A DNA stretch of 64,000 bases from Streptomyces sp. T12 (GTDB taxonomy: Bacteria > Actinomycetota > Actinomycetes > Streptomycetales > Streptomycetaceae). The stretch is from NCBI RefSeq assembly GCF_028736035.1, contig NZ_CP117866.1, forward strand, positions 3,472,001 through 3,536,000, read 5' to 3'. A program made the translations under genes and the position numbers. Below, piece by piece: positions 1 to 64,000 of this stretch. The notes under the pieces were generated by a model. That model searched no databases and was not told where the DNA came from. It was given only the letters and a program-made list of their open reading frames with translations. Numbering within the stretch: position 1 is the stretch's first letter; each line of letters begins with the position of its first letter.

Positions 1-1
1 G

Positions 2-979
2 TTCGCGGGCATCAAGGTCGTCGCGATCGCCGCGTTCATCGTCGTCGGCGGACTGGCCGTGTTCGGGCTGCTGCCGGGCGTCGACAGCGACCAGGCCGGG
101 CTGGCGAATCTGACCGACCACGGGGGCTTCCTGCCCAACGGCGCCGGCGCCATCCTCACCGGTGTGCTGCTCGTCGTCTTCTCCTTCATGGGCAGCGAGA
201 TCGCCACCCTCGCCGCCGGTGAGTCCGAGAACCCGCAGCGTGCCGTCACCAAGGCCACCAACAGCATCATCTGGCGGGTCGCCGTCTTCTACCTCGGCTC
301 GATCTTCGTCGTGGTGGCCCTGCTGCCCTGGGACAGCAAGGCCATCGCCGACAAGGGCAGTTACGTCGCCGCGCTGGACTCGCTCGGCATCCCGCATGCC
401 GGTCAGATCATGAACTTCATCGTGCTGACCTCGGTGCTGTCCTGTCTCAACTCCGGCCTCTACACCGCCTCCCGCATGGCCTTCTCGCTCGGCCAGCGCG
501 GGGACGCGCCGAAGGCCTTCTCCCGCACGACCGGCAACGGCGTGCCGCGGACGGCGATCCTCGTGTCCGTCGTGTTCGGCTTCGTGGCGGTCTTCTTCAA
601 CTACAAGTTCCCGGACTCCGTCTTCCTCTTCCTGGTCAACTCCTCCGGTGCGGTCGCGCTGTTCGTCTGGCTGGTGATCTGCTTCTCGCAGCTGCGCATG
701 CGGAAGATCATCCAGGCCGAGGCGCCGGAGAAGCTGGTCGTGAAGATGTGGCTGTACCCGTATCTGACCTGGGCGACGGCCGCCCTGATCGTGTTCGTGC
801 TCGGCTACATGCTGACCGACACCGAGCACGACGGCCGGAAGACCGTGCTGCTGTCGCTGCTGGTGGCCGCCGTCGTACTGGTCGTCGCCTTCGTGAAGCA
901 GAAGGTCGGCCACGAGCGCGCGGCGGTTGCCGGGGCGGCTGCCTCGGACGCGGCGCGCGACGAGGTCAAGACCGGCTGA
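2..979 (+). CDS. Amino-acid permease, C-terminal part (5' end outside window)
   Basis: Cytoplasmic-membrane amino-acid/H+ symporter of the APC superfamily (GabP/AnsP type). The reading frame is already open at base 2, so the start and first membrane segments lie upstream. About eight hydrophobic segments remain, with the family stretch MGSEIATLAAGESENPQRAV near the middle and a short charged cytoplasmic tail. It is clearly paralogous to the complete permease at 12159-13553, with the same SEIATLAAGESENP/METVTIAAAESENP and PWDSK segments. A stem-loop follows at 1046-1090. Substrate cannot be told from sequence; GABA, asparagine, proline or aromatic amino acids are all possible. Confidence 0.9.
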   Translation, partial: FAGIKVVAIAAFIVVGGLAVFGLLPGVDSDQAGLANLTDHGGFLPNGAGAILTGVLLVVFSFMGSEIATLAAGESENPQRAVTKATNSIIWRVAVFYLGSIFVVVALLPWDSKAIADKGSYVAALDSLGIPHAGQIMNFIVLTSVLSCLNSGLYTASRMAFSLGQRGDAPKAFSRTTGNGVPRTAILVSVVFGFVAVFFNYKFPDSVFLFLVNSSGAVALFVWLVICFSQLRMRKIIQAEAPEKLVVKMWLYPYLTWATAALIVFVLGYMLTDTEHDGRKTVLLSLLVAAVVLVVAFVKQKVGHERAAVAGAAASDAARDEVKTG

Positions 980-1045
980 GTGCCTGAGAGTTTCATGGCC
1001 TGATCGCCGTAGTCGTTCTGCTCTGGGCCGCTGTTCTGGCCTGGT

Positions 1046-1090
1046 GGGCCCTGAGGTGCGTGGCGTGTGTACGCGCGCGCCTCAGGGCCC
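1046..1090. terminator. Stem-loop between convergent genes, probable bidirectional terminator
   Basis: Arms GGGCCCTGAGG and CCTCAGGGCCC (11 bp, perfect) enclose a 23-nt loop that can itself pair GCGT with ACGC. It lies between the permease end and the kinase end, which face each other. There is no T tract, as is common in Streptomyces. Confidence 0.6.
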
Positions 1091-1149
1091 TACCCATTCC
1101 CGGCCCATTCCCGGCCCATGTCCGATCTGATGTCCCGACCCCTGTGCTG

Positions 1150-3468
1150 TCACAGCACCGTGAAGCTGTCCCTCACCTTCTCGTAGGTATTGAGGGCCTG
1201 TGCCTCGATGTCCGGCTGGTACCACGTGTTGATCTGGTACGACGTGCCGTCCACGGTGAAGCCCAGCAGCTGGGCGTGCCAGGGGTCGCCCTGGAGGGTG
1301 AAGGTGTACTCCCAGACGACCGCCGGGTACCCGCGGAACGTCGTCCGTTCCAGGCGGATCTTGCGGTACTGACCCTGCTGGGCGTTCTCCTCCGACTTCG
1401 TCCAGGAGTCCATCAGGTCGTCGCGGGCCAAGGACGACTTGGCGGCGAGTTCCTGTTTCGCGTCCGGTGAGGTGTAGTGCACCTCCGAACCCGTCTTGAC
1501 GTCCCGCCGCCAGCCCTCGGGCGGCGCCCACGCGAACCCGCCCGCCTCCCGGCGCGCTCCGGGCGGCAAGCTCTGCGGCCTCGATGTGCCCTCGACCGTG
1601 GCGGACGGGGTGCCGCCCGGGGAGGACGGCGATGACGCGGGCCCTGCCTGATTGTCCTTGGGTGAACCGGAGTCGGTCGCCAGGACGACCGCCACGACGA
1701 CGCCCGCCGCGACGATTCCGACGGCGGCTATGAGGCCGGTACGACGACGCCCGCGGCGGGGTCGGGGGTGGGCCGGGACTGCGGGGCCGGGGAGCTCGCC
1801 GGGCGGCATGGCGTGGTACGACCGGGCGGCGCCGGGCACGAGTTCCGGTTCCGGGGCCGGCCGTCGCTCGGTCACCGCTTCGGCGCGGGCCAGGGAGATG
1901 CCGGTGCGGCGGGGTGCGGGGCCCGTGGAATTGCTTGTCGGGGTGGGTGAGCGCACCTCGGAACGGGCCTCGGAGGCGAGTTCGGTGGAGGCGTTGGGGA
2001 GTCTTGGGGTCTCCGGGATCTCCGGGGTCGGGGAGGGGGCGTCCCGCCGGGGGTCGGTGGTGGCGTTTCGGGTTCGCTCGGTTTGTGCGCGCTCCGTTTG
2101 TACGCGCTCAGTTCGTATGTCCTCGGTCGGCGTCGAGGGGTGTGGCGGTATCGCGTCGTGCACGGCTTCCGGCTGCCGGGGGGCGGGCGCAGGCTCGGGG
2201 CGGCCGGGTTCGGGTCCGTGTGCGGCTTCGGGGTCGGGGCGGTGTACGGGTTCGGGCCGACGTACGGCTTCGGACTCGGGCTCGGACTCGGGCGCAGGCT
2301 CGGGCTCAGGCACCGCTTCGGCCCCTTGGGCACCCACTAGCCCACCCACCAGACCACTCACCGGCCCAGCCTCCGCCGCCGCCCTCCACTGCTCCCCCGT
2401 AACCGGCGCGGGCTCGCCTCCCCCACCGGCCTGTTCTTCTGTGCCCTCCCGGGGCACCCCTCCCCCGACCACCGGCATCGTCGGCGTCGGCGTCGGCGCC
2501 GGGAACGCCACCGGCTGCAGGGCCGTCTCCAGGTCGTCCAGGCCGGGGCGGATCGACGGGTCCTTCTCCAGGAGCGCGGCGAGGATGTCCCGCAACGGGC
2601 CTGCGGTCGGGGGGAGTTCGGGCTCCTCGTACAGGACCGCGTGCAGGGTTGCCAGGGTCGTGTCGCGGGAGAAGGGGGAGCGGCCGGCGAGGGCCGCGCT
2701 CAGGGTGGCGCCCAGGGACCAGATGTCGGACGGGGGGCCCTGGGGGCGGCCGGATATGCGTTCGGGGGCCATGTAGTCGGGGGAGCCGACCAGCATGCCG
2801 ACCATGGTGAGGGCCTTCGCGTCCTGGATCGCCGCGATGCCGAAGTCGGTCAGGACCACCCGGCCCCGCCCGCGCGCCACTTCCGACTCCACCAGGACGT
2901 TGCCCGGCTTGATGTCCCGGTGGAGTACGCCTCGGGCGTGGACCTGGCGCAGGGCCGCCACCAGGCCCAGGCCGATCCGGGCCGCCTCGGACGGGCCGAG
3001 GGGGCCCTCCTCCGCCATGATGCGTTCCAGGGAGCGGCCGGCCACCAACTCCATGACGATCCACAGGCGTTCGCCCTCGTCGACCACGTCGTAGACCCGT
3101 ACGACGTTGGGGTGGTCGATCCTCGCCGTCGCCCTCGCCTCGCGCAGGGTGCGTTCACGGCGCGTGCGCGTGTCCTCCGGGTCGAGGCCGTCGATGCGCA
3201 TCTCCTTCACGGCGACCAGGCGATCGAGTATTTCGTCGACCGCTCGCCACACGCGCCCCATTCCCCCCTGGCCGATACTCTCGACCAGGCGATAGCGCCC
3301 CGTCACCAGTAAACCGGGAAGCCCACCGCTCCTCGTATTTCCCGCGCTTCCCGTGTTTCCCGCATATCCCGCGTCACCCGCGTCACCCGCGTTGCCCGCA
3401 TTACCCGGCAATCCGCTGCACCCCCTCTGCCGCGCCTCAGACATCCCCGACTGAAACACAATGGTCAC
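1150..3468 (-). CDS. Membrane-anchored Ser/Thr protein kinase (PknB family) with collagen-like N-terminal tract
   Basis: Eukaryotic-type protein kinase, 772 aa. Residues 19-45 are a run of Gly-X-Y triplets (see repeat). The kinase domain is about 57-320: glycine loop GQGGMGRVW at 66-74, ATP-binding Lys in AVKEM (K88), catalytic HRDIKPGN with D185, DFG with D208, and a TSL-like activation segment ending in SPDYMAPE. A long Pro/Glu-rich linker with PEPEPAPESEPE-type repeats follows, then one membrane segment (about 575-597, GLIAAVGIVAAGVVVAVV) and an extracellular domain of about 170 residues. There are no PASTA repeats, so the outer domain is a different sensor. The GTG start was chosen for length; an internal ATG at 3444 is possible and neither has a strong ribosome site. 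It is divergent from the LPXTG gene. Confidence 0.93.
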   Translation of the reverse strand: MTIVFQSGMSEARQRGCSGLPGNAGNAGDAGDAGYAGNTGSAGNTRSGGLPGLLVTGRYRLVESIGQGGMGRVWRAVDEILDRLVAVKEMRIDGLDPEDTRTRRERTLREARATARIDHPNVVRVYDVVDEGERLWIVMELVAGRSLERIMAEEGPLGPSEAARIGLGLVAALRQVHARGVLHRDIKPGNVLVESEVARGRGRVVLTDFGIAAIQDAKALTMVGMLVGSPDYMAPERISGRPQGPPSDIWSLGATLSAALAGRSPFSRDTTLATLHAVLYEEPELPPTAGPLRDILAALLEKDPSIRPGLDDLETALQPVAFPAPTPTPTMPVVGGGVPREGTEEQAGGGGEPAPVTGEQWRAAAEAGPVSGLVGGLVGAQGAEAVPEPEPAPESEPESEAVRRPEPVHRPDPEAAHGPEPGRPEPAPAPRQPEAVHDAIPPHPSTPTEDIRTERVQTERAQTERTRNATTDPRRDAPSPTPEIPETPRLPNASTELASEARSEVRSPTPTSNSTGPAPRRTGISLARAEAVTERRPAPEPELVPGAARSYHAMPPGELPGPAVPAHPRPRRGRRRTGLIAAVGIVAAGVVVAVVLATDSGSPKDNQAGPASSPSSPGGTPSATVEGTSRPQSLPPGARREAGGFAWAPPEGWRRDVKTGSEVHYTSPDAKQELAAKSSLARDDLMDSWTKSEENAQQGQYRKIRLERTTFRGYPAVVWEYTFTLQGDPWHAQLLGFTVDGTSYQINTWYQPDIEAQALNTYEKVRDSFTVL
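3334..3414 (-). repeat. 9-bp tandem repeats coding Gly-X-Y triplets
   Basis: Near-identical 9-mers (CCCGCGTCA-like on the + strand) code for GLPGNAGNAGDAGDAGYAG and further G-N-T/G-S-A triplets ahead of the kinase domain. They resemble a short collagen-like tract. Confidence 0.8.
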
Positions 3469-3555
3469 ACTTCATGCCGTACCAGCATAGTGCGGAGAAA
3501 TCTTGTGGTAGCTCTTCAAGTACTGCGAATTCAGGCGCAGGCAAGGGGGACGAAC

Positions 3556-4281
3556 ATGAGTTCTCGTCGCACGACGGCCATCGCGGGATCGCTGGTCGCG
3601 ACATCTTTCTCGGCAGTGATGATCCTTTCCTTCACTGCCAGCGCGGACGACCAGGGACCCGGAAGCAACAAGGGGGGAAAGGTCATCGACGAGGCGCCGG
3701 CAGGGGTCGAGTTGACCACTCTGCTGCCCGAAAAAATCTCGGTGGACAACAGTTCGCAAGAGACCGACATCACCGCCACGGTGAAGAACGAAGGGACCGA
3801 GGACAGCGGAAAGATCAGGCTTTTGGTCGTCGGTTTCGACGGCCTGACGGTCAAGAATGTCGAGGGCTGTTCCGCGATCGAGAAGAGCGGTCTTCCGGAA
3901 GGCTCGAACAGCGGTTTCAGCTGCGCCATCGACAATCTCCCGGCCGGTGAGTCGAAGTCGTACGCCGTCGACGCGACGTACGACCTGAGCAAGGCCGGGA
4001 AGATCTGCCTTCCCGTCCAGACCGGTGACGGCAAGAAGACGTACTGGCAGCAGGGTCCGGTGCCGTTCGGTACGACGAACCCGTCGCCCGACGCCCCGGC
4101 CACCCCGCTGCTCCTCGGCACGGACAACAAGCCGGTCGCACCGGGCGCCGACGAGCTACCCAAGACCGGACTCGGCCGTGACGTCCTTCCGCTGGGCGCG
4201 GTCGGCGCGACGCTGATCGCGGCGGGGGCGGCCGGGCTGTGGTGGTCGCAGCTGCGGCGGCCGAGGCGAGAGGTGAACTGA
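3556..4281 (+). CDS. Secreted LPXTG-anchored surface protein of unknown function
   Basis: 241 aa. The N-terminus SSRRTTAIAGSLVATSFSAVMI is a signal peptide ending near ASA-DD. The C-terminus is a sortase signal: LPKTG about 34 residues from the end, a hydrophobic stretch (LPLGAVGATLIAAGAAGLWW) and a basic RRPRRE tail, so a cell-wall-linked protein is expected. The middle (about residues 45-165) reads as one beta-rich domain with two Cys (EGCSAIE and FSCAID, plus KICLP). The start at 3556 is preceded by AAGGGGGA; an earlier in-frame ATG lacks a site. Divergent from the kinase gene, 87 nt apart, so the pair may share a promoter region. Function unknown. Confidence 0.85.
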   Translation: MSSRRTTAIAGSLVATSFSAVMILSFTASADDQGPGSNKGGKVIDEAPAGVELTTLLPEKISVDNSSQETDITATVKNEGTEDSGKIRLLVVGFDGLTVKNVEGCSAIEKSGLPEGSNSGFSCAIDNLPAGESKSYAVDATYDLSKAGKICLPVQTGDGKKTYWQQGPVPFGTTNPSPDAPATPLLLGTDNKPVAPGADELPKTGLGRDVLPLGAVGATLIAAGAAGLWWSQLRRPRREVN

Positions 4282-4315
4282 GCCGCCGTATCCGGACCGC
4301 GAAACGCCAAAGAGC

Positions 4316-4350
4316 CTCGCCGGGTTGAAGTCGCAGCGCGACCCGGCGAG
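4316..4350. terminator. Stem-loop after the LPXTG gene
   Basis: Perfect 10-bp arms CTCGCCGGGT and ACCCGGCGAG with a 15-nt loop, followed by CCTCTTG. Probably ends the surface-protein transcript and may also serve bioY from the other side. Confidence 0.6.
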
Positions 4351-4360
4351 CCTCTTGTGC

Positions 4361-4445
4361 AGGAACTGCAGCGTCACAGGAACTGCAGCGTCACAGGAAC
4401 TACGGCGTCACAGGAACTACGGCGTCACAGGAACTACGGCGTCAG
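4361..4445. repeat. 17-bp direct tandem repeat, five copies, running into the bioY stop codon
   Basis: Units start at 4361, 4378, 4395, 4412 and 4429. Copies 1-2 read AGGAACTGCAGCGTCAC, and copies 3-5 read AGGAACTACGGCGTCA followed by C or G. The last copy contains the TCA that is the bioY stop codon on the minus strand. Confidence 0.95.
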
Positions 4446-5020
4446 CGGTTGAGCAGCTTCCAGGTGGTGGGCAGCGCGCCCATCGCCAGGGCCGCCTTGA
4501 GGGCGTCGCCGATCAGGAACGGGGTGAGGCCGGCCGCGATCGCGGCGGACGCCGACATGCCGGTGGCGAGGGCCAGGTAGGGGACGCCGACGGCGTAGAT
4601 GATCGCCTCGCCCAGCAGCATCGCGCCCGCCGTGCGCAGCGCGGTGCGGTCGGCGCCGCGGCGGGCCAGGGCGCCGACGACGGTGGAGGCGAGGATCATG
4701 CCGAGGATGTAGCCGAAGGACGGGGCCGCGGCGCCCGAGGTGCCGTCCGCGAACCACGGCACGCCCGCGATGCCCGCCAGCGCGTACAGCGCGAGGGAGA
4801 GGAAGCCGCGGCCGGCGCCGAGGGCCGTGCCGACCAGCAGCACCGCGAGGGTCTGGCCGGTCACCGGCACCGGGGAGCCGGGCACGGGAACGGAGATCTG
4901 GGCCGCGAGGCCGGTGAGCGCGGCGCCGCCGAGGACGAGGGCCGCGTCCCGGACGCGGGAGGCGGGGAGCAGGTCGGCGAGGACCTCGCCGGGACGGGCG
5001 GTGGCGGCAGCGGTGCTCAT
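4442..5020 (-). CDS. bioY: Biotin transporter S component BioY
   Basis: 192-aa integral membrane protein of the ECF-transporter substrate-binding family. About six hydrophobic segments and the BioY signatures are visible: ISVPVPGSPVPVTGQTLAVLL after the first segment (biotin-binding loop region), GAGRGFLSLALYALAGIAGVP, and SFGYILG in the middle. No bioM/bioN-like ATPase or T-component genes are adjacent, so it would either work alone or use shared ECF modules encoded elsewhere. The gene is monocistronic, and its 3' end is embedded in the 17-bp repeats. Confidence 0.93.
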   Translation of the reverse strand: MSTAAATARPGEVLADLLPASRVRDAALVLGGAALTGLAAQISVPVPGSPVPVTGQTLAVLLVGTALGAGRGFLSLALYALAGIAGVPWFADGTSGAAAPSFGYILGMILASTVVGALARRGADRTALRTAGAMLLGEAIIYAVGVPYLALATGMSASAAIAAGLTPFLIGDALKAALAMGALPTTWKLLNR

Positions 5021-5240
5021 GGGGACTCCGCGGGTGAGTGGGCAGATCGGGACACCGTGACGCTAACCCGGGGGACTCACGCCGATCTCGTCGGCGCTCG
5101 ACAAAGCGTGGAGCGAAGGCTTGGTGGGCTCTGAACAAAGGGTGCCGGTTACACCGGGTACGGCGTGATACCGGTCACTGAGGCAGGGACGTTTCGCTCA
5201 CTTCACGGGCTGCCGACCGGACTGTGGGATCTCACCAAAC

Positions 5241-5265
5241 GAATCCTAGTGGTCTGGTCGGATTC
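5241..5265. promoter_or_regulatory. Inverted repeat upstream of the sulfur-cluster leader ORF
   Basis: GAATCC and GGATTC arms are separated by 13 nt in a locally less GC-rich stretch, 27 bp before the leader ATG at 5292. Position fits an operator, but no matching regulator site is known to me. Confidence 0.35.
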
Positions 5266-5291
5266 ACCTTCTCTGCCCTACCCTTCGAGCC

Positions 5292-5378
5292 ATGGTCGCC
5301 CAGTCCCGGAACTTCTCGTCGCGTCGCCATGTCGACCTGCGGCGCGTGGGCGCGGCCGCCTGTCGCCATCCGGGGTGA
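5292..5378 (+). CDS. Putative cis-acting leader peptide with RRHVDL motif (sulfur-gene leader type)
   Basis: A 28-codon ORF with ATG start and TGA stop. Its product contains SSRRHVDLRRVGAAAC near the C-terminus, matching the conserved pattern of the short actinobacterial leader peptides (R-x-HVDL-x-R, then a Cys) that typically precede sulfate, cysteine and sulfonate genes. It lies 79 nt before the ROK regulator and the sulfonate-uptake genes, which is exactly that context. The ribosome site is weak (CGAG). I infer attenuation or translation-coupled control in response to cysteine or sulfur supply; the mechanism is not shown by sequence. Confidence 0.75.
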   Translation: MVAQSRNFSSRRHVDLRRVGAAACRHPG

Positions 5379-5457
5379 GTCGGCCTCCGGTGGTTCCGGT
5401 CGCGACTCGCCCGCTTCAGACGGCGCAGTGTCGGACCGGCTCCCGAGGAAGTTCCCC

Positions 5458-6732
5458 ATGCCCCGTACCGCGGCACCCACCCTTTCGTCCTCTTCGACCC
5501 CATCACCCCCTTCAGCTCCTTCAACCCCTTCAGCTCCTTCATCCCCTTCATCGCCGGTTCCCCGTATCGCCGACCGCGACCGGCGCCGGACCAGCGCCAG
5601 CGCCGTCCTTCGATCCGTCCTCGAGCACGGGCCGGTCGCGCGCAGCACCATCGCCCGGCTGACCGGGCTGTCACCGGCCTCGGTGACCGACTACTGCGCC
5701 CGCTTCACCGAACGCGGGCTCATCCGCGAGGCCGCCACGCCCCGGCCGTCCGGTGGTGTGGGGCGGCCACATGTGCCCGTCGACCTGGACAACTCGCGGT
5801 TCGTTGTGGGCGGGGTCCATGTGGCGGTGCCCTACACCACGGTGGCACTGCTCGATCTGCGCGGACGGGTCGTCGCCGAGCGGGAGTTGAAGCACTCGGG
5901 GGCCACGGATCCGTATGGGTCGTACGGTGTCCTGGCCCGGGCCGCCGACGGGCTGGGCGCGCTGCTGGACGAGGTGCCGGGCAGCCGGCCGCTCGGCGTC
6001 GGGTTCGCGGCGGGCGGCTGGGTGGACCGGGACTCCGGGACCGTCGTCGAGCATCCGCTGCTGGGCTGGCGCGAGGTGCCGGTGCGGGAGGTGCTCGGCG
6101 CACACACCGGGCTGCCGGTCCATGTGGACGGGCACGCGCGGGCGTTGGTGAACGCGGAGCGGCTGTTCGGGCGGGCGCGCGGCAGCGCGAGCGTGCTGCA
6201 TCTGTTCGTCGGCAACGTCGTCGACGCGGCGTTCGCGACCAACGACGAGGTGCACCACGGCCCCCGCTCCCAGGCCGGAACCATCGCCCATCTACCGGTG
6301 CCGGGCGGTACGGAGACCTGCGACTGCGGGCGGGTCGGCTGCCTCCAGGCCGAGCTGAGCGAGCGGACGTTGTGCCGGCGGGCGCGGGACGCGGGCGTCA
6401 TCGAGGGGGTCAACCCCATGCACGTGGTCGCGGCGGCGGCCGCGGGCGACCGGGCGGCCGTACGGCTGCTGGTGGAGCGGGCGGGTGCGGTCGGGCGGGC
6501 GGCGCGGCTGCTGCTCGACGTGCTCAATCCGGAGACGGTGGTGGTGACCGAGATGGGGGTCGTGCACCGGGAGGACTGCCTCGCCGCGTTGCGCGCGGGA
6601 GTCGGGGACGAACGCGCGGCGGCCGTCGTGCCGACGGGTTTCCCGCATTCCGTGCTCGCCGTGGCCGGTGGTTCGGTGGCGCTCGACGTGCTCTACCGGG
6701 ATCCGCTGGCCGCGTCACCTGAGGCTATTTAA
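5458..6732 (+). CDS. ROK-family transcriptional regulator of the sulfonate cluster
   Basis: 424 aa. A Ser/Pro/Thr-rich N-terminus of about 35 residues (TPSPPSAPSTPSAPSSP) precedes a winged HTH (about 40-100: RSVLEHGPVARSTIARLTG, SPASVTDY) and a ROK domain. The zinc motif is intact (CDCGRVGC). Two features argue for a repressor rather than a sugar kinase: the phosphate-binding loop is lost (GGVHVAVPYTTVALLD), and the ExGH sugar-binding motif reads TIAH, with the Glu replaced by Thr. The start at 5458 has GAGGAAG seven nt upstream; a longer in-frame extension would read across the leader region. It is upstream of and co-oriented with the importer genes, so it probably controls them. Confidence 0.85.
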   Translation: MPRTAAPTLSSSSTPSPPSAPSTPSAPSSPSSPVPRIADRDRRRTSASAVLRSVLEHGPVARSTIARLTGLSPASVTDYCARFTERGLIREAATPRPSGGVGRPHVPVDLDNSRFVVGGVHVAVPYTTVALLDLRGRVVAERELKHSGATDPYGSYGVLARAADGLGALLDEVPGSRPLGVGFAAGGWVDRDSGTVVEHPLLGWREVPVREVLGAHTGLPVHVDGHARALVNAERLFGRARGSASVLHLFVGNVVDAAFATNDEVHHGPRSQAGTIAHLPVPGGTETCDCGRVGCLQAELSERTLCRRARDAGVIEGVNPMHVVAAAAAGDRAAVRLLVERAGAVGRAARLLLDVLNPETVVVTEMGVVHREDCLAALRAGVGDERAAAVVPTGFPHSVLAVAGGSVALDVLYRDPLAASPEAI

Positions 6733-6749
6733 TTCAGAAACTCGGAATA

Positions 6750-6771
6750 TTGACAGGGGCCATCGATGGCC
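6750..6771 (+). promoter_or_regulatory. TTGACA element and 14-bp palindrome upstream of ssu-type genes
   Basis: TTGACA at 6750-6755 resembles a -35 box in an A/T-richer gap, although no clear -10 follows at normal spacing. It is followed directly by the perfect palindrome GGCCATCGATGGCC (6758-6771), a possible operator just ahead of the Cys-rich mini-ORF. Confidence 0.35.
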
Positions 6772-6777
6772 AGGAAC

Positions 6778-6825
6778 ATGCTGGTCATGAGCCTGTTCGT
6801 GAGCTGTCGCACCCTTTGTTGCTGA
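6778..6825 (+). CDS. Cys-codon mini-ORF, candidate cysteine-sensing leader
   Basis: ATG at 6778 gives MLVMSLFVSCRTLCC followed by TGA. A start at the second ATG (6787) is better placed relative to AGGAA at 6772-6776. Three of the last six codons are Cys, including two immediately before the stop. It sits 145 nt ahead of the sulfonate-binding lipoprotein gene. This resembles cysteine-responsive leader ORFs described in mycobacteria, which carry Cys codon runs. Such a short ORF could arise by chance; the context is what raises it. Confidence 0.45.
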   Translation: MLVMSLFVSCRTLCC

Positions 6826-6925
6826 CGCGTGTTGCTGACACGTTGCCGCGTGTGAAGCGCTCATTTCGTCCTGCGTGAATTTTCCCCACCCTGGCTTTTC
6901 CCTGCCCGGAATTCCGCACGCATCT

Positions 6926-6955
6926 CCATCACTTTGGCATTCCCATCACTTTGGC
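6926..6955 (+). repeat. Direct repeat in the 5' untranslated region of the binding-protein gene
   Basis: CCATCACTTTGGC occurs at 6926-6938 and again at 6943-6955 (17-nt period), just before the ACGGAG ribosome site at 6958-6963. Confidence 0.8.
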
Positions 6956-6970
6956 TTACGGAGTCCTGCC

Positions 6971-8038
6971 ATGCCGTCTCTGCCTGCCCCGGGCGTCGAC
7001 CGCCGTCTCTTCCTGACCTCGCTGCTCGGCGTCACCGCCGCTGCCGCCGGCCTCACCGGCTGCGCCGAGAGCAGCGCCGCCGACGCGGCCGAGGGTGCCT
7101 CCACCGCCCCGCTCGCCGCCAAGGTCCCCGCCGGAACCAGCCTGAAGATCGCCTCGTACCAGAACACCCAGCAACTCCAGTTCAGACTTGCCGAGTTGGG
7201 TGATCCGCCCTTCAAGGTCGGCAGCTGGGTGAACATCGGCGCCGGGCCCGATGTCATCAACGCCTTCCGCGCCGGGTCCCTGGACCTCGCCAACAACGCG
7301 GGCATCCCGCCGATCCAGGCGTACTACCAGGGCTTCGACGCGAAGATCGTCGCGATCAACATCACCCGCAAGCCCAACTACCTCTTCGCCACCAAGCCCG
7401 GCAGCGACATCCGGACGGTCGAGGACTTCAGGGGCAAGCGGCTCGCCTTCTCGCAGGGCCAGGCGCAGGGCGTGGTGCTGCTGCGGGCGCTGAAGAAGGC
7501 CGGTCTGGAGTACGACGAGGTGGAGCTGGTCCCGCTGACCAGCAACCAGTTCCTCACCGCCCTGCAGTCCGGCCAGGTCGACATCGCGCCGCTCGCCAAC
7601 CAGCAGGCACCGGCGTACCTGAAGCAGTACGAAGCCAAGGGCGCCCGCGCCATCACCACCGACGTCGTCGACCTGCTCAACCTGCTGTGGGCGCCGGTCT
7701 CCGTGCTGAACGACCCCGCGAAGGCGGCCGCGGTCGCCGCCTACATCCCGTACTGGGCCAAGGGCCAGGTGTGGACGTACGAGAACCCCGACATCTGGAA
7801 CGAGGAGTTCTACGTCAAGACCCAGAACCTGAGCCTCGCGCAGGCGCGGTCCATCTCGGAACTCGCCAACAAGCCGCTGTTCCCGCCGAGTTGGGACGAG
7901 GCCATCAAGTGGGAGCAGCAGACCGCGGATCTGCTCGCCGAGGGCGGCTTCGTGAAGAAGTTCGACGTCGGCGGCCTCTTCGACCACCGCTTCGAGGGCA
8001 TCGCCGCGAAGTCCGTACCCGCGCAGTACCGGAGGTGA
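6971..8038 (+). CDS. ssuA: Sulfonate/nitrate/taurine-type ABC transporter substrate-binding lipoprotein
   Basis: 355 aa. The N-terminus has a twin-arginine region (DRRLFLTSLLG), a hydrophobic stretch and lipobox LTGC, so it is an exported lipoprotein, possibly via Tat. The mature part is an NMT1/SsuA-like periplasmic-binding fold: SLKIASYQ, then the aliphatic-sulfonate family pattern GPDVINAFRAGSLDLANNAGIPP, the KPGSDIRTVEDFRGKRLAF segment, and SGQVDIAPLAN. The start at 6971 is preceded by ACGGAG; a longer in-frame start lacks a site. It is the first gene of a tight set with permease (5 nt gap) and ATPase. The substrate is probably an organosulfonate or sulfate ester, judged from the neighbouring monooxygenase and dioxygenase. 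Confidence 0.88.
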   Translation: MPSLPAPGVDRRLFLTSLLGVTAAAAGLTGCAESSAADAAEGASTAPLAAKVPAGTSLKIASYQNTQQLQFRLAELGDPPFKVGSWVNIGAGPDVINAFRAGSLDLANNAGIPPIQAYYQGFDAKIVAINITRKPNYLFATKPGSDIRTVEDFRGKRLAFSQGQAQGVVLLRALKKAGLEYDEVELVPLTSNQFLTALQSGQVDIAPLANQQAPAYLKQYEAKGARAITTDVVDLLNLLWAPVSVLNDPAKAAAVAAYIPYWAKGQVWTYENPDIWNEEFYVKTQNLSLAQARSISELANKPLFPPSWDEAIKWEQQTADLLAEGGFVKKFDVGGLFDHRFEGIAAKSVPAQYRR

Positions 8039-8043
8039 CGGCC

Positions 8044-8895
8044 ATGACCACGACGAGTGTGAGTACCGCGGCGCCACCGGCGAAGCCGGAGCCGGCGCCG
8101 GACCACCGCGTCCGCCGGCGCCGCTCCCTGGCCCCCGGCAAACGCGTCCCCGCCGCCCGACTCGCCGGCCCCGCCCTCCTCGTCGTCCTGTGGGCCGCGG
8201 CCTCCGCCGCCGGGGCACTGGATCCCGGCGCGATCCCGGCGCCCTGGACCGTCGTCGAGACCGGCGCCCACCTGTGGACCGCCGGGACCCTGCCCGACGA
8301 CATCCTGACCTCGCTGCAACGCGCCGGGACCGGGTTCGCCCTCGGTCTCGCCGCCGGGGTCGCCCTCGCGCTGGCCTCCGGGCTCAGCCGGACCGGGGAA
8401 GCACTGATCGACGGGACGGTGAACCTCAACCGGGCGATCCCGACCCTCGGTCTGATCCCGCTGTTCATCCTCTGGCTGGGCATCGGCGAGACCTTCAAGG
8501 TCGCCATCATCGCGATCGTCGTCTACATCCCGATCTACCTCAACACGCACGCCGCGCTGTCCGGCATCGACAGCCGTTTCGTCGAACTCGCCGAGGTGCA
8601 GGGGCTGAACCGGCTGCGGTTCATCCGGCAGATCGTCATCCCCGGCGCACTGCCCGGCTTCTTCGTCGGGCTGCGGCTCGGGGTGACCGGGTCCTGGCTG
8701 GGCCTGGTGGTGCTGGAGCAGATCAACGCCACCAGCGGACTCGGCTACCTGATGTTCCAGGCGCAGAACTACGGCCAGACGGACGTCATCCTCGTCGGCC
8801 TCGTCGTCTACGGCATCTTCGGCCTCGTCTCCGACAGCGCGGTCCGCATCGTCGAACGGAGGGTGCTGTCGTGGCGCCGCACACTGAGCAGCTGA
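8044..8895 (+). CDS. ssuC: Sulfonate-type ABC transporter permease
   Basis: 283 aa. A 45-residue Pro/Arg-rich cytoplasmic N-terminus is followed by about six membrane segments of the BPD_transp_1 fold. The coupling (EAA) loop reads ELAEVQGLNRLRFIRQIVIPGALPG, typical of SsuC/TauC. It forms the membrane channel with the downstream ATPase. GGAGG lies just upstream of the ATG, overlapping the end of the binding-protein gene. Confidence 0.93.
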   Translation: MTTTSVSTAAPPAKPEPAPDHRVRRRRSLAPGKRVPAARLAGPALLVVLWAAASAAGALDPGAIPAPWTVVETGAHLWTAGTLPDDILTSLQRAGTGFALGLAAGVALALASGLSRTGEALIDGTVNLNRAIPTLGLIPLFILWLGIGETFKVAIIAIVVYIPIYLNTHAALSGIDSRFVELAEVQGLNRLRFIRQIVIPGALPGFFVGLRLGVTGSWLGLVVLEQINATSGLGYLMFQAQNYGQTDVILVGLVVYGIFGLVSDSAVRIVERRVLSWRRTLSS

Positions 8896-9605
8896 CCCGC
8901 CCCGCCGTCCAGCTCCGGGGACTGACCCGCTCCTTCGCCGGACGTACCGTCCTCGACGGCATCGACCTGGACATTCCCGCCGGCCAGTTCACCGCGCTGC
9001 TCGGGCACAGCGGCTCCGGCAAGAGCACCCTGCTGCGGGCCGTCGCGGGCCTCGACCACGAGGTGGCCGGGAGCGGGCAGCTCACCGCGCCGGGCCGGGT
9101 GTCCGTGGTCTTCCAGGACTCGCGGCTGCTGCCCTGGCGCCGGGTGCTGGACAACGTACTGCTCGGTCTGGACGGCAAGGACGCCGACAGGAAGGGGCGG
9201 GAGGCCCTCGAAGAGGTGGGGCTGAAGGGCCGCGAGCGCGCCTGGCCCAGCGAGCTGTCCGGGGGCGAGGCGCAGCGTGCGGCACTGGCCCGGTCGCTGG
9301 TTCGGGAGCCCGAACTGCTCCTCGCCGACGAGCCGTTCGGGGCGCTGGACGCCCTCACCCGGATCAAGATGCATGCCCTGCTGCGGGAGCTGTGGGAGCG
9401 GCATCGGCCCTCGGTGCTGCTGGTCACCCACGACGTCGACGAGGCGATCGTGCTCGCCGACCGGGTGCTCGTGCTGGAGGAGGGCCGTATCGGGCTCGAC
9501 CTGCCCATCGACCGGCCGCACCCGCGCTCGTACCGGGATCCGCTGCTCGGGGAGTACCGAGAGCGGCTGCTCGGCGCGCTGGGTGTGACCGAGGACGTCG
9601 GGTGA
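8871..9605 (+). CDS. ssuB: Sulfonate-type ABC transporter ATP-binding protein
   Basis: 244-aa ATPase. Walker A GHSGSGKST, Q-loop VFQDSRLLPW, signature LSGGEAQRAALAR, Walker B ELLLADEPFGALD and H-loop VTHDVDEA are all intact. SsuB/TauB-type spacing and the DSRLLPW element support sulfonate uptake. The GTG start at 8871 (GGAGGG 7 nt upstream) overlaps the permease gene by 25 nt, implying translational coupling. It lies upstream of the shared intergenic repeat. Confidence 0.92.
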   Translation: MAPHTEQLTRPAVQLRGLTRSFAGRTVLDGIDLDIPAGQFTALLGHSGSGKSTLLRAVAGLDHEVAGSGQLTAPGRVSVVFQDSRLLPWRRVLDNVLLGLDGKDADRKGREALEEVGLKGRERAWPSELSGGEAQRAALARSLVREPELLLADEPFGALDALTRIKMHALLRELWERHRPSVLLVTHDVDEAIVLADRVLVLEEGRIGLDLPIDRPHPRSYRDPLLGEYRERLLGALGVTEDVG

Positions 9606-9650
9606 CCGCCGGGTGGGGTTTCGCCCCCGCCGCCCCTACCCGTCCCATCC

Positions 9651-9745
9651 CTGGGGGCTGCGCCCCCCAGACCCCCGCTTCGGCCCTGAACGGGCCTCGT
9701 CCTCAAACTCCCCCAGAGGGGGCACCCCCAGACGGGCTGGATGCA
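9651..9745. repeat. Streptomyces-type intergenic repeat with terminator-like hairpin
   Basis: Begins with hairpin arms CTGGGGG/CCCCCAG (9651-9670), followed by the CCCCCGCTTCGGCCCTGAACG and CTCCCCCAGAGGGGGCACCCC segments that recur between genes across Streptomyces genomes. It interrupts the sulfur cluster between the ATPase and monooxygenase genes, so partial termination is possible. Confidence 0.6.
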
Positions 9746-9771
9746 GCCACCTGCCCAAACCTAAGGACCCC

Positions 9772-11115
9772 ATGACCAGACAGCTCCACCTCAACGCCTT
9801 CCTGATGAACACCGGCCACCACGAGGCCTCCTGGCGCCTGCCCGAGAGCGACCCGTACGCGCACGTGGACCTGGCCCACTACGTGAATCTCGCCCGCATC
9901 GCCGAACGCGGCACCTTCGACTCCCTCTTCCTCGCCGACGGCCCCCAGCTGTGGAACAACCTCGCCCAGCGCCCGGCCGGTGCCCTGGAGCCGCTCACCC
10001 TGCTCACCGCGCTGGCGACGGCCACCGAGCACATCGGCCTCATCGCCACCGCCTCCACCTCCTACAACTCCCCCTACAACCTGGCCCGCAAGTTCGCCTC
10101 CCTCGACATCATCAGCGGCGGCCGGGCGGGCTGGAACATCGTCACGACCGCCGGTGCCGAGGCCGCCCGGAACTTCGGCCTGGACGCCGAGCCCGCGCAC
10201 GCCGAGCGGTACGCCCGTGCCGCCGAGTTCCTGGACGTCGCCCTGAAGCTCTGGGACAGCTGGGAGGACGACGCGATCGTCGCCGACAAGGCGGCCGGCG
10301 TGTGGGGCGACGACGCCAAGATCCATCCGCCTCGGCACAGCGGAACGTACTTCAGCGTCGAGGGCGCCCTCAACGTCCCCCGCTCACCGCAGGGTTACCC
10401 GCTGCTCGTGCAGGCGGGGTCGAGCGAGGACGGAAAGGCCTTCGCCGCCCGGTACGCGGAGGCGGTGTTCACCGCGCAGCAGACGATCGAGGACGCGCGG
10501 GCCTTCTACGCCGACCTCAAGGCACGTACCTCGCAAGTGGGCCGCGACCCGGACCACATCAAGGTGCTGCCCGGGATCGTCCCGGTGATCGGCTCGACGG
10601 AGGCCGAGGCGCGGGCGGCCGAGCAGGAGCTGGAGGACCACATCGTGTACGCGCACGGGGTGGGCCGGCTGGAGAGCCTGCTGCAACTGGCGTCCGGATC
10701 CTTGGAGTTGGACGCCGAGCTGCCCGCTTCACTGCCCTCCGAGGACGCCATCGAGGGCGCCAAGAGCCGCTACACGCTCGTGGTGGAGCTGGCCCGGCGC
10801 GAGCGGCTCACCGTGCGGCAGCTCATCGGCCGGCTCGGCGGCGGGCGCGGCCACCTCACCTTCGCCGGTACGCCCGAGCAGGTCGCCGACGCCATCGAGA
10901 CCTGGTTCACGCAGGGCGCCGCCGACGGCTTCAACATCATGCCGCCGGTCCTGCCCTCCGGTCTCGACGCCTTCGTCGACCACGTCGTCCCGATCCTCCG
11001 CGCCCGTGGCCTGCTCCGCGGCGAGTACGGCCCGCGCCGGACCCTGCGCGAGCGCTACGGCCTCCCGCGCCCCGCCAACCAGTACGTCAGCCCGTCCGCA
11101 CCCGCCCTCGTCTGA
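9772..11115 (+). CDS. FMN-dependent monooxygenase, NtaA/SnaA/DszA family (LLM class)
   Basis: 447 aa. Bacterial-luciferase fold (TIM barrel) using FMNH2 supplied by a separate reductase, which is not encoded here. Family features: HLNAFLMNTGHHEASWR at the start, TASTSYNSPYNLARKFASLD, SGGRAGWNIVTT, and PLLVQAGSSEDGKAFAARYAEAVFT. Members oxidise nitrilotriacetate, dibenzothiophene sulfone, pristinamycin and organosulfur compounds. Next to a sulfonate importer and a TauD homologue, release of sulfite from an organosulfur substrate is the likely role. The start at 9772 has AAGGA 4 nt before it, and the repeat sequence ends just upstream. Confidence 0.9.
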   Translation: MTRQLHLNAFLMNTGHHEASWRLPESDPYAHVDLAHYVNLARIAERGTFDSLFLADGPQLWNNLAQRPAGALEPLTLLTALATATEHIGLIATASTSYNSPYNLARKFASLDIISGGRAGWNIVTTAGAEAARNFGLDAEPAHAERYARAAEFLDVALKLWDSWEDDAIVADKAAGVWGDDAKIHPPRHSGTYFSVEGALNVPRSPQGYPLLVQAGSSEDGKAFAARYAEAVFTAQQTIEDARAFYADLKARTSQVGRDPDHIKVLPGIVPVIGSTEAEARAAEQELEDHIVYAHGVGRLESLLQLASGSLELDAELPASLPSEDAIEGAKSRYTLVVELARRERLTVRQLIGRLGGGRGHLTFAGTPEQVADAIETWFTQGAADGFNIMPPVLPSGLDAFVDHVVPILRARGLLRGEYGPRRTLRERYGLPRPANQYVSPSAPALV

Positions 11116-11126
11116 AAGGACCGCAC

Positions 11127-12038
11127 ATGTCTCTCGACTCCCTCGACATCCAGAAGGTCACCGCCAACATCGGCGCCCGCGTCTTTGGCGTCGACATCTC
11201 CAAGCCCCTCGCCGAGGAGCAGGTCGCCGCTCTGCGCGAGGCCCTCAACGTCCACAAGGCCCTCGTCTTCGACGACGTGAACCTGGACGACGCCGGTCAC
11301 CAGGCCTTCGCCCGCCACTTCGGCGACATCACCACCGCCCACCCGACGGTGTCCGCCGTCGACGGCGCCGCGAACGTGCTGCCCGTGGACAGCGAGCGAG
11401 GCCGGGCCAACCACTGGCACACCGACGTCACCTTCGTCCTCAACCCGCCGCAGGCCACCACCCTGCGCAGCATCACGATCCCGCCCTACGGCGGCGAGAC
11501 CCTGATCGCCAGCTCGGCGGCCGCCTACCGCCAGCTGCCCGAGCCACTGCGGAGGCTGGCCGACACGCTATGGGCGGAGCACACCAACGACTACGACTAC
11601 GCCGTACCGGACGAGGAGGTCGACGACCAGCAGGCCGCCCAGCGCGCCGAGTTCACGTCGATCAAGTACCGCACGGTCCACCCGGTCGTCCGCGTCCATC
11701 CGCTGACCGGTGAGCGCGGCCTGTTCATCGGCGGGTTCGCCCAGCGGATCGTGGGCCTCTCCCCGGGCGAGTCCCGCAAGATCCTGGACCTGCTCCAGGC
11801 GTACGTCACCCGGCCGGAGAACATCCTTCGCCACCGCTGGTCCGAGAACCAGCTGGTCGTCTTCGACAACCGCATCACCCAGCACTACGCCATCGACAAC
11901 TACGACGGCCTGCCGCGCCGTCTGCACCGGGTGACCGTCGCCGGTGACGTGCCGGTCGGCATCGAGGGCAAGGAGAGCCACTCGATCGAGGGGGACGCGT
12001 CGCACTACACGCCGGCCGCCCCACCCGTCGCGGCGTAG
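11127..12038 (+). CDS. TauD/TfdA-family Fe(II)/2-oxoglutarate dioxygenase
   Basis: 303 aa. Non-heme iron oxygenase that would hydroxylate a sulfonate or alkyl sulfate so that sulfite or sulfate is released. The iron ligands are visible as HWHTD (H98, D100) and H253, with R268 for 2-oxoglutarate; spacing closely matches E. coli TauD. The fold segments FARHFGDITTAHP and FVLNPPQATTLRSI are also typical. Eleven nt after the monooxygenase with AAAGGA before the ATG, so co-translated. Taurine itself or an alkylsulfatase substrate (AtsK-like) are both possible. Confidence 0.92.
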   Translation: MSLDSLDIQKVTANIGARVFGVDISKPLAEEQVAALREALNVHKALVFDDVNLDDAGHQAFARHFGDITTAHPTVSAVDGAANVLPVDSERGRANHWHTDVTFVLNPPQATTLRSITIPPYGGETLIASSAAAYRQLPEPLRRLADTLWAEHTNDYDYAVPDEEVDDQQAAQRAEFTSIKYRTVHPVVRVHPLTGERGLFIGGFAQRIVGLSPGESRKILDLLQAYVTRPENILRHRWSENQLVVFDNRITQHYAIDNYDGLPRRLHRVTVAGDVPVGIEGKESHSIEGDASHYTPAAPPVAA

Positions 12039-12076
12039 CCGTCACTTCACGCACAGTGCGGCGAGTGTCCGCATAG

Positions 12077-12127
12077 TGGGCAGCCTCTCCTTCTGGCCGG
12101 AGAGGCTGCCCAGACTGTGGGCGTTTT
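12077..12127 (+). terminator. Rho-independent terminator of the sulfur cluster
   Basis: Perfect 14-bp stem (TGGGCAGCCTCTCC / GGAGAGGCTGCCCA, 12077-12090 and 12099-12112) with an 8-nt loop, then TTTTT at 12123-12127. Confidence 0.85.
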
Positions 12128-12158
12128 TGCCCTCTCACGCATTGGACGAGCCGCGCCC

Positions 12159-13553
12159 ATGCCCAGCACCTCCACGGAGACGCCCCCGAAGGCGGACGGC
12201 GTCTCCCCCGGACTCAACCACGGCCTCAAGCAGCGCCACCTGTCGATGATCGCCCTCGGCGGTGTCATCGGGGCGGGCCTGTTCGTCGGCTCCGGCGCCG
12301 GTATCGCCGCCGCCGGCCCGTCGATCGTCATCGCCTACGTCCTCTCCGGCCTCCTCGTGATGCTGGTGATGCGGATGCTCGGCGAGATGTCGGCCGCATA
12401 CCCCTCCTCCGGCTCCTTCTCCGCGCACGCCGAGCGGGCGATCGGCCCGTGGGCCGGTTTCACGGCCGGCTGGTCCTTCTGGGTCCTGCTCTGCACGGCC
12501 GTCGGCCTGGAGGGCATCGGCGCCGCGAAGATCGTCACGACCTGGCTGCCGCATACGCCCGAGTGGGCGTGGGTGGCCCTGTTCATGGTCGTCTTCTGCG
12601 GCGCGAACCTGGCCGCCGTGAAGAACTTCGGCGAGTTCGAGTTCTGGTTCGCGGCACTGAAGGTCGGCGCGATCACGCTGTTCCTGGTGCTGGGCGGGCT
12701 GGCGATCGCCGGCGTCCTGCCGGGCACGGACGCGCCGGGGACCGCGCACCTCACCGGTGAGGGCGGCTTCTTCCCGAACGGCAGCGAGGGCCTGATCATC
12801 GGCCTGCTCGCCTCCGTCTTCGCCTACGGCGGCATGGAGACGGTCACCATCGCCGCCGCCGAGTCGGAGAACCCGGTCAGCGGCGTGGCCAGCGCCGTCC
12901 GGACGGCCATGTGGCGCATCGCCCTCTTCTACATCGGCTCGATGGCGGTCGTCGTCACCCTCGTCCCCTGGGACTCCAAGGAGATCGTCGCCAAGGGCCC
13001 CTACGTCGCCGCCCTCGACCACCTCGGCATCCCCGGCGCCGGCCAGGTGATGAACGTCGTGGTCCTGGTCGCGCTGCTGAGCGCCATGAACGCCAACATC
13101 TACGGCTCCTCGCGCATCGCCTACTCCCTCGTCCAGCGCGGGCAGGGGCCTGCGGCGCTGGGCCGCGTTTCGGGCGGCGTCCCGCGGATCGCCGTCCTCG
13201 CCTCCTCCGTGTTCGGCTTCGTGTGCGTGGCGCTGAGCTACTGGCGGCCGGACGACGTCTTCCCCTGGCTGCTGAACATGATCGGCGCGGTCATCCTCGT
13301 CGTCTGGATCTTCATCGCCGTCTCCCAGCTGCGGCTGCGCGGCCGGCTGGAGCGCGAGACACCGGAGAAGCTGGTCGTGCGGATGTGGGCGTTCCCGGTG
13401 CTGACGTGGGTCGCGCTGGCGGGGATGACGGCGATCTTCGTGCTGATGGCCAGGGAGCCGGATACGCGGGTGCAGCTGTACTCGACCGGGGGGATGACGG
13501 TGTTCCTTGCGGTGGTCGGGTACGCGTGGCAGCGGGCCCGCGCGAAGAGCTGA
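12159..13553 (+). CDS. Amino-acid permease (APC superfamily, GabP/AnsP type)
   Basis: 464 aa, about 12 membrane segments. The N-terminus KQRHLSMIALGGVIGAGLFVGSG is the typical first segment of AAT-family amino-acid/proton symporters; METVTIAAAESENP and PWDSKEIVAKGPYVAALDHLGIP are conserved with the partial permease at the window start. The start at 12159 follows GGACGAG. Single gene between two strong terminators, so it is independently transcribed. Substrate undetermined. Confidence 0.93.
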   Translation: MPSTSTETPPKADGVSPGLNHGLKQRHLSMIALGGVIGAGLFVGSGAGIAAAGPSIVIAYVLSGLLVMLVMRMLGEMSAAYPSSGSFSAHAERAIGPWAGFTAGWSFWVLLCTAVGLEGIGAAKIVTTWLPHTPEWAWVALFMVVFCGANLAAVKNFGEFEFWFAALKVGAITLFLVLGGLAIAGVLPGTDAPGTAHLTGEGGFFPNGSEGLIIGLLASVFAYGGMETVTIAAAESENPVSGVASAVRTAMWRIALFYIGSMAVVVTLVPWDSKEIVAKGPYVAALDHLGIPGAGQVMNVVVLVALLSAMNANIYGSSRIAYSLVQRGQGPAALGRVSGGVPRIAVLASSVFGFVCVALSYWRPDDVFPWLLNMIGAVILVVWIFIAVSQLRLRGRLERETPEKLVVRMWAFPVLTWVALAGMTAIFVLMAREPDTRVQLYSTGGMTVFLAVVGYAWQRARAKS

Positions 13554-13574
13554 CACCCCCTTCTACGGCGCCGA

Positions 13575-13605
13575 AGCCCCCGTGTGATCCACACGGGGGC
13601 TTTTT
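13575..13605 (+). terminator. Rho-independent terminator of the permease gene
   Basis: Perfect 11-bp arms AGCCCCCGTGT / ACACGGGGGCT, loop GATCC, then TTTTT. It shields the sodF promoter from upstream read-through. Confidence 0.9.
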
Positions 13606-13620
13606 GCTGTTAGCTTGTTA

Positions 13621-13637
13621 TTGCAAGCTACTTGCAA
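13621..13637 (+). promoter_or_regulatory. Nur box (nickel-responsive operator) of sodF
   Basis: TTGCAA-GCTAC-TTGCAA exactly fits the published Streptomyces Nur-box consensus tTGCaa-N5-ttGCAA. It lies 24 bp before the sodF start, where a bound Ni-Nur would block transcription or elongation. TTGTTAT just upstream may be part of the -10 region. Confidence 0.85.
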
Positions 13638-13661
13638 CAAGAGCATCTGAGGGGACCCTTC

Positions 13662-14303
13662 ATGCCCGTCTACACACTCCCGGAACTGCCCTACGACTAC
13701 GCCGCGCTCGCGCCCGTGATCAGCCCCGAGATCATCGAGCTGCACCACGACAAGCACCACGCGGCCTATGTGAAAGGTGCGAACGACACCCTGGAGCAGC
13801 TTGCGGAGGCGCGCGACAAGGAGTCGTGGGGCTCGGTCAACGGGCTGGAGAAGAACCTGGCGTTCCACCTGTCCGGGCACATCCTGCACAGCATCTATTG
13901 GACGAACATGAGCGGAGACGGGGGCGGTGAGCCCCTCGCTGCGGACGGCGTGGGTGACCTCGCGGACGCCATCACCGAATCATTCGGCTCCTTCGCCGGG
14001 TTCAAGGCCCAGCTGACCAAGGCATCCGCAACCACCCAGGGGTCCGGGTGGGGCGTGCTCGCATACGAGCCCCTGAGCGGCCGCCTCGTCATCGAGCAGG
14101 TCTATGACCACCAGGGCAACGTGGGTCAGGGCTCGGTGCCGATCCTCGTCTTCGATGCCTGGGAGCACGCCTTCTACCTGCAGTACAAGAACCAGAAGGT
14201 GGACTTCATCGAGGCGATGTGGCGGGTCGTCAACTGGCAGGACGTTGCGCGGCGTTACGAGGCCGCGAAGTCCCGCGCCGACGTATTGCTGCTGGCGCCG
14301 TGA
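13662..14303 (+). CDS. sodF: Iron superoxide dismutase
   Basis: 213 aa. Cytoplasmic Fe/Mn-type SOD converting superoxide to H2O2 and O2. Metal ligands are recognisable: H28 in LHHDKHH, the last His of HLSGHILHS, and D and H of [10 protein letters not shown]. The sequence follows the Streptomyces SodF pattern ([43 protein letters not shown]). Start at 13662 with TGAGGGGA upstream. In Streptomyces, SodF is made when nickel is scarce and SodN (Ni-SOD) when it is plentiful; the Nur box here predicts the same. Followed by a strong stem-loop. Confidence 0.95.
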
Positions 14304-14366
14304 GGCACGCCTGAAGTGTCCTGCTCGTGATCGTCTTCTCACCTTTCACGTGGCAGGCAGATAGGG

Positions 14367-14405
14367 GGAAGGCCCTCGCGAGGACGTGACTCGCGAGGGC
14401 CTTCC
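14367..14405. terminator. Bidirectional terminator between sodF and marR-type gene
   Basis: Perfect 15-bp arms GGAAGGCCCTCGCGA / TCGCGAGGGCCTTCC with a 9-nt loop, flanked by AG/CTT-rich ends on both sides. Confidence 0.85.
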
Positions 14406-14444
14406 TTGTGCGTCATGCACACCCAGAGACGACATGACGCAACT

Positions 14445-14927
14445 TCAAGGGTGGGCACCTATCGTCGGTGCGAGGTTACGGGCGAGTACGTTCAGCGCTT
14501 CCGTGACTTCCCTCAGCCGCTGCCGGTCATCAGAACCGAGCGCCGCGGCGAGTGCCTTCTCAATGCCAGTGGCGCGAACCTGCGCCACTCGCTCGGACAC
14601 CTCGCCCGCCGGACGCACAAGCACGCGCCGCCGATCAGTGGGGTCCGGCACAGTGTGCACCGATCCGGCCTCCTTCAGCCGGGCGACGGCCGCGGACACC
14701 TGACTCTGCGGCAGACCGGTGCGGGCAGCGATCTCGCCGACGGCACTGTCCGGATGCCCTGCGATGTCGCTGGCCACGACCAGCACCAGGCGAGTACTGC
14801 CCGCATATCGGCCGACACCGCCGGGAGGCTCCGGCAACGCCTCTTCACCGATCTTCATGAGTGCACGCCCCAGCAGGAACAGCTCGACTCCGTTCACGCC
14901 CACCAACGTACTTCGGATCAGATCCAT
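14445..14927 (-). CDS. MarR-family transcriptional regulator
   Basis: 160 aa. Winged-helix dimeric repressor family. The HTH reads AVGEIAARTGLPQSQVSAAVARLKEAGSV (about 63-91), followed by the wing DPTDRRRVLVRPA and C-terminal dimerisation helices. No Cys residues are present that would suggest a thiol-sensing mechanism. The gene's 5' end abuts the IscB remnant, and there is no co-oriented downstream target, so what it controls is unclear. Confidence 0.85.
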   Translation of the reverse strand: MDLIRSTLVGVNGVELFLLGRALMKIGEEALPEPPGGVGRYAGSTRLVLVVASDIAGHPDSAVGEIAARTGLPQSQVSAAVARLKEAGSVHTVPDPTDRRRVLVRPAGEVSERVAQVRATGIEKALAAALGSDDRQRLREVTEALNVLARNLAPTIGAHP

Positions 14928-14935
14928 CGAACTTG

Positions 14936-15745
14936 ATGTATCTAATTTACAACCGTCGCCGCCCGGAAGGCTGGCTGCCTCCGTCCTTGAAGCACCGAGT
15001 GGATACCACTTGCTCTTGGGTCCGGCGCTTGCAGAATTGGGCGCCAGTGACAGAGGTCCACATCGAGCGAACCGCCTTCGATGTGCACGCTATGAGCGTG
15101 GGAGTGTCCTTGCAGGGGATCGAGTATCAGCAAGGCACGCTCGCGGGCTATGAAGTGCGCCAGTACCTCCTTGAGCACTGGGGGCGCGCATGCGCATACT
15201 GCGGCGCGTCCGGGGTGCCCCTTCAGGTGGAGCACATCAGACCTCGCTCACGCGGTGGATCGGACCGGGTGTCCAACCTGACGCTGGCTTGCCGCCCGTG
15301 CAACCACGCCAAGGGCAGCCTCTCGGTGGAGAAGTTCCTGAAGGACAAGCCTCGGCTTGTCGCGAGGATCCTCGCCCATGCCAAGGCACCGCTGCGGGAT
15401 GCTGCGGCGATGAACTCCACACGATGGTCCCTGTGGCGAAGACTTCAGGAACTCGGTACACAGTTGGTCTGGCGGGCGCACGAAATACAACCGCAGCCGC
15501 CACGGCTCCCCACGGGAAAGAACTCCGGAACGCACAAGGGACGGGTCGCCGTGCGCTCCACCGGCAGATTCAACATCCGCACCGACCACGGTCTCGTCCA
15601 AGGAGTCCATCACCGCCATGTCCGCCTACTGCAGCGCGCCGACGGCTACGGCTATGGGCGCCGACCCGAGCAGCAGACGGGGAGAACGAGCGATGACGCT
15701 ACGGCGAGTCCGGATATGACCTGGAACTCGAAGCCCTGCCGCTGA
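14936..15745 (+). pseudogene. Decayed IscB (OMEGA RNA-guided nuclease) remnant
   Basis: The frame retains the IscB bridge-helix end (YNRRRPEGWLPPSLKHRVDTT), the RuvC-II strand with catalytic-type Glu (VTEVHIERTAFD), LAGYEVRQYLLEHWGRACAYC, a full HNH core (CAYCG, VEHIRPRSRGG, SNLTLACRPCNHAKG), and the RuvC-III approach (APLRDAAAMNSTRWSLWRRL). The next IscB segment, SGGRTKYNRSRHG, appears at 15468-15506 but in another frame. Then the original frame resumes in the C-terminal domain (PTGKNSGTHKGRVAVRS through LLQRADGYGYG), skipping the RuvC-III His/Asp block. The N-terminal PLMP/RuvC-I part and any upstream omega-RNA are missing where the marR-type gene begins. No ribosome site. So: truncation, frameshift and internal deletion. 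Confidence 0.85.
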
Positions 15746-15796
15746 TCGAACTGGCGATGCGGCGATGGTGCGCCTGGAGCAACGGGATTGTTGCAG

Positions 15797-15832
15797 CGGC
15801 CGTAGGTGGTCGTGATTTGAGCCCTACGGCCG
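15797..15832. terminator. Stem-loop downstream of the methyltransferase gene
   Basis: Arms CGGCCGTAGG / CCTACGGCCG (10 bp, perfect) with a 16-nt loop just beyond the methyltransferase stop. Confidence 0.6.
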
Positions 15833-15849
15833 TCGGGCAGGACTCACTG

Positions 15850-16629
15850 TCAGGGCTTGCGGCCCAGTCCGCCGTGCTGGCCGATCGGCTGGGCGTCCTG
15901 GTCGCCCGGCTCCGGGTGCCACAGCGGGACGGAGACGATGCCGGGGTCGACCAGGTCCAGGCCCTCGAAGAAGGCCGCGATCTGGTCGACCGGGCGGAGG
16001 AAGTACGGGACGGCGCCGGTCTCGTTGTAGGCGTCCTGGGCGTACTCGTAGGCCGGGTCGGTGCCCCGGGAGCCCTCGTTGAGGGAGAGGTAGCTGCCGG
16101 AGGGGAGGCCGGCCAGGAGGTCGCGGACGAGGTCGCGGGCCTGGTCGTGGTCGGCGACGTGGCCGAGGATGCCGCTGAGGATCAGGGCCGTGGGGCGGGT
16201 GAGGTCGAGGGTCCGGGAGGCCGCCTGGAGGATCTTGTCCGGCTCGTAGAGGCTCAGGTCCTCGTACGCCGTCACCCCCTCGGGCGTCGAGGTGAGCAGG
16301 GCGCGGGCGTGGGCCAGCACCAACGGGTCGTTGTCGACGTAGACGATCTTCGACTCGGGGGCGAGGCGCTGGGCGACCTCGTGGGTGTTGTCGACGGTGG
16401 GGAGCCCGGTGCCGACGTCGAGGAACTGGCGTACGCCCGCCTCCGTGACCAGATACCGGATGCTGCGGCCCAGGAACGCGCGGCTGCTGCGGGCGATGGT
16501 GACGATGCCGGGGAAGACGGCGGTGTAGGCGTCGCCGGCCGCCTCGTCCACGGGGTAGTTGTCCTTGCCGCCCAGCCAGTAGTTCCAGATGCGGGCCGAG
16601 TGCGGTACCGAGGTGTCGATCTCCGTCAT
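15850..16629 (-). CDS. SAM-dependent methyltransferase, PF04672 (DUF574) type
   Basis: 259 aa from the ATG; an in-frame GTG two codons upstream is also possible. The family signature is clear: TSVPHSARIWNYWLGGKDNYPVD at the N-terminus, SAM-binding loop FLDVGTGLPT, the acidic end of beta-2 (VYVDNDPLVL), then RPTALILSGILGHV. These Streptomyces proteins are abundant, mostly of unknown substrate. It is 12 nt downstream of the histidine-phosphatase gene and so at the end of the kinase-phosphatase-methyltransferase transcription unit, but a shared pathway cannot be shown. Confidence 0.88.
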   Translation of the reverse strand: MTEIDTSVPHSARIWNYWLGGKDNYPVDEAAGDAYTAVFPGIVTIARSSRAFLGRSIRYLVTEAGVRQFLDVGTGLPTVDNTHEVAQRLAPESKIVYVDNDPLVLAHARALLTSTPEGVTAYEDLSLYEPDKILQAASRTLDLTRPTALILSGILGHVADHDQARDLVRDLLAGLPSGSYLSLNEGSRGTDPAYEYAQDAYNETGAVPYFLRPVDQIAAFFEGLDLVDPGIVSVPLWHPEPGDQDAQPIGQHGGLGRKP

Positions 16630-16641
16630 GGGCACATGGTG

Positions 16642-17280
16642 CTACGGGACGTCCGGCTCGCAGGGCACATTGAGGGAGAGAAGTGCGGCGGATCCGTCGG
16701 TTTTTACGAGGAGTTCACTGATCGCCGTGTTGCGCAACCGCGGGAACACCCTGCGGTACTCCCCGGCCGGGATCGACAGCAGGGTGCACAGCACCAGGCG
16801 GAACAGGGTGTTGTGGGCGACGACGAGGACGCGTTCGCCGGGGTGGGCTGCGGCGATGCGGCGCAGGGCGGCGGTTCCGCGGTCGGCGGCGGCGACGGGG
16901 TTCTCCGCCGCCGGGAACGGGTGGGCCACCGGGTCGGTGCGGAAGGCCTCCGCGGCCGCCGGGTCCTCGGCCGCGAACTCCGCGAGCGTACGGCCCTCCA
17001 GCACACCGAAGTCGCATTCGCGCAGGCCTGGTTCGCGGTGCGGAGTGAGACCGAGGGCCCGGCAGGCGGGGTCGGCGGTGGCCACGGCGCGGGAGAGCGG
17101 GGACGTCCAGATCGCGTCGACCGGGTGGGCGGCGGCCCAGCGGCCGAGGGCCTCGGCCTGGGCACGGCCCGTGTCGGTGAGGGGCACGTCGCTCACGCCG
17201 GCGTAGCGGTTCTCGGCGTGCCAGATGGTCTGTCCGTGCCGGGCCAGCAGCAGCGTCGCACTCGGCGTACTCGTGGTCAT
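16642..17280 (-). CDS. Histidine phosphatase family protein (phosphoglycerate-mutase-like)
   Basis: 212 aa. The catalytic RHG motif is LLLARHGQTIWH near the N-terminus; IWTSPLSRAVATADP (second Arg), the acid LRECDFGVLEG, and the second catalytic His in VLVVAHNTLFRLVL complete the active site. Probably hydrolyses a small phosphoester. ATG at 17280 overlaps the FGGY kinase stop by 4 nt (ATGA), so it is translationally coupled and may act on a sugar-phosphate related to that kinase's product. Confidence 0.9.
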   Translation of the reverse strand: MTTSTPSATLLLARHGQTIWHAENRYAGVSDVPLTDTGRAQAEALGRWAAAHPVDAIWTSPLSRAVATADPACRALGLTPHREPGLRECDFGVLEGRTLAEFAAEDPAAAEAFRTDPVAHPFPAAENPVAAADRGTAALRRIAAAHPGERVLVVAHNTLFRLVLCTLLSIPAGEYRRVFPRLRNTAISELLVKTDGSAALLSLNVPCEPDVP

Positions 17281-18737
17281 GAAGCCGAAGTATCCATGTC
17301 CAGGCGGGCGTGTGCGTGCGCCGCGACCGGGGGTGGGAGCCAGCCTCGGGCCGTCAGGGCGTCGACCAGGCGGGCGTACGGTTCGGCGTAGCGGGTGGTG
17401 CGGTCGGGGCGGGGTTCGACGGTCGTGCCGATGCGGACCATGCCTTCCGCGGCCTCCTGGAGGTGGGGTGTCGCGCCCGCGCCGTACGCCGCCAGCGCCG
17501 CCATGCCCAGGGCCGGTTCCGTCTGCTGCGGGACCCGGGCCGGGCGGCCCAGGATGTCGGCGCGCAGTTGGTTCCAGTACGGGCTGCGGGCGGCGCCGCC
17601 CGTGAAGGTGAGGGGGCCGTCGACGGGGGCGCCCAGGTGGTGCAGGTAGTCCAGGCACAGGCGTTCCGTGAAGGCGACGCCTTGGAGGAGCGAGGCCCAC
17701 AGGTCGGCGTCGGACTCCGGTTCGCCCAGGACGAGCGCGCAGGCGTCCGGGGCGAGGAAGGGGAAGCGCTCGCCGGGGGAGACCAGGGGGTAGGTGATCG
17801 CGCCGGACGGCTCGTATGCGGCGGCCAGCTTGTCCATTGCCGCCGGGTCGGCGCCGGGGAACGCCGCCGTGAGCACGCCCGCGCCCACGCTTGAGGCACC
17901 GCCGGGCAGCCAACTCCCGTCCGGCGCACGGTGGTTGTAGACCACGCCGGTCGCGTCCCGGACCGGCGTCGCGGACGCGCCCTTGAGGACCAGCGTGGTG
18001 CCGAGCACCGAGTTCCAGGAGCCGGGGCGCAGGGCGGCGGAGGCGATCTGGGCCGCGCAGCCGTCGGTCATCCCGGCGATCACGGGGGTGCCGGCGGGGA
18101 TGCCGGTGGCCTCGGCGGCGGTCGGGGAGACCTCGCCGAGGGGGCTGCCGGGGCGGACGACGTCGGGGAACGCCCGGTCGGGGAGGCTGAGTCGGGGCAG
18201 TGCGGTCGGCCAGGCGTCGCGCTCCAGGTCGTAGCCGGTCTTGAGGGCGTGGCTGGAGTCGGCCGGGGGGAGTTCGCCGGTGAGGAGGGCGACGATCAGG
18301 TCCGGCTGGTGGGTGATCCGGCCCTGGCCGTAGGCCTCGGTCAGCCACAGCGCCTTCGGCAGCGCCCAGGTGTCCTGCACCGCGAGCCCCGTCGCCCGCG
18401 CCCGCGCCGCCTCCTGCGCCGCGCGCCGGTCGTCGTACATCAGCGCGGGGCTCATCGGCCGCCCCGCCCCGTCCGTCAGCAGTACGGTCCCGGACGTCCC
18501 GCACACCGCGAGCGCACCGACCCGTACCCGGGAGTGTCCCCGCAGCGCGGCCCGGGACGCCGCGCACAGCCCCTCCCACCACTCCCCCGGATCCTGCTCG
18601 TGCCGCACCCCGTCCCGCCGCCCGGCGAGTGGGGCCGAACCGCTGCCGAGGACGGTGCCGTCCCCGGTGACCAGCAGGACCCGGACACTCTGGGTCCCCA
18701 GGTCGATCCCGAGCCACGCCTCCTGCTCGTCCGCCAT
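17277..18737 (-). CDS. FGGY-family carbohydrate kinase (xylulokinase-like)
   Basis: 486 aa, usual length. Two actin-like ATPase halves. The N-terminal phosphate loop is WLGIDLGTQSVRVLLV. The catalytic-Asp region is MTDGCAAQIASAALRPGSWNSVLGTT and the FGGY-type C-terminal signature region is LTFTGGAARSPYWNQLRADILGRP. Xylulokinase or ribulokinase-like activity is the best guess. It is transcribed divergently from the polyol/sugar ABC operon and shares its control region, which suggests a common substrate and regulator. Confidence 0.85.
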   Translation of the reverse strand: MADEQEAWLGIDLGTQSVRVLLVTGDGTVLGSGSAPLAGRRDGVRHEQDPGEWWEGLCAASRAALRGHSRVRVGALAVCGTSGTVLLTDGAGRPMSPALMYDDRRAAQEAARARATGLAVQDTWALPKALWLTEAYGQGRITHQPDLIVALLTGELPPADSSHALKTGYDLERDAWPTALPRLSLPDRAFPDVVRPGSPLGEVSPTAAEATGIPAGTPVIAGMTDGCAAQIASAALRPGSWNSVLGTTLVLKGASATPVRDATGVVYNHRAPDGSWLPGGASSVGAGVLTAAFPGADPAAMDKLAAAYEPSGAITYPLVSPGERFPFLAPDACALVLGEPESDADLWASLLQGVAFTERLCLDYLHHLGAPVDGPLTFTGGAARSPYWNQLRADILGRPARVPQQTEPALGMAALAAYGAGATPHLQEAAEGMVRIGTTVEPRPDRTTRYAEPYARLVDALTARGWLPPPVAAHAHARLDMDTSAS

Positions 18738-18854
18738 CCGGACCTCCCGCCCTTTTGGGCCGTTCGCACATCCCGATCCGTGAACTTCTCACTCTGCACT
18801 GAGATTTTCCCTTGCGCGAGGGATTGACGCCCAACTTCCGCCGTTCCACCCTCT

Positions 18855-18881
18855 GTTAACGAGTCGACTCGCCGTGTTAAC
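18855..18881. promoter_or_regulatory. Probable operator in the divergent kinase/ABC-operon control region
   Basis: Two GTTAAC palindromes (18855-18860 and 18876-18881) flank the perfect palindrome CGAGTCGACTCG (18860-18871). An upstream TTGACG (18824-18829) could be a -35 box. The DeoR-family regulator encoded in the operon (23236-24090) is the obvious candidate to bind. Confidence 0.5.
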
Positions 18882-18934
18882 CCGGTTTGCCGCGCGATCT
18901 TCGTGCCGGCCCTCCCGGCCAACCCGCTTTTCTG

Positions 18935-18978
18935 CTGGGGGTCCGGGGGTTATCCCCCGGGAAGACGCAGCACCCCAG
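18935..18978 (+). other. Structured 5' leader ahead of the ABC operon
   Basis: An outer CTGGGG/CCCCAG pair encloses an inner stem CCGGGGG-TTAT-CCCCCGG. It ends 24 nt before the GGAGG ribosome site of the lipoprotein gene. May affect mRNA stability or translation. Confidence 0.4.
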
Positions 18979-19013
18979 CACCCGGATGGCCGAACCCCAC
19001 GTGGAGGTCACGG

Positions 19014-20435
19014 ATGGACATGCACGTGCACGATCGCCGCCGCTTCCTCGCCCTGACCGCCGCGGCCGCCGCGACCCCGCTGCTCGCGGCCTGCGGGGCC
19101 GGGTTCGGCGGTGACGACAACAAAAGCGACGGCTCGGCCGCGGACGACGTCACCGGCTCCTTCGACTGGAAGCGGGAGAAGGGCACGACCGTCAAGGCGC
19201 TGCTCAACAAGCACCCCTACACGGACGCGCTGATCGCCGACCTGAAGTCCTTCACCGAGAAGACCGGCATCAAGGTCGAGTACGACGTCTTCCCCGAGGA
19301 CAACTACTTCGACAAGCTCACCGTCGACCTGTCCAGCGGACGCGCCTCGTACGACGTCTTCATGCTGGGCGCCTACATGGTCTGGCAGTACGGGCCGCCC
19401 GGCTGGCTCGAAGACCTCGGCCCCTGGATGCGCAACTCCTCGGCCACCGGCTCCGAATGGGACCAGGCCGACTTCTTCCCGAACCTCCTCCAGGCCGACC
19501 AGTGGTCCCTGAAGGCGGGCGCGCCGCTCGGGCAGGGCGGGCAGTACGCGTTGCCGTGGGGCTGGGAGACGAACGTCGTCGCCTACAACACGGACGTCTT
19601 CAAGAAACTCGGCCTCAAGCCCGCCGAGACCTTCGACGAGCTGCGCGAACTCGCCGGGACCATCAAGCGGAAGGCGCCGGGTGCGGGCTTCGACGGCATG
19701 TACGGGATCGCCGTACGGGGCTCGCGCAGCTGGGCCACCATCCACCCGGGCTTCATGACGATGTACGCCCGCAACGGCCTGCGCGACTTCACAGTCCAGG
19801 ACGGGAAGCTCACACCCGCCATGAACACCCCGCAGGCCGTCGCCTTCACCGAGGACTGGGCCGGCATGGTCAAGCAGGGCGGGCCGCCGTCCTGGACGTC
19901 GTACACCTGGTACCAGTGCTCCAGCGACCTCGGTGCGAAGAAGGCCGGGATGCTGTTCGATGCGGACACCGCCGCGTACTTCCAGGCGGTCGAGGGCGCC
20001 AGCCCCGCCTCCGGGAAGATCGCCTTCCACCCCGGTCCGAAGGGACCGGACGGTTCGCTGGCCACCAACATGTGGATCTGGTCGCTCGGCATGAACGCCA
20101 AGAGCAAGAAGAAGAGCGCCAGTTGGCTGTTCCTGCAGTGGGCGACCGGCAAGGAGCACCTGCTCAAGAGCGCGATCACGCACAACCACATCGACCCGGT
20201 GCGCAAGTCGATCGCCGACGACGGCGCCTACAAGGACAAGATGAAGCACCTGCCCGGCTTCATCGAGACCTTCGAGACGGTCGTCGACCAGACGAAGATC
20301 CAGTTCACCCCGCAGGCGCAGTTCTTCGACGCGACCACCAGCTGGGCCGCCGCCCTCCAGGAGATCTACGGCGGGCAGGGCGCCAAGTCGGTGCTCGACG
20401 GGCTGGCGGGCGACCTCGCCGACAAGGTGGGCTAG
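19014..20435 (+). CDS. Carbohydrate ABC transporter substrate-binding lipoprotein (family 1 solute-binding)
   Basis: 473 aa. Exported lipoprotein: DRRRFLALTAAAAATPLLAACG combines a twin-Arg region and lipobox LAAC. The mature part is a large sugar-binding fold (SBP_bac_1-like): FTEKTGIKVEYDVFPEDNYFDKL, ASYDVFMLGAYMVWQYG, and ALPWGWETNVVAYNTDVFKKLGLKPAETFDEL. GGAGG lies 6 nt before ATG 19014. First gene of an operon that runs through at least 27610 with overlaps or gaps under 20 nt. Substrate inferred from the downstream kinase and regulator: a polyol or short sugar. Confidence 0.9.
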   Translation: MDMHVHDRRRFLALTAAAAATPLLAACGAGFGGDDNKSDGSAADDVTGSFDWKREKGTTVKALLNKHPYTDALIADLKSFTEKTGIKVEYDVFPEDNYFDKLTVDLSSGRASYDVFMLGAYMVWQYGPPGWLEDLGPWMRNSSATGSEWDQADFFPNLLQADQWSLKAGAPLGQGGQYALPWGWETNVVAYNTDVFKKLGLKPAETFDELRELAGTIKRKAPGAGFDGMYGIAVRGSRSWATIHPGFMTMYARNGLRDFTVQDGKLTPAMNTPQAVAFTEDWAGMVKQGGPPSWTSYTWYQCSSDLGAKKAGMLFDADTAAYFQAVEGASPASGKIAFHPGPKGPDGSLATNMWIWSLGMNAKSKKKSASWLFLQWATGKEHLLKSAITHNHIDPVRKSIADDGAYKDKMKHLPGFIETFETVVDQTKIQFTPQAQFFDATTSWAAALQEIYGGQGAKSVLDGLAGDLADKVG

Positions 20436-20439
20436 CGCG

Positions 20440-21321
20440 ATGGGATGGCGGCTCGCCCTGCGCCCGTACGTCCTGATCGTCCCCGCGCTGCTGCTGACCT
20501 GCGGGATCCTCTATCCCTTCGGACTCGGCCTCTACTACACGCTGTTCGACTTCTCGGCGAGCAAACCGCAGCCGGACATGGTGCGGTTCGAGAACTACGA
20601 GACGGTCTTCACGCAGGAGGCCTTCTGGAACTCGGCGTGGGTGACGGTGCTGTACGCGGTCGGGGCGGCCGCGGTGGAGACCGTGCTGGGCGTGGCCGTC
20701 GCCCTGCTGCTGCACCGGTCGACGATCGTCGGGCGGGTGCTGGAGAAGATCCTCATCCTGCCGCTGATGATCGCGCCGGTGATCGCGGCCATCATCTGGA
20801 AGCTGATGCTCCAGCCGTCGGTAGGGGTGATCAACTACCTCCTGAAACCCTTCGGGCTGGGCGGAGTCCAGTGGACGGACACCCCGACCGGCGCGCTGCT
20901 GTCGTCGATCGCCGTGGACGTCTGGGTCTACACCCCGTTCGTGGCGATCCTCGCCCTGGCCGGCCTGCGCTCGCTGCCCACGTCTCCCTTCGAGGCGGCG
21001 GCCGTCGACGGGGCGGGCTGGTGGTACACCTTCCGGCGGCTGACGCTGCCGATGCTGTGGCCGTATGTGCTGGTCGCGGTGATCTTCCGGTTCATGGACT
21101 CGCTGAAGGTGTTCGACATCATCTACGCCCTGACGGAGGGCGGGCCGGGCGACTCGACCGTCGTCCTGCAGATCCGGGCGTACCTGGAGGCGATCCGCTT
21201 CCAGCGGTACTCGTTCGGGATCAGCTACACGATCGTGCTGTGGGCCGTGGTGTATCTCGCCGCGATGGTGCTGGTGAAGCACCTGGGGAAGATCCAGCGG
21301 AAGGCGGCCGAGGTGAAATGA
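20440..21321 (+). CDS. Sugar/polyol ABC transporter permease 1 (MalF/UgpA type)
   Basis: 293 aa with six membrane segments. The N-terminal segment (RPYVLIVPALLLTCGILYPF) and EAA loop (SPFEAAAVDGAGWWYTFRRLTLP) are typical of CUT1 carbohydrate permeases. Four nt after the binding-protein stop. Forms the heterodimeric channel with the next gene product. Confidence 0.92.
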   Translation: MGWRLALRPYVLIVPALLLTCGILYPFGLGLYYTLFDFSASKPQPDMVRFENYETVFTQEAFWNSAWVTVLYAVGAAAVETVLGVAVALLLHRSTIVGRVLEKILILPLMIAPVIAAIIWKLMLQPSVGVINYLLKPFGLGGVQWTDTPTGALLSSIAVDVWVYTPFVAILALAGLRSLPTSPFEAAAVDGAGWWYTFRRLTLPMLWPYVLVAVIFRFMDSLKVFDIIYALTEGGPGDSTVVLQIRAYLEAIRFQRYSFGISYTIVLWAVVYLAAMVLVKHLGKIQRKAAEVK

Positions 21322-22148
21322 CCATCAAAAAGCGCCTGTTGGGGTGGCTGGCAGATGCCGCCCTCATCCTCTACTTCGTCTTCGCGCTGTTCCCCATCGC
21401 CTGGATGGTGATCCTGTCGCTGAAGCCGACGAACGAGCTCTTCTCCACGTACTTCTCCTTCTCCCCCACCCTCGACGGCTACCGCACGGTCCTCGGTGAC
21501 AGCGAGGGCATCCCGTTCGTGCGGTTCTTCGTCAACAGCCTGGTCGTGTCGCTGGGCGCGGTGGCCCTGTCGCTCCTCGTCGGCCTTCCCGCGGCGTACG
21601 CCTCGGCGCGCTGGCGGTTCAAGGGCTCCGAGAACCTGATGTTCACGCTGCTGTCGTTCCGGTTCGCGCCCGAACTCACCGTGATCATCCCGCTGTTCGT
21701 GCTGTACCAGAAGCTCGGACTGTTCGACACCTACGTCGGCATGGTGTGGGTGCTCCAGCTGGTCACGCTGCCGCTGATCGTGTGGATCATGCGGTCGTAC
21801 TTCGCCGACCTCACCCCGGAGCTGGAGCAGGCGGCGCTGCTGGACGGCTACAGCCGCAAGCAGGCGTTCTTCAAGGTGGCGATCCCGCTGGTCAAGCCGG
21901 GCATCGCGGCCGTGTCGCTGCTGGCCTTCATCTTCGCCTGGAACAACTTCGTCTTCCCCCTCATCCTCACCTCCAACGAGGCCCAGACCGTGACCGTGGG
22001 CGCCCTGTCCTTCCTGGGCGGCGACCGGCCCAAGTACAACCTCACGGCCGCGGCGGCGCTCGTCTCGGTCGTACCGCCGCTGCTGCTGGCCCTCACCATC
22101 CAGCGGTATCTGGTGCGGGGGCTGTCGTTCGGGGCGGTGAAATCATGA
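21318..22148 (+). CDS. Sugar/polyol ABC transporter permease 2 (MalG/UgpE type)
   Basis: 276 aa, six membrane segments. First segment LADAALILYFVFALFPIAWMV and EAA loop ELEQAALLDGYSRKQAFFKVAIP match the MalG group. ATG at 21318 overlaps the previous stop (ATGA). Confidence 0.92.
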   Translation: MTIKKRLLGWLADAALILYFVFALFPIAWMVILSLKPTNELFSTYFSFSPTLDGYRTVLGDSEGIPFVRFFVNSLVVSLGAVALSLLVGLPAAYASARWRFKGSENLMFTLLSFRFAPELTVIIPLFVLYQKLGLFDTYVGMVWVLQLVTLPLIVWIMRSYFADLTPELEQAALLDGYSRKQAFFKVAIPLVKPGIAAVSLLAFIFAWNNFVFPLILTSNEAQTVTVGALSFLGGDRPKYNLTAAAALVSVVPPLLLALTIQRYLVRGLSFGAVKS

Positions 22149-23239
22149 GCACGGCCATCGCACTGCGGGAGATCCGGAAGACGTACGGCAGGACCACGGC
22201 CCTGGACGGGCTCGACCTGGAGGTCCGGGAGGGCGAGTTCTTCTGTCTGCTCGGCCCGTCGGGGGCCGGGAAGACGACGACGCTGAAGACCGTCGCCGGC
22301 CTCGAACTCCCCGAATCCGGCACCGTCGAACTCGACGGCAAGGACATGCGGGACGTCGAGCCGTACGACCGTGGCGTCGCGATGTGCTTCGAGAGCTACG
22401 CCCTCTACCCGCACAAGTCGGCCTACGACAACCTGGCCTCGCCGCTCCGCTCCCCGCGCCACCGCCTCCCCGCCGCACAGGCGCGGGAGCGGATCGGTGA
22501 GATCGCTGAACTCCTCGGCATCTCCGCCCTGTTGGACCGCCCGGTCGGCCAGTTGTCCAACGGCCAGCGGCAGCGTGTCGCCCTCGGCCGGGTCCTGGTC
22601 CGCCCCGCCCGCGCCTTCCTCCTCGACGAGCCCCTCTCCCACCTCGACGCCAAGCTGCGCCAGCAGATGCGGGCCGAGCTGAAGGCGATCGGGGCCGTAC
22701 AGCGCACGACCACGCTGTACGTCACGCACGACTCCGTCGAGGCGCTGGCGCTCGGCGACCGGATCGGGGTCATCCGGGACGGGCGGATCGTGCAGACGGG
22801 GACGCGGGAGGAGATCTGGTACCGGCCCTGCGACACGGAGGTCGCGCGGGCCTTCGGACGGCCGCGGATCAACCTGCTGCCGGGGGTGGTGACGCGGGAC
22901 GGGGGGTTCCGTTCGGCGGACGGGACGATCGAGCTGCCGGTCGGTGCGCAGGCGGCTCCCGGCACCGACGTACTGATCGGGCTGCGTCCCCGCGACATCA
23001 CCCTGCACGGCCCCGGGCACGAGCTCACCGGCACCGTCTATGTCACCGAGGTGCTCGGGCGGTCCGTCGAGGTCACCGTCCGGCTGGGCGAGCACCAGGT
23101 GTCGCTGGTCGCCCCGCGCTCCGACACGACGGGGCTGCGGCCCGACGATCCGGTCCGGCTGTCGGTCCGGCCTGAGAACCTGCTGCTGTTCGAGGCCGAC
23201 CGGCCCAAGCGCCCAGGACGACGGATCGAGACACCATGA
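22145..23239 (+). CDS. Sugar/polyol ABC transporter ATPase 1 (UgpC/MalK-like, Q-loop Glu)
   Basis: 364 aa. N-terminal ATPase domain plus a TOBE-type regulatory C-terminus (about 240-364). Walker A GPSGAGKTT, Walker B FLLDEPLSHLD and H-loop VTHDSVEA are intact. Two deviations: the Q-loop position reads FESYALYPH (Glu for Gln) and the signature is LSNGQRQR rather than LSGGQ. It is encoded in the same operon as a second, non-identical ATPase (24068-25147), with only one permease pair, so the transporter probably uses an ATPase heterodimer. Start overlaps the permease stop by 4 nt. Confidence 0.9.
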   Translation: MSTAIALREIRKTYGRTTALDGLDLEVREGEFFCLLGPSGAGKTTTLKTVAGLELPESGTVELDGKDMRDVEPYDRGVAMCFESYALYPHKSAYDNLASPLRSPRHRLPAAQARERIGEIAELLGISALLDRPVGQLSNGQRQRVALGRVLVRPARAFLLDEPLSHLDAKLRQQMRAELKAIGAVQRTTTLYVTHDSVEALALGDRIGVIRDGRIVQTGTREEIWYRPCDTEVARAFGRPRINLLPGVVTRDGGFRSADGTIELPVGAQAAPGTDVLIGLRPRDITLHGPGHELTGTVYVTEVLGRSVEVTVRLGEHQVSLVAPRSDTTGLRPDDPVRLSVRPENLLLFEADRPKRPGRRIETP

Positions 23240-24090
23240 ACACCAGCAGCAGCACCCCGCAACAGGGTCCCGCCGCCCGCCAGGCCGCCATGGCCGAGCG
23301 GGTCCTCGCCGACGGCTCCGCGACGGCCGCCGAGCTGGCCGAGCACTTCGGGGTGAGCGTGATGACCATCCACCGGGACCTCGACGAGCTGGAACGGCAG
23401 GGCATCGTAAGGAAGTCCAGGGGCGGAGTGACGGCCCAGCCCTCCGGAGTCTTCGAGTCGAACGTGCAGTACCGCCTGAAGACCATGCGCGCCGAGAAGG
23501 CCGCCGTCGCCGACCGCGCGCTGAAGCTGATCGAGCCCGGCATGGCGATCATGCTGGACGACTCCACCTCCACCCTGGAGATAGCCCGCAGGCTGCGGCA
23601 CGGCGAGGTGACCCCGCTGACGGTCGTCACCAACTTCCTGGAAGCGATCAACCTGCTCTCCGACCAGCGCGGCATCCACCTCATGGCCCTCGGCGGCGAC
23701 TACGACCCGCTGCACTCCTCCTTCCTCGGCGTGTCCTGTGTCGAGGCGATAGAGCAGCTGCGCGTGGACGTCTGCTTCGCGTCGACGTCGGCCGTGCGCG
23801 GGGGCTACGCCTACCACCAGGAGCAGCACATCGTGTCGGTGAAGCGGGCCATGCTCGACGCGGCCGCCCGCAACATCTTGCTGATCGACCACACCAAGCT
23901 CGCCAGGGTCGCCCTGCACCGGGTGGTCCCGCTCTCCCGCTTCGACCTGCTCCTCGTGGACGACGGGGCGTCGGCTCAGGCGCTGCGGGACCTGGACGAG
24001 CACAAGGTCACCTACGAAGTCTGCGCCCGGACAGGTCCTGGGGCACCGACCGTGACGAAGGGCAGCGATGACCGAGCTGGAGCTACGTGA
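23236..24090 (+). CDS. DeoR-family transcriptional regulator of the polyol/sugar operon
   Basis: 284 aa. DeoR HTH at about 20-75 (ERVLADGSATAAELAEHFGVSVMTIHRDLDELERQGIVRKSRGGV), followed by the DeoR C-terminal sensor fold (GMAIMLDDSTSTLEIAR, TPLTVVTNFLEAINLL, CFASTSAV, LLIDHTKLARVAL), which normally binds a phosphorylated sugar. Overlaps the ATPase genes on both sides (4 nt and 23 nt), so is translated with the transporter and probably represses it until the kinase product accumulates. Likely target: the palindromes at 18855-18881. Confidence 0.9.
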   Translation: MNTSSSTPQQGPAARQAAMAERVLADGSATAAELAEHFGVSVMTIHRDLDELERQGIVRKSRGGVTAQPSGVFESNVQYRLKTMRAEKAAVADRALKLIEPGMAIMLDDSTSTLEIARRLRHGEVTPLTVVTNFLEAINLLSDQRGIHLMALGGDYDPLHSSFLGVSCVEAIEQLRVDVCFASTSAVRGGYAYHQEQHIVSVKRAMLDAAARNILLIDHTKLARVALHRVVPLSRFDLLLVDDGASAQALRDLDEHKVTYEVCARTGPGAPTVTKGSDDRAGAT

Positions 24091-25147
24091 TCTGCGCAAG
24101 ACCTATTCGGCGCGGGGTCGCCCGTCGGTGGACGCCGTACGCGGCATCGACCTGACCCTGCGCTCCGGCGAGCTGCTCGGCCTCCTCGGCCCGTCGGGCT
24201 GCGGAAAGTCGACCACCCTGCGGATGATCGCCGGCCTGGAGACGGTGACCGGCGGGGACATCCTGGTCGGCGGGACGTCCATGACCGCGCGCCCGGCCCA
24301 GCAGCGCAACATCGGGGTCGCCTTCGAGAACTACGCCCTCTACCCGCCGCTGACGGTGGCCGAGAACCTGGCCTTCGGCCTGAAGGCACGCAGACGGGCC
24401 GACCGGGGCGACGTCGACCGCAAGGTCAAGGAGATCGCCGAGCGCGTCGACCTCACCGGCATCCTCGACGCCCGCCCCGCCGGCCTCTCCAGCGGCCAGA
24501 AACAGCGCGTGTCCCTGGCCCGCGCCCTGATCCGCGAACCGGACGTGCTGCTCCTCGACGAGCCCCTGTCCCACTTGGACGCGGCCCAGCGCGACACCAC
24601 CCGCCGCGAACTCAAGCGCATCCAGAAGGACTTGGGCCATACGACCATCCTGGTCACCCACGACCAGGAGGAGGCCCTCTCCCTCGCCGACCGGATCGCC
24701 GTGATGAAGGACGGCGTCATCCAGCAGCTCGGCACCCCGTACGAGATCTACGACAGCCCCGCCAACCTCTTCGTCGCGGACTTCGTCGGCGAGCCCGCGA
24801 TCAACCTCCTGCCCGCTGTCGCCGACGGCGACGGTCACGCCCGGCTGTCCGAGGCGGCGCGGATCGCGCTGCCGGTGCCGGTGGCGGCGGGCCGGGAGGT
24901 CGTGGTCGGCATCCGCCCGGAGGACCTGGAGCTGACCGGCGAGGACGGCCTGCCCACCCGCGTGGTGGCCCACGAACCCCTGCTGGAGTCGGGCATCGCG
25001 ACCCTCGCCCTCGACGGCGTCGAACGCCCCCTCGTCGTCCTCACCGCCCCCGAGGTGCGCCTCGCCCACGACGACCGCGTCCACGTCACCGCCGACCCTC
25101 ACCTCACCCATGTCTTCGACGCCGTGACAGGAGACTCGCTGCGATGA
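24068..25147 (+). CDS. Sugar/polyol ABC transporter ATPase 2 (UgpC/MalK-like, Q-loop Glu)
   Basis: 359 aa. Walker A GPSGCGKST, signature LSSGQKQRVSLAR, Walker B LLLDEPLSHLD, H-loop VTHDQEEA, and a TOBE-like C-terminal domain. As in ATPase 1, the Q-loop Gln is Glu (FENYALYPP). About 40% of the motif blocks differ from ATPase 1, so this is not a recent duplicate. Rhizobial glycerol importers with two separate ATPases (GlpS/GlpT) are the closest precedent I know. Start is inside the end of the DeoR gene. Confidence 0.9.
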   Translation: MTELELRDLRKTYSARGRPSVDAVRGIDLTLRSGELLGLLGPSGCGKSTTLRMIAGLETVTGGDILVGGTSMTARPAQQRNIGVAFENYALYPPLTVAENLAFGLKARRRADRGDVDRKVKEIAERVDLTGILDARPAGLSSGQKQRVSLARALIREPDVLLLDEPLSHLDAAQRDTTRRELKRIQKDLGHTTILVTHDQEEALSLADRIAVMKDGVIQQLGTPYEIYDSPANLFVADFVGEPAINLLPAVADGDGHARLSEAARIALPVPVAAGREVVVGIRPEDLELTGEDGLPTRVVAHEPLLESGIATLALDGVERPLVVLTAPEVRLAHDDRVHVTADPHLTHVFDAVTGDSLR

Positions 25148-26172
25148 CCAACGGGAACAGCGTGCGCGTGGTGGCCGCAGGCGATCACTTCATCCTGCCG
25201 TCGCTCATCACCGAGGCGCTCGGTCACCAACTCGCCTGCGACGTGGACGAATTGACCCTCGGCTGGCCCCTTGACCCCTTCGGCCCGGTGGCCGAGGTGA
25301 CGGAGGCGAGTGACGCCGAGGACGAGCTGATCGACGCGCTTGCGGGTGCGCAGGTGCTGGTCACCCAGATGGGTCCGGTGACCGAGCGCGTCCTCGACGC
25401 CTGTCCGGACCTGCGGCTGGTGGTCGTGTGCCGGGGCGGCCCGGTGAACGTCAACCTGGACGCGGCCAAGCGGCACGACGTCCGGGTGTGTTACGCCCCC
25501 GGCCGCAACGCCGCCGCCACCGCCGAATTCACCGTCGGCCTGATGCTGGCGGCCCTGCGCCGGATCCCGCAGGCCCATGACCTCCTGGCTCGGCAGGGCA
25601 GTTGGGAGGGGGCGACGTACTACACGTACGAGCACAGTGGGCTGGAGCTGGAGGACCTGCCGGTCGGGCTCGTCGGCTACGGGGCGGTGGGCAGCAGGGT
25701 CGCGCGGGTGCTGTGCGCGTTCGGTGCGCGGGTCATGGTGTACGACCCGTACGTGCACGGCGAGATCCACGGCCTGCGGGTCGCCTCCCTCGACGACCTC
25801 CTGCGCGCCTCGCGGGTGATCACCCTGCATGCCCGTCTCACCGCCGAGACCCGCGGCCTGATCGGCGCCCGTGAACTCGCCCTGCTGCCGGAGGGCTCGG
25901 TGGTCGTGAACGCGGCACGGGGGCCGCTGCTGGACGAGGAGGCGCTGTGCGACGCGCTGGCGAGCGGGCGTCTGTCGGCTGCGGCGCTCGACACGTACGT
26001 ACGGGAGCCGCTCCCGCCGGACTCACGGCTGCACGCCCTCGCCGACCGGCTCGTCCTGACCCCACACCTGGGCGGTGCGTCCCGCGCGGTGGCGGAGAAG
26101 GCGGCGCGGATCGCCGCCGCGGAAGTGGGCCGCTGGGTGCGCGGGGAGCAGCTGGCGCACTGTCTGACCTGA
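25144..26172 (+). CDS. D-isomer-specific 2-hydroxyacid dehydrogenase family protein
   Basis: 342 aa. NAD(P)-dependent oxidoreductase. Rossmann motif VGLVGYGAVGSRVARVL (GxGxxG), VNAARGPLLDEEAL with the substrate-binding Arg nearby, the acid in ALDTYVREPLP, and catalytic His in LTPHLGGASR. The substrate-domain end carries CRGGPVNVN. Overlaps the ATPase 2 stop by 4 nt and is 13 nt ahead of the kinase. In the pathway it could oxidise or reduce a 3- or 4-carbon hydroxyacid; phosphoglycerate- or erythronate-type substrates are possible. Confidence 0.9.
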   Translation: MTNGNSVRVVAAGDHFILPSLITEALGHQLACDVDELTLGWPLDPFGPVAEVTEASDAEDELIDALAGAQVLVTQMGPVTERVLDACPDLRLVVVCRGGPVNVNLDAAKRHDVRVCYAPGRNAAATAEFTVGLMLAALRRIPQAHDLLARQGSWEGATYYTYEHSGLELEDLPVGLVGYGAVGSRVARVLCAFGARVMVYDPYVHGEIHGLRVASLDDLLRASRVITLHARLTAETRGLIGARELALLPEGSVVVNAARGPLLDEEALCDALASGRLSAAALDTYVREPLPPDSRLHALADRLVLTPHLGGASRAVAEKAARIAAAEVGRWVRGEQLAHCLT

Positions 26173-26185
26173 GCCGGGAGGCGTT

Positions 26186-27610
26186 ATGTACGTCGGTATC
26201 GATGTAGGCACGTCCACGGTGAAAGCCGCCGCGTTCGACACCGAGGGCCGCGAACTGGCCGTCGCTTCCCGCCCGGTGGGGCTCGCCCTGCACGGCGGGG
26301 TGGTCGAGCAGGACATGGACGAGCTGTACGGGGCGGTCGTCGCCGTACTGGAGGAGTTGACCTCCCGCGCCCCGGAACCGATCGAGCTCGCCGGGCTGAC
26401 CGGACAGGGCGACGGGGTGTGGCTGGTGGACGCGGAGGGGCGGCCGGTGCGCCCCGCCGCCTCCTGGATGGACGGGCGGGCGCACGAACTCGTCGACCGC
26501 TGGCTGGCGGACGGCACGTTCGAGACGGTGTTCCGGCGGACGGGAAGCGCGATGTTCCCCGGGTGTCCGGGGCCGCTGCTGGCGTGGCTGGACAGTCACG
26601 AGCCGAAGGCGCTGGATGCCGCGAGGGCCGCCCTGTACTGCAAGGACATGGTGTTCCAGCGGCTGACGGGGACAGGGCCGACCACGGATGTGTCGGACGC
26701 GTCGATGCCGTTCCTGGACCCGCGGACGCGGACGTACGACAACCGGGTCGTGGAGCTGCTGGGTCTGACCCACCGGCGCGGCCTCCTCGCCCCCGTCAGC
26801 GATCCGGTCGCGACGGCGCGGACGCGCGGCGAGGGGCTGCCGGCCGGGACGCGGATCGCGAACGGGCCGTACGACCTGCCGGCCTGCGCGCTCGGCGCGG
26901 GGGTGACGTCCGCGGGCGACGGTCTCCTCATCGTCGGCACCTGCCTGGCCAGCCTGGTCGCGACCACCGACCTCGATCTAACGGGTGAACCGGCCGGCCT
27001 GTACATCAACACCGACCGCCCCGGGCACTGGCTGCGCGCGATGCCCGCGATGGTCGGGACGGCGGCGCTGGACTGGGTGCTGTCGACGACGGGCGTCCGG
27101 CACGAGGAGGTCGACGGGCTGCTGGCCGAGACCCCACCGGGGGCGCACGGGGTGCGGGTGCTGCCGTACTTCGCGCCCTCGGGCGAGCGCGCGCCGTTCG
27201 TCGAGCCGCGTCTGCGCGCCGAACTGACCGGCGTCTGCCTGGAGTCGACCCGCGCCGATCTGGTCCGGGCGACCTGCGAGGGCATCGGCTACGCGGCCCG
27301 GCACTGCCTTCAGGCGGCGGGGCTGACCGGGACGCTGGCCGTGTGCGGGGGCGGTACGCGCAGCCCTGCCTGGATGCGGCTGCTCGCCGATGTCCTCGGG
27401 CGGCCGCTCAGGGTCGTCGAGGGCGAGGTGGGCGCGCGGGGCGCGGTGCTGGCGGCGGCCGAGCGGTACGGGGTGGCGCTGGACGCGCAGGCGTGGACGC
27501 GGCCGGCGGCGGTCGTCGAGCCGGACGGGGGCCGGGCGGCGTATTACACGCAGGGCTATGAGGAGCACCTGACCCGGCTGGCGGAGGCACGCGGCCGGGC
27601 ACGTACCTGA
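26186..27610 (+). CDS. FGGY-family carbohydrate kinase, erythritol-kinase-like
   Basis: 474 aa. Phosphate loop YVGIDVGTSTVKAAAFD; second-half motif LIVGTCLASLVATTD with the preceding DLPACALG; C-terminal LAVCGGGTRSPAWMRLLADVLGRP. The segments VEQDMDELYGAV, LAGLTGQGDGVWLVDAEGRPV and ALYCKDMVFQRLTG resemble erythritol kinase (EryA) more than xylulokinase, so a tetritol or similar polyol is my best guess. GGAGG precedes the ATG. It is the second FGGY kinase of the locus; the first is divergent at 17277-18737. Confidence 0.85.
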   Translation: MYVGIDVGTSTVKAAAFDTEGRELAVASRPVGLALHGGVVEQDMDELYGAVVAVLEELTSRAPEPIELAGLTGQGDGVWLVDAEGRPVRPAASWMDGRAHELVDRWLADGTFETVFRRTGSAMFPGCPGPLLAWLDSHEPKALDAARAALYCKDMVFQRLTGTGPTTDVSDASMPFLDPRTRTYDNRVVELLGLTHRRGLLAPVSDPVATARTRGEGLPAGTRIANGPYDLPACALGAGVTSAGDGLLIVGTCLASLVATTDLDLTGEPAGLYINTDRPGHWLRAMPAMVGTAALDWVLSTTGVRHEEVDGLLAETPPGAHGVRVLPYFAPSGERAPFVEPRLRAELTGVCLESTRADLVRATCEGIGYAARHCLQAAGLTGTLAVCGGGTRSPAWMRLLADVLGRPLRVVEGEVGARGAVLAAAERYGVALDAQAWTRPAAVVEPDGGRAAYYTQGYEEHLTRLAEARGRART

Positions 27611-27660
27611 GGCCGTACGACGACGCGCTCGTGAAGAGCCGTACGAGGAAAGGGAGTTGT

Positions 27661-28740
27661 ATGCACCCGAGACGTAGATCCCTGCTGCTCGCGGCCGCCG
27701 GCACCACGGCGGCCGCGGCCGTACCCGCGACGGCGGCGGCCGCCGAGGCGGCTGCGGCGACGGCCGGCTCCGGGACACCGGGGCGGCCGCTCGTCATCGG
27801 CCATCGCGGCGCCGCCGGCTGGCGCCCGGAGCACACGGCGGCCTCGTACACGTACGCCGTGCAGACCGGCGCCGACTGGATCGAGCCGGACCTGGTGCCG
27901 ACCAAGGACCATGTGCTCGTCGTCCGGCACGAGAACGAGATCTCGCAGACGACGGACGTGGCGTCCCACCCGGAGTTCGCGGACCGCCGCACGACGAAGA
28001 CGGTGGACGGGCGGGCGGTGACCGGCTGGTTCACCGAGGACTTCACGCTGGCGGAGCTGAAGACGCTGCGGGCGGTGGAGCGCCTGCCGCTGGTCCGCAA
28101 CCGCAACACCGTGTTCGACGGCCGCGAGGAGGTGCTCACCTTCCAGGAGGTGGTCGGCCTGGCGCGCAGGCTGTCGAAGGCGTACGGCCGCACGATCGCC
28201 GTCTTCCCGGAGACCAAGCACCCGACGTACTTCCGCGGACTGGGCCTGCCCCTGGAGCCGAAGCTGGCGGAGGCGATCCGCCGGTGCCGCCTCGGCCGGC
28301 GCGAGTGTGTCGTGCAGTCCTTCGAGCCGACGAGCCTGAAGCGGATCGCGGCCGAGCGGCTGGGGGTGCCGCTGTGGCAGGCGCTGGGGACGACGGGTGG
28401 GCCGTACGACCTCGTCCTGGCGGGTGATCCGACGACGTACAAGGACATGATGACGCCGGCGGGGCTGGCGCGGATCGCCGCGTACGCGCACTGGATCGGG
28501 CCGGACAAGTCGTCGCTCGTCGGTACGTCCGTCCTCGCGGACGCCCATGCGGCGGGGCTGCGGGTGGGGCCGTACACCTTCCGGGCGGAGAACCAGTTCC
28601 TGCCGGCGGACTTGCGGCGCGGCAGCGGAGCGAACGATTTCGGGGACGCGTTCGCGGAGTACGCGCTGTACTACGGGCTGGGGGTCGACGCGGTGGTGAC
28701 CGACTTCCCCGATCTGGCGGTGATGGCGAGGAGGGGCTGA
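27661..28740 (+). CDS. Secreted glycerophosphodiester phosphodiesterase
   Basis: 359 aa. Signal peptide with twin-Arg-like MHPRRRSLLLAAAGTTAAAA. The GDPD barrel has catalytic motif VIGHRGAAGWRPEHT (His, Arg, Glu), EPDLVPTKDHVLVVRHE (metal-binding Glu/Asp and second His), AVFPETKHPTYF, and VVQSFEP. It would release sn-glycerol-3-phosphate and an alcohol outside the membrane. GGGAG site before ATG 27661, 50 nt after the kinase gene. Its location at the end of a polyol-uptake operon suggests a glycerol-type substrate. Confidence 0.92.
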   Translation: MHPRRRSLLLAAAGTTAAAAVPATAAAAEAAAATAGSGTPGRPLVIGHRGAAGWRPEHTAASYTYAVQTGADWIEPDLVPTKDHVLVVRHENEISQTTDVASHPEFADRRTTKTVDGRAVTGWFTEDFTLAELKTLRAVERLPLVRNRNTVFDGREEVLTFQEVVGLARRLSKAYGRTIAVFPETKHPTYFRGLGLPLEPKLAEAIRRCRLGRRECVVQSFEPTSLKRIAAERLGVPLWQALGTTGGPYDLVLAGDPTTYKDMMTPAGLARIAAYAHWIGPDKSSLVGTSVLADAHAAGLRVGPYTFRAENQFLPADLRRGSGANDFGDAFAEYALYYGLGVDAVVTDFPDLAVMARRG

Positions 28741-28964
28741 TGTTTTTCCGGGACAAGCACTGCCCGAGGTGTGCCGGCAGCGGCACGCAGGAGTTCAGGC
28801 CGCTCACCCCCAAGGAACTGGAGGCGATCAAGGCGGACCGTGGCGACCTGTGGCGCTGCACCGGCGAGGGCTGCCGGTGGTACCAGCCGTGGCACAAGCA
28901 GCGCGACGGCGGCCTGCTCCCGGAGGAGTTGAAGATCCAGGCCGCCGCCACAGAACCGGCGTGA
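28740..28964 (+). CDS. Small zinc-ribbon-like protein, function unknown
   Basis: 74 aa. Two Cys pairs, CPRC near the N-terminus and CTGEGC about 30 residues later, look like a zinc ribbon; the surrounding residues are basic and aromatic (WYQPWHKQRD). The start overlaps the phosphodiesterase stop (TGATG), implying co-translation. Ends 3 nt from the convergent nitroreductase-like gene with no visible terminator. Confidence 0.7.
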   Translation: MFFRDKHCPRCAGSGTQEFRPLTPKELEAIKADRGDLWRCTGEGCRWYQPWHKQRDGGLLPEELKIQAAATEPA

Positions 28965-28967
28965 GCC

Positions 28968-29606
28968 CTACAGGTTGCTGAAGTCCGGCCCCTTGGTACG
29001 GGTGCGCTTGATCTCGTAGAAGCCCGGCACGGAGGCCACGGCGAGGGTGCCGTCCCAGAGCCTTGCGGCGTCCTCGCCCTTGGGGGCGGGGGTGACGACC
29101 GGGCCGAAGAACGCGATCTGCTCGCCGTCGGCGCCGGGGACGGCGATGACCGGGGTGCCGACCTCCTGGCCGACCTTCTCGATGCCCTCCTTGTGGGAGG
29201 CGCGCAGCTGCGGCTCGTAGGGGGTGCCGTCCCAGTGCTCCAGGAGGGAGTCCGGCAGGCCGACGTCCTTCAGGGCGGCGGCGACGGTCTCCTTGCCGGG
29301 GCCCTCTTCCTTGTTGTGGATGCGGGTGCCGAGCGCGGTGTAGAGGTCGCCGAGCACCTCGGCGCCGTGCTCCTCCTGTGCCGCGATGACGACCCGGACG
29401 GGACCCCACGCCTTGGTCTCCAGCAGCTCGCGGTACTGCTCCGGCAGTTCGTCGAGCTTGTCCTCGTTGAGGACGGCCAGGCTCATCAGATGCCAGCGGA
29501 CCTCTATGTCGCGGACCTTCTCGACCTCCAGTACCCAGCGCGAGGTCATCCAGGCCCAGGGGCACAGGGGGTCGAACCAGAAGTCGACGGGGGTCTTGTC
29601 CGACAT
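28968..29606 (-). CDS. Rv2466c-family (DsbA-like) mycothiol-dependent oxidoreductase, CPWA variant
   Basis: 212 aa thioredoxin-fold protein with helical insertion. The stretch VDFWFDPLCPWAWMTSRW and the segments KVRDIEV, AWGPVRVVIAAQ, GTRIHN, FFGPVV and KRTRT follow Mycobacterium tuberculosis Rv2466c, a mycothiol-dependent nitroreductase. That protein has CPWC; here the second Cys is Ala, leaving a single active-site Cys as in one-thiol mycoredoxin chemistry. The start at 29606 has GAGGAG; an ATG four codons upstream is less likely. Convergent with the operon before it. Confidence 0.88.
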   Translation of the reverse strand: MSDKTPVDFWFDPLCPWAWMTSRWVLEVEKVRDIEVRWHLMSLAVLNEDKLDELPEQYRELLETKAWGPVRVVIAAQEEHGAEVLGDLYTALGTRIHNKEEGPGKETVAAALKDVGLPDSLLEHWDGTPYEPQLRASHKEGIEKVGQEVGTPVIAVPGADGEQIAFFGPVVTPAPKGEDAARLWDGTLAVASVPGFYEIKRTRTKGPDFSNL

Positions 29607-29743
29607 GTCTCTCCTCAAGGGGAAGCGTTTCCCCGGGGAACGTTCCTGGTCGGTCCGCCCATTCCCGCCTGCTGTGCGTCAGGTGCACATGGCAGGATCG
29701 GGGCTGTCCGCATACTGAACACCAACTCAAGGGAGTACCGCCC

Positions 29744-32338
29744 GTGCCCGGTGAGAATCTGTCCCGCGACGAGGCCCGGGAGCGGGCTGCCCTGCTGTCC
29801 GTCGACGGGTACGACGTGTCCCTCGACGTCCGTTCCGCCGTGGGCGACGAGGGCTCCGCAAGCCAGGCGCCGCGCACCTTCCGCTCGGTCACCACGATCC
29901 GCTTCCGCTGTGCCGAACCCGGCGCCACCAGCTTCGCGGACCTGATCGCGCCGAGTGTGACGGCCGTCTCCCTCAACGGCAAGGACCTGGACCCGAGCGA
30001 GGTCTTCGACGGCTCCCGGATCACCCTGGAGGACCTCGCCGCAGACAACGAGCTGATCGTCGACGCCCAGTGCGCCTACTCCCGCACCGGCGAGGGCCTG
30101 CACCGCTTCGTCGACCCCGAGGACGGCGAGGTCTACCTCTACACCCAGTACGAGCCGGCCGACTCCCGCCGCGTCTTCGCGAACTTCGAGCAGCCGGACC
30201 TCAAGGCCCCGTTCCGCTTCGAGGTGCGGGCGCCCGAGGAGTGGACGGTGTGGAGCAACGGGGCCGGTCAACTCACCGACGGGGTGTGGCGGTTCGCGGA
30301 GACGAAGCCGATCTCGACGTACGTCACCTGTGTCGTGGCGGGCCCGTACCACTACGTCACGGACTCCTACTCGCGTACGTTCGCGGACGGCACGACGCTG
30401 GAGATCCCGCTCGGCGCGATGTGCCGCAAGGGTCTCGCGCCGTACTTCGACGCCGACGACGTCTTCCTGGTGACGAAGCAGGGCCTGGACTTCTTCCACG
30501 ACCACTTCGACTACCCGTACCCCTTCGGGAAGTACGACCAGGCGTTCGTGCCCGAGTACAACCTCGGCGCGATGGAGAACCCGGGGATGGTGACCTTCCG
30601 GGAGGAGTACATCTTCCGCGGCAAGGTGACGCGGTCGTCGTACGAGGGCCGGGCCAACGTCCTCCTGCACGAGATGGCGCACATGTGGTTCGGCGACCTG
30701 GTCACCATGGTGTGGTGGGACGACCTGTGGCTGAAGGAGTCCTTCGCGGACTTCATGGGCACCTTCGCGAACGTGGGCGCGACCCGCTTCAAGGACGCCT
30801 GGATCACCTTCGCCAACCGTCGCAAGGCCTGGGCGTACCGCGCCGACCAGCTGCCCTCCACGCACCCGATCACCGCCGACATCCGTGATCTGCAGGACGC
30901 GAAGCTCAACTTCGACGGCATCACGTACGCCAAGGGCGCTTCCGTACTGAAGCAGCTCGTCGCGTACGTCGGCCAGGACGCGTTCCTGGAGGGTGCGCGG
31001 CGCTACTTCAAGCGGCACGCGTACGGCAACACGCGCCTCGGTGACCTGCTGTCGGTCCTGGAGGAGACCAGCGGGCGGGACATGGGCGCGTGGGCGCGTT
31101 CCTGGCTGCAGACGGCGGGCGTGAACGCGCTGACCCCGCAGGTGCTGCTGGACGCCGAGGGGCGCGTCGACGAGCTGGCCGTGCTCCAGGAGGCGGCCGA
31201 GTCGCACCCCGAACTGCGCCCGCACCGGGTCGCCGTGGGGCTGTACCGGCGGGGCGCGCAGGGGGCGCTGGAGCGGTTCGCGCAGGCCCAGGTGGACGTC
31301 GACGGTCCGCGCACGGTCGTGGCGGAGCTGGCGGGGGCCGAGGCCCCGGAGCTGGTTCTGGTCAACGACGACGACCTGACGTACTGCAAGACCCGCTTCG
31401 ACGAGACGTCCCTGGCGACGCTGCGGGAGCACCTGGGCGCGCTGACCGACCCGCTCGCCCGCGCCCTGTGCTGGTCGGCGCTGTGGAACATGACGCGGGA
31501 CGCGCTGCTGCCGGCGCGGGACTTCGTGGGCCTGGTGCTGCGGTTCGCGGGGCGCGAGTCCGACATCGGCGTGCTGCAGATGCTGCACGCGTGGGCGAAC
31601 TCGTCGCTGGTCAACTATGTGACGCCCGAGTGGCGGCCGACCGGCGAACAGCTGCTCGCCGAGGGTGCGCTGCGGGAGCTGCGGGCCGCCGCGCCGAGCA
31701 GCGAGCAGCAGCTGGCGTGGGCGCGGTTCTTCGCGTCGGTGGCGTCGGGGTCGCAGGATCTGGGGCTGCTGCGGGGCCTGCTGGAGGGCACCGAGAAGAT
31801 CGAGGGCCTGGACGTCGACCAGGAGCTGCGCTGGGCGTTTCTGGGGCCGCTGGCCGAGCACGGCGTGGCGGACGAGTCGGTGCTGGCCGCCGAACTGGCC
31901 CGCGACGACACCGCCTCCGGCAAGCGCCACCAGGTCCGCTGCCTCGCCGCCCGGCCGTCGGCGGCGGTGAAGGCGCAGGCGTGGGCGCAGGTCGTCGAGT
32001 CCGACGCGCTGTCCAACGCGCTCGTCGAGGCGACCATCGCGGGCTTCACGCAGCCCTCGCAGCGGGAGCTGCTCGCGCCGTACACCGACAAGTACTTCGC
32101 GGCGATCGAGCGGGTGTGGGCCGAGCGGTCGATCCAGATCGGCATGGACGTGGTCCGGGGCCTGTTCCCGGGGCTGCAGCAGTCGCAGGCCACGCTGGAC
32201 GCGACGGACGCGTGGCTGGCGGCCCACGAGGACGCGGCGCCGGCGCTGCGGCGGTTGGTGCTGGAGGCGCGCGACGACCTGGCGCGGGGGCTGCGGGGGC
32301 AGGCGTGTGATGCGGCGGCGGCCGCGTCAACCTCATAA
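29744..32338 (+). CDS. pepN: Aminopeptidase N, M1 metallopeptidase (copy 1)
   Basis: 864 aa, normal length. Zinc site HEMAHMWFGD with downstream Glu in WLKESFAD; exopeptidase motif GAMENPG; N-terminal beta domain (GEGLHRFVDPEDGEVYLYTQYEP, RRVFANFEQPDLKAPF) and a long helical C-terminal domain (ERAP1-like). No signal peptide, so cytoplasmic. GTG start with AAGGGAG upstream. Followed by a strong terminator. A paralogue of nearly equal length is at 56373-58949. Confidence 0.95.
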   Translation: MPGENLSRDEARERAALLSVDGYDVSLDVRSAVGDEGSASQAPRTFRSVTTIRFRCAEPGATSFADLIAPSVTAVSLNGKDLDPSEVFDGSRITLEDLAADNELIVDAQCAYSRTGEGLHRFVDPEDGEVYLYTQYEPADSRRVFANFEQPDLKAPFRFEVRAPEEWTVWSNGAGQLTDGVWRFAETKPISTYVTCVVAGPYHYVTDSYSRTFADGTTLEIPLGAMCRKGLAPYFDADDVFLVTKQGLDFFHDHFDYPYPFGKYDQAFVPEYNLGAMENPGMVTFREEYIFRGKVTRSSYEGRANVLLHEMAHMWFGDLVTMVWWDDLWLKESFADFMGTFANVGATRFKDAWITFANRRKAWAYRADQLPSTHPITADIRDLQDAKLNFDGITYAKGASVLKQLVAYVGQDAFLEGARRYFKRHAYGNTRLGDLLSVLEETSGRDMGAWARSWLQTAGVNALTPQVLLDAEGRVDELAVLQEAAESHPELRPHRVAVGLYRRGAQGALERFAQAQVDVDGPRTVVAELAGAEAPELVLVNDDDLTYCKTRFDETSLATLREHLGALTDPLARALCWSALWNMTRDALLPARDFVGLVLRFAGRESDIGVLQMLHAWANSSLVNYVTPEWRPTGEQLLAEGALRELRAAAPSSEQQLAWARFFASVASGSQDLGLLRGLLEGTEKIEGLDVDQELRWAFLGPLAEHGVADESVLAAELARDDTASGKRHQVRCLAARPSAAVKAQAWAQVVESDALSNALVEATIAGFTQPSQRELLAPYTDKYFAAIERVWAERSIQIGMDVVRGLFPGLQQSQATLDATDAWLAAHEDAAPALRRLVLEARDDLARGLRGQACDAAAAASTS

Positions 32339-32400
32339 GACCTTTGGCCAACGATCACGGCCCTCCGTGACCGTTACGGAATTCAGGCAATAGCAGCCGT

Positions 32401-32436
32401 AACCCCTGGTCCAACCCGAACGGACCAGGGGTTTTC
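32401..32436 (+). terminator. Rho-independent terminator of pepN copy 1
   Basis: Perfect 12-bp arms AACCCCTGGTCC / GGACCAGGGGTT, 9-nt loop, then TTTT. Confidence 0.9.
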
Positions 32437-32547
32437 CGTGCCTACTCGGCATCCGAACACCCGTCCTTTAGTGCCAGGTTGTCCGCTTTTGTCGACGGGC
32501 GTGTAACAGCGGTTAAAGGGCGGACAGGACGCGGGAACCTCCCGGTC

Positions 32548-33606
32548 ATGAACCACAACACCCCGCTCCCCCCGGCCTCCCCCCGCCCCCTGCGCCACCT
32601 CTCCGACGTGCACCGCCGCGTCATGACGACCGCACAGCTGAAGTCGCACGGCATCTCGCCCGCCGAGATGAACGAGCAGTGCCGCCCCGGCGGCCCCTGG
32701 CAGCAGGTCCTCCCCGGCGTCTTCCTGCTCCACCCCGGCCCGCCGACCAGCGAGGAGCGCCTGCACGCGGTGCTGATGTACGCGGCGCGGGAACGGTCGC
32801 CCGGGGTGCCGTCCCAGCCGAACGCCGGCGAGGCGCACGCCCCCGCCTACCCGGACGCGGTGATCACGGGCCTCGCGGCGCTGACCCTGCACGGCTTCTC
32901 CGCCACGCCGCCGCTCACCGCGCTGGACCAGATCGACGTCCTGGTCCCCCGTATGCGCCGGCTGCGCTCCACGGGCTGCGCCCGCATCCTGCGCACCGCC
33001 GCGCTGCCCACCCCCCAGCAGGTGACGGGCCTGCCGGTGGCCCCGGTCCCGCGCGCCCTGGCCGACGCGGTGGCCGAACTGACGGACGCGAGCGCCGTAC
33101 GCCGGCTGCTGACCGAAGCCGTCCGCGGCGGCCACTGCGAACCGGCGTCGGTGGTGCGGGAGTTGAACCAGGCGAAGCTCCTGTCCCGCCCGCACGTGGT
33201 GGACGCGGTGGACTCCCTGCTCGCCGAGGGCCGCGCGATCGCGGAGGACCGCCTGTACGAGATGGTCCACGTCCACGGCCTGCCCGACCCCGTCTGGAAC
33301 GTCGACCTGCGCCTGCCCGGCGGTCCCCACCTCGGCGGCCTGGACGCCTACTGGCCGGACCAGGCGGTGGCGGTCGAGCTGGACACCCGCGCCCCCCGCC
33401 AAGGGCATCGGCAGGACGACGACGCCCTGTGGTCCGAGTACGCCCGCAAGCGCGAACACCTGGAGCGCCTCGGCATCACGGTCGTCCACATCACCCCGAA
33501 GAAGCTGCGGGACTCGATGGAGCAGCAGGCGGCGGTGGTCCGTACGGCCCTGATGGCGGCGGCCGACCGCGACCCGGCCGCGTATGTCGTGGTGCTGCCC
33601 CGGTAG
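32548..33606 (+). CDS. AbiEi-like / DUF559-type protein (winged-helix plus nuclease-fold)
   Basis: 352 aa. The N-terminus (LRHLSDVHRRVMTTAQLKSHGISPAEMNEQ, then WQQVLPGVFLLHPG) matches the AbiEi antitoxin-type wing seen in actinobacterial regulators. VITGLAALTLHGF and the middle domain follow the same group. The C-terminus (GGLDAYWPDQAVAVELDTRA, RKREHLERLGITVVHITP) resembles the DUF559/Vsr-like restriction-endonuclease fold, with D and ExD in the expected places. No AbiEii toxin partner is adjacent, so it may be a solitary regulator or nuclease. Start at 32548 lacks a strong ribosome site. Confidence 0.7.
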   Translation: MNHNTPLPPASPRPLRHLSDVHRRVMTTAQLKSHGISPAEMNEQCRPGGPWQQVLPGVFLLHPGPPTSEERLHAVLMYAARERSPGVPSQPNAGEAHAPAYPDAVITGLAALTLHGFSATPPLTALDQIDVLVPRMRRLRSTGCARILRTAALPTPQQVTGLPVAPVPRALADAVAELTDASAVRRLLTEAVRGGHCEPASVVRELNQAKLLSRPHVVDAVDSLLAEGRAIAEDRLYEMVHVHGLPDPVWNVDLRLPGGPHLGGLDAYWPDQAVAVELDTRAPRQGHRQDDDALWSEYARKREHLERLGITVVHITPKKLRDSMEQQAAVVRTALMAAADRDPAAYVVVLPR

Positions 33607-33638
33607 TGACGGACCGGGAAGGCAGCACCAGGAGGGGA

Positions 33639-33674
33639 GAGGAGGGGCCGCCGGATCATCGGCGGCCCCTCCTC
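33639..33674. terminator. Long perfect hairpin between convergent genes
   Basis: 15-bp arms GAGGAGGGGCCGCCG / CGGCGGCCCCTCCTC with loop GATCAT; no T tract. Serves the AbiEi-like gene and the small minus-strand gene. Confidence 0.75.
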
Positions 33675-33686
33675 GCGTCGGCACTG

Positions 33687-33914
33687 TCAGGCGGCCGGCC
33701 AGTCGATGGCGACGGCTCGGCGGGCTCCCGTGGTCCGGACGAAGCGGGTGCGCAGCCGACGCCACGCGGTCCGGCCCCGCCGGGTGTCGTCCGGCACGAC
33801 CGGTGCGTCCGGCAGGGCCGACAGGGCACCGGCCCTGGTCTGCCAGTCCTCGAACACGCCGCGGAACACCTGGTGTTGCTCCTGGAGCGGCACCGAGCGC
33901 CTCACTGCAGCCAC
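33687..33914 (-). CDS. Small hypothetical protein
   Basis: 75 aa from the GTG at 33914, which has AAGGAGG five nt upstream; a longer version from ATG 33935 would overlap that site. Sequence (VPLQEQHQVFRGVFEDWQTRAG, RRGRTAWRRLRTRFVR) is charged and soluble with no motif I recognise. Divergent from the MocR-type regulator, 78 nt apart. Confidence 0.5.
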   Translation of the reverse strand: MAAVRRSVPLQEQHQVFRGVFEDWQTRAGALSALPDAPVVPDDTRRGRTAWRRLRTRFVRTTGARRAVAIDWPAA

Positions 33915-33992
33915 GACGGCCTCCTTCACATCCACGCACTCGTCGATGGATCGAAGGTAACGAGGAATGGCTCGCTGATACCGTCCAATGGC

Positions 33993-35405
33993 ATGCGGGA
34001 ATCACAGACCAATCTGGCGGGCGATCTGCTGCTGCACCTGGGACGGCCCGGCGACGGACCGCTGCACGAGCGGGTGAAGCGGGCGCTGCGTACGGCGATC
34101 AGGGACGGGCGGATCGAGGTCGGCACCGCTCTGCCGCCGAGCCGGCAGCTCGCCACCGATCTGGGCTGTTCGCGCTGGGCGGTCACGGAGGCGTACAGCC
34201 AGCTGGTCGCCGAGGGATATCTCCAGGCGCAGACCGGCTCCGCCACCCGGGTGCGCTGGACGAACGACGCGGACGCCGCCTCCGGGCGCCGCGCACCGCG
34301 CCGGGCCCCCGAGGCGCGCTTCGACCTCGGACCGGGTCTGCCGGACCTGCGCGCGTTTCCGCGCCGCCGGTGGGCCGAGGCGGTGCGGGCGGAGGTGACC
34401 ACCACGGCGTTCACGGAGTTCGGATACCCGCCGGCCGGCGGTCACCCCCGGCTCAGGCGGCTGCTCGCCGAGTATCTGGGCCGCTCCCGCGGCGCCTTGG
34501 CGACCCCGGAGGACGTGACGGTGTGCACGAGCGTGACCGACGGGGTACGGCGCCTGTGCCACGCCCTGCGCGCCGAGGGCATCACCGCGGTCGGCTGTGA
34601 GGAGCCGGGCTGGACCCGGCTGCGCGACGTGATCCGCGCCGCGGGTCTGGACCCGGTACCCGTGCGCACGGACGGCGGGGGCCTGCGCGTCGCCGACCTC
34701 GCCGGACACGGCGGCCTTCGGGCCGTACTGACCAGCCCTGCGCACCAGTTCCCGCTGGGCAGCGTGCTCGCCCCCGAGCGGCGCGCCGCCCTGCTGCAGT
34801 GGGCTCGCCAGGTGGACGGCGTCGTCCTGGAGGACGACTACGACGCGGAGTTCCGCTACGACCGTCGTCCGGTCGCGGCCCTGCAGGGCATGGACCCGTC
34901 TCGCGTCGTCCTGTTCAAGTCGCTCAGCAAGATACTGTCCCCGGCGCTCGGCATCGGGTGGATCGTGGCACCGCCCCGCTGGACCAGGCACCTGCACCGG
35001 TCCGACCAGACGGCGACCCAGCCGCCGACTCTCGACCAGCTGGCCTTCGCCACGCTGCTGGAGTCGGGCGCGTACGACCGTCACCTGCGCGCCTGCCGGA
35101 AGCGGTACCGCGACCGGCGCGACGCGCTCGTGCGGGCCCTCGTCGAGGAGTTGCCCGGCGCGCCGGTCTCCGGCATCGCCGCCGGGCTCCATCTCATTCT
35201 CCGGCTGCCTGCCGAGGTGGACACCGCCGCCGTGGTCCGGGCGGCGGGTGCCCGGTCGTTGCGCATCGCCGACCTCGCGGCTTATCACGCCACCGAGGAC
35301 CACGCCGATCACGGCCTGGTCCTCGGGTACGGCAACCTCGCCGACGGCATGGTGGACGAGGCGGTCGGCCACCTGCGCGCGGCCATCGAGGCCGGCAGCC
35401 GCTAG
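33993..35405 (+). CDS. MocR-type regulator (GntR HTH fused to aminotransferase domain)
   Basis: 470 aa. GntR winged HTH at about 20-85 (PLHERVKRALRTAIRDGRIEVGTALPPSRQLATDLGCSRWAVTEAY), then a type-I PLP-dependent aminotransferase fold. Pyridoxal-binding Lys is in VLFKSLSKIL; the cofactor-contact Asp/Tyr are in LEDDYDAEFRY. Such PdxR/GabR-type proteins sense PLP, GABA or related amines. Start at 33993 has no good ribosome site. No aminotransferase or vitamin B6 gene flanks it, so the target is unknown. Confidence 0.92.
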   Translation: MRESQTNLAGDLLLHLGRPGDGPLHERVKRALRTAIRDGRIEVGTALPPSRQLATDLGCSRWAVTEAYSQLVAEGYLQAQTGSATRVRWTNDADAASGRRAPRRAPEARFDLGPGLPDLRAFPRRRWAEAVRAEVTTTAFTEFGYPPAGGHPRLRRLLAEYLGRSRGALATPEDVTVCTSVTDGVRRLCHALRAEGITAVGCEEPGWTRLRDVIRAAGLDPVPVRTDGGGLRVADLAGHGGLRAVLTSPAHQFPLGSVLAPERRAALLQWARQVDGVVLEDDYDAEFRYDRRPVAALQGMDPSRVVLFKSLSKILSPALGIGWIVAPPRWTRHLHRSDQTATQPPTLDQLAFATLLESGAYDRHLRACRKRYRDRRDALVRALVEELPGAPVSGIAAGLHLILRLPAEVDTAAVVRAAGARSLRIADLAAYHATEDHADHGLVLGYGNLADGMVDEAVGHLRAAIEAGSR

Positions 35406-35427
35406 GCGGCCCCAGGGGAGCCGAGCG

Positions 35428-35685
35428 TCACTGGTCGAACTCGGGAATCAGCTCACCCACCAGCCGCATGCTCCGCAGCACGCTCTCGTGGGGCAGCGCG
35501 CCCACCTGCTGGAAGCACATCAGCCGGTCGATGCCCAGGTCGGCGTAGGCGCGCAGCTTCTTACGGACGGTCTCGGGGCTGCCGACGATGAGCGAGTCCT
35601 GTTCGGCGAGGGCGTCGTAGACCTCGTCGTCGGGGACCTGCTCGCCCTGCAGTATGCGCCCGATGACCAGCATGGCGGCGCTGGG
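35428..35685 (-). pseudogene. C-terminal fragment of an LLM-class flavin oxidoreductase
   Basis: About 85 residues, from AMLVIGRILQGEQVPDDEVY through GSPETVRKKLRAYADLGIDRL to ELIPEFDQ-stop, match the C-terminal end of luciferase-like monooxygenases. The roughly 250 upstream residues with the flavin site are missing, and the frame upstream is unrelated. Remnant after deletion. Confidence 0.75.
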
Positions 35686-35827
35686 CGCACCTGCCGCTGC
35701 CGCCTCCCGGCGCAGATGTCCTTCCTGACCCACCTCCGAGAGGCGCAGCGCGCACAGCTCGCCGGGTGAGGTCCTTCGGCGCCGGAGGTCGATCCGTTGC
35801 CGAAGAACCGCACCTGGGATCGCGGGA

Positions 35828-37762
35828 TCAGATGTCCAGGTCGACACCGATTCCGGGCAGGAGACCGTCCAGGATCGAGCCGGATCCGGGGAGTTGCGGG
35901 AGGCCCGGGATCCAGCCCGAGTCGATGACCGTCGCCCCGGTGGACATGGTCTTCGGCTCGGCCTCGTCGAGGTCCCAGCTCGCGCCCGGGCTGGTGTCGT
36001 ACAGCGGTTCGTCGGGCGGGATGTCGCCGGATGTGAGGGGCCAGACCACCGAGCGGAACTTCCCGGACTCGGCGTACCCGAGGAACCCGTGTCCGGCCGA
36101 CTCGCCCTTCACCGCCGCCTTCCCGTCCGGGGTGATGACCAGCCACTCCAGCTTCGTGGAGGCGACCGTCAACCGGCCCTGCGCGGCGGGGACTTCGAGG
36201 ACGGCCGTCCCGGCCGGGACGGTGGAGTCCGCTGCCGGGTACTTGCCCACCACGGTGAAGGCGCTGCCCTCCACGGTGCCGAGGCCCGTGAGGGCGCCGG
36301 CCCGCGGGTCGTAGACGACGACCATCGTCCGGGCGTCGTCCGAGGCCCTGTCGTCGTCGGTGACCGTGACCTTGAGGGTGTTCATGCCCGCGTGTCCGAA
36401 AGCGTGCGTGACGGTGCACGTGTTGTCCTCGGCCGCGAACGTGGACGTCGTTCCGTCGTCCCAGACGACCTCGCAGGTGTGGGTGTCGTTGGCGCCCGGG
36501 TCGGTGAACGACGCGTTGATCCGCACGGTGTCCTCGACTCGGTACACGTCCCAGTCCCGCGGCCCCTCCAGCTTCAGGACGGGCGCCACGTTCTTCACCG
36601 TCACCACCGCGCTGTCGCTCACGGGCCGGTTCACCCCGTCGTCAGCGGTCAGCGTCACCCGGTACGTCCCGTCGTCCGTGCATGTGACGGTGGTCCGCGG
36701 GCTCGACGCGTCGTCGAACGCGCAGGTCGCGCCATCGTCGACACCTTCGACGGGCTCGTACGACCATGTGGTCCCCGGCTGCCCGGCGTCGTCCCAGGCC
36801 TCCCCGGCGAGCTTGATCTTCGACCCTTCGTCACCGCTGACGTCGGGGCCCGCGTCGACGATGGGGGCGAGGTCCTCAGGGGTATCGCCGTTGTCGGTCG
36901 GCGGGATGTAGCCGTGGCCCTGTCCCGGACCCCAGTTGCACTTGTGCTCCATCGCCTCGGAGATGTCGGTGATCTCGTCCCAGGGGATGTTCGGCCGTTC
37001 GGCTTCGAGGTCCCAGGTCGGCCCGCCCTCGCCGCGGATCTCGCCGCCGATCGCGTACCGCACGTGGCACCACAGCTGCTTGTACATCGAATCGCGCTGG
37101 TCGTCAGTGAGGTCGGCGGGCAGCGGAGTGCGTTCCAGGAGCTCGTCCCAGATCCTGTCCGCCATCTCCGTGCTGCCGTCGGTGGCAGCCTCCTTGGTCC
37201 ATACGAGGCTGGCCGTGACCGTCTTCTGGCTCGTGCCCTCGATGTCCTCGACGTAGACGCTGGAGTGCGGGAACAGCGCGGAGTCCGGGTCGTACGAGTA
37301 GGTCCCCAGCCAGTCGTCCAGGTACGCGCTCCCGGCGTACTTGATGTCGCCGTTCTCGTCCCGCAGGGAGACGTACCAGCTCATCTCCTTCAGCTCGGAG
37401 GTGTCGTTCCTGATGTTCAGGGTGTGGTAACCCAATGAACCGAAGACCGCGTTGCACTCGTCGGAGAGTTTCGCGACGACGACCCTTCCGGCGACCGCGT
37501 AGGTCACGTACGGCGTGAGCCCGTCCTCGCAACGGTCGATGACCTGGAACGAGTTGACGCCGGGACCGGGGCGCCATTCCTTGTGGAAGTAGTGCAGTCC
37601 CGAGTTGAATCTGGCGTTCGCGAGCAGGTTTGCGTCTTCGTCACGGATGGTGTCGGCGGACGTCGCCGCGTACGCCGTGGAAGTCAGGCCGGCGGCGGGC
37701 AGGGCCAGTAGCCCGATGGTCGCGCAGAACGCGACCAGGAGCCGCAGTATTCGTCTTCGCAT
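35828..37762 (-). CDS. Secreted PKD-domain protein of unknown function
   Basis: 644 aa. Signal peptide (RRRILRLLVAFCATIGLLALPAAG, cleavage near AYA-ATS). Residues about 40-290 form a domain with several Cys (CEDGLTPYVTYAVAG, DECNAVFGSLGYHTLNI, QLWCHVRYAIG, HKCNWGPGQGHGYIPP) resembling the DUF2599-type region. Two PKD/Ig-like repeats follow (PIVDAGPDVSGDEGSKIKLAG, CTDDGTYRVTLTADDG; FTDPGANDTHTCEVVWDDG, TVTHAFGHAGMNTLKVTVTDDD). The end (LPQLPGSGSILDGLLPGIG) has no anchor. GAGGGGG precedes the ATG. Likely extracellular binding or adhesion role. Confidence 0.85.
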   Translation of the reverse strand: MRRRILRLLVAFCATIGLLALPAAGLTSTAYAATSADTIRDEDANLLANARFNSGLHYFHKEWRPGPGVNSFQVIDRCEDGLTPYVTYAVAGRVVVAKLSDECNAVFGSLGYHTLNIRNDTSELKEMSWYVSLRDENGDIKYAGSAYLDDWLGTYSYDPDSALFPHSSVYVEDIEGTSQKTVTASLVWTKEAATDGSTEMADRIWDELLERTPLPADLTDDQRDSMYKQLWCHVRYAIGGEIRGEGGPTWDLEAERPNIPWDEITDISEAMEHKCNWGPGQGHGYIPPTDNGDTPEDLAPIVDAGPDVSGDEGSKIKLAGEAWDDAGQPGTTWSYEPVEGVDDGATCAFDDASSPRTTVTCTDDGTYRVTLTADDGVNRPVSDSAVVTVKNVAPVLKLEGPRDWDVYRVEDTVRINASFTDPGANDTHTCEVVWDDGTTSTFAAEDNTCTVTHAFGHAGMNTLKVTVTDDDRASDDARTMVVVYDPRAGALTGLGTVEGSAFTVVGKYPAADSTVPAGTAVLEVPAAQGRLTVASTKLEWLVITPDGKAAVKGESAGHGFLGYAESGKFRSVVWPLTSGDIPPDEPLYDTSPGASWDLDEAEPKTMSTGATVIDSGWIPGLPQLPGSGSILDGLLPGIGVDLDI

Positions 37763-38239
37763 GGTGTCCCCCTCAGGTTGTGTGGTGCGGCGTCATGGAA
37801 GCGCTTGCGACAGAAGGCGAGCCAACTCGGCGCGCGGGGAGGGGAGTTGTCTTCACCGGCCTTCACCAGAACCTCACGAGGGCGCGTCATCGCCGTGTCC
37901 GTCACCGCGGAGCGGTTCGCGCTGCCTCCCTGGGTTTCCCGGTCGCGGTGCAGAGGGCGGCTATGAGGAGGAGACCACGCGACCGGATTCGGCGCCGGGC
38001 GCCCTATAACTTTTGAGGTTTCGGGCAGCGTGCCATCGGCCGACGATGAGTGAGCCGTCACCGCGAGAGGTGACGCGAGGAACGGGGCAATGGGTCGCCG
38101 AGACGTCTCGTCGTTCCGTCCGTCCTGGTCGTCGTCCCGGCTGCCTCCCCCCGGGGGGAGGGAGCAGCCCGGCTGACCTGACGCTGCCTACGTTCGCAGC
38201 AGTGCCGGAACCTGCTTCGACGTCGAAAGGACCGCACGC
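37763..38239. other. 477-bp non-coding interval with an 18-bp palindrome
   Basis: Separates the divergent PKD-protein and repeat-protein genes. The main structure is the perfect palindrome CCTCCCCCCGGGGGGAGG at 38144-38161, about 80 bp before the repeat-protein start, an operator or hairpin candidate. Open frames here (e.g. 38046-38243) lack ribosome sites. Promoter positions are not evident. Confidence 0.5.
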
Positions 38240-39343
38240 ATGATCGCGCTTATGGACCCTGAGGTGGGTGCCGAGGCACCTGCCCGCGCCCTGGACACAC
38301 CGGCTCTCCGCCCCGTCACGTTGAAAGGCAGCGGTGGGGGCATCGGCAGCCGCAGGCCCGTCTGCCGCCCTGCCAGGTTGAAGGGCGGCGGCCCTACCGC
38401 CGGAACCCGCACCCCTGTCCGCCACCCCGCCACGTCGAAGAACGGCCCTAGCGTCGGCACCCGCAGGTCTGTGAGCCGCACCGCCACTTCGAAGGGCCAC
38501 CCTGGCGTCGGCACCCGCGGCAAAGGCGGTCCGGGCGCGGGTAACCGTGTGTCTGTCGGCCACACTGTCACGTTGAAGGGCACCCCTGGCGCCGGTAACC
38601 GCAGGCCGGTGCACCGCCCTGCCACCGCGAAGGGCGGCTCTGGCATCGACAGCCGCCGCAAGGGCAACCCGGGCGTTTCTGGATGCAAGTCCGTTAGCCG
38701 CGCCGTCACCTTCAAGGTCGGTTCGGGCGTCGGTGGCCGCAGGCCCGTCCGCCACCCCGCCACCGCGAAGAGCGGCGGCCCGAGCGTCGGAACCCGCAGG
38801 ACCGCGCCACCTGCCACCGCGAAGCACACCCCTGGCGTCGGAACCCGCAGGCCCGTCCGCCACCCCGCCACCGCGAAGGGCGGCCCTGGCATGGGTACCC
38901 GCAGGCCCGTCCCCCACCCCGCCACCGCGAAGAGCGGCCCTACCACCGGGACCCGCAGGCTGGTGGGCCGTCCTGCCACAGCGAAGATCACCCCTGGCGC
39001 CGGAACCCGCAGGCCGGTGCACCGTCCTGCCACCGCGAAGGGGGGCATCGGCGTCGGTACCCGCAGGACCGTGCAGCGCCCCGCCACCGCGAAGGCCGGG
39101 CCGGGCGTCGGCACCCGCAGGCCCGTGCACCTCCGCGCCACCGCGAAGGGCGGCGGACCGACCACGGGGAGCCGCAGGCCCGTGCACCTCCCCGCCACCG
39201 CGAGGGGCGGCGGCCCGAGTGCCGGTACCCGTAGGTCTGTCCGCTACCCCACCGCACCGCAGGGCGGCATCAGCATCAGGGGCGGCGTCAGCATTGGCGA
39301 GCGGTCTCGCAGGTCCATCCCTGTTGGTCCGAGCGGGATCTAG
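38240..39343 (+). CDS. Basic 18-residue tandem-repeat protein (possible multi-core peptide precursor)
   Basis: 367 aa. A leader-like N-terminus (MIALMDPEVGAEAPARALD) is followed by about 16 repeats with consensus RPVRHPATAKGGPGVGTR, then a short tail (SIGERSRRSIPVGPSGI). Almost every unit carries one PATAK Lys and ends in an Arg-Arg junction; two units have 10-residue insertions. The protein is strongly basic, Gly/Pro-rich, without membrane segments or a classical signal. AAAGGA lies 8 nt before ATG. Wobble positions are nearly all G/C, but the antisense frame shares them, so coding strand rests on the start, ribosome site and operon direction. It is 43 nt ahead of a GNAT gene and ABC exporter. 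Function unknown. Confidence 0.6.
   Translation: MIALMDPEVGAEAPARALDTPALRPVTLKGSGGGIGSRRPVCRPARLKGGGPTAGTRTPVRHPATSKNGPSVGTRRSVSRTATSKGHPGVGTRGKGGPGAGNRVSVGHTVTLKGTPGAGNRRPVHRPATAKGGSGIDSRRKGNPGVSGCKSVSRAVTFKVGSGVGGRRPVRHPATAKSGGPSVGTRRTAPPATAKHTPGVGTRRPVRHPATAKGGPGMGTRRPVPHPATAKSGPTTGTRRLVGRPATAKITPGAGTRRPVHRPATAKGGIGVGTRRTVQRPATAKAGPGVGTRRPVHLRATAKGGGPTTGSRRPVHLPATARGGGPSAGTRRSVRYPTAPQGGISIRGGVSIGERSRRSIPVGPSGI
38354..39286 (+). repeat. Tandem array with 54-bp period, about 16 units
   Basis: Units vary from 51 to 57 bp (two are 84 bp). The best-conserved block is CCCCGCCACCGCGAAG plus ACCCGCAGGCCCGT. Copies from about 38720 onward are the most alike, suggesting recent expansion there. Confidence 0.9.
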
Positions 39344-39386
39344 GCGACGCCAGCTCCGGCTGGTGGCGGCAGACGGGAGGGAACTG

Positions 39387-39965
39387 ATGGGGCGCCCACA
39401 GATCACGGTGGAGCGGTGGGAAGGGCTGGAGTGCGCCGCGCAGCTCGACGTCGTGCTGCCGATGTACAAGGAGATCTGGACCGAACCGCCGTACTGCGAA
39501 GGGCCGAAGGAGATCGCCGAGTTTCTGGACCGGTTCGCGCAGGAGGTCTTTCTTCCCCGCGCCCGCCTCGTCGTGGCCCGCTGCGGTGACCTGCCCGTCG
39601 GCTACGCCTTCGGCTACCCCCTGCCGCAGGACACCGGCTGGTGGAAGGCGATGGACGAGGAGACGACGTCAGAGTTCGTGGCCGAGACCGGTAGGCGCAC
39701 CCTGGGCATCGTCGAACTCGCGGTACGCGCCGACTGGCGGCGGCAGGGGGTGGCGGCCCGGATGCACGACCGTCTCCAAGAGGGTCTGGGCGTCGAGCGC
39801 GTCACGCTGGCGATGCGGCCCGATCCGGAAGCGGCACCCGCGCACGCCACCTACGCCGCTTGGGGCTACCGCCAGGTCGGCCGGTGGACGCCGGCCGAGG
39901 ACGGGCCCGTGTCCCACATCATGCTGCTGAACCTGCCGACCGCCGCGCGCGAGGTCCTCCGGTGA
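39387..39965 (+). CDS. GNAT-family N-acetyltransferase
   Basis: 192 aa. Acetyl-CoA-binding motif A is LGIVELAVRADWRRQGVAARMHDRL (R-R-Q-G-V-A), with the preceding beta strand and the C-terminal AHATYAAWGYRQVGRW typical of the fold. GGGAGGG precedes the ATG. It lies 43 nt after the repeat gene and its stop overlaps the ABC ATPase GTG (GTGA), so one operon. Possible substrate: Lys or N-terminus of the repeat protein or its fragments, by context only. Confidence 0.88.
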   Translation: MGRPQITVERWEGLECAAQLDVVLPMYKEIWTEPPYCEGPKEIAEFLDRFAQEVFLPRARLVVARCGDLPVGYAFGYPLPQDTGWWKAMDEETTSEFVAETGRRTLGIVELAVRADWRRQGVAARMHDRLQEGLGVERVTLAMRPDPEAAPAHATYAAWGYRQVGRWTPAEDGPVSHIMLLNLPTAAREVLR

Positions 39966-40939
39966 CCGGCAACGCGATCGAGGTCCGGGAGCTGACCCGG
40001 CGGTATACGCGCAAGGGCAAGCCCGACCTGTGTGCGCTGGATCAGGTGAGCCTGGCCGTCCCGCAGGGCGAGGTGCACGGGCTGCTCGGCCCGAACGGCG
40101 CCGGAAAGACGACCTTGTGCCGCATCCTGTCCACGGTGCTGTTGCCGTCGTCCGGCAGCGTCACCGTCCTGGGGCGGGACGTCGTACGTCAGGCGGGAGA
40201 GGTCAAGCGGCTGATCGGGATCGTCTTCGGCGGGGACCGCGGCCTGTATCCCCGGCTCACCGGACGGCAGAACCTGGAACTGTGGGCCTCGCTCTACGGG
40301 CTGCGCCGCACAGCCCGCCGCGATCGGGTCGGGGCTCTGCTGGAGCGGGTTGGTCTGTCCGACCGTGCCGAGGAGAAGGTCCAGACCTACTCGCGCGGCA
40401 TGAAGCAGCGTCTGCACTTGGCGCGCGGTCTGGTCTGCGCCCCAGGGGTCCTGATCCTGGACGAGCCGACCGTGGGCATGGACCCGGTCGCCGCCCACGA
40501 TTTCCGCAAGCTGGTACGGCAGTTGCGGGCGGGCGGGCACACCGTCCTGATGACCACGCACGACATGGCCGAGGCCGCGGCCCTCAGCGACCGCGTCTCG
40601 TTCCTCGACAACGGAAAGCTGACCCTGACCGCGAGCCCGGAGGCGGTCGGCGAGCTCGTCTCCACCCACGAGCGGCTGGACGCCCGCGGCCTGCCCGCCG
40701 CGCTGCGGGAGCAGGTCGCGGCGCTGCCGGGGGTGGTGGCCGTGACGGCGGTGACTGCGGTGACGGCGGTCGAGCAGGACATCATCCGGATCGAGACCGA
40801 GACCCCCGAGGCGACACGCGCCGTGATGCTGCTGCTCGTCGAGGAGGGGGTCACCGACATCGCGCGTACCCGGCCCTCGCTGGAGGAGGCCTATCTCCAC
40901 CTCGTCGGCCGCCGCCGCGGCATGGCGGTCGGCCAGTGA
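39962..40939 (+). CDS. ABC exporter ATP-binding protein (ABC-2 type)
   Basis: 325 aa. Walker A GPNGAGKTT, Q-loop region VFGGDRGLYPRLTGRQN (Gly in place of the usual Gln), signature YSRGMKQRLHLARG, Walker B VLILDEPTVGMD, H-loop TTHDMAEA, and a C-terminal extension with a repeated VTAVTAVTAV tract. DrrA/CcmA-like drug or peptide exporter type. Start overlaps the GNAT stop. Confidence 0.9.
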   Translation: MTGNAIEVRELTRRYTRKGKPDLCALDQVSLAVPQGEVHGLLGPNGAGKTTLCRILSTVLLPSSGSVTVLGRDVVRQAGEVKRLIGIVFGGDRGLYPRLTGRQNLELWASLYGLRRTARRDRVGALLERVGLSDRAEEKVQTYSRGMKQRLHLARGLVCAPGVLILDEPTVGMDPVAAHDFRKLVRQLRAGGHTVLMTTHDMAEAAALSDRVSFLDNGKLTLTASPEAVGELVSTHERLDARGLPAALREQVAALPGVVAVTAVTAVTAVEQDIIRIETETPEATRAVMLLLVEEGVTDIARTRPSLEEAYLHLVGRRRGMAVGQ

Positions 40940-41006
40940 CGGTGACTCCGGATACAGCCCGCCGGGGCCCGGCCGTATCCGGCTTCGTGACCGGTCTGCG
41001 CTTCCA

Positions 41007-41744
41007 GTGGTGGCCATGCGGCGGGACACCAGCACCTACGACGCGCTGAACATCGCGCCGTTCCAGACCCTGGTCCTGATGTCGGTGACGGAGTTCAGCG
41101 GCCGGGACGACCTCAACGCGTACGCCGTCGTCGCGCCCACGCTGATGACGATGTGGACCTGCGCGCTGATCTTCACCACCGACCTCGTCTTCGAGGACAA
41201 GGAGGACGGCCGGATGGAGACGATGATCGCCACCCCCGCCTCCTTCCCACTGCTGGTCTTCGGCCGGCTCTGCGGCTGCATGCTGCTGACACTGCCGGCC
41301 TTCGGGCTGACGATGCTGGTGGCCGGCGGGGTCTTCGGCTACTGGATGCCGGTACCGCATCCGCTGGTGTTCGCGGCCGCCCTGCTGCTGGCGGCGGTGG
41401 GCACCGCGGCGGCCGCCACCGCCGTCTCGGCGCTGTTCGTGATCCGGCCGAGCTCCTACGCCCTGGGCAACGCGATGGTCTACCCGGTCCTGCTGCTGAG
41501 CGGGGTGATGGTCCCCGCCGCGCAGTTGCCCGGCCCACTGGAGGCGGTCAGCCGGCTGAGTTACCTGGCGTGGGCGGCCGAGCTGCTGCGCGATGCCACC
41601 GACCCGTCGCCGGTGGCGTACGCCCTGCTCCGGCTGGGTGTCGTGCTGCTGCTCGGTGTGCTGCTGCTGGGCGTTGGTGTGGCGGCCATGTCCCGGTTCC
41701 TGCGCCGGGCGCGGGAGCTGGGCGTGCTGGCCGGCGACGCATGA
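41007..41744 (+). CDS. ABC-2 type permease, N-terminus apparently frameshifted
   Basis: 245 aa in the long frame, with six hydrophobic segments and the ABC-2 pattern (FEDKEDGRMETMIATPAS, YPVLLLSGVMVPAAQLPG). The natural start should be GTG 40936, which overlaps the ATPase stop (GTGA) and reads SGFVTGLRFQWW. That frame then ends at 41049, while MRRDTSTYDALNIAPFQ, the evident continuation, is in the other frame from 41016. One base appears lost near 41010-41016, so the first 25 residues are cut off. Starts at GTG 41007/41010 or ATG 41016 lack a ribosome site. Confidence 0.75.
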   Translation: MVAMRRDTSTYDALNIAPFQTLVLMSVTEFSGRDDLNAYAVVAPTLMTMWTCALIFTTDLVFEDKEDGRMETMIATPASFPLLVFGRLCGCMLLTLPAFGLTMLVAGGVFGYWMPVPHPLVFAAALLLAAVGTAAAATAVSALFVIRPSSYALGNAMVYPVLLLSGVMVPAAQLPGPLEAVSRLSYLAWAAELLRDATDPSPVAYALLRLGVVLLLGVLLLGVGVAAMSRFLRRARELGVLAGDA

Positions 41745-42592
41745 ACGGGACCCGGCCGAAGAGGGAGGAGAGGGAGAGGAGAGGAAGGACAGTGATGGGG
41801 CGTCTCGTCGAGGCCTCGGGCGCGGTCCGTCAGGGCGCCGTGGTGGCCACCGAGGACTTCCGCGCCTTCTACACCTGGCGCACATGGCTGGGCGGCTGGC
41901 TGGTGCGGCTGCTGTGCCAGGTGCTGTTCTTCAGCCAACTGGCCACGCTCGTGGGCGACCCCGGATACGTGGTGCACGTGGTGGTCGGCGCGTCACTGCT
42001 GGTCGGCGTACTCCAGGCGATGCAGGGCGCCTCCACAATGGTGCGCGACATCCTGCTGGGAACGCTGCCGCTGCTCGCCGCGTCCCCGGTCGAGCCCGGC
42101 TGCTTCTTCCTGGGCCGGAGCCTGTGCTGGCCGCTGTCCGGAGTGGTGAGCAGCTCGATCGCGCTGCTCACGCTGTCGCCGCTCTTCGGGGCGTCGTGGA
42201 CACTCACTCAAGTGCCGCTGCTCGTGCTGCTGGTACTGCTGACGACGCTCGCCACGTACTGCGTGGCGCTGGTGCTGGGCGCCGTCGCCCTCGTCGTGCC
42301 CATGGCCAACAACCTGCTGAGTGCGCTCGGCACGATGGCCACCACGGTGCTCTGCGGCGCGATCACCCCGGTGCACTTCTGGCCCGGCCCGGTACAGGCC
42401 GTCGCGCAGACGATCCCGGCGACCCACGGGCTGTCCGCGCTGCTCCTGCTGGAAGCGGACGCAGGTTTCGGCCCGGCAGCGTACGCGGCCGGACGCGCCG
42501 CACTCGCCGGGGTGTGCTGGCTCGCGCTGGGCCTGGTGTGCTACCGGCTGCTCTTCCGCCACGCCCGTCGCGGCGGTTCCCTGTTCTCCTGA
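41741..42592 (+). CDS. ABC-2 type permease, second subunit
   Basis: 283 aa. A charged N-terminus (RPKREERERRGR) precedes about six membrane segments; FYTWRTWLGGWLVRLLCQVLFFSQLA and ITPVHFWPGPVQAVAQTIPATHG are the recognisable ABC-2 parts. ATG overlaps the preceding stop (ATGA); an alternative start is ATG 41795 with GGACAG upstream. Last gene of the repeat-protein/GNAT/ABC operon, its stop codon lying inside the terminator loop. Confidence 0.88.
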   Translation: MNGTRPKREERERRGRTVMGRLVEASGAVRQGAVVATEDFRAFYTWRTWLGGWLVRLLCQVLFFSQLATLVGDPGYVVHVVVGASLLVGVLQAMQGASTMVRDILLGTLPLLAASPVEPGCFFLGRSLCWPLSGVVSSSIALLTLSPLFGASWTLTQVPLLVLLVLLTTLATYCVALVLGAVALVVPMANNLLSALGTMATTVLCGAITPVHFWPGPVQAVAQTIPATHGLSALLLLEADAGFGPAAYAAGRAALAGVCWLALGLVCYRLLFRHARRGGSLFS

Positions 42593-42605
42593 ACAGGGAA
42601 CCGCC
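42572..42605 (+). terminator. Terminator overlapping the permease stop codon
   Basis: Perfect 15-bp arms GGCGGTTCCCTGTTC / GAACAGGGAACCGCC with a TCCT loop. A second small hairpin (GACCCGG/CCGGGTC, about 42606-42627) may end the convergent serine-hydrolase transcript. Confidence 0.8.
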
Positions 42606-42625
42606 GACCCGGCCTCCGGTCCGGG

Positions 42626-43852
42626 TCAGCCGATATGCGGCGGTACAGACATGACCTCCGAAAGAACACGGTGCTCCGTGTGCGAGCCCGCCCGGCTACC
42701 GGCCTTCACCGGCTCCTTCCCGCAGAACTCCGCCTCGATCACCGCCTCCGTATCCCCCGCCCAGTCCCCGTTGAGGTTGAAGGCCAGGGAATGGCGGCCG
42801 TCCTTGGTCGTGATCGCCTCCGATATGGAGCCGTGGATGCCGCCACCATGGCCCCAGACGGTGACACCGCAGGACAGCTCGGCCTTCATCAGGCCGAGAC
42901 CGTAGCCGCTGCCCTCATCGAGGGGGACGGTCGTGGTCATCTCGGCCAGCTGCTCGCGCGGCAGGAGCTTGCCGCGCAGGAGGGCCGAGTAGAAGCGGTT
43001 GAGGTCGGTCGAGTTGGAGATCATCTCGCCGGCCGCGTAGGCGAGGGACGGGTTGAGCTTCGTGACGTCGTACGACGGCCCCGTCGCCGTCTCCGCCAGC
43101 TTGGAGTAGGCCCGGCTGCTGGGCTGCGGCACCGTCACCCGCGTGCCGGGGACGGACGTGGCGGTCAGGTGCAGGGGCTTGACGATGCGCTCACGGATCG
43201 CGTCGCCGTACGGGCGGCCCGTGGCCTTCTCGATCACCATTCCGGCGAGCACGAAGTTGGTGTTGGAGTAGTTCCAGGACGTCCCCGGCTCGAAGTCCGG
43301 CTTGTGCGTCATGGCGAGCGCGACCAGTTCCCCGGGCTTCTTCGTGTCGTAACGGTGCTCGAAGAAGCCGTCCTTGAGGAAGTACGTGCGCCCGAACTCC
43401 TCGTCCGCCGTGTAGTTGTAGATGCCGCTGGTGTGGTTGAGGAGCTGGCGCAGGGTGATCCGGTTGCCGTCGTGGCCGTTGCCCCGCACCCGGCCCGGCA
43501 GCCACTTCTCCACCGTGTCGTCCAGCGACAGCCTGCCCTCCGCCTCCAGCTGGAGCAGCACGGTGGCCACGAAGGTCTTGGTGATGCTGCCCACCCGGAA
43601 GCGGTCGTCCGCCGAACGCGGCTTCCCCGTCTTGAGGTTGCCGACGCCCGCAGTCGCCGACCAGGCGTCGTGGCCGTCCCTCGCCGTCGCCGTCACTCCG
43701 GGGACGCCTGCGTCTACCGCCGCCTGGATGGCCTTGCTGGTCGCGTCGTGGCCGGCTCTGTCGGGCGCCGCCACCGCTGGGGCCGCGAGGGCCACGGACA
43801 GTGCCACCGCCGTCGTCGCCCCGAGGGCCGTGCGGGTCGTACGTACGCTCAT
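42626..43852 (-). CDS. Secreted serine hydrolase (class C beta-lactamase / DD-peptidase type)
   Basis: 408 aa. Signal peptide to about VAAPD. Active-site motifs of the SxxK family: nucleophile in VGSITKTF, YSN in SWNYSNTNF, and HGG in VWGHGGGIHG. Overall similar to Streptomyces R61 DD-carboxypeptidase and esterase-like relatives. Acts outside the membrane on peptidoglycan peptides or small esters. Monocistronic; C-terminus has a short tail without anchor. Confidence 0.92.
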   Translation of the reverse strand: MSVRTTRTALGATTAVALSVALAAPAVAAPDRAGHDATSKAIQAAVDAGVPGVTATARDGHDAWSATAGVGNLKTGKPRSADDRFRVGSITKTFVATVLLQLEAEGRLSLDDTVEKWLPGRVRGNGHDGNRITLRQLLNHTSGIYNYTADEEFGRTYFLKDGFFEHRYDTKKPGELVALAMTHKPDFEPGTSWNYSNTNFVLAGMVIEKATGRPYGDAIRERIVKPLHLTATSVPGTRVTVPQPSSRAYSKLAETATGPSYDVTKLNPSLAYAAGEMISNSTDLNRFYSALLRGKLLPREQLAEMTTTVPLDEGSGYGLGLMKAELSCGVTVWGHGGGIHGSISEAITTKDGRHSLAFNLNGDWAGDTEAVIEAEFCGKEPVKAGSRAGSHTEHRVLSEVMSVPPHIG

Positions 43853-43951
43853 GCCTCTCCCCCTTCTGCACGCTCACGTCGAGCGTGGTCGGAGGGAGAG
43901 ACCGGGCGCATGCTGCGAAAGTTGAAGCGGGAGACGCCAGTTGAGCGCGTT

Positions 43952-45742
43952 TCAGCCCTTCTTGAGGACCAGCTCCGTGTTCCGGTCCCTGCGCTCCCCC
44001 GCCAGCGTCGACCGGGCGCCCGGTGCGTTGAAGGACAGCTCGCGGTAGAGGGCGGCCAGGCCCGTCTGGGAGAGGTCCGTGAAGTCCGTGGCGTGCGGGG
44101 CCGAGGACTCGATCAGGGTGGTGAAGAGCGAGATCGTGCCGTCCTTGTTGTCCACCACCTCGATGATCCGGGCGAGTTGGGGGAAGTCGACGTGGGAGGC
44201 GGTGGAGATCTCCCAGAAGGAGCCGCCGTCGGCGCCGGAGCGCGGGGTGATGACGTTCTTGTGGATGTGGCCGTTCACCCAGGCGAGGACGTTGCGGTGA
44301 CCGGCGAGCAGCTCGACCACCTCGGCGCCGCCCACGCGCCGCTCGTTCGGGCGGGCCGGGTCGCGGCGGAGGTTGCCCATCGTCTCGCTGGTGTGATGGC
44401 TGAAGACGATCGCGTACGAGTCCTTGTTCTCCCGCAGCGTCCGGTCCAGCCAGTTGAACTGGGCCGCCCCGATGGACCCTTCGTAGTGGCCGCCCGGGTC
44501 GGTGGTGTCGAGGCTGATGCCGATGACGTCGTCGGCGATGCGGAAGCTGTAGTACTGGGTGTTCGCGTCCAGGTTGGCCGTCGAGTAGCCGTGGCCGACC
44601 GGACCGAGGCCGCGGTGGGCCGGGTTCAGGTGGGCCTGCAGATAGTCCCGGGGCGTGAACGGGGCCCGGCTCTCGTCCGGCGTGACCGAGCGCATCGAGC
44701 GGGCGTGCGCCTTGAGGAAGTCCTTGAAGACGGTGCCCCGCGGGTCCTTGTCCTGCTTGAGGGAGTCCTGGAGCTTCTTGGCGTCCGCGGCCGAGACGTT
44801 CATCAGCTTCTTGCCGCCGACGGCGAGGTCGGTGAGGTAGGAGTCGCTGTGCGAGGCGTAGGTGCCGAGCGGCATCGCGTCGTGGTTGCCGACCGTCGAG
44901 TACCAGGGGATGTTCAGGCCGGGGCTGCGCAGTTCACGGATCGCGGCGGCCAGAAAGCCGTCGATGTGCGGGAAGCCGAGCTGCTTGTCGGCGTCGCGGA
45001 CACTGTCGTCGGCCTGCCAGTACAGCTTCAGGCCGCTGTTCTGGACGCCCTCGTACTGCCGCGGGTCACCGGTGTTCGGGGTGACGCGGCCGCCGCTCAT
45101 CACCGTCAGGAACCACTCCAGCTCGGACTTGCAGTTGTTGTCCGTGTTGTCGCCGGTGGTCATGGCGAAGTGGAACGGGGCGCCGGTGACGGGGGCGCCC
45201 CGCAGCGCGTTGATCCGCTCGACGAGCGCGACGGCGCCGGGCACGGTCAGCGCCTCCTGCGGCCGCCAGGCGTGCACGTCGGTGGAGCGCAGGTACTCCA
45301 GCCGCAGCGGGTGCTGGGCGTCGATCAGATGCAGGTCGGTGAGCTGTACGAAGGCGGCGAGCGCCGTACGCCGGCTCTCGCGCCCCGACTTGGCCGCCGC
45401 CAGGTTCTCGCGGACGACCCGCTTCCAGCCGGGACCGTGGCCGAGCCGGCGGTAGCCGGAGGTGCCGCGCGGGGCGGCGACCGAGGTGAGGGTGGTGCCG
45501 CGGGTGTACGGCGCGAGCGCGACCGGCAGTCTGCGGGAGGCACCGACGGGCGCCTCGGCGGCGGCGGCGCCCGCGGCGGCGCCCGGTGCGCTCGCGGGGG
45601 TCGTGGTGGTGGCGGCCTGGCTTTCGGTGGGCCGCAGGGCGTAGCCGACGCCCGCGGAGAGGGTCACCGCTCCGGTGGCGGCGAGCAGGGTACGGCGGTG
45701 GACCCCCAGCGCGGAGCTGGCGACAGAGCGTATGCGCGACAT
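43952..45742 (-). CDS. Tat-exported metallophosphoesterase (TIGR03767-like)
   Basis: 596 aa. N-terminus GVHRRTLLAATGAVTLSAG is a twin-arginine signal. The calcineurin-like dimetal site is complete: VQLTDLHLID, MTTGDNTDNN, STVGNHDAM, VFSHH, and NGHIHKN. The length and insertions match the secreted family called TIGR03767. Probably hydrolyses extracellular phosphoesters. Start at 45742 follows GGGGAG. A Pho-box-like pair lies 200 bp upstream (45940-45961). Confidence 0.9.
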   Translation of the reverse strand: MSRIRSVASSALGVHRRTLLAATGAVTLSAGVGYALRPTESQAATTTTPASAPGAAAGAAAAEAPVGASRRLPVALAPYTRGTTLTSVAAPRGTSGYRRLGHGPGWKRVVRENLAAAKSGRESRRTALAAFVQLTDLHLIDAQHPLRLEYLRSTDVHAWRPQEALTVPGAVALVERINALRGAPVTGAPFHFAMTTGDNTDNNCKSELEWFLTVMSGGRVTPNTGDPRQYEGVQNSGLKLYWQADDSVRDADKQLGFPHIDGFLAAAIRELRSPGLNIPWYSTVGNHDAMPLGTYASHSDSYLTDLAVGGKKLMNVSAADAKKLQDSLKQDKDPRGTVFKDFLKAHARSMRSVTPDESRAPFTPRDYLQAHLNPAHRGLGPVGHGYSTANLDANTQYYSFRIADDVIGISLDTTDPGGHYEGSIGAAQFNWLDRTLRENKDSYAIVFSHHTSETMGNLRRDPARPNERRVGGAEVVELLAGHRNVLAWVNGHIHKNVITPRSGADGGSFWEISTASHVDFPQLARIIEVVDNKDGTISLFTTLIESSAPHATDFTDLSQTGLAALYRELSFNAPGARSTLAGERRDRNTELVLKKG

Positions 45743-45939
45743 GGCGCGGTCTCCCCGAGTGCGAACGCGTCGGCAGTGGTCGCGGGTGGTCGCCGAGGCG
45801 AACCTCCCGCTCACTGTGGATCGTTGGCACCGGGGATGACCTGTGCATGAACATGGCGGCAACGGGCAGCGCCGATCACCGTACGTGGATCTTGGCCCAC
45901 CCTCCGCGTCCACGGCCGCTCCTTCAACGGCCGGAACGC

Positions 45940-45961
45940 GGTCACTCCGTGTTCATCTTCC
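45940..45961 (+). promoter_or_regulatory. Pho-box-like direct repeat
   Basis: GGTCACTCCGT followed directly by GTTCATCTTCC: two adjacent 11-nt units beginning G(G/T)TCA as in Streptomyces PhoP boxes. The orientation is opposite to the phosphoesterase gene and the distance is long, so weak support. Confidence 0.25.
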
Positions 45962-45973
45962 GGGGTACTGAAG

Positions 45974-46435
45974 CTATTTCCCGGCGGTTTGGATCCGCCC
46001 CGCGGCCGGCCGTTCGCGCCACAGCGCCAGCCCCTTGTCGACCATGGAGACGCGCGTCAGACCCGTCACATCGTCCAGGGGGTGCCAGGCCGCCATGTCG
46101 GTGGAGCCGTTGGCCTCGTAGCGCAGGTCGCCGCCGGTGATCCGGGCCTCGTAGACGAGCCGTACGCCGTGGTGGTCGACGGCCCGGCCGAAGCGGCGGA
46201 TCGGGAACACGCGATGGGAGGAGTCGATGCCGAGCAGGCCGGTGGGCTCGACGAGGTAGCCGGTCTCCTCCTCGACCTCCCGCACGACCGTGTCGTAGGG
46301 ATCCTCACCGTGCTCCATGCCGCCGCCCGGCAGGACCCACTCGAAGCCGCCGCCGGGCGCCGGGGACCGGGCGAGGAGGAGCTGTCCGTCACGTACGCAA
46401 ATGGCGTAGGCCGCCACCCTCAACTTCTTCTGCAC
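45974..46435 (-). CDS. NUDIX hydrolase
   Basis: 153 aa. Complete Nudix box GGGMEHGEDPYDTVVREVEEETGY, giving Mg2+-dependent hydrolysis of a nucleoside diphosphate linked to another group. The N-terminus KKLRVAAYAICVRDGQLLLAR is the usual first strand. Substrate not predictable. Divergent from the subtilase gene. Confidence 0.92.
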   Translation of the reverse strand: MQKKLRVAAYAICVRDGQLLLARSPAPGGGFEWVLPGGGMEHGEDPYDTVVREVEEETGYLVEPTGLLGIDSSHRVFPIRRFGRAVDHHGVRLVYEARITGGDLRYEANGSTDMAAWHPLDDVTGLTRVSMVDKGLALWRERPAAGRIQTAGK

Positions 46436-46607
46436 GTACGGACGTTAAACGGCCGAGGCCGCATCGGGCAGGCGATTATTCAGCTTGCGGGCGACTTGCC
46501 CTTTTCGCTCCCTGCGCCCCAATTGCATAGGGGGTTTCCCCCATCCCTCCATTTCGATTCGGTCAACTCTTCCCAAACATCCTTCCCTTGCGTAAGGCTG
46601 TGCGGTC

Positions 46608-46628
46608 GTCCGGTATCGCATACCGGAC
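46608..46628. promoter_or_regulatory. Palindrome upstream of the subtilase gene
   Basis: GTCCGGTAT-CGC-ATACCGGAC, 9-bp perfect arms, 32 bp before the start codon. Operator or 5'-leader hairpin. Confidence 0.5.
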
Positions 46629-46660
46629 AGCCGATGCTCCTTTACCAACAAGGGATGCCG

Positions 46661-49600
46661 ATGACCCTCACCCCCCAGCGCGAACCCAAGCCGGGCGCGA
46701 GACGCGCGGCCCGCATAGCCGTGGCCGCAGGTCTCGTCGCCGCGCTCTCCGCAGCCGGGCCGATACCCATGGCCATGGCCGGGGACCCCGCGCCCGCCGC
46801 GGCGGACCCGAGCGTCAAGTCCGCGCACGACAAGCTCGGTTCGGACGACGCCGATCTGCTCGCCGAGGCCAAGGCCGACGGCGACAAGAACGTCACGATG
46901 ATGATCGCGACCGCGCCCGGCCAGACCGAGGAGGTCGCCGAGCAGCTGGACGCGGTCGGCTCTGTGGGCCGTACCTACGACAAGCTCGGCTACGTCCGGG
47001 CCACCGTCCCCACCGGCAAGGCCGACTCGGCCATCGCCGCGGCGGCGAAGCTCTCCTCGGTGCACGGCATCGACCTGCGCGAGGAGATACCCCTGGAGGA
47101 CCCCGCCGTCGACACGAAGGCGTCGACGGCCGCTGCGACCTCGTACTCCGCGCCGAACAAGAACACCCCGGCCGAGAACCCGTACAACCCGTCCTTCGAG
47201 ACGGGCGCCGTCGACTTCGTGGAGGACAACCCGAAGGCGGACGGCCGCGGCATCACCATCGGCATCCTCGACTCGGGCATCGACCTCGGCCACCCGGCGC
47301 TGCAGAAGACCACGACCGGTGAGCGGAAGATCGTCGACTGGGTCACCGCCACCGACCCGCTCCTCGACAGCGACCGCACCTGGCGCCCGATGGTGACCTC
47401 GGTCTCCGGGCCCACCTTCACCTACGGCGGCAAGTCCTGGACCGCGCCTGCCGGTTCGTACCAGGTCAGCACCTTCCTGGAGTCGTACACCACCGGCGGC
47501 GACGCGGCGGGCGACGCCAACCGCGACGGCGACAAGACCGACTCGTGGGGCGTGCTGTACGACGCCGCGGCCGGCACGGTCCGTGTCGACCTCAACAACA
47601 ACAACGACTTCGGTGACGACACCCCGATGAAGCCGTACAAGGACGGCTTCCAGATCGGCTACTTCGGCACCGACAACCCGGCCACCGACGTCGCCGAGCG
47701 GCAGCCGTTCGTCGTGCAGATCCGCAAGGACGTGCCGATGGACCCGCTGGGCGGCGACTGGGTCGGCCAGAAGCGCGACTTCGTCAACATCGGCGTCATC
47801 GAGTCCGAGCACGGCACCCACGTCGCCGGCATCACCGCCGCGAACGGCCTGTTCGGCGGCAAGATGAACGGCGCGGCCCCGGGCGCGAAGCTCGTCGCGT
47901 CCCGTGCCTGCACCTGGACCGGCGGCTGCACCAACGTCGCGCTCACCGAGGGCATGATCGACCTCGTCGTCAACCGCGGCGTCGACATCGTCAACATGTC
48001 CATCGGCGGCCTCCCGGCGCTGAACGACGGCAACAACGCCCGCGCCGAGCTGTACACGCGGCTCATCGACACGTACGGCGTGCAGCTGGTGATCTCGGCG
48101 GGCAACTCAGGCCCCGGCGCCAACACCATCGGCGACCCGGCCCTGGCCGCCAAGGTCATCTCGGTCGGCGCGACCATCTCCAGGGAGACGTGGGCCGCCA
48201 ACTACGGCTCGGTCGTGTCCAAGCCGTACGCGATGATGCCGTTCTCCTCGCGCGGCCCGCGTGAGGACGGCGGCTTCACCCCGACGCTCTCCGCGCCGGG
48301 TGCCGCGATCAACACCATCCAGACCTGGCTGCCGGGCGCCCCGGTCGCCGAGTCCGGCTACTCGCTCCCGGCCGGTTACGGCATGCTGCAGGGCACCTCG
48401 ATGGCGTCCCCGCAGGCTGCGGGCGCGTCCGCGCTGCTGCTGAGCGCCGCCAAGCAGAAGGGCATCGCCCTGACGCCGGCGAAGCTGCGCACGGCTCTCA
48501 CCTCGACTGCCGACCACATCAAGGGCGTTCAGGCGTACGAGGAGGGTGCCGGCCTCATCAACATCGAGGACGCCTGGGACTCGATCCGTGACGGCGCCAC
48601 CGCCCACGAGTACACGGTCAAGGCGCCGGTCGACACCGCGATCGACCAGTTCCTGAAGACCCCGGGCTTCGGCACGGGCGTCTACGACCGCGAGGGCGGC
48701 CTCAAGACCGGGCAGAAGAAGACGTACGACGTCACGATCACCCGTACGTCCGGCGCGGACAAGGCGATCCGGCACGAGCTCCACCTGGAGAACAACGCCG
48801 GGGACACCTTCCGGATCGTCGGCGACGACGAGATCAGCCTCGGCCTGAACAAGCCGGTCACCGTCCAGGTCGCCGCCAAGCCGTCGTCGGCCGGCATCAA
48901 GAGCGCGATCCTGGAGGTCGACGACCCGCGCACCGAGGGCATCGACAAGCAGGTCCTCAACACGGTCGTGGTCTCCGCGCCGCTGAAGTACACGTACTCC
49001 GCGGCCGGTTCGGTGCAGCGCAACAGCAACAAGTCGTACTTCGTGACCGTCCCCGAGGGCGCGAAGTCGCTGGAGGTCGCGATCGGCGGGCTGAAGGACA
49101 AGAGCCAGACCCGGTTCATCGCCATCGACCCGACCGGCGTCCCGTCCGACACCACGGGCACCCCGAACTGCTACAACAACTACCTTGGCGGCAACGGCTG
49201 CAAGCCCGACGTGCGGTCGTACGCCAACCCGCGGGCCGGCGTCTGGGAGATCGAGGTCGAGTCTCGGCGTACGTCGCCGCTGCTCGACAACCCGTACCAG
49301 CTCGACGCGCAGGTGCTGGGCGCGACCTTCGACCCGGCGGAGAAGACCATCGCCGAGGCGAAGATCGGCACTCCGGTCACGGCGGAGTGGACCGTCACCA
49401 ACGAGTTCGCCGCGATCGACGGCAGCCTGAAGGGTAGCTCCCTGGGTTCGGGGCTGGTCAGCGAGAAGACCATCGCGGACGGCGAGTCGCAGGAGACCTC
49501 CCTCACCCTCCCCGAAGGTGTGGAACGTCTCGAGGTGGCGATCGGGGGTGTCTCCGACCTGAAGGCGGACCTCGACCTCGCGGTGCTCAAGGACGGCCAG

Positions 49601-49945
49601 GTCGTCGGGCAGTCCGCCGACGGTGACTCCGAGGAGTCGGTCAGCCTGACCGCGCCGGCCGCCGGTACGTACACGATCGTCGTCGACGGCTACTCCGTTC
49701 CCAGCGGATCGACGTCGTACGGCTACAAGGACGTGTACTTCGCGCCCTCTCTCGGCGCGGTGACCACCGATGCCTCGAAGGCCGTGAAGCTGGCGAGCGG
49801 CGAGTCGGCGAAGGTGTCTGCCGAGGTCCTGGTGAAGGGCGCGGCTCCCGAAGGCCGCAAGTTCTTCGGCGAACTCCGGCTGGTGAACAGCCGCGGCACG
49901 GTCGCGGGTACGAGCACGGTCACCATCGAGAAGGCCGTTCCGTAG
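46661..49945 (+). CDS. Large secreted subtilisin-like serine protease (S8 family)
   Basis: 1094 aa. Signal peptide (ARRAARIAVAAGLVAALSAAGP). Propeptide-like region to about residue 190, then the S8 domain: Asp in ITIGILDSGIDLGHPAL, His in ESEHGTHVAGI, the oxyanion Asn in ISAGNSGPGAN, and Ser in GTSMASPQAAG. A large insert sits between Asp and His (AGDANRDGDKTDSWGVLYD, EF-hand-like Ca site). The C-terminal 450 residues are beta-sandwich repeats including two pre-peptidase-like domains (SLEVAIGGLKDKSQTRF and RLEVAIGGVSDLKADLD). ATG 46661 was chosen over ATG 46655 because AAGGGA overlaps the latter. Confidence 0.93.
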   Translation: MTLTPQREPKPGARRAARIAVAAGLVAALSAAGPIPMAMAGDPAPAAADPSVKSAHDKLGSDDADLLAEAKADGDKNVTMMIATAPGQTEEVAEQLDAVGSVGRTYDKLGYVRATVPTGKADSAIAAAAKLSSVHGIDLREEIPLEDPAVDTKASTAAATSYSAPNKNTPAENPYNPSFETGAVDFVEDNPKADGRGITIGILDSGIDLGHPALQKTTTGERKIVDWVTATDPLLDSDRTWRPMVTSVSGPTFTYGGKSWTAPAGSYQVSTFLESYTTGGDAAGDANRDGDKTDSWGVLYDAAAGTVRVDLNNNNDFGDDTPMKPYKDGFQIGYFGTDNPATDVAERQPFVVQIRKDVPMDPLGGDWVGQKRDFVNIGVIESEHGTHVAGITAANGLFGGKMNGAAPGAKLVASRACTWTGGCTNVALTEGMIDLVVNRGVDIVNMSIGGLPALNDGNNARAELYTRLIDTYGVQLVISAGNSGPGANTIGDPALAAKVISVGATISRETWAANYGSVVSKPYAMMPFSSRGPREDGGFTPTLSAPGAAINTIQTWLPGAPVAESGYSLPAGYGMLQGTSMASPQAAGASALLLSAAKQKGIALTPAKLRTALTSTADHIKGVQAYEEGAGLINIEDAWDSIRDGATAHEYTVKAPVDTAIDQFLKTPGFGTGVYDREGGLKTGQKKTYDVTITRTSGADKAIRHELHLENNAGDTFRIVGDDEISLGLNKPVTVQVAAKPSSAGIKSAILEVDDPRTEGIDKQVLNTVVVSAPLKYTYSAAGSVQRNSNKSYFVTVPEGAKSLEVAIGGLKDKSQTRFIAIDPTGVPSDTTGTPNCYNNYLGGNGCKPDVRSYANPRAGVWEIEVESRRTSPLLDNPYQLDAQVLGATFDPAEKTIAEAKIGTPVTAEWTVTNEFAAIDGSLKGSSLGSGLVSEKTIADGESQETSLTLPEGVERLEVAIGGVSDLKADLDLAVLKDGQVVGQSADGDSEESVSLTAPAAGTYTIVVDGYSVPSGSTSYGYKDVYFAPSLGAVTTDASKAVKLASGESAKVSAEVLVKGAAPEGRKFFGELRLVNSRGTVAGTSTVTIEKAVP

Positions 49946-49968
49946 CGGTCGGTCCCGACATGGGGACG

Positions 49969-50004
49969 AGCGGGGCCGGTGCTCGCCAGAGCACCGGCCC
50001 CGCT
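49969..50004. terminator. Strong hairpin after the subtilase gene
   Basis: Perfect 16-bp arms AGCGGGGCCGGTGCTC / GAGCACCGGCCCCGCT with a GCCA loop. Lies between convergent genes. Confidence 0.85.
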
Positions 50005-50008
50005 TCCG

Positions 50009-50170
50009 TCATCCCGCGGACCTGTGTCGTTTGACCACGACGGCGACCGCGACGACCAGCAGAAGTGTCCACGCGGTGATCTCAATGGTCCCGAACCTGC
50101 TGCCGAGCAGGACCAACAGGCCGGCGAACACCGCGACAGTCGCGAGAACCTTCAGAAGAAGCTTGACCAC
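50009..50170 (-). CDS. Small membrane protein, 53 aa
   Basis: GTG start with AAGGAAG seven nt upstream, 12 nt after the stop of the secreted-protein gene. The product has two hydrophobic helices (KVLATVAVFAGLLVLLGSRF and ITAWTLLLVVAVAVVV) and a basic end (KRHRSAG). Too short for most gene callers but well supported by ribosome site, position and composition. Function unknown; probably a partner of the upstream secreted protein. Confidence 0.65.
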   Translation of the reverse strand: MVKLLLKVLATVAVFAGLLVLLGSRFGTIEITAWTLLLVVAVAVVVKRHRSAG

Positions 50171-50182
50171 CAGGCGTCTTCC

Positions 50183-50986
50183 TTACTTGTTCGAGCTGGT
50201 GAAGGACGTGCCGCCAGTCCCCTTCACCTTGATCCTCGACCAGGGGTAGTTGGTGGCGTAGCAACCATAGACGGGCGCACACAGATCGATGCGCCGCTTC
50301 ATGAGCGAGGAGGCCGACGCGGCCGGAACCCTGCTCTTCTCGTTGCGCTCCCGCCCGCCCACCTGCACGACGTCCTGCTCGTTCGAGGTGTAGTCGGACC
50401 GCTCGCCCCAGGCCGTGACCTTGGATCCGTCGTACTTGAAGCGCGCCTTGTGGTGGTACTTGTAGATCACGTCTCCCATGTAGCTGTAGTTCGTGACGGT
50501 GACGTGGGTCCACTTCCACCGGCCCGCGGCCGCTCGCACCGAGGCGGCCGAAGCGCCGGACGCCGCGGTCTCCTCGGGCACCTCCACGACGTCACCCACG
50601 GAAGAGTCCCCCCGGTCGGCGCTCAGCAGTCTCTTGAGTCCGTCGCTGGTCTCCGCCGCGGCCGCGTCCGAGTCGGAGAGCCCTGTGGTGGCGGTGGATT
50701 CCATGGTGCCGTCGGGAAGGATGACGTACTCGATCTCCTCCACCGTCGTCTTGGGCTCGACGCGCGGGTCCGGCGTCGTGGCGGCCAACTCCGGAATGCC
50801 GGCGATCAGTTCGGCGTCCGCGTTGGTCCACGTTCCGTTCTGAATACGCTGAAGCGCGGCCACCACGGCCGGGTCCGGAGTTTCGGCGGCATGGGCTGCC
50901 GGAACCGTGGCGGAAAGCGCGGCCACGGCGCTCAGGACCATCGCCGACTTGACGAAGCTGCTGCGAAGAGTGCGTGAAACGAGCAT
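50183..50986 (-). CDS. Secreted hypothetical protein
   Basis: 267 aa. Signal peptide (RSSFVKSAMVLSAVAALSATVPAAHA-AE). A low-complexity acidic middle (DSDAAAAETSDG) precedes a C-terminal domain rich in Tyr, Trp and Lys (WKWTHVTVTNYSYMGDVIYKYHH; CAPVYGCYATNYPWSRIKVKG) with a Cys pair. No family recognised. AGGAGTGG precedes ATG 50986; a longer frame to 51118 has no site. Divergent from the LuxR-type regulator (274 bp apart), which may control it. Confidence 0.8.
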   Translation of the reverse strand: MLVSRTLRSSFVKSAMVLSAVAALSATVPAAHAAETPDPAVVAALQRIQNGTWTNADAELIAGIPELAATTPDPRVEPKTTVEEIEYVILPDGTMESTATTGLSDSDAAAAETSDGLKRLLSADRGDSSVGDVVEVPEETAASGASAASVRAAAGRWKWTHVTVTNYSYMGDVIYKYHHKARFKYDGSKVTAWGERSDYTSNEQDVVQVGGRERNEKSRVPAASASSLMKRRIDLCAPVYGCYATNYPWSRIKVKGTGGTSFTSSNK

Positions 50987-51260
50987 GGTGAAGCCACTCC
51001 TGAAATGTGGTGGGTAATGCGCTCCGGAATTTCCCGGCCGCCGTTCGACTGCAACGAATCTAGAACGCCGTCGCGGCGTTCCCGAGAGTTTCCGGGTGGC
51101 AGCCAGCGGCCTTGGCACGCGGCGGCCAACCGGCGGGGCGAATCGCCCAATTCACTGCATCGAAGGATGTCTGCCGCACGAAAGCGCTTTTCCTTGCACA
51201 GCTTTCGCCTTACACTTCGACCTGACCACAGCATTACTTAGAGTTACATCAGGGGGACAG

Positions 51261-52247
51261 GTGTCCGTGACGGCAAGTCTGAGCGCCGAAGTCCAAGCCG
51301 TTTACCGAGCGCTGCTTCAGCATCCCGAGTGGGGGCTGGCGGACATCGCACAGAACACCCGGCTGTCCGAGGACGAGGTCCGCTGCGCCCTTGACCAGTT
51401 GACGGACCGCTCCCTGCTTCATGAGCGCGCCGACAGCGGTGGCGGGTTCATCCCGGTCAACCCGGAGGTCGCACTGACACCCGCGCTGCGGCGCCTGGAG
51501 GCGGAACTGGACGCCCGGCGTGCCCATCTCTCCCGGGAGCGGGCGGCCATCGCCGATCTGGCCGCGGAGTACACGGCGCTGACGACCGGCCGCGGCAGCG
51601 GGGACACGGAGCGACTGGTCGGCGTGGACTCCGTGCGGGTGCGGCTGATGGAGCTGTCCCAGCGGGCCGAGTCCGAGGTGCGCACCTTCGTTCCGGGCGG
51701 CGCACTGAGTCCCGCCGCGCTGGCCGCGGGCCGCCCGCTGGACGAGCAGAACCTGGCACGGGGCGTACGCATCCGCACCGTCTTCCTGGAAAGCGTCCGC
51801 AACGATCCGGCGACCGTCGACTACGCGACCTGGCTGACTTCCCTGGGCGGCGCGACACGCACGGTGCCGGTGCTGCCGATGCGCATGATCCTTTGCGACG
51901 ACACCGCAGGCATCATCCCGATCGATGTCGACGACAGCAGACAGGGCGCCTACCTCGTTCGCTACCCCAGCCTGGTCAAGGCCCTGGGAGAGCTCTTCGA
52001 GATGGTCTGGGAGCATGCCGCACCGCTCGGCGCACGCTCGGAAGGCGACCAGGACGACGCGCCCAGCGACCGCGAGCGCGCACTGCTCAAGATGCTCGGC
52101 GCCGGGCTGACCGACGAGGGCATCGCCCGCAAGATGGGCGTGTCGCTGCGAACCGTGCGCCGGCACATGGCGGCCCTGCTAGAACGTCTCGACGCCCAGA
52201 GCCGGTTCCAAGCGGGGGCCGAGGCCGCCCGGCGAGGCTGGCTGTAG
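51261..52247 (+). CDS. LuxR-type regulator with N-terminal TrmB-like domain
   Basis: 328 aa. N-terminal winged helix (VYRALLQHPEWGLADIAQNTRLSEDEVRCALDQLTDRSLL) as in TrmB-like proteins, a coiled-coil-like stretch (RRLEAELDARRAHLSRERAAIADLAAEY), a phospholipase-D-like regulatory middle, and a C-terminal LuxR HTH (LLKMLGAGLTDEGIARKMGVSLRTVRRHMAALLERL). The start is GTG 51261 (AGGGGGA close upstream) or GTG 51267. No receiver domain. In Streptomyces this architecture often sits beside peptide or secondary-metabolite genes. Confidence 0.85.
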   Translation: MSVTASLSAEVQAVYRALLQHPEWGLADIAQNTRLSEDEVRCALDQLTDRSLLHERADSGGGFIPVNPEVALTPALRRLEAELDARRAHLSRERAAIADLAAEYTALTTGRGSGDTERLVGVDSVRVRLMELSQRAESEVRTFVPGGALSPAALAAGRPLDEQNLARGVRIRTVFLESVRNDPATVDYATWLTSLGGATRTVPVLPMRMILCDDTAGIIPIDVDDSRQGAYLVRYPSLVKALGELFEMVWEHAAPLGARSEGDQDDAPSDRERALLKMLGAGLTDEGIARKMGVSLRTVRRHMAALLERLDAQSRFQAGAEAARRGWL

Positions 52248-52348
52248 CCGCCCTGCGGGATCGGACGCAGTGGCCGGACCCGGCAATGGCAGCCTCCTGC
52301 CATTGCCGGAGGAGCGCGGATGCGCTCGACGAGCGTCAGGATCGAACT

Positions 52349-52672
52349 GTGTTCGCCGTCAAGGCCGTTCTGGCGCCCCGCGCCGTAGCCACCGCCACCG
52401 ATCCACCCGATCCCTCCTTCGCAGGGCACTTACTGAGGGCCTCACCACCGGCCGTCGCACACGTCACCCTCCGACAAAGCGGCCCGGGCCTCACCGCCAT
52501 GATCTTCACGGAGGCCCGGGATCTCCGCGAGGCGGAGTCCCTGGCCCATGCCGCGTGTCTCTCGTGGCTGGACGAGGAGCGGCTACGTGGATGGTCCCTG
52601 GTGCGCTGCGAGGGGGATCTCTTCCTCACCGTGGGGGCCACCGAGGAGTACGGATACCCGCCCGGCTGGTGA
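52349..52672 (+). CDS. Small hypothetical protein, 107 aa
   Basis: GTG start with AGGA seven nt upstream, 101 nt after the LuxR-type gene. Sequence: LLRASPPAVAHVTLRQSGPGL then MIFTEARDLREAESLAHAACLSW and WSLVRCEGDLFLTVGATEEYG. Looks like a compact alpha/beta domain with no recognised family and no signal. Likely co-transcribed with the regulator. Confidence 0.55.
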   Translation: MFAVKAVLAPRAVATATDPPDPSFAGHLLRASPPAVAHVTLRQSGPGLTAMIFTEARDLREAESLAHAACLSWLDEERLRGWSLVRCEGDLFLTVGATEEYGYPPGW

Positions 52673-52847
52673 GCTGCGGGGATGACTGGCATGTGAGTGT
52701 CATGTCCTCCGTGGGCCAGAGCGAAGTACTGACAGAGGCACCCGAAGGGGTCGATGATTTCTTCCGGAGCGGGAAAGCGCGATGGATACCGACCCCGTAC
52801 GCACCGGCTCCGCACAGACCAAATCGGCACAGAAAACGGGTGGGGAA

Positions 52848-53057
52848 ATGAGAAATCACGCGGCGGTGTCCGTCAGAATTGTCGGCATCATGACGGCAGT
52901 GACCATTCCGTTCATTTCCCTTTTTGTCAGCGGCACACCGGAAACCGGTTATTCGATGGTGGCCCTGCAGACAGACGATGAGAAAGGTCCGTCCCACGGA
53001 AGCGATCACGTGCCCACTCCCCAGAGCAATGGGCCGGACGGCTGGGTGTGGGACTGA
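52848..53057 (+). CDS. Small putative secreted peptide, 69 aa
   Basis: ATG preceded closely by GGGG; a start at 52782 would add 22 residues. The N-terminal half is hydrophobic (VRIVGIMTAVTIPFISLFVSG), signal- or anchor-like; the C-terminal half is hydrophilic and ends PQSNGPDGWVWD. GC content is lower than in neighbouring genes. No family recognised. Could be an exported signalling or antimicrobial peptide related to the nearby LuxR-type regulator. Confidence 0.45.
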   Translation: MRNHAAVSVRIVGIMTAVTIPFISLFVSGTPETGYSMVALQTDDEKGPSHGSDHVPTPQSNGPDGWVWD

Positions 53058-53127
53058 GCGGCACGGTCGCGGGCGTGGATGACGTGAAGAGTGAGAAGGT
53101 CACTCCGTAGGTGTGACAGGGCAGTTG

Positions 53128-53155
53128 GGGCGGGCGTCCGTACGGGCGCCCGCCC
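53128..53155. terminator. Hairpin between convergent genes
   Basis: Arms GGGCGGGCG / CGCCCGCCC with a 10-nt loop, then TTCGTC. Confidence 0.6.
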
Positions 53156-53159
53156 TTCG

Positions 53160-53933
53160 TCATTCGCAGGTGACCTCGCCCGCCTCGGACAGCGCGTCGG
53201 TGATCCAGGCCCGTTCGAGGGCGATGTCCTTCTCACCGACGGCCCAGACGTCCGCTGCCGCGGCATGCCGCGGGATGCCGACCAGGATGTGTTCGCCCTT
53301 GTGGGCGATGTCCTCCTCCATCAGGAAGGTCACCTCGTCGTCCTTGCTCTCCTTCGGGTGGTAGAAGCGGGTCACCCGCAGCGTGATCCGCTCCTGCGCC
53401 GTTCCGGGCAGCGGCTCCACGGCGGTGACGTCTCCTTCGGCGACCAGGCGGGCGCAGGCGAGGTAGAGAGGGCTCATGACGTCGGTGGCGGCCTCCTTGG
53501 AGCTCGACTGGTCGGCGCTGCCGCCCGAGGCAAGGCCGGCGTCCCCGTTCTGCGACACCAGCCAGCCCAGGCCGGCCACCACGGAGGCGACGGCGGCCAC
53601 CGCGAGGGTGCCGAAGGCCAGGGTGAACGCACGCCGCCGGGCGCGGGAAGGGCGTCGTGAGGGAACGGGCTCGGGGGCCTGGGCCTGGGCCTGGGCCTGG
53701 GCCTGGGCCTGGGGCGGTTCGGCGAGGGCCTGACCGATGAGTCCCAGTTGCTCCCGCAGCAGCGCCACATCGGCGGCGGCCGACCGGTGCTCGGCCATGA
53801 AGGCGGCGTCCTCGCGCACCTCGTCCGGCAGCGGTTCGCCGGTGATCGCGGCCATCAGCGCGTCGGCGCGGGCACGGCCCTCGTAGCCGTCGTTGCCGTC
53901 GCGACCGTTACGGCTTTCGTTCTCGGCGGTCAC
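53160..53933 (-). CDS. Membrane partner of the ECF sigma factor (putative anti-sigma-like protein)
   Basis: 257 aa. N-terminal cytoplasmic part (ADALMAAITGEPLPDEVREDAAFMAEHRSAAADVALLREQLGLIG) is helical and resembles anti-sigma regions but lacks the zinc HxxxCxxC motif. A (Ala-Gln)n tract, basic RRPSRARRRA, one membrane segment (FTLAFGTLAVAAVASVVAGLGWLV) and a Cys-containing outer domain (LACARLVAEGDV, EVTCE end) follow. Starts 1 nt after the sigma-factor stop, hence co-translated. Topology suggests an external signal relieving sigma-factor inhibition. Confidence 0.75.
   Translation of the reverse strand: MTAENESRNGRDGNDGYEGRARADALMAAITGEPLPDEVREDAAFMAEHRSAAADVALLREQLGLIGQALAEPPQAQAQAQAQAQAPEPVPSRRPSRARRRAFTLAFGTLAVAAVASVVAGLGWLVSQNGDAGLASGGSADQSSSKEAATDVMSPLYLACARLVAEGDVTAVEPLPGTAQERITLRVTRFYHPKESKDDEVTFLMEEDIAHKGEHILVGIPRHAAAADVWAVGEKDIALERAWITDALSEAGEVTCE
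53678..53713 (-). repeat. Hexanucleotide microsatellite, six copies
   Basis: CCTGGG repeated six times encodes the Ala-Gln tract before the membrane segment. Slippage would change linker length without a frameshift. Confidence 0.9.
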
Positions 53934-53934
53934 G

Positions 53935-54462
53935 TCACACCACCTCGTCCTCGTGCAGGCGGGCGCGCAGGGCCCGTACCGCCGTGTGCAGCCTGCTCTT
54001 GACCGTGCCCTCCGGGATGCCGAGCTCCTCGGCGATGTCGCGCACCGGCAGGTCGCCGTAGAAGCGCAGGACGAGGACCTGACGCTGGGCGTCGGGCAGG
54101 TCGTCCAGGCCCCGGGCGACGGCGAGGGAGAGCAGGCTGGTGTCCTCGCCGGAGGGGTGTTCGAGCTGGCGCAGGGAGGCGAGCCGCTCCCCGAGCCGCT
54201 CCTGGCGCTTCTTGGCCCGGTGCCAGTCCATGGCGAGGTTGGAGGCGACGACCGCCGCCCACGCCGAGACGTCCCGCGGCGCCTCCCGACCGCTCGCGGC
54301 CCGCTCCAGCAGTCGCAGGCGGACCTGCTGTACCCCGTCCAGCAGGTCCGCCTGCGGCACCCCGCCCAGCGCGAGCACCGCCCGCACCCGACGCTCCTGG
54401 GCCGCGTCCAGAGGATCTGTGTGATCGTCCTCCTGGGCACGGCGGGTCTTTCTGCGCAGCAC
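53935..54462 (-). CDS. ECF-type RNA polymerase sigma factor
   Basis: 175 aa. Region 2 (DLLDGVQQVRLRLLERA through AWAAVVASNLAMDWHRAKKR) and region 4 (LDDLPDAQRQVLVLRFYGDLPVRDIAEELGIPEGTVKSRLHTAVRALRARL) are intact. No ECF C-terminal extension. GTG start with a good GAGGGGGG-type site. Paired with the membrane protein downstream. A GAAC-N17-CGTC element 30 bp upstream suggests autoregulation. Confidence 0.92.
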   Translation of the reverse strand: MLRRKTRRAQEDDHTDPLDAAQERRVRAVLALGGVPQADLLDGVQQVRLRLLERAASGREAPRDVSAWAAVVASNLAMDWHRAKKRQERLGERLASLRQLEHPSGEDTSLLSLAVARGLDDLPDAQRQVLVLRFYGDLPVRDIAEELGIPEGTVKSRLHTAVRALRARLHEDEVV

Positions 54463-54492
54463 AAGCCACCCCCCTCACCGCGTTTCTCCTAC

Positions 54493-54517
54493 GACGCCGC
54501 AGCGCACGGAAACGTTC
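54493..54517 (-). promoter_or_regulatory. Putative ECF-dependent promoter of the sigma-factor gene
   Basis: On the minus strand: GAAC, 17 nt, CGTC, matching the usual ECF -35 (GGAAC-like) and -10 (CGTC) arrangement, ending 30 bp before the sigma-factor start. The rest of the 308-bp gap to asd shows no other clear element besides a TTGGAC near 54697 on the + strand. Confidence 0.4.
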
Positions 54518-54728
54518 GCCCGGGTCGCCGGGAGTTTCTGCGAGGCGTACGTCACACCGCCGCGCGGGCGCAGCACAGCTTGCGGAACGAAGGCCTCGTT
54601 GGGCGAATTTCTGCAGCTCAGTGTGGGTGTGCACGGGAGTTCCAGTACCGCCGGACGGGTCGGGGTGTCCCGGTCCTCGGGCATGGAACGCAAAGAATTG
54701 GACAGGCGGACCCGGGTCGGCCGCATGA

Positions 54729-56260
<1,532 letters not shown>

Positions 56261-56372
56261 GTCCCCAGCCTCACGCGCGTCCGCCCCGCCCACCGGCGGT
56301 AAACGGACATCGCGCTCCGTGCAGGTCCCGTGGAAGGATGGCGCAACCCACACATATCGAGGAGATGACCGC

Positions 56373-58949
56373 GTGCCTGGCACAAACCTGACTCGCGAAG
56401 AGGCACAGCAGCGGGCGAAGCTGCTCACCGTTGACTCGTACGAGATCGATCTCGACCTCTCCGGCGCGCAGGAGGGCGGCACCTACCGGTCCGTGACCAC
56501 GGTGCGCTTCGACGTCGCCGAAAACGGCGCCGACTCCTTCATCGACCTCGTGGCCCCGACCGTCCACGAGGTGACCCTCAACGGCGACCCGCTGGACGCG
56601 GCCGAGGTCTTCAAGGACTCCCGGATCGCGCTGCCGGGCCTGCTTCAGGGCCGCAACGTCCTTCGGGTCGTCGCCGACTGCGCGTACACCAACACGGGCG
56701 AGGGCCTGCACCGCTTCGTCGACCCCGTCGACCAGCAGGCCTACCTCTACACCCAGTTCGAGGTCCCGGACGCCCGCCGCGTCTTCGCGTCCTTCGAGCA
56801 GCCCGACCTGAAGGCCACCTTCCAGTTCACCGTGAAGGCCCCGGAGGGCTGGACGGTGATCTCCAGCTCGCCCACCCCGGAGCCCAAGGACAGCGTCTGG
56901 TCCTTCGAGCCGACGCCGCGCATCTCGACGTACATCACGGCGCTCATCGTCGGCCCGTACCACTCCGTGCACAGCGTCTACGAGAAGGACGGCCAGTCCG
57001 TCCCGCTCGGCATCTACTGCCGTCCCTCGCTCGCCGAGTACCTCGACTCGGACGCGATCTTCGAGGTGACCCGGCAGGGCTTCGACTGGTTCCAGGAGAA
57101 GTTCGACTACGCGTACCCGTTCAAGAAGTACGACCAGCTGTTCGTACCGGAGTTCAACGCGGGCGCGATGGAGAACGCGGGCGCGGTGACCATCCGCGAC
57201 CAGTACGTCTTCCGGTCCAAGGTGACGAACGCGGCGTACGAGACGCGCGCGGAGACCATCCTGCACGAGCTGGCCCACATGTGGTTCGGCGACCTGGTCA
57301 CCATGGAGTGGTGGAACGACCTGTGGCTGAACGAGTCGTTCGCCACGTACACGTCCATCGCCTGCCTGGCGTACGCGCCCGAGTCGCGCTGGCCGCACTC
57401 GTGGACCACGTTCGCCAACCAGATGAAGACGTGGGCGTACCGCCAGGACCAGCTGCCGTCGACGCACCCGATCATGGCCGAGATCCGCGATCTGGACGAT
57501 GTGCTCGTCAACTTCGACGGCATCACCTACGCCAAGGGCGCCTCCGTCCTCAAGCAACTCGTCGCCTACGTCGGCATGGACGAGTTCTTCCAGGGTGTCC
57601 AGGCGTACTTCAAGCGTCACGCCTTCGGCAACACGCGCCTGTCCGACCTGCTGGGCGCCCTGGAGGAGACCTCCGGCCGCGACCTGAAGACCTGGTCGAA
57701 GCAGTGGCTGGAGACGGCGGGCATCAACATCCTGCGCCCCCGGATCGAGACGGACGCCGATGGCGTGATCACCTCCTTCGCGATCCGCCAGGAGGCCCCC
57801 GCGCTGCCGACGGGCGCGAAGGGCGAGCCCACCCTGCGCCCGCACCGCATCGCGGTCGGCCTGTACAACCTCGACGAGGCGACGGGCAAGCTGCTGCGCG
57901 ACGAGCGCATCGAGCTGGACGTGGACGGCGAAGTGACCGCCGTACCGCAGCTGGCGGGCACCCGCCGCCCGGACGTGGTCCTCCTCAACGACGACGACCT
58001 GTCGTACGCCAAGGTCCGCCTGGACGAGGAGTCGCTGGCCTTCGTCACCGAGCACCTCGGCGACTTCGAGGCCTCGCTGCCCCGGGCGCTGTGCTGGGCG
58101 TCGTCCTGGGACATGACGCGCGACGCGGAGCTCGCCACCCGCGACTACCTCTCCCTGGTCCTGTCGGGCATCGGCAAGGAGTCCGACATCGGTGTCGTGC
58201 AGTCGCTGCAGCGCCAGGTGAAGCTGGCGATCGAGCTGTACGCCGACCCGGCGGCCCGCGAGGCCCTGCTGACCCGCTGGACGGACGCCACGCTGGCCCA
58301 TCTGCGCGCGGCGGAGCCGGGCGGCGACCACCAGCTGGCCTGGGCGCGGGCGTTCGCGGCGACGGCCCGCACGCCGGAGCAGCTGGACCTGCTGGAGGCC
58401 CTGCTGGACGGCTCCCAGTCGATCGAGGGCCTGGCCGTCGACACGGAGCTGCGCTGGGCGTTCGTGGAGCGCCTGGCGGCGGTGGGCCGCTTCGACGAGA
58501 CGGAGATCGCGGGCGAGTACGAGCGGGACAAGACGGCGGCCGGTGAGCGCCACGCCGCCACGGCCCGCGCCGCCCGCCCGACCCCCGAGGCCAAGGCCGA
58601 GGCCTGGTCGTCGGTCATCGACTCCGACAAGCTCCCGAACGCCCTCCAGGAAGCGGTCATCGCCGGCTTCGTCCAGACCGACCAGCGCGAACTCCTGGCC
58701 TCCTACGCGGACAAGTTCTTCGAGGTGGTCAAGGACATCTGGGACGCCCGCTCGCACGAGATCGCCCAGCAGATCGCGGTCGGCCTGTACCCGTCGCTGC
58801 AGGTCTCCGAGGAGACCCTGAGCAAGACGGACACCTGGCTGGAGTCGGCCGAGCCGAACGCGGCCCTGCGACGCCTGGTCTCGGAGTCCCGGGCGGGTGT
58901 CGAGCGGGCGCTGAAGGCGCAGGCGGCGGACGCGGCGGCCGAGCAGTAG
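56373..58949 (+). CDS. pepN: Aminopeptidase N, M1 metallopeptidase (copy 2)
   Basis: 858 aa. Zinc site HELAHMWFGD with Glu in WLNESFATY; exopeptidase motif GAMENAG; N-terminal GEGLHRFVDPVDQQAYLYTQFEV and FASFEQPDLKATF. WNDLWLNESFATYTS fits the canonical actinobacterial PepN better than copy 1 (WDDLWLKESFADFMG). Cytoplasmic. GTG start with CGAGGAG upstream. Short 11-bp repeats and a terminator follow the stop. Confidence 0.96.
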   Translation: MPGTNLTREEAQQRAKLLTVDSYEIDLDLSGAQEGGTYRSVTTVRFDVAENGADSFIDLVAPTVHEVTLNGDPLDAAEVFKDSRIALPGLLQGRNVLRVVADCAYTNTGEGLHRFVDPVDQQAYLYTQFEVPDARRVFASFEQPDLKATFQFTVKAPEGWTVISSSPTPEPKDSVWSFEPTPRISTYITALIVGPYHSVHSVYEKDGQSVPLGIYCRPSLAEYLDSDAIFEVTRQGFDWFQEKFDYAYPFKKYDQLFVPEFNAGAMENAGAVTIRDQYVFRSKVTNAAYETRAETILHELAHMWFGDLVTMEWWNDLWLNESFATYTSIACLAYAPESRWPHSWTTFANQMKTWAYRQDQLPSTHPIMAEIRDLDDVLVNFDGITYAKGASVLKQLVAYVGMDEFFQGVQAYFKRHAFGNTRLSDLLGALEETSGRDLKTWSKQWLETAGINILRPRIETDADGVITSFAIRQEAPALPTGAKGEPTLRPHRIAVGLYNLDEATGKLLRDERIELDVDGEVTAVPQLAGTRRPDVVLLNDDDLSYAKVRLDEESLAFVTEHLGDFEASLPRALCWASSWDMTRDAELATRDYLSLVLSGIGKESDIGVVQSLQRQVKLAIELYADPAAREALLTRWTDATLAHLRAAEPGGDHQLAWARAFAATARTPEQLDLLEALLDGSQSIEGLAVDTELRWAFVERLAAVGRFDETEIAGEYERDKTAAGERHAATARAARPTPEAKAEAWSSVIDSDKLPNALQEAVIAGFVQTDQRELLASYADKFFEVVKDIWDARSHEIAQQIAVGLYPSLQVSEETLSKTDTWLESAEPNAALRRLVSESRAGVERALKAQAADAAAEQ

Positions 58950-58950
58950 C

Positions 58951-58983
58951 CGAGTAGCAGTCGAGTAGCAGTCGAGTAGCAGT
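58951..58983. repeat. 11-bp direct tandem repeat, three copies
   Basis: CGAGTAGCAGT at 58951, 58962 and 58973, starting at the pepN stop codon. Each unit carries a TAG. Confidence 0.9.
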
Positions 58984-58999
58984 CGTACATACGCCGATC

Positions 59000-59028
59000 G
59001 GGGCGCCCGGTGCTGCACCGGGCGCCCC
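59000..59028. terminator. Hairpin between pepN copy 2 and LysR gene
   Basis: Perfect 13-bp arms GGGGCGCCCGGTG / CACCGGGCGCCCC with a CTG loop, followed by TTCG. Confidence 0.85.
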
Positions 59029-59039
59029 TTCGCGTGCGG

Positions 59040-59948
59040 TCAGCCCGCCGGGCGGATCAGGTGGGTCCGGGCGCATTTGCGGAAGGCCGCCACGAGACGG
59101 TTGCGGTCACCGGCGCGGGTGGCCAGGGCGACATGGCTGGGCTCGACGCCGTGCAGCGGGACGGTGGTGAGGTCGGGGCGGAGGGTGTGGCCGCGGGCGC
59201 CGGCCGCGATGACCAGGGCCTGTCCGTCGGCGACGACCTCGAACTTGTCCTCCAGGGCCGCGATGAGGGGACCGTCGGGCGCCGGGCTGCCGTCCGGCCG
59301 GGGGTCGATCCGCCAAAAGGCGTCCCAGGCCGGATCGGCGCCGGCCACCCGCGGCAGGGGTTCGCCGGCGATGTCGTCGACGGTGACGGACTCCTTGCCG
59401 GCGAGGCGGTGGTCGAGGGGGACGACCAGGACCCGGGGCTCGTCGTAGAGGACGATCACGTCCAACTGGTCGGTGGGGAAGGGCAGTCGGGCCACCAGCG
59501 CGTCCACCCGATGGGCGTGCAGTGCCTCGTGCGCCTCGTCCCAGCCCAGGTGCACGGATCGTACGTCGGCCTCCGGGTGCAGGCGGCGCAGCTCGCGCAC
59601 CGCCGGGGTGACGATGATTCCCGTGGTGAAGCCGACGGTGATCCGGCTGGGCTCGGCAGCGGCCCGCGCCTGCGCCACGGCCTGGGCGGCGGAACGCAGC
59701 AGCGCCTTCGCGCGGGGCAGGAACACCTCGCCCGCCTCGCTGAGCCGGGCACCCTGCGGGGTGCGGTCCAACAGGCGGGCGCCCACTTGGCGTTCGAGGC
59801 GGGCGATCTGCCGGCTCAGCGACGGCTGGGTGATGTGCACGGCCTCGGCGGCACGGCCGAAGTGGCGGTGCTCGGCGACGGCGACGAAGTACCGGACCAG
59901 GCGGAGGTCGAGGTCCGGGTCGGGGGCTGGGGCTGAGGCGGCGGCCAT
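59040..59948 (-). CDS. LysR-family transcriptional regulator
   Basis: 302 aa. HTH at about 14-72 (LRLVRYFVAVAEHRHFGRAAEAVHITQPSLSRQIARLERQVGARLLDRT) and a LysR substrate-binding domain. Divergent from the epimerase gene at 60114, the usual arrangement for a LysR target. Start at 59948; an ATG six codons upstream is also in frame. Confidence 0.93.
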   Translation of the reverse strand: MAAASAPAPDPDLDLRLVRYFVAVAEHRHFGRAAEAVHITQPSLSRQIARLERQVGARLLDRTPQGARLSEAGEVFLPRAKALLRSAAQAVAQARAAAEPSRITVGFTTGIIVTPAVRELRRLHPEADVRSVHLGWDEAHEALHAHRVDALVARLPFPTDQLDVIVLYDEPRVLVVPLDHRLAGKESVTVDDIAGEPLPRVAGADPAWDAFWRIDPRPDGSPAPDGPLIAALEDKFEVVADGQALVIAAGARGHTLRPDLTTVPLHGVEPSHVALATRAGDRNRLVAAFRKCARTHLIRPAG

Positions 59949-60113
59949 GGGGTGAGCGTACGTCACCTACCTTCGGCTGCCCGCAAATTCCTTCGACTAC
60001 CTGGGCTGATGCCTGAAGTGCATTGCCTCATCCGAAACAGGCTTTGGACGCGGGCGGCGCCCCCTTCGGACGATGGAGGCACACCCACTCGTCCTCATTC
60101 GAAGGGCTGCACC

Positions 60114-61010
60114 ATGCGCGTATTCGTCACGGGCGCCACCGGTTTCATCGGTTCCGCCGTCGTCCGCGAACTCCTGGACGCCGGGCACCAAGTCGTGGGC
60201 CTGGCCCGCTCGGACACCGGTGCCGCGGCGCTGACGGCCGCCGGGGCCGAGGTGCACCGCGGGGACCTGGACGACCCCGACAGCCTGGCCGAGGGGGCGG
60301 CCGCGGCCGACGGGGTCGCCCATCTGGCTTTCATCCACGACTTCTCGGACTTCGCCGCCTCGTGCGCGGCCGACCTGCGCGCCGTCGAGGCGATCGGGGC
60401 GGCGCTGGAGGGGTCGGGCAAGCCCTTCGTGCTGTCCATGGGGACGGCGGGACTTGAGCAGGGGAGGGTCGGGACAGAGGAGGACACGGTTCCCCCGGAG
60501 TCGTTCGGAGCGCTCCGGGCGTGGTCGGAGCACACGGCCATGGCGCTGGCCGAGCGCGGGGTCCGCTCGTCGTCCGTCCGGTTCGCGCCGTCCGTGCACG
60601 GCCGGGGCGACCACGGCTTCGTCCCGCAGCTGATCTCCATCGCCCGCGCCAAGGGGTTCTCGGCCCACGTCGGTGACGGCTCCAACCGCTGGCCCGCCGT
60701 GCACCGTTCGGACGCGGCCCGCCTGGTACGGCTCGCTGTGGAGGCGGCACCGGCAGGCTCGCGGCTGCACGCCGTCGGCGACGAGGGCATACCGTTCCGC
60801 GACATCGCCGCCGTCATCGGCCGCCACCTGGACCTGCCGGTCACCGGCATCTCCCCCGGCGAGGCGTCCACCCACTTCGGCTGGCTCGGCCACGTCACCG
60901 CCCTCGACGTACCGGCGTCGAACGCCCTGACCCGGAAGTGGCTGAGCTGGGAGCCGACGGGGCCGGGGCTGATCGAGGACCTGGAGGAGGGGCACTACTT
61001 CAACTCGTAG
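60114..61010 (+). CDS. NAD(P)-dependent epimerase/dehydratase family protein (extended SDR)
   Basis: 298 aa. Rossmann motif VFVTGATGFIGSAVVREL; AGAEVHRGDLDD; GVAHLAFIHDF. The usual YxxxK is not obvious: the position reads WSEHTAMALAERG, with Ser and His but no clear Tyr-Lys pair, so catalysis may be altered or it may bind rather than convert a substrate. GAAGGG upstream of the ATG. Probable target of the divergent LysR regulator. Confidence 0.88.
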   Translation: MRVFVTGATGFIGSAVVRELLDAGHQVVGLARSDTGAAALTAAGAEVHRGDLDDPDSLAEGAAAADGVAHLAFIHDFSDFAASCAADLRAVEAIGAALEGSGKPFVLSMGTAGLEQGRVGTEEDTVPPESFGALRAWSEHTAMALAERGVRSSSVRFAPSVHGRGDHGFVPQLISIARAKGFSAHVGDGSNRWPAVHRSDAARLVRLAVEAAPAGSRLHAVGDEGIPFRDIAAVIGRHLDLPVTGISPGEASTHFGWLGHVTALDVPASNALTRKWLSWEPTGPGLIEDLEEGHYFNS

Positions 61011-61673
61011 GCGGGGGGTGGGTTCTCCCCGGGCGGAGGCGGCGGCCGCGTCCGGGCCCCCGTCGGCAGCAGTGCCGGGCAGAGTGTCGGGCGTGGGGAG
61101 ACGGGTGGCCCGTGCGCCGTCGGCGGAGAGTGAGAGGCGCCAGGAGCGGCCCTCGGTGGCGTGGAAGTCGACGGCAGCGGGCTGGTGCGGCCAGGCGCTC
61201 GTCGTCGCGCAGCAGGTGAACAGGAACTCTTCGACACCGTCGAGTGGCACCTCGTCCGGCAGCGGCTGCGCGGCACCCACGGTGAGCTGGGCGTCGTAGG
61301 TGTGCGTCGCGATCTCCTGCAGCTGGTGTCGGGCGGCGGCACCGCAGGTCTGCGGCGACTGCGACGCACCCCACCACGTCCAGCAACCTCGATCCGGGCC
61401 GGCCTTCCGCAGCGCGTCCAACAGCTGCTGAGTCGATGCGGCCAACCACTCCAGCAGGGCCTCGCGCTCCCGAGGCACAGCCGGGCCCTCCGGCGCGGAC
61501 TTGGCCGAGGCGGTAGGCCCCGCGGCGACGGTGGCGGCCCAGGAGCGGCGCCCCTCGCCCAGATGCTGCACCAGATCGAACAGCGTCCACTCGGGGCAGG
61601 TCGGCACCTGCACGTCGAGGCTGGGGGCGGAGGCGACCGCGGCGCGGTACGGGCCGCGTGTCCTCGAGGGCAA
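61011..61673 (-). pseudogene. Truncated maleylpyruvate-isomerase-family (mycothiol-dependent) gene
   Basis: The frame shows the family fold DVQVPTCPEWTLFDLVQHLGEGRRSW, the His-containing TCGAAARHQLQEIATHTYDAQLT (metal site), and DGVEEFLFTCCATTSAWP. It reads normally through RLPTPDTLPGTAADGGPDA, then the expected C-terminal domain is missing: the frame runs antisense into the epimerase gene at about 61010. About 60-70 residues appear lost. The N-terminus is also shorter than usual. Confidence 0.7.
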
Positions 61674-61700
61674 CGGCGTCCGGGCCCGCCGCCGTGCGCG

Positions 61701-62621
61701 TCAGCGCGACGGCCCGTCGGCGAGTCCGGACGCGACCGCCCGCAGGGCATCCAGCACCCTGCCCACCGCCGCCCCTTCCTCGGCCCCCTTCCGCACCGCC
61801 GCCACCACGTGCCGCCGAGGCCGGTCCGCGGTCAGCTCCCGCATCACCACGCCGCCCTCCCTGCGCACCGCCGCCGTGCGCGGCACCAGCGCGACCCCCA
61901 TCCCGGCCTCCACCATCGCCAGGATCGCCGTCCAGCCGGCCGCCGAGTGCCCCTGGACAGGGCTGAACCCGGCCGCCTCGCAGGCCCCGCGGGTGATGTC
62001 CGACCAGGGCCCGCTCCCGCCGAAGATCCACGGCTCCCCCGCGAGATCGGCGAGCCGCAGCCCGTCCGCGTCGGCGAGCGGGTGGTCGCGGGGCAGCGCG
62101 ATGTCGAGGGGGTCGGCGAGCAGCGGGACGCGGGTGAAACGGGGGTCGGCGGCCGTCGGGGCCTGCGCGGCGAGGGACAGCGCGAGGTCGACGTCCCCGG
62201 CGGCCAGCAGCTCGTACGCCTCCCCGGCCTCCGCCTCCCGTACCCGTACGACCACCCCGGGATGCGCCTCCCGCAGGGCCCGCACGGCCGGTACGACCAA
62301 CGCGGGCACCGCCGTCGAGAAGGCCCCCACCCGCACCTCCCCCACCTCGCCGTGCACGTAGGCCGCCAACTCGGCGTCCGCCCGCTCCAGTTGCTCGAAC
62401 ACGGCCTCGGCGTGCCGCAGCACCAGCCGCGCCGCGTCCGTCAGCCGCACCCGCCGCCCCTGTGCCTCCAGCAGCGGCACCCCGAGCTGCTTGGCGAGAT
62501 TCGTCAGCTGCTGCGACACGGCCGACGGCGTCATCCGCAGCGCTTCGGCCGTTGCCGTCACGGTCCCCCGCTCCCTGAGCGTCCGCAGGATCTGCAGCTT
62601 CCGGATGTCCCACTCGACCAT
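61701..62621 (-). CDS. LysR-family transcriptional regulator
   Basis: 306 aa. HTH KLQILRTLRERGTVTATAEALRMTPSAVSQQLTNLAKQLGVPLLE at the N-terminus, followed by the type-2 periplasmic-like effector domain (GEVRVGAFSTAVPALV, GEAYELLAAGDVDLALSL, GMGVALVPRTAA). Fourteen nt downstream of the EamA transporter gene and co-oriented, so probably in its operon and controlling it. Confidence 0.93.
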   Translation of the reverse strand: MVEWDIRKLQILRTLRERGTVTATAEALRMTPSAVSQQLTNLAKQLGVPLLEAQGRRVRLTDAARLVLRHAEAVFEQLERADAELAAYVHGEVGEVRVGAFSTAVPALVVPAVRALREAHPGVVVRVREAEAGEAYELLAAGDVDLALSLAAQAPTAADPRFTRVPLLADPLDIALPRDHPLADADGLRLADLAGEPWIFGGSGPWSDITRGACEAAGFSPVQGHSAAGWTAILAMVEAGMGVALVPRTAAVRREGGVVMRELTADRPRRHVVAAVRKGAEEGAAVGRVLDALRAVASGLADGPSR

Positions 62622-62635
62622 GGCGGCAACCTACG

Positions 62636-63562
62636 TCACCGACTCGACCCGGCCCCCAGGACGACCCCGCCGAGGATCAGCGCCATGCACAGCACCTGCG
62701 TCCAGCCTGTCGCCTCGCCGAGCACCGCCCAGGACAGCAGGGACACGCACACCGGCTGGAGGTAGTAGACGACCCCGGCGCGGCTCGGGCCGACCAGTGC
62801 GATCGCCCTGTTCCAGGCGAAGAACGCGACGGCGGAGGAGACGACTCCCACGTAAAGGATCGGCAGGACGGTCCCGGGCGTCGGCTCGAAGCCGCCCTGC
62901 AGCGCCAGGCTGACCCCCTGTGCGGGCGCCAGCAGGACCGCGCCCAGCAGGAACGTGGTGAACAGGAAGGCCACCCCGCCCAGTTCGGCCGGCTTGCGCC
63001 GCAACAGACCGCTGTACGACGCGAAGCAGCAGGCCGCGGCCACCATCCACAGGTCCCCTGCCGCGAACCCGGCCCCGCCCGCGCCACCCCCGATCAGCAG
63101 CACGACGCCCGCACAGGCCGTCAGCAGCCCCGCCACCCGGCGCGCGCCCAGCCGGACCCCCGCGACCCCTTCGAACACGGCCATCAGGACCGGCGAAGCG
63201 GCCATGATCATGCCCATGTTGGCGGCGGTCGTGGTCAACCCGGCCTGGTTGACGAGGGTGTTGTAGGTGGTGACGCCGAGGAGAGAGGCGAGGAGCACGA
63301 ACCCGAGGTGACGACGGATCACCTTCCGCTGCCGCCAGGCCTGCCGGGCACCGAAGGGAGCCACCGCGGCCAGCGCCACCAGCCACCTCCAGAACGCCTG
63401 CTGCACCGGCGGCACGCTGTCGTGCAACGCACGGGAGGTGACGAAGCTGCCCGACCAGACGACCGTGGCGAGGGCGGCGAGGGCGATGCCGAGGACGGGT
63501 GCGCTGAGAAGGGAGGCGGTGGTGGGGGTGGAGGTGGCGGTCCTGGGGAGGACGACGGTCAC
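62636..63562 (-). CDS. EamA-family (DMT) transporter
   Basis: 308 aa. Ten membrane segments in two EamA halves; GIALAALATVVWSGSFVTSRALHDSVPPVQQAFWRWLVALAAV is the first half signature, ASYSGLLRRKPAELGGVAFLFTTF the start of the second. Probably exports amino acids or metabolites. GGAT upstream of the start; 35 nt after the second EamA gene, so both form one transcription unit with the LysR gene. Confidence 0.92.
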   Translation of the reverse strand: MTVVLPRTATSTPTTASLLSAPVLGIALAALATVVWSGSFVTSRALHDSVPPVQQAFWRWLVALAAVAPFGARQAWRQRKVIRRHLGFVLLASLLGVTTYNTLVNQAGLTTTAANMGMIMAASPVLMAVFEGVAGVRLGARRVAGLLTACAGVVLLIGGGAGGAGFAAGDLWMVAAACCFASYSGLLRRKPAELGGVAFLFTTFLLGAVLLAPAQGVSLALQGGFEPTPGTVLPILYVGVVSSAVAFFAWNRAIALVGPSRAGVVYYLQPVCVSLLSWAVLGEATGWTQVLCMALILGGVVLGAGSSR

Positions 63563-63597
63563 GGAGATCCTTTCGCTGGTCGGTGATCGGGCTCGAT

Positions 63598-64000
63598 CTA
63601 CCGTTGCAGCGTCGGATTTGTCACGTCCATCGAATCTTTTTGACGCTTCTTTTCAGCAGAACTGAATGATCCGCCACTGAACGATCTGCCACTGAACGAT
63701 CCCGCGACCGTTCCGCCCACCCCGATCTGCCCCACGACCGTCGCCCCGAACGCGAGCACCATGCCCGCCAGTTGGAGCGGGGCCAGCGCCTGCCCCAGCG
63801 CCGCCCAGCCGACCACGGCGGCGGTCAACGGGGACAGCGGGCCGAGGAAGGTGACCTGCGTGGCGCTGAGGCGGCCGATGCCGCGGAACCACAGCCAGTA
63901 CGCGACCGCCGTGTTCGCCAGCGCCAGATAGAGGTAGCCGCCGACCGCCCGGCCGTCGAGCGCGGGCGGGGCACCCTCGACCAGGAGGGCGAGGGGCGCG
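63598..64000 (-). CDS. EamA-family (DMT) transporter, C-terminal part (5' end outside window)
   Basis: About 134 residues, in frame from the window edge: ANTAVAYWLWFRGIGRLSATQ, VTFLGPLSPLTAAVVGWAALGQ, PLQLAGMVLAFGATVVGQIGV are the last three membrane segments of an EamA protein. Odd tail of about 40 residues (SFSGRSFSGGSFSSAEKKRQ) coded by 15-bp near-repeats, unlike normal family ends; perhaps a frameshifted or extended terminus. Confidence 0.85.
   Translation of the reverse strand, partial: APLALLVEGAPPALDGRAVGGYLYLALANTAVAYWLWFRGIGRLSATQVTFLGPLSPLTAAVVGWAALGQALAPLQLAGMVLAFGATVVGQIGVGGTVAGSFSGRSFSGGSFSSAEKKRQKDSMDVTNPTLQR

Follow-up and report, generated by a model that had tools for sequence, protein, structure and literature searches.

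What is made from an open reading frame (ORF) that repeats one short basic unit many times over, and what do its neighbours suggest about the use of the product? We addressed this question for a locus of Streptomyces sp. T12 that lies within a window of 64,000 nucleotides, which is the whole stretch of DNA analysed. The preliminary description had placed a repeat ORF on the plus strand at 38240-39343, and this was borne out: the ORF starts with ATG and encodes 367 residues, comprising a 38-residue leader, 17 inner units and a non-repetitive tail of 36 residues (Table 1). Ten of the inner units are 18 residues long, four have 19 residues, one has 17, and the remaining two, which are without the PVRHPATA part, have 10. 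At the DNA level, Tandem Repeats Finder reported a 54-bp period with 8.9 copies at 38726-39211 and 2.0 copies at 38389-38494 (77-78% matches). The further claim that a Lys and an Arg-Arg boundary occur in every unit holds nearly but not strictly, since in the window array Lys is present in 16 of the 17 inner units and Arg-Arg at 14 of the 18 boundaries. Over the twelve arrays described below, these counts are 100 of 104 inner units and 89 of 116 boundaries, the other 27 boundaries not being Arg-Arg.

Table 1. Features of the array locus, with positions in the window.
Feature	Position	Strand	Basis
Conserved upstream block CCCTATAAC..AGGTTTC with inverted repeat GTCACC-N6-GGTGAC (38057-38074)	38002..38074	+	Alignment
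Ribosome-binding site GAAAGGA	38225..38231	+	AGGA 8 nt 5' of ATG; same spacing in 12/12 array ORFs
Leader, 38 aa, MIALMDPEVGAEAP...	38240..38353	+	Start M[IL][AT]..[DEN].E in 12/12 arrays
17 inner repeat units, consensus RPVRHPATAKGGPGVGTR	38354..39232	+	Repeat analysis and unit counts
Non-repeat tail with GERSRRSIPVGP, and stop	39233..39343	+	Tail motif (GERSRR-x-x-P) common to 7/12 array ORFs
GNAT-family N-acetyltransferase, 192 aa	39387..39965	+	Pfam PF00583; 3' of array in 9/9 clusters
ABC transporter ATPase	39962..40939	+	PF00005 above cut-off; TIGR01188 DrrA below its cut-off; start overlaps GNAT stop
ABC-2 permease 1 (probable; start uncertain)	41007..41744	+	Weak NodJ/DrrB matches, below cut-offs
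ABC-2 permease 2, 283 aa	41741..42592	+	PF01061 above cut-off

A protein search with the 367-aa ORF gave no match at E<=0.001 among 7994 scored candidates, and no family of Pfam, NCBIfam or PADLOC matched the window array at E<=0.001. Among 61 genomes up to class level the array protein was found in its own genome only; it was not found in plasmid records, and searches of open-licence papers listed none that describes it by title or abstract. A profile built from six arrays recovered only three relatives from the protein collection, all hypothetical Streptomyces proteins (67, 77 and 106 aa). At the DNA level, the own genome carries a second copy of 237 aa (L004, minus strand 7680-6967), and a contig scan with the array revealed arrays in S. 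dysideae RV15 (184 aa) and S. coelicoflavus NBRC 15399 (170 aa). Searches that started from the downstream GNAT gave arrays in the genomes G074 (88 aa), G337 (486 aa), G357 (149 aa) and G665 (331 aa), the last with an identical translation at both chromosome ends and with a second cluster, G665b, besides; a search of genomes with the array profile added a 106-aa array in G207. Together these are 12 array ORFs from nine clusters and one remnant cluster (the own genome twice and seven other Streptomyces genomes), with 2 to 24 inner units per array. In G665b (L030:4266-5334), three array ORFs stand in tandem with ATGA overlaps, the third ends early, and the GNAT gene after them is spread over two frames. 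In the remnant cluster of G207 (L035:1468-2364) the array is open, the MFS gene is fragmented, and the GNAT, for which tblastn gave no match, is present only as its first ~15 residues, recognised by eye.

The pattern of substitutions argues for a protein product. The preliminary description had suggested comparing the units by dN/dS, and for the 55 18-aa units with Lys near position 10, to which this comparison was restricted, the value in the sense frame (0.59) was the lowest of the six frames, the other five giving 0.66-1.24. Leader codons 2-8 of the 12 arrays gave a pN/pS of 0.49 in the sense frame and 0.75-4.26 in the other frames, while the 17 tail codons shared by seven arrays differ 57, 0 and 126 times at codon positions 1, 2 and 3, respectively. 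In frame-blind alignments, from which the second array of G665b was left out, 86 of 152 gap runs were multiples of three and length 3 was the commonest (70 runs), a result that is supportive only, as the gap costs were low. The absence of stops in the sense frame follows from how the ORFs were selected. These data show a protein-coding family that is presumably translated in the cell, and the array has the layout of a RiPP precursor gene, being predicted to encode a ribosomal precursor with a core and, if the first 38 residues act as such, a leader.

The preliminary description had also judged the repeats to be recently expanded, and this was not supported. For the same 55 units, differences per site were nearly as frequent within arrays (30.7%) as between arrays (31.7%), and the ten 18-aa units of the window share a mean nucleotide identity of 0.71 (range 0.56-0.87). 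Two units of the S. coelicoflavus array have identical protein sequences. The array is old overall, with some recent copies. When unit order was shuffled, 4 or fewer of 200 shuffles were as good as the actual order in only 3 of 28 array pairs (two G665a units were mis-split in this test, and the last units of the first two G665b arrays were treated as tails). Between species, then, the order of the units is largely not preserved, a pattern that gain and loss of units would produce.

The most constant companion of the array is the GNAT gene. The GNATs 3' of the arrays are 77-88% identical to that of the window. Since five of the nine clusters were discovered via the GNAT and four via the array, a count that starts from the array matters here. 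Of 392 genomes drawn, four had the GNAT (E<=1e-70) and at least five matched the array profile (E<=1e-4), namely those four and G207, with the best seven candidates scored per genome and the GNAT and array draws assumed to be one set. A motif scan at 12 loci with GNATs of 44-54% identity found an array at none of them, and 99 plasmid records with GNATs all had identities below 60%. The array is tightly linked to one GNAT clade. At seven of the 12 distant-GNAT loci, the preceding ORF appears by eye to encode one related protein. Another candidate frame, the GNAT frame extended upstream through the array (ORF 38733-39965), was rejected: the GNAT frame of the own-genome copy is open for only 192 aa, and this frame gave a dN/dS of 1.03 in the units.

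The AlphaFold2 model of the window GNAT is well folded (pLDDT 88.4). Foldseek placed 8osp (E 1.9e-10) and the GNATs PaiA, Ard1 and RimI (best rows 9.8e-10 to 4.5e-8) among its best fold matches of known structure; identities were 10-19% among the 50 matches listed, and a sequence search for solved relatives gave none at E<=0.01. As modelled, the fold is no guide to the substrate, which counts against the reading that we prefer below. With a pI of 5.2-5.5 in three GNATs and of about 12 in ten arrays, charge-based binding between the two proteins is plausible.

The exporters behave differently from the GNAT. An intact exporter adjoins the array in seven of the nine clusters, six times an MFS protein (PF07690, PF05977; the one of G357 is divergent) and in the window the ABC-2 pair, while the clusters of S. 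dysideae and G665b are without an intact exporter of their own. ABC remnants are present at three loci (L004, L005 and L006). Exporter type thus switches while array and GNAT persist, which means that exporters are frequent, exchangeable partners. PADLOC gave no match for the array, GNAT, permease or MFS proteins, and the ABC gene matched general ATPases only.

Beyond the genes described above, a flank comparison of the array loci by tblastx, which is noisy, revealed no common protease, tailoring or other shared gene. Downstream of the array, the window encodes a large subtilase (PF00082) with a PPC domain at 45989-49945, which we do not take to be a processing protease because the same noisy comparison gave no clear counterpart at other loci. 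Upstream, on the minus strand at 35828-37762, lies a gene for a PKD-domain protein with a DUF2599 match that, from the appearance of its N-terminus, is probably secreted. By eye, an AfsR/SARP-like regulator gene stands divergently upstream of the array at two loci (L004:8960-12125 and L030:1-3264). Elsewhere in the window, a 17-bp unit occurs in five head-to-tail copies at 4360-4444 (97% matches; the period is not a multiple of three), and 14316-14405 matches the sodF sRNA (Rfam RF02790, 89 bits).

The region 5' of the array is also conserved in part. The CCCTA-AAC...AGGTT core of the upstream block aligns in six of the 10 aligned array ORFs, and the block is probably a promoter or regulatory element. 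Sequences like the inverted repeat were seen in the 5' regions of the S. dysideae, S. coelicoflavus and second own-genome arrays, and this repeat is a possible operator. Rfam gave a single match near the array, which was under its gathering score. Within the arrays, locally rare codons are abundant: AGG accounts for 89 of 355 Arg codons compared to 31 of 343 in 14 nearby genes (a reference that excludes the wrong-frame ORF 42635-45850), and TCT for 36 of 184 Ser codons compared to 6 of 252. Among the 124 Arg-Arg pairs of the 12 array proteins, AGG encodes the second Arg of 80 pairs and the first of only 2, and the combination CGC-AGG makes up 67 of the 124 pairs but only 2 of 37 in the nearby genes. 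Shared descent of the units may be enough to account for this bias.

Taken together, our preferred though tentative reading, to which we assign a probability of about 0.45, is that the array encodes a multi-unit precursor, the peptides of which would be acetylated by the GNAT and exported. In the translated precursor, a short leader would be followed by a basic peptide with a Lys, repeated many times, and the chain would be cut into units; the adjacent GNAT would acetylate either the Lys conserved in the units or, after release, the N-terminus of each unit; and the adjacent exporter (the ABC-2 pair in the window, MFS in most relatives) would carry the product out, where it may act, unless export serves self-protection. 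This reading is favoured by the ribosome-binding site and start shared by 12 arrays, the low dN/dS, the GNAT link, the swapped exporters and the near-constant Lys, as well as by the variable number of inner units and the three tandem array ORFs of G665b. Against it stand the lack of a shared protease or tailoring gene in the flank comparison, the 27 of 116 boundaries that are not Arg-Arg, the two of nine clusters with no intact exporter, and the divergent MFS of G357. Host proteases might do the cutting instead. The low variation at most unit positions, as seen in a set of 76 units chosen for a Lys near position 10 (so that Lys is constant by construction), is unlike that of hypervariable cores and argues in the same direction. 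A multi-core precursor cut at dibasic sites had already been named as one possibility in the preliminary description, which did not mention the GNAT and exporter link that now speaks for the idea. The proposed cutting fares less well: the residue after the 89 Arg-Arg junctions is Pro in 28 cases and Ser in 30, and Pro at this place disfavours cutting after the pair. A cut after Arg-Arg would thus often meet Pro, while a cut between both Arg residues would not.

The main rival, which seems somewhat unlikely to us, is that the product stays intact, is disordered and strongly basic, and has nucleic acid, polyphosphate or a cell-wall polymer as its polyanionic partner, with the GNAT tuning its charge at the unit Lys in the manner of histone tails and the exporters serving something else. 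The version with nucleic acid as the partner was named in the preliminary description, and we judge it no differently. The AlphaFold2 model of the array, built from a 6-row alignment, is disordered (mean pLDDT 44.5), and the net charge of ten arrays ranges from +11 to +103; together with the Lys of nearly every unit and a unit number that is free to vary, this is what such a protein would predict, but the MFS or ABC-2 exporter beside seven of nine clusters and the members of just 67-106 aa would be left unexplained. In resistance, GNATs are often partnered by DrrA-like ABC or MFS_3 pumps. A second rival takes the GNAT and the efflux pump, whose families are those found beside the array, as a cassette that confers resistance to a compound from outside; the array would be a linked peptide with a different role, as a regulator, a decoy for that compound or a slow-translating regulatory ORF. 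The richness in rare codons speaks for this rival, yet known attenuator peptides do not resemble array ORFs that span 67-486 aa and are conserved as proteins, and the array of G207 is open despite the remnant state of its GNAT and MFS genes, a loss that could be recent; we hold this explanation to be rather improbable. That the repeats are DNA which codes for nothing, or codes on the antisense strand, and simply happens to be open is very improbable; the preliminary description had considered the non-coding form of this idea. Most of the antisense sequence is indeed open (frame -1 is stop-free in 10 of 12 arrays), and frame -2, which shares its wobble position with the sense frame, comes close to it in the units (dN/dS 0.66) and fits the 17-codon tail equally well (pN 0.085/pS 0.406 compared to 0.088/0.359), but frame -2 is discarded, as 18 stops interrupt it in seven of the 12 arrays and its fit to the leader is poor (0.98 compared to 0.49), frame -1 is little constrained (0.88 in units, 0.91 in leader), and ribosome-binding site and ATG (12 of 12) as well as the frame are kept in relatives, on which that description had made the idea depend.

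If the precursor reading is true, the locus makes peptides and would be missed by family-based genome mining, as there was no model match in three libraries and only three relatives were recovered by the profile; in addition, product amount would be coupled to repeat number. A bolder form of this reading, which is possible though doubtful, is that the arrays represent a new class of Streptomyces peptide product. Here one ribosomal precursor would give as many as about 24 basic peptides, a dedicated GNAT would acetylate the one Lys that each of them contains, MFS and ABC pumps would be interchangeable for export, and repeat number would set the dose. Array and GNAT form a two-gene core that is easily testable in laboratory Streptomyces.

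Several known peptide systems share parts of this arrangement. The lasso peptide albusnodin is acetylated on a highly conserved Lys, and its Streptomyces cluster includes a gene for a putative acetyltransferase; the array loci share the gene, and the modification is what we propose for their products. A difference is that the source, as excerpted, describes no repeat array (PMC9266682). The lasso peptidase family PF13471 (transglutaminase-family) has three matches in five array genomes, the nearest one on the same contig being 265 kb from the array and that of G074 sitting on a different contig. By this lasso peptidase search, the arrays do not belong with the albusnodin-type lasso peptides. 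Microcin C has a ThiF-like enzyme, and in the five array genomes ThiF (PF00899) has 22 matches, of which the nearest on the same contig is >400 kb off (the 1770 contigs of G074 make it a weaker case). According to the excerpted source, microcin C is a ribosomal peptide with the acetyltransferase MccE and an efflux pump as self-immunity, and most array loci likewise pair an acetyltransferase gene with an exporter gene, but microcin C is encoded by one tiny 21-bp gene instead of a repeat array (PMC6795089). Judged by the ThiF search, the arrays are not microcin C-like members either. The precursors of apidaecin and other proline-rich peptides of insects contain several near-identical Arg/Pro peptides each (PMC11678341). 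These differ as insect genes with pre- and pro-sequences, and the comparison is an analogy only. Within it, the RPV-x-x-P of the array units is the feature that may resemble apidaecin-type peptides.
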